Below are positions 1 to 64,000 of a stretch of 64,000 bases of DNA, one piece after another. Source of the DNA: Hyperoplus lanceolatus (Eukaryota; Chordata; Actinopteri; Uranoscopiformes; Ammodytidae); the NCBI GenBank assembly GCA_026929865.2, contig CM049416.1:11965501-12029500 (forward strand). Reading direction: 5' to 3'. The notes under the pieces were generated by a model. That model was not told the origin of the DNA, made no database searches, and was given only the letters and a program-made list of their open reading frames with translations. The translations under genes and the position numbers were made by a program. Every line of letters begins with the position of its first letter. Position 1 is the first letter of the stretch.

Positions 1-716
1 TGCCGAAGGCTCTGGTCAGGCTACGACTCTCCGTTGGCGGCTGCTGTTGGGCCGGGTCGAGTGGAGGTCCTGCTGATGGGAGGAGAAGCCAGGGTGCTTG
101 AGGCCTGGCGAGCAGATAAACCGACTGTAGGAGGATTTGGCCGAGGAGTGAACGTTACTGACACAGCCTTCCGGAAAGTAGAGGGCCGAGCCGCTGGCAT
201 GGAGCCAGCCGTGTCATTGGTGTGGGTCGGGGGAGCAGACAGCCTGTGTTCTGGGGCCCGTTGCGTTGATCCATAAAGTGGAGGAAACTCCTGTTCACCC
301 AGCACGATAAACTGATTGGAGAGGCATAGATCCCAAACTGCAGGAGGATACGGGGGCGATGGTCTCCCCGGTTTACTGCTGTGCTTCCCCCGATGAGCAA
401 CCTGCGTCCATGGAGCCGACTGCCCCGGGGTAGAACACAGTAGAGCCTTAGGTTTCGCTCCCGCTCGGGTCCACTGGTCTCCAGTCGGGGGCTGGGTGGC
501 ATTGGTCCACAGCACCATGTCATCGAGGTCTCCAGCAGCCTCACCTGCTACAGCCGCCGTGGTGCTGGAACACTGCGCCTGTTCCAGCATTGTGTCAAGG
601 ATCCGCTCGTCCTCTCCAATCTGGTTGAGGCGAGAGACTCGTCCCTCAAGTTCGGCGACTTTCTGGCTCAGCCGAAAACAGCCATCGCAGGGAGTAGATG
701 GAGAGGTAAGTGCCAT
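1..716 (-). mobile_element. 5' part of a non-LTR retrotransposon (LINE), running off the left edge
   Basis: The minus-strand ORF at 21-716 looks like the first ORF of a fish LINE. The reverse-transcriptase ORF would lie beyond position 1, to the left of the window. The sequence upstream of the ORF start (717 to about 1,000) is probably its 5' leader, but no 5' terminus or target-site duplication could be fixed. Assignment to the L2/CR1 side of the LINE tree is a guess from the ORF1 style, since no RT is present to settle it. Confidence 0.5.
21..716 (-). CDS. LINE ORF1-like protein, 231 aa
   Basis: This is an open frame of 231 codons with no break. Residues about 10-45 contain a Cys-x2-Cys pair followed by a short leucine heptad-like stretch (LSQKVAELEGRVSRLNQI), as in the coiled-coil starts of fish LINE ORF1 proteins. 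The middle part has the pattern W-T-Q-V...LSNQFIVLGEQEFPPL, a kind of motif that recurs in ORF1 proteins and linker regions of fish retrotransposons. The C-terminal third is rich in Pro, Ser, Thr and Arg and has low complexity, compatible with nucleic-acid binding. The Met at 716 is the first in frame. It is not a host gene as far as can be seen: there are no splice signals and no recognised domain. The family assignment comes from general resemblance only. Confidence 0.45.
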   Translation of the reverse strand: MALTSPSTPCDGCFRLSQKVAELEGRVSRLNQIGEDERILDTMLEQAQCSSTTAAVAGEAAGDLDDMVLWTNATQPPTGDQWTRAGAKPKALLCSTPGQSAPWTQVAHRGKHSSKPGRPSPPYPPAVWDLCLSNQFIVLGEQEFPPLYGSTQRAPEHRLSAPPTHTNDTAGSMPAARPSTFRKAVSVTFTPRPNPPTVGLSARQASSTLASPPISRTSTRPGPTAAANGES

Positions 717-7518
<6,802 letters not shown>

Positions 7519-7593
7519 ATGTGGAAAAATGGGGATGGGTAGTATGGGCATTGACACTACCTGGAGCTTACTAGTACGGAGCCTGGGTCTGTT

Positions 7594-7609
7594 GAAGGTG
7601 GCTATGCTG
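7594..7609 (+). repeat. Left copy of 16-bp target-site duplication
   Basis: GAAGGTGGCTATGCTG occurs here and again, identically, at 13,306-13,321. The two copies bracket the L1-type element exactly. Confidence 0.95.
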
Positions 7610-7754
7610 ACCGACTTCCGGGTTACAGAGCATGGGGTAGGCACGATCGCTCTATAGCTCCCACAAAATATTTCAGACCTAACTGATTAAACCCTATTCT
7701 CGTCGATTTTTTTTGTGCTTGTGTTGCCGGTAACACTGATACTGTTTTGGAGAA

Positions 7755-8588
7755 ATGCCTAGAAGCAAGAAAAACGCAAAAAGAGATTCGGCAGAGTCAG
7801 ATATGTCCTCGGACAGCGTGGTTAGCATGGACGTTGGTGCTAGCTCAGTGGCTTCCATTCCGGGTCTGCTTGAACAGCACAGAGCAGCGATAGCTGCCGA
7901 GTTTAAATCAGCTTTCGCCAGCATGGACGCTAAACTGGACAGCATCCAGGCCGTGGTCTCAAGCCAGGGGAAACGTATAACCGATCTCGAGGATAATGCA
8001 GAAACTGTTTGCGGACGCCTGGAGCAACTTGAGGCTACGTGCTCCTCACTGCAGGAAGTTAATACGCTGTTGAAAGCTAAACTGTCGGATTTGGAAGGGA
8101 GGAGTAGGAGACAGAACGTTCGTATCGTGGGTTTACCAGAGTCACTGGAGGGTGCGCGCCCCACTGCCTTTTTCTCTGAGCTCCTCGTTGAGGTGTTTGG
8201 TGGTCAAGTACTCCCTTCTCCCCCGGAGCTGGACAGGGCTCACCGCACTCTGGCACCCAAACCGGGCCCGCATGAGAGGCCGAGATCCGTCGTTATCCGC
8301 TTTCACCGATACCAGACTAAAGACCTGATCATGACGGAGGCACGTAAACAGGGCGAGCTGGAGTACCACGGCCACAAGCTCCGGTTCTACGAGGACTACA
8401 GCGCGGAGGTCGTGAAGCAGCGGGCTGAATACAAACGGGTCATGGCTGAGCTTTATCAGCGCGGTCTCCGCCCCTCTCTCCTCTTCCCTGCGAGGCTTCG
8501 CATTACTCTCCAGAGCGGCGAGAGAAAGTGGCTGCGGTCTGTCTCTGAAGCATCTAACTACTTATCTACACTGGGTGTGAGTCCGTAG
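7755..8588 (+). CDS. L1-type ORF1 RNA-binding protein, 277 aa
   Basis: In the L1 family this protein trimerises, binds the element RNA and acts as a nucleic-acid chaperone. The open frame is intact. Residues 1-35 are basic then acidic and serine-rich. Residues about 38-115 form a coiled coil with regular hydrophobic spacing (KLDSIQAVV, ITDLEDNAETV, RLEQLEATCSSLQEV). The RRM-like domain begins at about 118 with the hallmark RRQNVRIVGLPES and includes PRSVVIRFHRYQTKDLIM. The C-terminal domain (about 205-277) includes LRFYEDYSAEVVKQRAEY and FPARLRITL. The first Met at 7,755 is preceded by the 145-bp leader. Length fits fish L1 ORF1 proteins. Confidence 0.9.
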   Translation: MPRSKKNAKRDSAESDMSSDSVVSMDVGASSVASIPGLLEQHRAAIAAEFKSAFASMDAKLDSIQAVVSSQGKRITDLEDNAETVCGRLEQLEATCSSLQEVNTLLKAKLSDLEGRSRRQNVRIVGLPESLEGARPTAFFSELLVEVFGGQVLPSPPELDRAHRTLAPKPGPHERPRSVVIRFHRYQTKDLIMTEARKQGELEYHGHKLRFYEDYSAEVVKQRAEYKRVMAELYQRGLRPSLLFPARLRITLQSGERKWLRSVSEASNYLSTLGVSP

Positions 8589-9286
8589 TAAATACGATTG
8601 CCTGCTGTGAGTATACAATGTGGACAAATGCTCTTTTCATATCCCCAGCCAAACTCTCAGACTGATGGTACTATACGCAATTGTATTTTTATTTTTAATG
8701 AGTAAAGTAGCTGGGTGAACGTGACATTTTTGTTGCTTGTCATTTTGACGTATTGTCTAGCTCACTCGCTTTTTTTATTGTTTATTTTGTATCTCTATTT
8801 CAAAATGGCTAGATAAGCGTGTCTGTTCTTTATTTTTTATTTATTTTTTTGCCATTTGGACAGATTGTCTAACTCACGCCTTGTTCTTTTTTTTTTTGTA
8901 TTTCGAATTTGTTGGTTGAGCACGGTATGCTTGTTTAGTGTGTTGTCATTTTGACAGTTTGCTAGATTGTTCATAGTGTTACTAGCAGTTATGGGGTGAA
9001 TTGTACAAGACTTATGTGGGAAGCTAGCATAGGCTAGAAAGTTAAGGCTTGGAATGTTTGTTGTGAGACTAGTAAGGGTCTTTCGGGGTTTGCTGTTGAG
9101 AGCAATATATGGGGTGGGTTTTGGGTGGGATGGGGTGGTGTCAACTGGGGGTTTAGCTGATGGGTTATCACCTGCTGTGTTTTCAGTTATCTGTGTTTTC
9201 CTTTTTTTGTGTTTTTTTTCCTCTGTATTTTGCTACTCTTTTTGTTATCGGAGCAACTCTTTTTACTCTCACTATAACTGAGCTAG
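8589..9286 (+). other. Long spacer between the two L1 ORFs
   Basis: This is about 700 bases, T-rich on the plus strand, and unusually long for an L1. It contains three diverged copies of a phrase like GTCATTTTGACNNATTGTCTA at about 8,739, 8,850 and 8,945. The 75-codon open frame at 9,054-9,281 is T-rich, has no recognised domain and is probably not translated. Possible roles as an internal promoter or ribosome entry region are inference only. Confidence 0.6.
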
Positions 9287-12200
9287 ATGAAGGGCAATCT
9301 TAATTTAATTAGTTGGAATGTCAAGGGGCTTAATCACCAAGTGAAAAGGGGTAAGGTCTTAACCCACCTAAAACGGCTCAGGGCTGGAATAGTTTTCCTT
9401 CAAGAAACCCACTTACACGACTCTGACCATGGGCGACTAAGTAAATGCTGGCGTGGACAATTTTTTCATTCTAATTTCAGGGCTAAGGCCAGGGGCACAG
9501 CTATCCTTATTGATAGTAATATTCCTTTTGAGTCCTCAAACATTATATCAGACAAAAATGGACGTTTTATTATTGTTTCAGGCAAACTTCACAATAAGTC
9601 AGTCATCTTGGCCAACGTCTACGCGCCTAACGTCGATGATGTAGAATTCTTTAAGAGATTTTTTTCTCAACTCCCTGATCTCAATTCCCATTCTCTTATT
9701 CTTGGTGGGGATTTTAATTGTTATCTAGATCCAGTCTTAGATCGCTCGTCCCCCAAACCTGCCACTCTTAACAGATCTGCAGGTTATATCAAATCATTTC
9801 TTGCTGATTATAGCCTTTCTGATCCATACAGGTTTTTATACCCCACAGGAAGAGAATATTCATTCTTTTCACATGTCCACCACACTTACACCCGAATTGA
9901 TTATTTTTTTGTTGATAATTCATTGATGTCAGACCTAAAGTCATGTAGTTATGAAAGTATTGTGATCTCAGATCACGCTCCTCTGCTCCTTCAACTGGCT
10001 TTCTCTGACGTTGAGTATACTAGAAGGCAGTGGAGACTGGATCCATTGTTGCTCACAGATGCGAGTTTTCTTTCACACATCTCTACACATATTAAAACTT
10101 TTTTGAGTATAAATAGAACACCAGATGTGTCTAATGCAACAATTTGGGAAGCCCTGAAAGCCTATTTGAGAGGTGAAATTATATCATTTGCAGCATACAA
10201 AAATAAGTGTACAAAACAGAAACAAACTGAAATAGCTGATCAGATTCTGAACATAGACAGACTATATGCTACCTCACCTTCATCTGAACTTTACAAAGAA
10301 CGTTTAAAACTTCAGACAGAATTCAACCTTCTTTCCTCTCGTCAGGTTGCTGACCAGTTGCTTAGGAGCAGAAGTACTTTTTACGAGCATGGTGACAAAA
10401 TTGGCAAACTCCTGGCCAATCAACTGCGCGGATTTAGAGCAAAGCAACTCATCCCTGGAATACGGACAGACAGTGGGTGTACAACATCAGATCAGAAATT
10501 GATAAACGAAAAGTTCAAAACATTCTATTCAAATTTGTATAGTTCTGATTGTACAGTAGACGCAGCGGTGATGGAAACCTTTTTCAGTAACCTAAACATG
10601 CCTTCCCTTTCTCAAGATCTGAGACCTAGCCTTGAGGCACCTATTACTCAGAGGGAAATTATTGCAGCAATAACATCTATGCAATCAGGCAAATCTCCTG
10701 GTCCAGACGGACTTCCATCTGACTTTTTTAAGAAATTTTCAGCCGAATTATCGCCTTTTTTATGTTCAGTATTCTCAGACTCATTTGACTCAGGTAAACT
10801 CCCGCCTTCGTTCTACCAGGCCTGTATTTCCCTGTTGTTAAAAAAGGATAAAGATCCTCTAGATTGTGCATCATACCGACCAATTTCACTATTAAATACG
10901 GATGTGAAGATACTTGCTAAAATTCTCGCCCACAGATTGGAGGATGTTCTCCCTCTATTATATCCCCGACCAAACTGGGTTTATAAAGGGACGCCAATCA
11001 TTTTATAACATCCGCCGGCTAATGAACATTTTATATTCCCCCAGAAATATTGAATCAGAATGCCTTGCTTCTATGGATGCTGAAAAAGCATTTGATAGAG
11101 TAGAATGGAATTATTTGTTTTTCACCCTTGAGAAATTCGGTCTGGGTCCCGTTTTCACTTCTTGGGTTAAATTGTTATATGCATGCCCTTCTGCCTCAGT
11201 ATTAACAAACAGCCGTTACTCAAGTAGTTTTGATCTGCATCGTGGGACCCGGCAGGGTTGTCCTTTGAGCCCACTCCTTTTTGCTATTGCAATCGAACCA
11301 CTTGCGATTGCCATTCGCAGTAACAAACAGATTCAGGGGATATGGAGAGGAGGAATTGAACATAAGGTATCATTATACGCCGATGACTTACTTTTGTTTG
11401 TCGCCAAGCCAGCCACCTCTTTACCGGAGGCACTTTCTGTGTTGGAGGTCTTTAGTCAGTTTTCTGGCTATAAACTTAACCTGAGTAAGAGCGAACTCTT
11501 TCCGATTAATAAAGAAGCTCTTAAACTTGATTATACAGCTCTCCCACTCAAAGTGGTGACAGATCAGCTGAGTTACCTTGGGGTATGTTTTACCAGAAAT
11601 TTTAAAAACCTATTTAAATCGAACTTCCTCAAATTATTGGATCAGGCGAAGCAAATATTATCGAAGTGGTCTCCTCTGGCTTTCTCTCTCATAGGTAGAA
11701 TAAATTCAATTAAAATGACATTACTCCCAAAGTTCCTATATCTATTCCAATGTCTCCCCATCTTTCTCCCCAAATCATTTTTTCAGGCCCTTGACTCATT
11801 AATGATAAATTATATTTGGAATGGTAAACACCCTCGGTTAAGGAAAGCATTTCTTCAAAGACCAAAACAAACAGGCGGAATGGCCCTCCCTAATTTCCAA
11901 TACTATTACTGGGCTGCTAATATCCGTTCTTTAGTGTATTGGGTGCATTTTCACCTTGACGACTCAGCCCCAGTATGGGTAACAATGGAGTCCAGCGCTG
12001 TTAGCCCATTGTCTCTATCTGCCCTCTTAAGCGCCGCACTTCCACTCTCTTCGGCTATTCCCAACAGTAATCCCGTGATTAAGCACTCCCTTCGAATTTG
12101 GACCCAATTTAGGAAGAATTTTGGAATGCAGAATTTTTCACTTTTCAGCCCAATTGCAGCTAATCATTTGTTTACTCCCTCGACGGTGGATGGTGCATTC

Positions 12201-13075
12201 AAGATCTGGCATAAAAAAGGCTTAAAATGCATTGGTGATTTATTTATTAATGATCTATTTGCTAGTTTTTCCCAATTGACAAAACATTTTGGTATCGAAA
12301 AGACAAATTTTTTCCGATTTCTGCAAATCAGGCATTTTACACAGAAGTTAATTCCCCAATTCCCTTATAAACCGCCAGCCAATCATGTCGATTTGTTTCT
12401 TTCTGTAAACCCCACATTAAAAGGCTCAATTTCTGTGTTTTTCAACCTTATTTCAAAGTTGCATAGCCCCTCATTAGCAGCTATAAAAACCCTGTGGGAG
12501 CAGGACCTAGGTTCTGCCTTCACAGATCACATGTGGGATTCAGTCCTGGATCGAATACACTCTACCTCCATGTGCGCCCGACATGCTCTTGTGCAATTTA
12601 AGATAGTACATCGTATCCACATATCTAAAACTAAATTAGCTCGTATGTTCCCCGATGTAGACCCGACCTGTGATAGCTGTAAGAGCGCACCGGCATCACT
12701 CTTTCACATGTACTGGTTGTGTCCCACTTTGACTGGGTTCTGGACATCAGTTTTTAAAACAATTTCTGAAGTACTTCAGCATCAAATTGAGCCGAACCCT
12801 TTCACTGCAATTTTTGGCATCGCCCCCAATTCAGGCTTGCCTAAGTGAAGCTAAAGGTACTGGCCTTCACCTCTTTACTTGCTCGTAGGGCTATTTTACT
12901 TAAATGGAAAGATCCTGCTCCTCCTTCCCACTCACATTGGATTAGAGACATTATGTCATGTATGAATCTGGAAAAAATTCGTTGCACTACCCAGGGATCT
13001 GAGACTAAATTTCATAAAATATGGCGCCCCTTCCTAGATTATTTTAACAAACCGACCACATTAATTGAAGAGTAG
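9287..13075 (+). pseudogene. L1-type ORF2: APE endonuclease and reverse transcriptase, two frameshifts
   Basis: The endonuclease (about residues 1-235) shows LISWNVKGLN, FLQETHL, NVYAPN, GGDFNC, TRIDYFFV and ISDHAPLLL, so all catalytic blocks are present. The RT follows with SGKSPGPDGLPSDFF, YRPISLLNTDVKILAK, QTGFIKGRQSFYNIRR, MDAEKAFDRVEW, RGTRQGCPLSPLLFA and SLYADDLLLF. A Cys-rich segment near the end reads CDSCKSAPASLFHMYWLC. The first frame (9,287-11,008) gives way to a second near 10,960-10,980, and that one returns to the first near 12,840-12,848, so two small indels have broken an ORF of about 1,260 codons. The Met at 9,287 precedes the endonuclease by only a few residues and is a natural start. 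Confidence 0.93.
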
Positions 13076-13305
13076 CTACCCCCTCCCCTTTTTTATTTGA
13101 TTCAATTTTATTTCTGTTTTTTTTTTTTTTTTTTTTTTTTTTCATATTGATTGTTTGTTTTTGTTTCTTGTGGTGTGTGTTTTGTGTTGTTGGGTATGAG
13201 GGTGGGATGTGGGTGGGGTGTGTTCGGGAGAAAAAGGGGAAAAAAATGTTGTACTTTGTGCTACAATTTTGTTGTTATTAACATTTAATAAAAAAACCTT
13301 TGAAA

Positions 13306-13321
13306 GAAGGTGGCTATGCTG
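13306..13321 (+). repeat. Right copy of 16-bp target-site duplication
   Basis: This is identical to 7,594-7,609. The base on each outer side differs, so the duplication is exactly 16 bp. Confidence 0.95.
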
Positions 13322-13353
13322 TTTTTAGGCTGTGACAGCCTTGTAGTAGGATA

Positions 13354-13500
13354 GGATAGGTAGAATCGGCATTGACACTACCTGGATCTTGTTTGTACAG
13401 AGCCTGGGTCTGTTGAAGGTGGCTGTTCTGTTAGGGCTGTGGTAGCCATGTGATAATGATAATAATAATAATAATAATACATTTTATTTATATAGCGCTC
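13354..13500 (+). repeat. Second 109-bp 3'-UTR unit of the old LINE with its ATA tail
   Basis: The unit beginning GGATAGGTAGAATCGGCATT closely repeats the one beginning at 7,533, including the phrase GAGCCTGGGTCTGTTGAAGG. An (ATA)n-type tail (13,452-13,478) and ACATTTTATTTATATAGCGC follow. Confidence 0.75.
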
Positions 13501-13603
13501 TTATAGGATAGGGAAAGTAAAGTAAGTATGTTTTTGTTTATTTAAAATGTTTTTTACGAAAAGGTTAAAAGTGGACGTCATCAACGAAATCGATGGACAA
13601 CCA

Positions 13604-13985
13604 AGAGAGAGAGAGAGAGTGTGTGTGTGTGTGTGAGTGTGTGTGTGTGCTCGTTCGCTCATACATACTGTACATGGCTATAAGGACATACTTAATGATT
13701 CAGATAATTAGCAATATGGCTTATTTAATATATGCTGATCAATAAAATTCATAGTTGAAATCCCAAAAAGGAGTATAGGCTGATAGAGTGAAAACTCTAT
13801 AGTCAGCTGCTTAAGTTGAACGAGGGAAAGTGAGAGAGTGGGTGTGAACAAGAGCGAAAAATTGTAATGAGAGTGACTAACGGTTTGTCTTTTTGACTGA
13901 ACTTAGAAGCCTCATTAATAGAAACAGTCATCTATGACAGATAGTCCCTTGATAGTTGCTGATCTTTAAATAATTGCATAGTGCA

Positions 13986-14051
<66 letters not shown>

Positions 14052-14161
14052 TGTAATGAAATATGTTGATTGTGTGTCTAAATGATTTACAGTGAGGGGC
14101 AAGTTCTCAGTGGAACATCTGCTTTCCAGCGCTGGCGAGCAACAGAGTGATAATGACGTGT

Positions 14162-14193
<32 letters not shown>
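13604..14193. repeat. Cluster of GA/GT microsatellites
   Basis: There are three tracts: (GA)n/(GT)n at 13,604-13,649, (GT)n at 13,987-14,049 and (GT)n at 14,160-14,193. The DNA between them is AT-rich without recognised genes. Confidence 0.9.
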
Positions 14194-14196
<3 letters not shown>

Positions 14197-14479
14197 CCAT
14201 GTGTGTGTGCTGTCGACTCGGAGGAGGCGCCAGCTCCTTAACTCGCCTATCTGTTTTGGCATTCAAAGGAACATTACTCTGTTTGTTTTCAAATTGTCTG
14301 ATTGCTCACGTTTCTTGTCAGGAAACCCAAATGTTTTGGAGCTGAAATAATTTACTGATCGTGGACGGACAGATAATTTAAAATAAATATTTTTGGATAA
14401 TTGACAACTGGTTAACGTCCTTTAAGAGAGATCAAATGCAAATCATTTTGTGGTTCCAGCTTCTGAGAAGTGAGGATTT

Positions 14480-14880
14480 TAGGTTTTTAAGGTCTTTCTA
14501 AGATCCGAAACAGAATCTCATTGGGGTTTGGACCGCTATTCGAACAAAACAAATAGATCCGTAGATATGAGAGTTGGTCAAACTGCTCAGCACATCACCA
14601 GGACAGAGCAGCCAACCATGTAGGAAACTCAAACTCTGGCAGAACGCCAACAGGATAATCAGAGACGCAAAATTCCCCAAACAACAAAATGTTCTTGTCC
14701 ACTGCCATTTGGCAGACAGTACCACAACATTTGCACTTATTTGTCTTTTTTTATGTCTTCAATTGCTTTTGTGTTTATGTTGCATTGTTGTAGAGGGAGC
14801 CTCATGTGATATGAATTTCATTGCCAAAGCCTGTGACTGTATTTGTTGTGCGGATGATAGATAAAGATACTTGAACTTCA
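14480..14880 (+). mobile_element. Degenerate LINE 3'-end fragment (low confidence)
   Basis: The stretch ends with a 3'-UTR style phrase (ATTTCATTGCC ... AAAGATACTTGAACTTCAA) typical of 3' ends of fish L2-like LINEs. Upstream (about 14,570-14,720) is a decayed stretch in which translation gives residual motifs like LLSTSPGQSSQP. No full domain survives, and the identification is from general resemblance. Confidence 0.35.
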
Positions 14881-22410
<7,530 letters not shown>

Positions 22411-22652
22411 TTCAGATTCTATCTGTCTGTCTGTCTGTATTAAATAGGACATTTAAATCATCGCCAAACACCCAACTCCACATGAAAAAGAGGAACCCCG
22501 GAGTTGGAGGGAGTTGCAAAATCACCCCCCGATCCCCAAGTTGCGTTTGTTGTGGCTACAATGCAGCAGTAAAATAGAGATCTGGGAGTACAGTAACTTT
22601 TTCCATAGCCTGGTTCATGCACGGGCTGGTGAGCAAACAACCATGGTAAAGG

Positions 22653-22686
<34 letters not shown>

Positions 22687-23250
22687 TGTGACAACCATGG
22701 TTGCTGTGGTCATCGGCATGCTCTTCCAAAGCAAGACAAGCAGTAGAGGTTGCCCTCATGAATCTAGGACAAAATTAAAGAGTCTATGCTAATCAACACA
22801 CCGTGTAATGGCAGCCTACAGCCCCTGCTAACGGCCCACTGTCAGTGACTAAATGGATGTCTACCCTTTAACATCTGTTGTAGATTGTTAAACTTGACAG
22901 CAGTTACTTTTAACTATGCCACACACAAAAAAAAAACTTGTGAATCCCAAAGCAGCAATTATGGTCGGGTTGAGGGGAAGAAATGGTGAGTCAGCAGGTT
23001 TCATTGGTCTGACTGAGATAAAACGGTAAAGCAACATCTGCAGAATGTGTATAAGGTGCGGGCTATGGTAATGTTTTAGTCGATGCATTATATTGATGGC
23101 TCCGACTTTCAGGGTCCTTCCATTATTCCTACGTCCCTTTGTGACTCTAAGTTGCTCTCATCTTAAAAAAAAAAAGCTGTAAAACTGGGGCTTGTGTTTT
23201 ATTTAGCCAAAAATGGTAATACAAGGAGGACATTCAGAAAGTAAACTAGA

Positions 23251-23486
23251 GGGTCCGTGTATAAAGTGTTATTTTGTATTAAGGGCTGAGTCCAAAGTGA
23301 CAGAAAGGAATATACCGCTCATAATTTCGTTTTACCGTTTTCCAGCTGGAATGCAGAAACGAGCCTCATTGGCTTTTCCATCTGTGGGCGGACTTCTCCT
23401 GATTGGTTGCAGTGCTCCGTCAGTTGTGCCACTGAGCCTACTTCTGTATTTCCAGCGTGAAAGTAACCTTTATAAAATGATCGAAA
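23251..23486 (+). repeat. Dispersed repeat, left member of an inverted pair
   Basis: This segment, from GGGTCCGTGTATAAAGTG to about CCTTTATAAAATGATC, matches the reverse complement of 33,258-33,593. The match is almost exact over the first ~110 bases and resumes after an indel at GAGCCTCATT and GTGCCACTGAG. The two copies differ by segments unique to each, so they are separate members of one family. It does not look like coding sequence. Confidence 0.8.
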
Positions 23487-24420
23487 ACTGATACATTTAT
23501 CTTCAGATTGTGATCAATGCTTGCAATAAGAAAGTAGGGAACTCAGAAAGCAGCACATAATAAGCCTAAATAGGCTATAATCAAACTCTAAATAAAATGC
23601 GTGGTTGGGCATATAATAAAAGGTCGGAACATTGTTAATTTTTTCATGTGAATATGATTTTTTCCTGATTTTTTTTTTTTTTTTTAAGTCTTGCTTTAAT
23701 AGCGTCCATAGCATCAGGAGTGAACACCTCGCCAAAGCCGCAATATACGCCGTGACTATAATCTGCTGGATAGATGGTTAGACCTACTCTGAGTTTGTTT
23801 TCACTTTACGCTGCAGCTCCAACTGAAGAAGTAGTCACTGTCTGTCACAACGCGACCCTGTACAGTTTAAAGCAAAATCACTCCATAGAAATCTCCATCG
23901 GGATGTTTTTATCATTTCCTGATGATTTTACGTTTGATCGATCATTTATCTGATCAGTAGACTTGTTCTCAGCCCTCTTGTCTTTCATATATAGGCGGCC
24001 ACCTTACACATCGTGAACATGCTACATTCAGATTAATAAACCTAGTTGTATAGGCAAATATCATTCTTTGTTTTATTAACAGGAGTGTTTTAGGATCAAG
24101 CATTTGTTTCTCTTGTTTCCATGGTGAAACATGTTATCAGCGATCCATTGACTATGGCTTTTACGCACGCGCTCAACCCAGAGTGACCACGCTCAGAGTT
24201 GATTGACCCAACGCTGATCGGGCGATCATAGCCTAATGCATATTTCTCGCTAACAATATTATAAAAACAGACCTGTGGTCTCGCCATTGCTAGGTAAAAT
24301 TCATAATTTCCCATGGAAAAAAAGCCATTGGGGCGGCAACTGTGCTGTGGTCCTCCCTGCGGTCTCGGCTCGTGGACTATAGACGTTATTATAGGCTATA
24401 GACAGGTCCGTGGCAGGTGT

Positions 24421-24451
<31 letters not shown>

Positions 24452-24986
24452 TGCGAGGCCCTGCTCATTGACGTGCACGCGCATTAATCAAAGACACACG
24501 CACGCAGCTTTACTTTTGCGCGCGGGTAATCTGGGTGCAATAGCCTTCATGTTTAACAAGTAGAATAATACAGCATCATCATTCACAACTGTAAAAATAT
24601 TAACCTTAGGCTACTTGATCAAGTTAGCGCAGCTGTCACTTTATTTTCACATGTAGTGTCATTGTCTCGGCTGTTCTTTGGGTACAGACGTGGGTACAGA
24701 AGGCGAGGTCAGATCGACTAGCTTCCAATAATCTCCAAGCACTTGCGACTTCAAAAAATGATTGCCTTTATTTTTCATCATGACAAACACACCTGGCCTA
24801 CCTGGTCGGTGCGGAAAGCCCGCCCACAAAAAACAAAGCAGTCTAGGCATAAACAGTACTATATAATATCATTATCATCAATATCATTTCAATTCAAAAT
24901 GTCTATTTTCATAAACAATAAACAATTCAGACATCTTTGTAAACAGAAAATCAATAGCCTCATTTTAACGGCTGCGACAATCACAG
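23487..24986. other. No gene seen; flank of the DIRS element
   Basis: AT-rich, with a GT plus poly-G tract at about 24,417-24,451. No coding similarity was recognised. Confidence 0.45.
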
Positions 24987-25005
24987 CGTTCTATTTCGTT
25001 CCTAC

Positions 25006-25151
25006 TGACCGCCAGAGGCGGTGCTTACAGCACTGGATGTTCCATCGCGCGCATGCGCAGGTCGAGATCTTTATACCAACAAAGTCACCTGTGACACCTG
25101 GGTGACCCCGGAATGTCTATATATTCCGGAAGTCACCTGAGGATCTGTTCC
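25006..25151 (+). repeat. Left inverted terminal repeat of the DIRS element, 146 bp
   Basis: It is identical to the reverse complement of 31,021-31,166 over all 146 bases when compared by eye. It begins TGACCGCCAGAGGCGGT, itself a small palindrome. Further in (25,101-25,137) it forms a second hairpin with arms GGTGACCCCGGAAT and ATTCCGGAAGTCACC around TCTATAT. The TATATA and CCGGAAGT (ETS-like) phrases suggest a promoter role, which is inference. Confidence 0.95.
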
Positions 25152-25502
25152 TTCTATTTTCTCGCGGATTAGCAGGACACACACAGTGCGTGTGTGTGAG
25201 AGATATACCGAATAGCTTTGTCGCAAGTAGCTTGTACCTTCGGGTTGGTGCTTCGATCTAACGTCGACCACCAAAGGCTGCGACTGGCAATTGTTTTCTA
25301 CTACGGCTGCGGGCCGGGCAGGGGTGAGTAAGTGTGAAAGCTACGCGTGGCCGCCGGCTACCGCGGTAGCTGTCACCTTCCACCTTGCATTATTGAGCTC
25401 GTAACAGTCGGCGGCTAGCTTCACAGTCGCCGTGTTATTATTTCGGTCGCGCCGTTGCTTGTAAGCCCGGTGCTGATTGTATACTATTGTTTTCTAAAGA
25501 GT

Positions 25503-26160
25503 GCCAGTGAGCGGCTGGGCTTAGCGCCGCCACGGTAAGTTCTAATTTCTTTTGCTAGCTGTTGCGCTGTGCTCGGGTGCTGAGTTCGCCGGGGCCAGTT
25601 GCTTACTTTGATTTAATTGTCAGTGAGCGGCGTGGGCATAGCCGCCGCCACGGTAATTGCTAGCTTGCTGCACTGCTGCTTGGGTGTGTGTCGCCTAGGC
25701 CAGTTGCTACTTGATTAGTTGACAGTGAGCGGCTGGGGTTAGCGCCGCCACGGTAAATTCTAGTTTCTTTTTGCTAGCTGTTGCGCTGTGCTCGGGTGCT
25801 GAGTTCGCCGGGGCCAGTTGCTTACTTTGGTTTAATTGTCAGTGAGCGGCGTGGGCATAGCCGCCGCCACGGTAATTGCTAGCTTTGCTGCACTGCTGCT
25901 TGGGTGTGTGTCGCCTAGGCCAGTTGCTACTTGATTAGTTGCCAGTGAGCGGCTGGGGTTAGCGCCGCCACGGTAGGTTCTAATTTATTTTTGCTAGCTG
26001 TTGCGCTGTGCTCGGGTGGTGAGTTCGCCGGGGCCGGTTGCTTACTTTGATTTAACTGTTAGTGAGCGGCGTGGGCATAGCCGCCGCCACGGTATTTGCT
26101 AGCTTTGCTGCACTGCTGCTGGGGTGTGTGTCGCCTAGGCCAGCTGCGTACTTGATTTAT
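25503..26160 (+). repeat. Leader tandem repeat of the DIRS element, about three 219-bp units
   Basis: Units start at 25,503, 25,721 and 25,941 (periods 218 and 220). Each is made of two half-units. The first is headed CAGTGAGCGGCTGGG and the second (25,619, about 25,838 and 26,058) is headed AGTGAGCGGCGTGGGC. Each head folds as a stem, GCGGC pairing with GCCGC across an 8-11 base loop, and is followed by CCACGGTA. The array lies between the left terminal repeat and the gag ORF, so it is part of the transcribed leader. Confidence 0.9.
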
Positions 26161-26395
26161 CGTTTTTGCAGGGGCGCGTCGTGCTCGGGTGCTCTCGCCT
26201 AGTGCTCGATTGCCTAAGCCTGCGTTAATTTGCCTCCAGTAGGCGGCTTGCGGGTAGCAGAGTCGCCTTCAAGGGGTTAATTTTGGGGTGTCACACCGGT
26301 GCTCGGTGCTCTCGCCTAGAGCCCGGCGGCATAGCCTACTAATTAATTTGCTATTTGCTAATTAGTTACTGAGATAGGGTAATTAAGTTGCCATT

Positions 26396-27880
26396 ATGTC
26401 AAGCGCCCATAATTGTGTCATCTGCTTGGCCTCCCTGCACACGGAGGATGGCCATGACCAGTGCTCTGCATGTCTGGGGGTTGAGCACCTGAGGGAAGCA
26501 CTGTCGGATGATCCATGCATGAATTGTAGTTGCATGCCTCATGCACTAAGGCTGGCTAGGCTGGCTGAGGTGGAGGGACTAGTGTTGCCCCCGTCGGGTG
26601 CGGGTCCTGGTGGCGCCAAGCGGCGCTCCTCGGCAGCTGGGGGACCCCCCGGGAAGTCCCGTAGGGTAGACGAGTTGACAACCCAAGTGAGCACACTATC
26701 GGGGGACGTGGCTCAGATCAAGGCCCTCTTGGAGAACCTCCGAGAGGCACAGGGTGTACCAGCCGCTGTGTGTGTTCCCGCGGCTGCACAACTTTCCTAT
26801 TCAGAGGATGATATGCTGTCTACAGCTGCATCCTGTAGTCTCTTTACAGAGGAGGGAGAAGTCTACGAGGCGTCCCTGGCTTCTCAGGCTCTCTCCCAGG
26901 GGTCGGCGGCCAGCTCGGCTAGAGGGCCAGGGCCCAGCCGCTGCACAGTTAGGCCAGCCTTGCATATGGCGCTGGCGAAGCTGGGGTTAGACGAGGCTCC
27001 GGTTTCATCTGCACCGGTAAGTGCATTTTTCCCGCAGGCTGTTCAACCCTCTGTTTTCACGTTGCCCCCCTCTGAGCCGTACATTGCGGAGCTGCATAGG
27101 TGCTGGCCGGAGGCCAAGGTTTGGTCCCGTCACACTAGCGATGGCAGAGCTCTGGCAGCTATGAGAGACGCTGGGGCTTACGGCTTGGACCGGTTAGCGC
27201 CAATTGAGCCAGCGATAGCATCCTTGGTTGTCTCCCCAGAGGAGGCGCTGAGGGCCGATGCGCGCTGCCCTCGGCCCCAGTGCCGAATTACGGACGACCT
27301 GCTTACCAGAAGCTACGGCATTGCTGCCCGTATGGGCCGTCTCGGGAATTCGCTTTCGCATACCGTTCTGGCTTTGTCCCAGACCATTCAGGGGTCAGAG
27401 GTTGATCCCTCAGCTCAGACCCTAAGTGAGATTTCTCTTCAGACATTTGCTTTTATGACTAGGGAACTAGGCAGATTAATGTCAACAATTACGTTGGCGC
27501 GCCGCCAGGTTTGGCTGGTGCAGTCCCCCCTGTCGGAGGTGTGTCGTCGGACCCTCCGGTCTCTCCCGGTTGTGCCAGGCCAGACGTTTGGGCCAGCTGC
27601 ACTGCAGGCCCTGGAGCGGAGTGTACAGGCTGGCCAGGCCAGCCAGCATTTTGCGAGTTTGCAGCGTCCACCGCCACCTTATTACAGACCAGGGGCCTCT
27701 GTGGTACCCTGTGCCAATAACCCTCGACCACGTCCAGCTGGACGATCGAGGGGCCAGCGTTTCTCCGAGCAGGTTGGCCGGCACCGTACTACCGCGCCGC
27801 CGCCACGGGAGGCATTTCAGGCGCCAAGAGGCCCGGCGCCAAGAGGCCCGGCGCCCAGCCGCCGCCCCCAAGGCCCCTAG
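26396..27880 (+). CDS. DIRS gag-like protein, 494 aa
   Basis: This is the first ORF of the element and is fully open. The N-terminus has a Cys/His-rich cluster (CVICLASLHTEDGHDQCSAC, then CMNCSCMPH) that could bind zinc and RNA. A short coiled-coil stretch lies near 90-120 (VDELTTQVSTLSGDVAQIKALL). The middle region (about 225-410) is helical and conserved in style with DIRS gag proteins, including a PSEPYIAELHRCW motif and LTRSYGIAARMGRLGNSLSH. The tail (about 420-494) is rich in Pro, Arg and Gly, including two copies of RGPAP. The ATG at 26,396 is the first in frame after the leader. In this family the product is thought to form the particle that carries the RNA. It overlaps the next ORF by about 310 bases in another frame. 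Confidence 0.85.
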   Translation: MSSAHNCVICLASLHTEDGHDQCSACLGVEHLREALSDDPCMNCSCMPHALRLARLAEVEGLVLPPSGAGPGGAKRRSSAAGGPPGKSRRVDELTTQVSTLSGDVAQIKALLENLREAQGVPAAVCVPAAAQLSYSEDDMLSTAASCSLFTEEGEVYEASLASQALSQGSAASSARGPGPSRCTVRPALHMALAKLGLDEAPVSSAPVSAFFPQAVQPSVFTLPPSEPYIAELHRCWPEAKVWSRHTSDGRALAAMRDAGAYGLDRLAPIEPAIASLVVSPEEALRADARCPRPQCRITDDLLTRSYGIAARMGRLGNSLSHTVLALSQTIQGSEVDPSAQTLSEISLQTFAFMTRELGRLMSTITLARRQVWLVQSPLSEVCRRTLRSLPVVPGQTFGPAALQALERSVQAGQASQHFASLQRPPPPYYRPGASVVPCANNPRPRPAGRSRGQRFSEQVGRHRTTAPPPREAFQAPRGPAPRGPAPSRRPQGP

Positions 27881-29813
27881 GGGCAGGGGGGTAGGTACTG
27901 AAGCTCAAGGGCCGGCCGTCGGACGTTTTTCTCAGCAGCACCTGGACTACTGGGAAGAACAGACCACAGACCCGTGGATGGTGTCCACGCTGTCCAACGG
28001 GTACACACTACAATTCCGACGCCGGCCCCCAACTTTCAGCGGGATCAGACTTACTGTGGTCAAAGATCCCGGCAGATCCCTGGTCCTGACCCAGGAAGTG
28101 GCCACCCTCCTGGGGAAGGGTGCCATCGAGGTAGTAGAGCCACAGGAACAGCTCAAGGGGTTCTACTCAACCTACTTTCTGGTACCGAAGAAGGATGGCG
28201 GGTTTCGCCCCATTCTGGACTTGAGACGGCTGAATCGGTACCTCAAGGTCTTTTCCTTCCACATGCTGCGTGTTGCAGATGTCCTCCGGGCTATCGCTCC
28301 GGAGGACTGGTTTGTGTCGATAGACCTGAAAGACGCCTACTTTCATGTCCCTATTTCACAGCGTCACAGGCGGTTCCTCCGCTTCGCATTTCTGGGCAAG
28401 GTGTACCAATTCAAGGTCCTTCCATTCGGGCTGTCTCTGGCCCCACGTATATTTACAAGGTGTGTGGCAGCAGCCCTGTCCCCATTACAGGCCGGCGGTA
28501 TGGCGATATTGCCGTACCTAGACGACTGGCTAATCATTTCCCCAACTCGGGAGCAGGCAGTCAGGGACACAGCCAGGCTCCTCAGCCATGTGGAGCGGCT
28601 TGGCCTCACGGTCAACTTTTCCAAGAGCAACCTTACACCATGTCGGGTGGTGAGTTATCTGGGGCTGGTGCTCGATTCGGTGGACATGCGAGCCTGCCTC
28701 TCTCCAAAGCGCGTCGCTACCATTCTGCAGCTACTACAGCGCTTCAGGCGGGGGAGGTTGCTGGAATACGGCCTCTTCCTGCGACTGATTGGTATGCTGG
28801 CCGCGGCATCCGGCGTGGTCCCGCTAGGCCTTCTCAGGTTGCGGCCTCTGCAGATCTGGGCCAATGGTCTCCACTTGGACCCCAAGTGGCAGAGACACAA
28901 GATGGTCAGGGTGTCTGGGCAGTGCCTTTTGGCCCTCCGACCCTGGAGAGAGAGGGCGTACCTGATTGCGCGGGGCGCCCCTTAGGGAGGCTGGCTTCCT
29001 GGCGGGAGGTCGTAGAGACAGACGCCTCCCCTTACCGGCTGGGGCGCAGTATGGCGCCACAGGACTGTCAGAGGCCAGTGGGATTCCCAGCAGAGGCTGG
29101 AGCATATAAATGTGTTGGAACTCCTTGCGGTGTTCTTGGCTCTAAAGCACTTCCTTACAGTTCTGAGAAACCGGCATGTTCTCGTCCGGACAGACAACAT
29201 TTCCACTGTCTACCACGTCAACCACCAGGGGGGCACCAGATCGAGGCGGAACCTGCGGGTCGCGCAGGGACTCCTTACATGGGCGTTCCCCCATTTCCTA
29301 AGCCTGAGGGCTGCCCATGTTCCAGGTGTCCAGAACATAGCGGCAGACCTTCTCTCTCGCCAAGGGCCACCCTCCGGGGAGTGGATGCTCCATCCGGAGG
29401 TGGTGGGCATGATTTGGGACAGGTATGGCAGGGCAGTGGTAGATCTCTTTGCTTCCGAAGAGACGACCCACTGTCCCCTCTGGTTCTCCGTGATGGAGAG
29501 GACCAGCCCCTTAGGACAGGACGCTCTGGCTCATGCTTGGCCAGACAGCCTGCTCTATGCATTTCCTCCAATTCCCCTTATACTGGCAACACTGGACAGA
29601 GTCCAGCGTGGCGGTCACAGCCTACTTCTGGTGGCCCCACATTGGCCAGGGAGGCTGTGGTTCCCAGCATTGCTGAAACTCCTCAACGGAGAGGCTTGGC
29701 GCCTTCCAGAGAGACAGGATCTTCTGTCTCAGGTCGGCGGGCGTATATGGCACACAAATCCGGGGCGCCTGCGGCTGTGCGTGTGGCCCCTGAGAGCCAG
29801 GACCCACTGCTGA
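27570..29813 (+). pseudogene. DIRS reverse transcriptase / RNase H / methyltransferase-like ORF, frameshifted
   Basis: The RT domain is clear: FLVPKKDGGFRPILDLRRLN, the catalytic Asp block SIDLKDAYFHVPIS, VLPFGLSLAPRIFTR, and the active site LPYLDDWLII. RNase H follows with VVETDAS, GWGAVW, HINVLELLAVFLALKHF, VLVRTDN and HVPGVQNIAADLLSR. The last part (about 29,390-29,700) has VVDLFASEETTHCPLWF and LLLVAPHWPGRLWF, matching the Dam-like methyltransferase region known in DIRS elements. The main frame ends at a TAG (28,983). About 50 bases (28,985 to ~29,033, carrying TDAS) read in a second frame, and the first frame then resumes to 29,813. Two nearby compensating indels therefore break the ORF. 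The Met at 27,570 lies inside gag, so the true start is uncertain. Confidence 0.9.
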
Positions 29814-30837
29814 CGTCTTGCGACCAGTCGGTGGTCCGTACCATTTTTAGTGCTAGAGCACCCTCCACTAGGTTGCTCTATGCAAACAGGTGGAAGTTGT
29901 TTTCGCAGTGGTGCGTGACACAAGGCGAGGTCCCGGAGACTTGCTCGGTGGTGGTGATACTGAACTTTCTGCAGTCTGTGTTGGACAACAACAGGGCTGC
30001 TTCGACCCTGCGCGTTTATGTGGCTGCAATCTCGGCTGCACATGCAAGGGTTGATAGCCAGACGGTAGGATCCCACTACCTAGTCAGGCAGTTTCTAAAG
30101 GGAGCCCAGAGGCTTCGACCACCACGACCCCTGAGGGCACCATCATGGGACTTGCAAGTGGTTCTGAGGTCCTTATGTCTACCCCCATTTGAGCCGCTAA
30201 GTCAGGCAGATCTGACGCGGCTGTCTATGAAAACGGCTTTCCTTCTCGCCATTGCAACTGCGAAACGGGTCGGTGAACTCCATGCCTTGTCAGTGAGCCA
30301 GGCGTGTATGCGCTGGCACGCAGATGGGTCAGGAGTGGTGCTCTGGCCGAATCCATCCTTCCTGCCCAAACGTTTGTCTCCCCATCACGCAAACCAACCA
30401 ATTGAGTTGGCTGCTTTCAATCCCCCAGGCTCTCCGGGGGTGCAGAGGGAGTGTCAGACCCGCTGTGCCCGGTGCGGGCGCTTAGGGCGTATGTTGAAGC
30501 GACAACCAGCTTACGTAAGACAGATAACCTCTTTGTCTGTTACGGGGGCTGCAGGAAAGGGGCTGCCCTGTCCAAGCAGAGACTCTCTCACTGGATTGTG
30601 GATCTAGTGTTGAATGCATATAGAGCACAGGGGCTCCCTGTGCCCTTGGCCGTTAAGTGCCACTCTACCAGGAGTATGGCTACGTCATGGGCGGCCTTGA
30701 AGGGGGTTCCTCTTCAGGACATCTGCTCCGCGGCTACATGGTCTTCATCATGTACGTTTGCGCGGTTCTACAGAGTGAATGTCGCTGCTCCTCATCCGGT
30801 GGCGACGGCTGTCCTGTTGATGGCTGCAAGCCCTTAA
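29747..30837 (+). pseudogene. DIRS tyrosine recombinase, one frameshift
   Basis: The recombinase joins the circular DNA copy to the chromosome in this family. The N-terminal SAM-like core-binding part shows ARAPSTRLLYANRWKLFSQW and AASTLRVYVAAISAAHA. The catalytic part shows the first Arg in AKRVGELHALSV, the box HSTRSMATSWA (His and second Arg) and the nucleophile Tyr in FARFYRVNV. The first part reads in one frame to about 30,445 and the second in another (30,451-30,837), so a single small indel lies near 30,445-30,455. The Met at 29,747 is a reasonable start and overlaps the RT ORF by about 67 bases. The stop at 30,835 is only 36 bases before the internal complementary region. Confidence 0.9.
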
Positions 30838-30873
30838 GTGGTGAGTACTCTTCGTGACCTTTTTGGTATAAGT

Positions 30874-30976
30874 CATCCAGTGCTGTAAGCACCGCCTCTG
30901 GCGGTCAGTAGGAACGAAATAGAACGATAGTTACGTATGTAACTACGGTTCTATGAGTTCCGGATGACCGCCAGAG
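30874..30976 (+). repeat. Internal complementary region (ICR) of the DIRS element
   Basis: Bases 30,874-30,926 are complementary to the left end 24,987-25,039 (53 bp). Bases 30,923-30,976 are complementary to the right end 31,155-31,208 (54 bp). The two halves overlap by AACG, the complement of the CGTT found at both element ends. In DIRS elements this region acts as a splint that rebuilds the termini during replication. The inner part also contains a near-palindrome, AGTTACGTATGTAACT. Confidence 0.95.
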
Positions 30977-31020
30977 TTCTCTGTCACTCAGACTTCTCAG
31001 ACACCGCGAGAAGATCCAGT

Positions 31021-31166
31021 GGAACAGATCCTCAGGTGACTTCCGGAATATATAGACATTCCGGGGTCACCCAGGTGTCACAGGTGACTTTGTTGGTATA
31101 AAGATCTCGACCTGCGCATGCGCGCGATGGAACATCCAGTGCTGTAAGCACCGCCTCTGGCGGTCA
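31021..31166 (-). repeat. Right inverted terminal repeat of the DIRS element, 146 bp
   Basis: This is the reverse complement of 25,006-25,151 with no mismatch seen. A weaker match continues inward for about 20 bases (CGCGAGAAGA against the left copy). Outside it lie the 42 bases unique to the right end, which are represented in the ICR. Confidence 0.95.
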
Positions 31167-31208
31167 TCCGGAACTCATAGAACCGTAGTTACATACGTAA
31201 CTATCGTT

Positions 31209-32852
31209 ATACAACCAGGTTGCAATCATCCTGGTATACCGCTGTATTGGCCATCGTCGCGGACTCCTGTCTCTCAACCAGAAGAGAGGAAAGATTTGTC
31301 TTTCTCGATCTTGTGGCGGTCCCAGAACGGGATGGTTTGCCTTTAGCATCATGCACGGCGCCAGGATGTTTCCAATATGTGGGGGTGCTGCACTATAACG
31401 TATAGTCAGAAAAGAGATTATGCGTGTGTTTCTTAAAACTCGGTGTGGCACGTTTATTTAGGGTCTGTACAATAACGGGGGTCTGGGGTCCTCCCCCAGG
31501 AGCCTCAAAGACTTGTTTCTTGCGTTCTAGCGACTTTAAAGCACAAACAAGTTGTTCACATCATCAACTTTTGATTTTTTTAGTTGTTCCAAAGAATCTG
31601 CCTTATCATCTTGCCATCTAAAATTTAATTTATTTATTGTTTGTTTATCATCTCTCTTGAGTGACATTTTATAATAACAATAGTAGCCTAAATATATATC
31701 TCATTTGCTGTGCGCTGGGGAGAAACAGACACGCTGGTAACTTTTCTGGTATCAAATTGGTGATTACGGGATGATTTGGATGCAGCAGCCTATTTGAATG
31801 ACATGCTGTCGGGCGGAGCTGCTTGACTCTCGGCCGGGTGCGAGGCAAAAATAAATAAATAAAAGGACTCGGCACATCAATAAAACAACATAAAACAGAC
31901 ACGCACATAGCCGCGTGAACATATTCTCAGCAGGGGGTGCTGAAAAAAAAGCTCAGCCTCCACTTGTCTCGCAACTCGCTACAATGATAAATACAAACTG
32001 CACCAATACATGCAGCGGTGATGGTTTTAATATAAGACTGGGGGTTTCCCCTACAAGTAGGCCTAGGTCGTAAAAAGTCGGGTCGTCTTTTTGGGGTCTA
32101 ATATTCGGCGTCTAGTAAGGGAATAACCGTTACCAGAGCGGTCATTCAGCTTAAGGGCCTGTATCCACCTTGTTTATTTTCTTTTTTTTTCGGGTGGAAC
32201 ACAGGTTGTGCGCTCTGAAGCGGCTGGGACCTGCGTTTTTGCGCTGGCCGCTGGGAGAGAGAACGCGATGGGCTGAGACTATAGGCTATAAAAAGGCACG
32301 GGAAATCGTCAAAGAGCTCAACATCCCCAGCATTGAATTAAGAGCCTCGACTCATTTTATTGCGAGTCAACGAGTTAGAGGCATGAATCGACAAAGCGAT
32401 CGACTTACAGTGGCTTTTCTGCTGTGGCAGGCGTATGAGGAGAGCTTGTACAACTGCACCGCCCTTTTACGCACCACCACTGCCTCCATAATGTTCAGAT
32501 TTTATAGATTGCATCAAAGCCCTAATGATAATAAGAATGAGATCGCTTTTTTTAACAATGTCCAGGTGTGATTATATTAACTGTGTCGGATGTAGACTGA
32601 AACTAACTGAGCGAGGCGGTTGTTTCACTTTACAGTTAGTCGGCAGTGAGATTGGGGACATGTCTCCGTATATGCAGGGCTTGGGACATGCAATCGGATC
32701 GCAAAGCCTGTCTCCTCTACAACGTTAACGTGCAGGAATCCCCGGTGATCATTTAGTCTAAAATCACATAGTTTTACTGCACTTCACCGGGGTACGCGCT
32801 ACTTCGATCAGACGGGGCTTTGAGTGTAGGCCCAGACGCAAAGAGACTGTCT

Positions 32853-32909
<57 letters not shown>

Positions 32910-33257
32910 CCGGCTGCGCGCTGCATTATAATGTGTGTGATTGCGTGTTGGTAGGGGTCCATGGCTGGTTTGTGTCCAGGGCCCGTGGACATGTTAATCC
33001 GTCCTTGCCTGTGCGGTGGCACACTTGGCACATGCCTTGCCAAAGTTCTGGCTATAGAGGTAGGCTATATTATTGCACGTCGAAAAGTGACTCAAAGGGA
33101 CAATGACCATGTGTCAATGAGGACGAGTTGGGGAGAAATGTTGAGTGGTTGGGAGTGAGAACGTGTTCTTACATAAAAAAATATGTGACCTATTATTTTA
33201 TTCGAACATGTAGGCTATACATTTTACAGATTGTGCTCAATAGGGCATAGGCTATGG
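31209..33257. other. No gene seen; right flank of DIRS with a possible small DNA transposon remnant
   Basis: The open frame at 32,170-32,571 includes GC-rich phrases (GGACCTGCGTTTTTGCGCTG, CCGCTGGGAGAGAG) that resemble short fish DNA transposons more than a host exon. A (CT)n tract covers 32,849-32,909. No recognised protein was found. Confidence 0.4.
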
Positions 33258-33593
33258 GTATGCTATGATCCTATTATAAAGGCTACTTTTACGCTGGAAA
33301 TACAGAAGCAGGAAGCTCTCAGTGGCACAGCGAATGAGGCTCGTTTATTTGTTTTCATAAAATTGGGACTAAGCTCTTAATACAAAGTAACAAAACCCTC
33401 CGTTCACCCATTTCCTTGTTCTGTCATATTCGTTTTTCGTTTTGTACCAATAAACAAGAAAGGAAAATTCGGATGGAATTTTGGTTTCTGCATTCCAGCT
33501 GGAAAACGGTAAAACGAAATTATGAGCGGTATATTCCTTTCTGTCACTTTGGACTCAGCCCTTAATACAAAATAACACTTTATACACGGACCG
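33258..33593 (-). repeat. Dispersed repeat, right member of the inverted pair
   Basis: Its reverse complement matches 23,251-23,486. This copy is longer and contains an internal echo: the phrase TTTTGTATTAAGGGCTGAGTCC recurs in diverged form (TTTGTATTAAGAGCTTAGTCCC) about 150 bases away. The family may therefore be built of two related halves. Confidence 0.8.
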
Positions 33594-33758
33594 TTGGAGA
33601 GGGTTCAAGGTTAATTTGTCAACCTGTCTTTTGCGGGGAAAAACAATGTTAGGTTCATATTAACATACTCTCCCATCCGGAACGGTAAATGCACACACCT
33701 GTACCATGTGTAAGGCCTTATGGTTTTGTGAATTTATGCAAACAAGAATAAGGCAAAG

Positions 33759-33759
<1 letters not shown>

Positions 33760-33844
<85 letters not shown>

Positions 33845-33857
33845 TCACTCACTCACA
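33760..33857. repeat. (CA)n microsatellite with (TCAC)n end
   Basis: About 80 bases of pure AC are followed by TCACTCACTCACTCACAC. Confidence 0.97.
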
Positions 33858-33888
33858 CTGGCAGGCGGACACAACAGTGCTGAGATAG

Positions 33889-33920
33889 CCCCCTGTATGC
33901 AACAGCTGCATACAAGGGGG
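33889..33920. repeat. 32-bp near-perfect palindrome
   Basis: Arms CCCCCTGTATGCA and TGCATACAAGGGGG flank a short ACAGC loop, with one extra base in the right arm. It sits just outside the fold-back element. Confidence 0.85.
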
Positions 33921-33971
33921 CTCTGTCAGCTCCCAGAGTGCACTGTGGGAAAGCGGCTAACAGCAGTAGGC

Positions 33972-34750
33972 CTATAGAGACAGTGCATGAAATAGGCCAC
34001 ACCCATGGCCACGCCCATCGTGGGGGAAAACATTGAACAGCGCTCCATCCACTTTGTATTGAAGGAGACCTGTCTTCTGCAAACAAACTTAATTAAAATT
34101 TAATCAAACATCCATTTAAGAAAAAAACGTTACTTTCTTGAAAGCCACGACTCTTGTTTGTCTATATGAGCTGTTTTTGTGAAAAATAATTGAGTAGTTT
34201 TCAATATTGAGGTGTTTTTGTCTGGTCGGACCGGGTCGGACCCATCGAGGGGGAAACCGTTGAAAACCGTTCCATTCACTTTGTATTGAAGGAGACCTGT
34301 CTTCTGCAAACAAACTTAATTAAAACGTAATCGAACATCCATTTAACAAAAAACCGTTACTTTCTTTAAAGCCACGACTCTTGTCTGTCTATACGAGCTG
34401 TTTTGTGAAAAATAATTGAGTAATTTTCAATATTGAGGTGTTTTTTCCCGTCCGTGAGGGTTAGCCTACAGCAGAAGGCTAACATTAGCCTAGCATACAG
34501 CATACATTAGTTAAGAGTTTTGTCTAGATATTGAAAATTACTCAATATTTTTTCACGAAAACAGCACTTATAGACAGACAAGAGTCATGGCTTTAAAGAA
34601 AGTAACGTGTATTTGTATAAGGCATGTCGTATTACGTTTTTGCCGAATACGGGTGTCATTCAATATAAAGTGGATGGAGCACTGTGTATTGTTTTCCCCC
34701 ACGATGGGCGTGGCCTCAGATTATGACACGTTATGCACTGTCTCTATTGC
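33972..34750. mobile_element. Fold-back / non-autonomous DNA transposon, about 780 bp
   Basis: The left arm contains ATAGAGACAGTGCAT, GGCCACGCCCATCGTGGGGG and CGCTCCATCCACTTTGTATT. The same phrases appear inverted at the right end (about 34,655-34,750). Inside, a ~205-bp unit beginning at the CCATCCACTTTGTATTGAAG phrase is present twice in direct orientation (about 34,040-34,250 and 34,262-34,443) and once inverted (about 34,500-34,680). A hairpin, GTTAGCCT/AGGCTAAC at 34,460-34,483, lies at the centre of symmetry. No ORF of note. The family is not recognised and no target duplication was settled. Confidence 0.75.
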
Positions 34751-34806
34751 ATCATCCCCCCTCTCTCATCACTTTCTCATTCAGTGGAATCCAGTTTCAT
34801 TTCATT

Positions 34807-34860
34807 CAACTGCATTCAAGCTGCAGTTGAGAGTTTCAGCCGTTGGGATCCCAACGGCTG
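34807..34860. repeat. Two adjacent hairpins, one a perfect 24-bp palindrome
   Basis: The first (34,807-34,829) has arms CAACTGCA and TGCAGTTG. The second (34,837-34,860) is a perfect palindrome with half-site CAGCCGTTGGGA. Confidence 0.9.
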
Positions 34861-35232
34861 TTTTCCCAACGCTCTACCTGCTGTAAGCCTAGCTCCTCCC
34901 TCCGAAGGACAGCTATGCGCGTTCATGTGAATTGAGTTACATTGACAGGAGACAAACACCATGTCCGATTCCGAGGTGATTAAACATTAGTAGGCCTAAT
35001 GATAACTACATACGTACATATTGAGCATACATTTTAATCACAGACATACCATGTATGTTAGCTTAAAATCATTGTAAGTGTGCTGGTAGGCCTAACAAAA
35101 GTAGCTGTAACAGCCAGGCAAGATAGCAAACTAATTGTAACAGGGCGGAGAGGAGTGTGTGTGTATCGCGGAGAGGTGTGTGTGTGTATCTCCTACTATC
35201 TATGCTCCTGCTCTGACCGCAGCTGGGAGGGG

Positions 35233-35446
35233 CTGCTCGGGGCTGCTGCGCGAGGAACGGGCTGCGTGTCAGGCTCCCGCTGCTCGTTGAGAAGAGGTGA
35301 TACTTGCTTTGGCGAAAAAAGTCACCAATAACACCAGAAAAAAAGCTAGATTTGTCGCTTGTCGCTGTTTTGAAAAAAAAAAAGTCGCCAGGGGGGCTGA
35401 AAAGTCACTAAATATAGCGATAAAATCGCTTTGAGTTGGCAACACT
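35233..35446 (+). mobile_element. Copy (probably partial) of a short TIR element related to 54,308-54,650
   Basis: It shares with the 54-kb element the phrases TGCTCGTTGAGAA, GTGATACTTGCTTT, AAGTCACCAATAACACCAGA and AGCTAGATTTGTC, and the end phrase AGTTGGCAACACTG. The matching left terminal repeat was not found here, so this copy looks truncated. Confidence 0.65.
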
Positions 35447-36058
35447 GAGCACAGGATGAGGGATATATAGGGCCAGCGGGCGTCCTGCTCATGGACCAAG
35501 TTAAGACCTTGGCAACGTCGTTGCCCAGGTCCCACAGCCAATAAGAACGGAGAATCTGACCTCGCTCTGATTGGTCAAAATTAACATGAGCGGTGGCAAT
35601 TTTGGGGGGCAGCACACAGAGGCAGGGGGAGCAAAGTGATAAAAAAAAGTATTTTCAGACCACTTCACCAACATATATCCTAGCTGAATGGCTATTATGA
35701 CAGTTTTGCCAAATATTACTGTAAAAAAAATCTCAACTGCATATTTCAGTCAGTGGCCTTTGATGCTGTTCTGCAAGGCCAATGCATGCCACATGTGGAA
35801 GATAAGCTTGAAGACACAACAATTAATAACTATTTTCCGCCACCTGCTGGGCACTCCCTGCAAGTGTAGAGTAAGATTTTGGATAAGTATGGGTGCACTA
35901 TGTAGAAAACTTAGTAAATGTTTGTGTATTACCATTATACATATTTATAGAGCAGAGGTTCAATTTGGTTTACATATAATAGTAGCCTAATATCAACAAT
36001 AACCAATGTGAAAATTAGGGGTCGTAGCCTATGACATCACTGAGGGACGTATAACGTC

Positions 36059-36072
36059 GTTGCTATGGTAAC
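36059..36072 (-). promoter_or_regulatory. Putative RFX X-box in the ccdc146 promoter
   Basis: The plus strand reads GTTGCTATGGTAAC. Its reverse complement, GTTACCATAGCAAC, fits the RFX consensus GTNRCC-N2-RGYAAC at every fixed position. RFX factors drive ciliary genes, and ccdc146 is a centriole/flagellum gene, so the position just upstream of exon 1 makes sense. Direct evidence is the motif and its place only. Confidence 0.65.
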
Positions 36073-36074
36073 CA

Positions 36075-36230
36075 TAACACTCGATTCTGAGATTGAAGTC
36101 ACAGTGATTTTTTGCCAACAGAAGCTGATTTCAGACTGTCTGAACGTGCAGGTTGGTAGTTTTTTTCTTTTTGTTTTAAAGACAAAGCGACGGGGGATTT
36201 GAGGACGTGTGCGATGACAATATATTCAGA

Positions 36231-36231
<1 letters not shown>
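36075..36231 (+). other. ccdc146: Probable first (5' UTR) exon of ccdc146
   Basis: The right boundary is a good donor, CAGAA|GTAAGA at 36,232. Its last base A joins the TG that opens exon 2 to make the start ATG, with A at -3. The left limit (transcription start) is not known; the value given is simply the region after the X-box. An alternative donor lies at about 36,140 (GTGCAG|GTTGGT). No coding similarity is expected here. Confidence 0.5.
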
Positions 36232-63561
<27,330 letters not shown>

Positions 63562-64000
63562 GTACAATTTATAAAAGATTTTGATGTCATCATTAGCCCA
63601 TTTTAGAACTTCTGCAGCCATAGATATGCATATTTCATACATAAAAGAGTCAAAAGAAACATCAAAGAGGAACTAAAAAGTAGGTTTATAGTGTAGGCTT
63701 CCTTTGAGTGTGACAGGAGAGCAAATCCACTTTTAAAGGGTGCAAAATGTATAAAATATGCAAAGAAAACAAACAGTGACTAGGCCATTTAGGTTCAGAC
63801 TCTACAGGGGGCATTTGTTGGGCAGAAATAACTTTTTAATAAAAGGCTCTGGAGTCTTTTTCATGTTGGTAAAATCAAAGTAGAAACTTTTTATTTTGTC
63901 AAAACCATTCAACTACAATATCACTTACAACTACTGATTCATTAAGTCTTCTGCCTGAATAATACAAAAAACTAAATTGTTGTCGAGCTCCAAAACAAAT
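63562..64000 (+). other. ccdc146 intron, cut by the window edge
   Basis: No further exon is seen before the end. The second half of ccdc146 should lie to the right. Confidence 0.6.

Follow-up and report, generated by a model that had tools for sequence, protein, structure and literature searches.

The window analysed here is the whole 64,000-nucleotide stretch of the Hyperoplus lanceolatus genome (GenBank assembly GCA_026929865.2, contig CM049416.1, positions 11,965,501 to 12,029,500 of the forward strand), and positions below are counted from its first base. It holds an element that by its sequence is a DIRS1-like retrotransposon, an ordinary member of a class already known, with the following features.

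24988-31208, plus strand: DIRS1-like element, GTT...GTT, 6221 bp, delimited by end alignments and genome copies
24988-25005, plus strand: left terminus, divergent part of the inverted terminal repeat (ITR), beginning with the junction triplet GTT
25006-25151, plus strand: left conserved ITR, 146 bp, an exact inverted match to the right ITR
25505-26157, plus strand: a 220-bp unit repeated three times in tandem, within the 5' leader
26396-27880, plus strand: ORF1, 494 aa, open, named gag by position only
27900-28985, plus strand: reverse transcriptase (RT) region, RVT_1 match with E 8.7e-27, above cut-off, stop codon at 28983-28985
28986-29813, plus strand: RNase H-like and presumed methylase region, frame interrupted in the window copy
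29702-30837, plus strand: tyrosine recombinase region, split over two frames and overlapping the RT/RNase H frame
30874-30976, plus strand: internal complementary region (ICR), 30874-30925 pairing with the left end and 30923-30976 with the right end, overlap AAC
31021-31166, minus strand: right conserved ITR, 146 bp, exact inverted match to 25006-25151
31167-31208, plus strand: right divergent ITR and right extension, ending with the junction triplet GTT

The RT frame is open to 28982, and pieces of an RT, an RNase H-like protein and a tyrosine recombinase lie in DIRS1 order, which identifies the element as a DIRS1-like retrotransposon. The RNase H match in Pfam (E 0.0035) falls below the cut-off, and in the window copy the RNase H motif and the part downstream of it are in different frames. 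The methylase within 28986-29813 is presumed by us from its position, and a Pfam scan of 29112-29810 listed no methylase family; for ORF1 no Pfam match was found at E 0.01. The recombinase frame of the window copy stops before the HSTR motif, which lies in the second recombinase piece, and the matches to PF00589 (E 0.055 for the window piece, 0.0051 for the copy L013) and PF02899 (E 0.092 and 0.2) are below the Pfam curated cut-offs. The initial annotation had taken this for a DIRS element complete in its structure, one internal region of which represents both ends. The structure bears this out, but completeness does not extend to the coding regions: the frames of the RNase H and of the recombinase are interrupted, and the window copy cannot encode the full protein set in the frames as read. 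Among 20 copies sampled from the genome (below), a single long frame carries the gag, RT and RNase H motifs in four, and two have a recombinase frame of at least 386 aa that reaches HSTR. A search of viral contigs with the RT protein gave no match, nor did an Rfam search of the window at gathering scores. Elsewhere in the window, long ORFs at 5680-12848 resemble, by eye, LINE-type reverse transcriptase and endonuclease proteins, and a 250-aa ORF at 46166-46918 on the minus strand resembles, also by eye, a fibrinogen-like protein.

The longest exact inverted match joins 25006-25151 to 31021-31166 (146/146), as expected from the earlier description of two 146-bp ITRs without mismatch; a second alignment gives an inverted terminal match of 154 nt at 98%. 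Outside the 146-bp match the left and right ends diverge, and 31167-31208 holds the near-palindrome GTAGTTAC-ATAC-GTAACTAT. The pairing of the ICR with the two ends, also said to be free of mismatches, proved to be so: 30874-30926 pairs with 24987-25039 over 53 nt and 30923-30976 with 31155-31208 over 54 nt, the two halves in this alignment overlapping by AACG, and the right extension is complementary only to the right half. Exact matches of 53, 54 and 146 nt within 6.2 kb are such that no chance model is needed.

The AACG overlap had been read as the complement of a CGTT at both termini, which is true of the letters of the window but, as a shared terminus, is one base too long. We searched the fish's own genome (806.7 Mb, 527 contigs) with the left end, and among the best 40 of 1330 candidates the alignments begin at base 2 (GTT) in 36 cases and at base 1 in 4. 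Other copies in the same genome do share the junction bases if these are taken to be GTT; the C in front of the left GTT does not belong to the common element sequence, the junction is GTT/AAC, and the element extends from 24988 to 31208 (6221 bp). The insertion, said to be fixed to the base, is placed with an uncertainty of 3 nt, since GTT can here be assigned to neither element nor target. The claim that the circle junction is given directly is supported as an inference, in that the ICR spells the predicted TATC-GTT-CTATTT.

The copy sample consists of the first 20 of the 40 scored left-end matches, taken as 8-kb stretches and including the window's own copy (L009). Both ends lie inside the stretch in 18 of them (L012 and L027 have no right end there). 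The overlap between the ICR halves is 3 nt in 17 of these 18 and 1 nt in L017, which terminates in GAT; one half is exact over 52 nt of the left end in 15/18 (in L025 just 23 nt align), and the other is exact over 54 nt of the right end in 16/18. By eye, the 12-nt flanks of the 18 copies show no duplication beyond the triplet. Their element lengths range from 5836 to 7245 bp, which may in part reflect the number of 220-bp leader units. The RT regions of the 19 other copies are 96.8-99.5% identical to that of the window copy, values that come from best matches and so lean toward young copies, and this suggests a young family.

In the published model, as we apply it here, the transcript would lack parts of the ends, and the ICR, in which the complements of the two ends meet at AAC, would be the template on which they are rebuilt and joined into a circle; the element's own tyrosine recombinase would then insert this circle through an exchange between GTT and a target triplet resembling it, without target duplication. 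An ICR, a 3-bp junction and integration without target duplication are all described for the DIRS1 architecture in PMC3266345. The exact ITRs and ICR, the RT match at E 8.7e-27, the RNase H and integrase-fold matches, weak but placed in DIRS1 order, the 40 scored left ends and 40 scored right-end places, the 3-nt ICR overlap in 17 of 18 copies and the layout published for fish elements all argue for this identity, and we put at about 0.95 the probability that the window holds one copy from a multi-copy family of DIRS1-like tyrosine-recombinase retrotransposons, inserted by its own recombinase at a three-base junction. It would take an extraordinary coincidence for it to be instead an LTR retrotransposon or a foldback transposon whose internal complementarity arose by chance: the weak recombinase score favours such an origin and nothing else does, whereas the terminal repeats are inverted and not direct, the ICR matches both ends in 18/18 copies with both ends in view (L025 partially), and an RT is accompanied by a split integrase-fold protein with HSTR.

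Right ends were collected with a query that stopped just before GTT, so that the sample is neutral with respect to the triplet. The best 40 of 947 candidates all match at 100% over 67 nt, and there were 5 weaker paired hits in addition. We counted 35 of the 40 places, dropping two flips that were read, two that were inferred from paired hits only, and the place C1:24350142-24350208. In the two read flips, L075 and L096, the sequence had looked like a tandem of right end, GTT and left end; alignment rejects this and shows a flip inside one copy, the flipped part being bounded by 54-nt inverted repeats, namely the right half of the ICR and the right extension, and homologous or recombinase-mediated inversion would probably account for such flips. 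The right-end sequence at C1:24350142-24350208, matched to the window by eye, runs from GTT, by way of a shortened ICR, into the reverse complement of the element's own 3' part; this arrangement is that of L139 (C1:24350205-24350265).

Thirty of the right-end loci (L069-L098) were also compared with the window element in their interiors. Across some 1570 nt, L069, L074, L078, L090 and L093 are 99.7-99.9% identical to it; for L088 the identity is 97%, and the rest, the two flips apart, give piecewise matches of roughly 80-91%. An identical 67-nt right end, which the query imposes on all these loci by construction, is thus present in copies from subfamilies whose interiors match the window element at only about 80-91%. 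Identical right ends across subfamilies suggest constraint or exchange at the ends.

The 35 right termini read GTT in 28 cases, GAT in 5, GTA in 1 and GGT in 1, so that seven are unlike the junction, which is not predicted by the simplest model, that of an identical genomic triplet. Pooling two samples gives 49 distinct right ends (GTT 42, GAT 6, GTA 1), and in their flanks T follows the triplet at +1 in 35/49 and at +2 in 34/49 against a background of 0.31; there is a preference for T at these two bases. The copy L017 is inserted among GATA repeats, and their register is unbroken across the right GAT, so the right triplet of this copy is evidently the target's and the left GTT the circle's; in other copies, too, the right triplet would be the target's. 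Mutation after insertion, to which left and right ends would be equally subject, is an improbable source of the right GAT, GTA and GGT. Left ends free of query bias are few (12 GTT and an ambiguous TTT, see below, with Fisher p values of 0.32 and 0.17), and some copies are decayed, for example at the left end of L086. However, the 40 best-scoring places agree at 100% over the 67 nt that precede the triplet, so that 7 changes in 35 triplets are not ordinary mutation; the same change, to GAT, accounts for 5 of the 7; and the GATA register continues through the right GAT of L017.

Left ends are more uniform: 53 distinct ones were read (an earlier 48 together with L107, L126, L127, L140 and L141), and 52 are GTT. 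The remaining one, TTT, belongs to L119, the partner of L086; it is a decayed end, for which GTT with one added T is a further reading. Forty of the 53 came through a query that itself contained GTT and are therefore biased, leaving 12 GTT ends and the ambiguous one that were found by position or with a core-less query. The 12 are L102, L106, L107, L108, L113, L114, L120, L126, L127, L130, L140 and L141, the first four having been sought because their right ends are discordant. In the core-less left search (best 40 of 1233 candidates) the triplet was read at 20 of the 40 places and was GTT at all of them, 13 of the 20 being shared with the GTT-query set. Fisher's test of non-GTT triplets on the right against the left, made before one right end was dropped, is not significant, with p 0.32 for 7/36 against 0/10 and p 0.17 for 7/36 against 0/12; 7/36 against 0/50 gives p 0.0016, but this leans on the GTT-biased left set. 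Eight copies are discordant on the right (the seven above and L017), and for five of them (L017, L073, L077, L084 and L091, leaving out L083, L097 and L134) the left end was read as well, and is GTT in 5/5. Either model predicts a GTT left end once the right end is discordant; such pairs show that the two ends differ and do not by themselves show polarity.

These counts suggest, without proof, that the left end keeps the circle's three junction bases and the right end shows those of the target, and hence a strand polarity in integration, on which the bias-free left sample (p 0.17) is too small to decide. A symmetric exchange, in which the target triplet may come to lie at either end and the apparent polarity is a sampling effect, has in our judgement somewhat less than an even chance of being correct: a GTT-containing query stands behind 40 of the 53 left ends, only half of the core-less-search triplets could be read, and the bias-free comparison gives only p 0.17, but the triplets that were read in that search are GTT in 20/20, and published elements lean the same way. 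Our tally of the 28 elements in the PMC3266345 table, with 2 that have a 2-base junction set aside, finds 18 in which both ends equal the junction, 7 discordant at the end only and 1 at the start only. End-only discordance in 7 of the 8 singly discordant elements has a two-sided binomial p of 0.07, and the eighth, AcasDIRS1, is the one listed with a left and without a right extension. Section 10 of that paper does not comment on an asymmetry between start and end.

We also folded the predicted circle junction, that is, the complement of the ICR, as single-stranded DNA. It forms one long hairpin (-30.3 kcal/mol, z -8.8, equalled in 0/200 shuffles), and its opposite strand folds with z -10.1. 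Much of this hairpin is expected from the inverted ITRs alone, and the right end by itself folds modestly (z -2.15, 7/200 shuffles). There are no inverted arms about GTT: 2/20 pairs match, or at most 7/15 when one side is slid by 1-3 bases, and the ungapped palindrome score of the junction is 18/30 against a shuffle mean of 13.5 and a maximum of 19 in 2000. Among the ways in which a polarity could arise, a one-strand, integron-like exchange of a folded junction is a long shot. Here the circle junction or cDNA would fold into an ITR stem tipped by the right-extension hairpin, with the GTT crossover just below; a cut in one strand, either |GTT or G|TT, would let that strand be joined to a GNT-like target, and replication would complete the insertion, so that the left end would always keep the circle's triplet and the extension-bearing end always show the target's. 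Discordance so far on the right only, the single-stranded hairpin, the lack of inverted arms and the lean of the published table are consistent with such an exchange. Against it stand the large share of the inverted ITRs in the hairpin, the modest fold of the right end, the GTA copy, which misfits GNT, and an incomplete left sample whose bias-free part is not significant; moreover, the model in PMC5633606, described there as experimentally not fully proven for DIRS-1, has a double-stranded circle.

The architecture itself is not novel, since the ICR, the 3-bp junction and AAC/GTT are already published for fish elements (PMC3266345). What goes beyond the known picture is the end-specific discordance of the triplet, which is new but incomplete and which we put forward as a lead. 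Titles and abstract openings gave nothing on DIRS strand polarity or on integron-like or hairpin mechanisms, subscription papers lying mostly outside this scope, and the available text of PMC3266345 has no word beginning "palindrom". Copies as abundant and mutually alike as these allow a recombinase target rule and a strand polarity to be read without experiment, and should the target triplet always lie at the extension-bearing end, tests could address how many strand exchanges occur and in what order, and the right extension would have a candidate function.

Among known systems, the integron integrase is likewise a tyrosine recombinase, and the comparison concerns mechanism only. The asymmetric recombination of a folded single strand at attC (PMC8876359) resembles the hairpin-forming junction here, and the IntI1 target consensus GNT (PMC4618277) resembles the GTT, GAT and GGT right triplets, with the GTA copy as a misfit; integrons differ in being bacterial and in having no RNA step, and the likeness implies no common descent. 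The founding member, Dictyostelium DIRS-1, likewise has ITRs, an ICR and a right extension, and an RT-RNase H followed by a recombinase in overlapping frames (PMC3266345, PMC5633606). It differs in inserting preferentially into its own copies (PMC5633606), and DIRS1-2 of Dictyostelium differs in having the junction TAA/TTA and a conserved ITR of 304 bp (PMC3266345, Table 3). Closest in description, as given in PMC3266345, are TnDIRS1a of Tetraodon and GaDIRS1/2 of stickleback, a likeness of layout, with sizes of 5322-5931 bp against 6221 bp here. They have ICR halves of 36-46 and 56-57 (52 and 54 in the window element) and, like the window element, a long ORF overlap. The junction AAC and start GTT (Table 3) are those of the window element, the conserved ITR is 144-148 bp and the right extension 26-27, similar to that of the window element; TnDIRS1a, with an ITR of 146 bp equal to that of the window element and an extension of 27, ends in GAT, as do some of the right ends found here.
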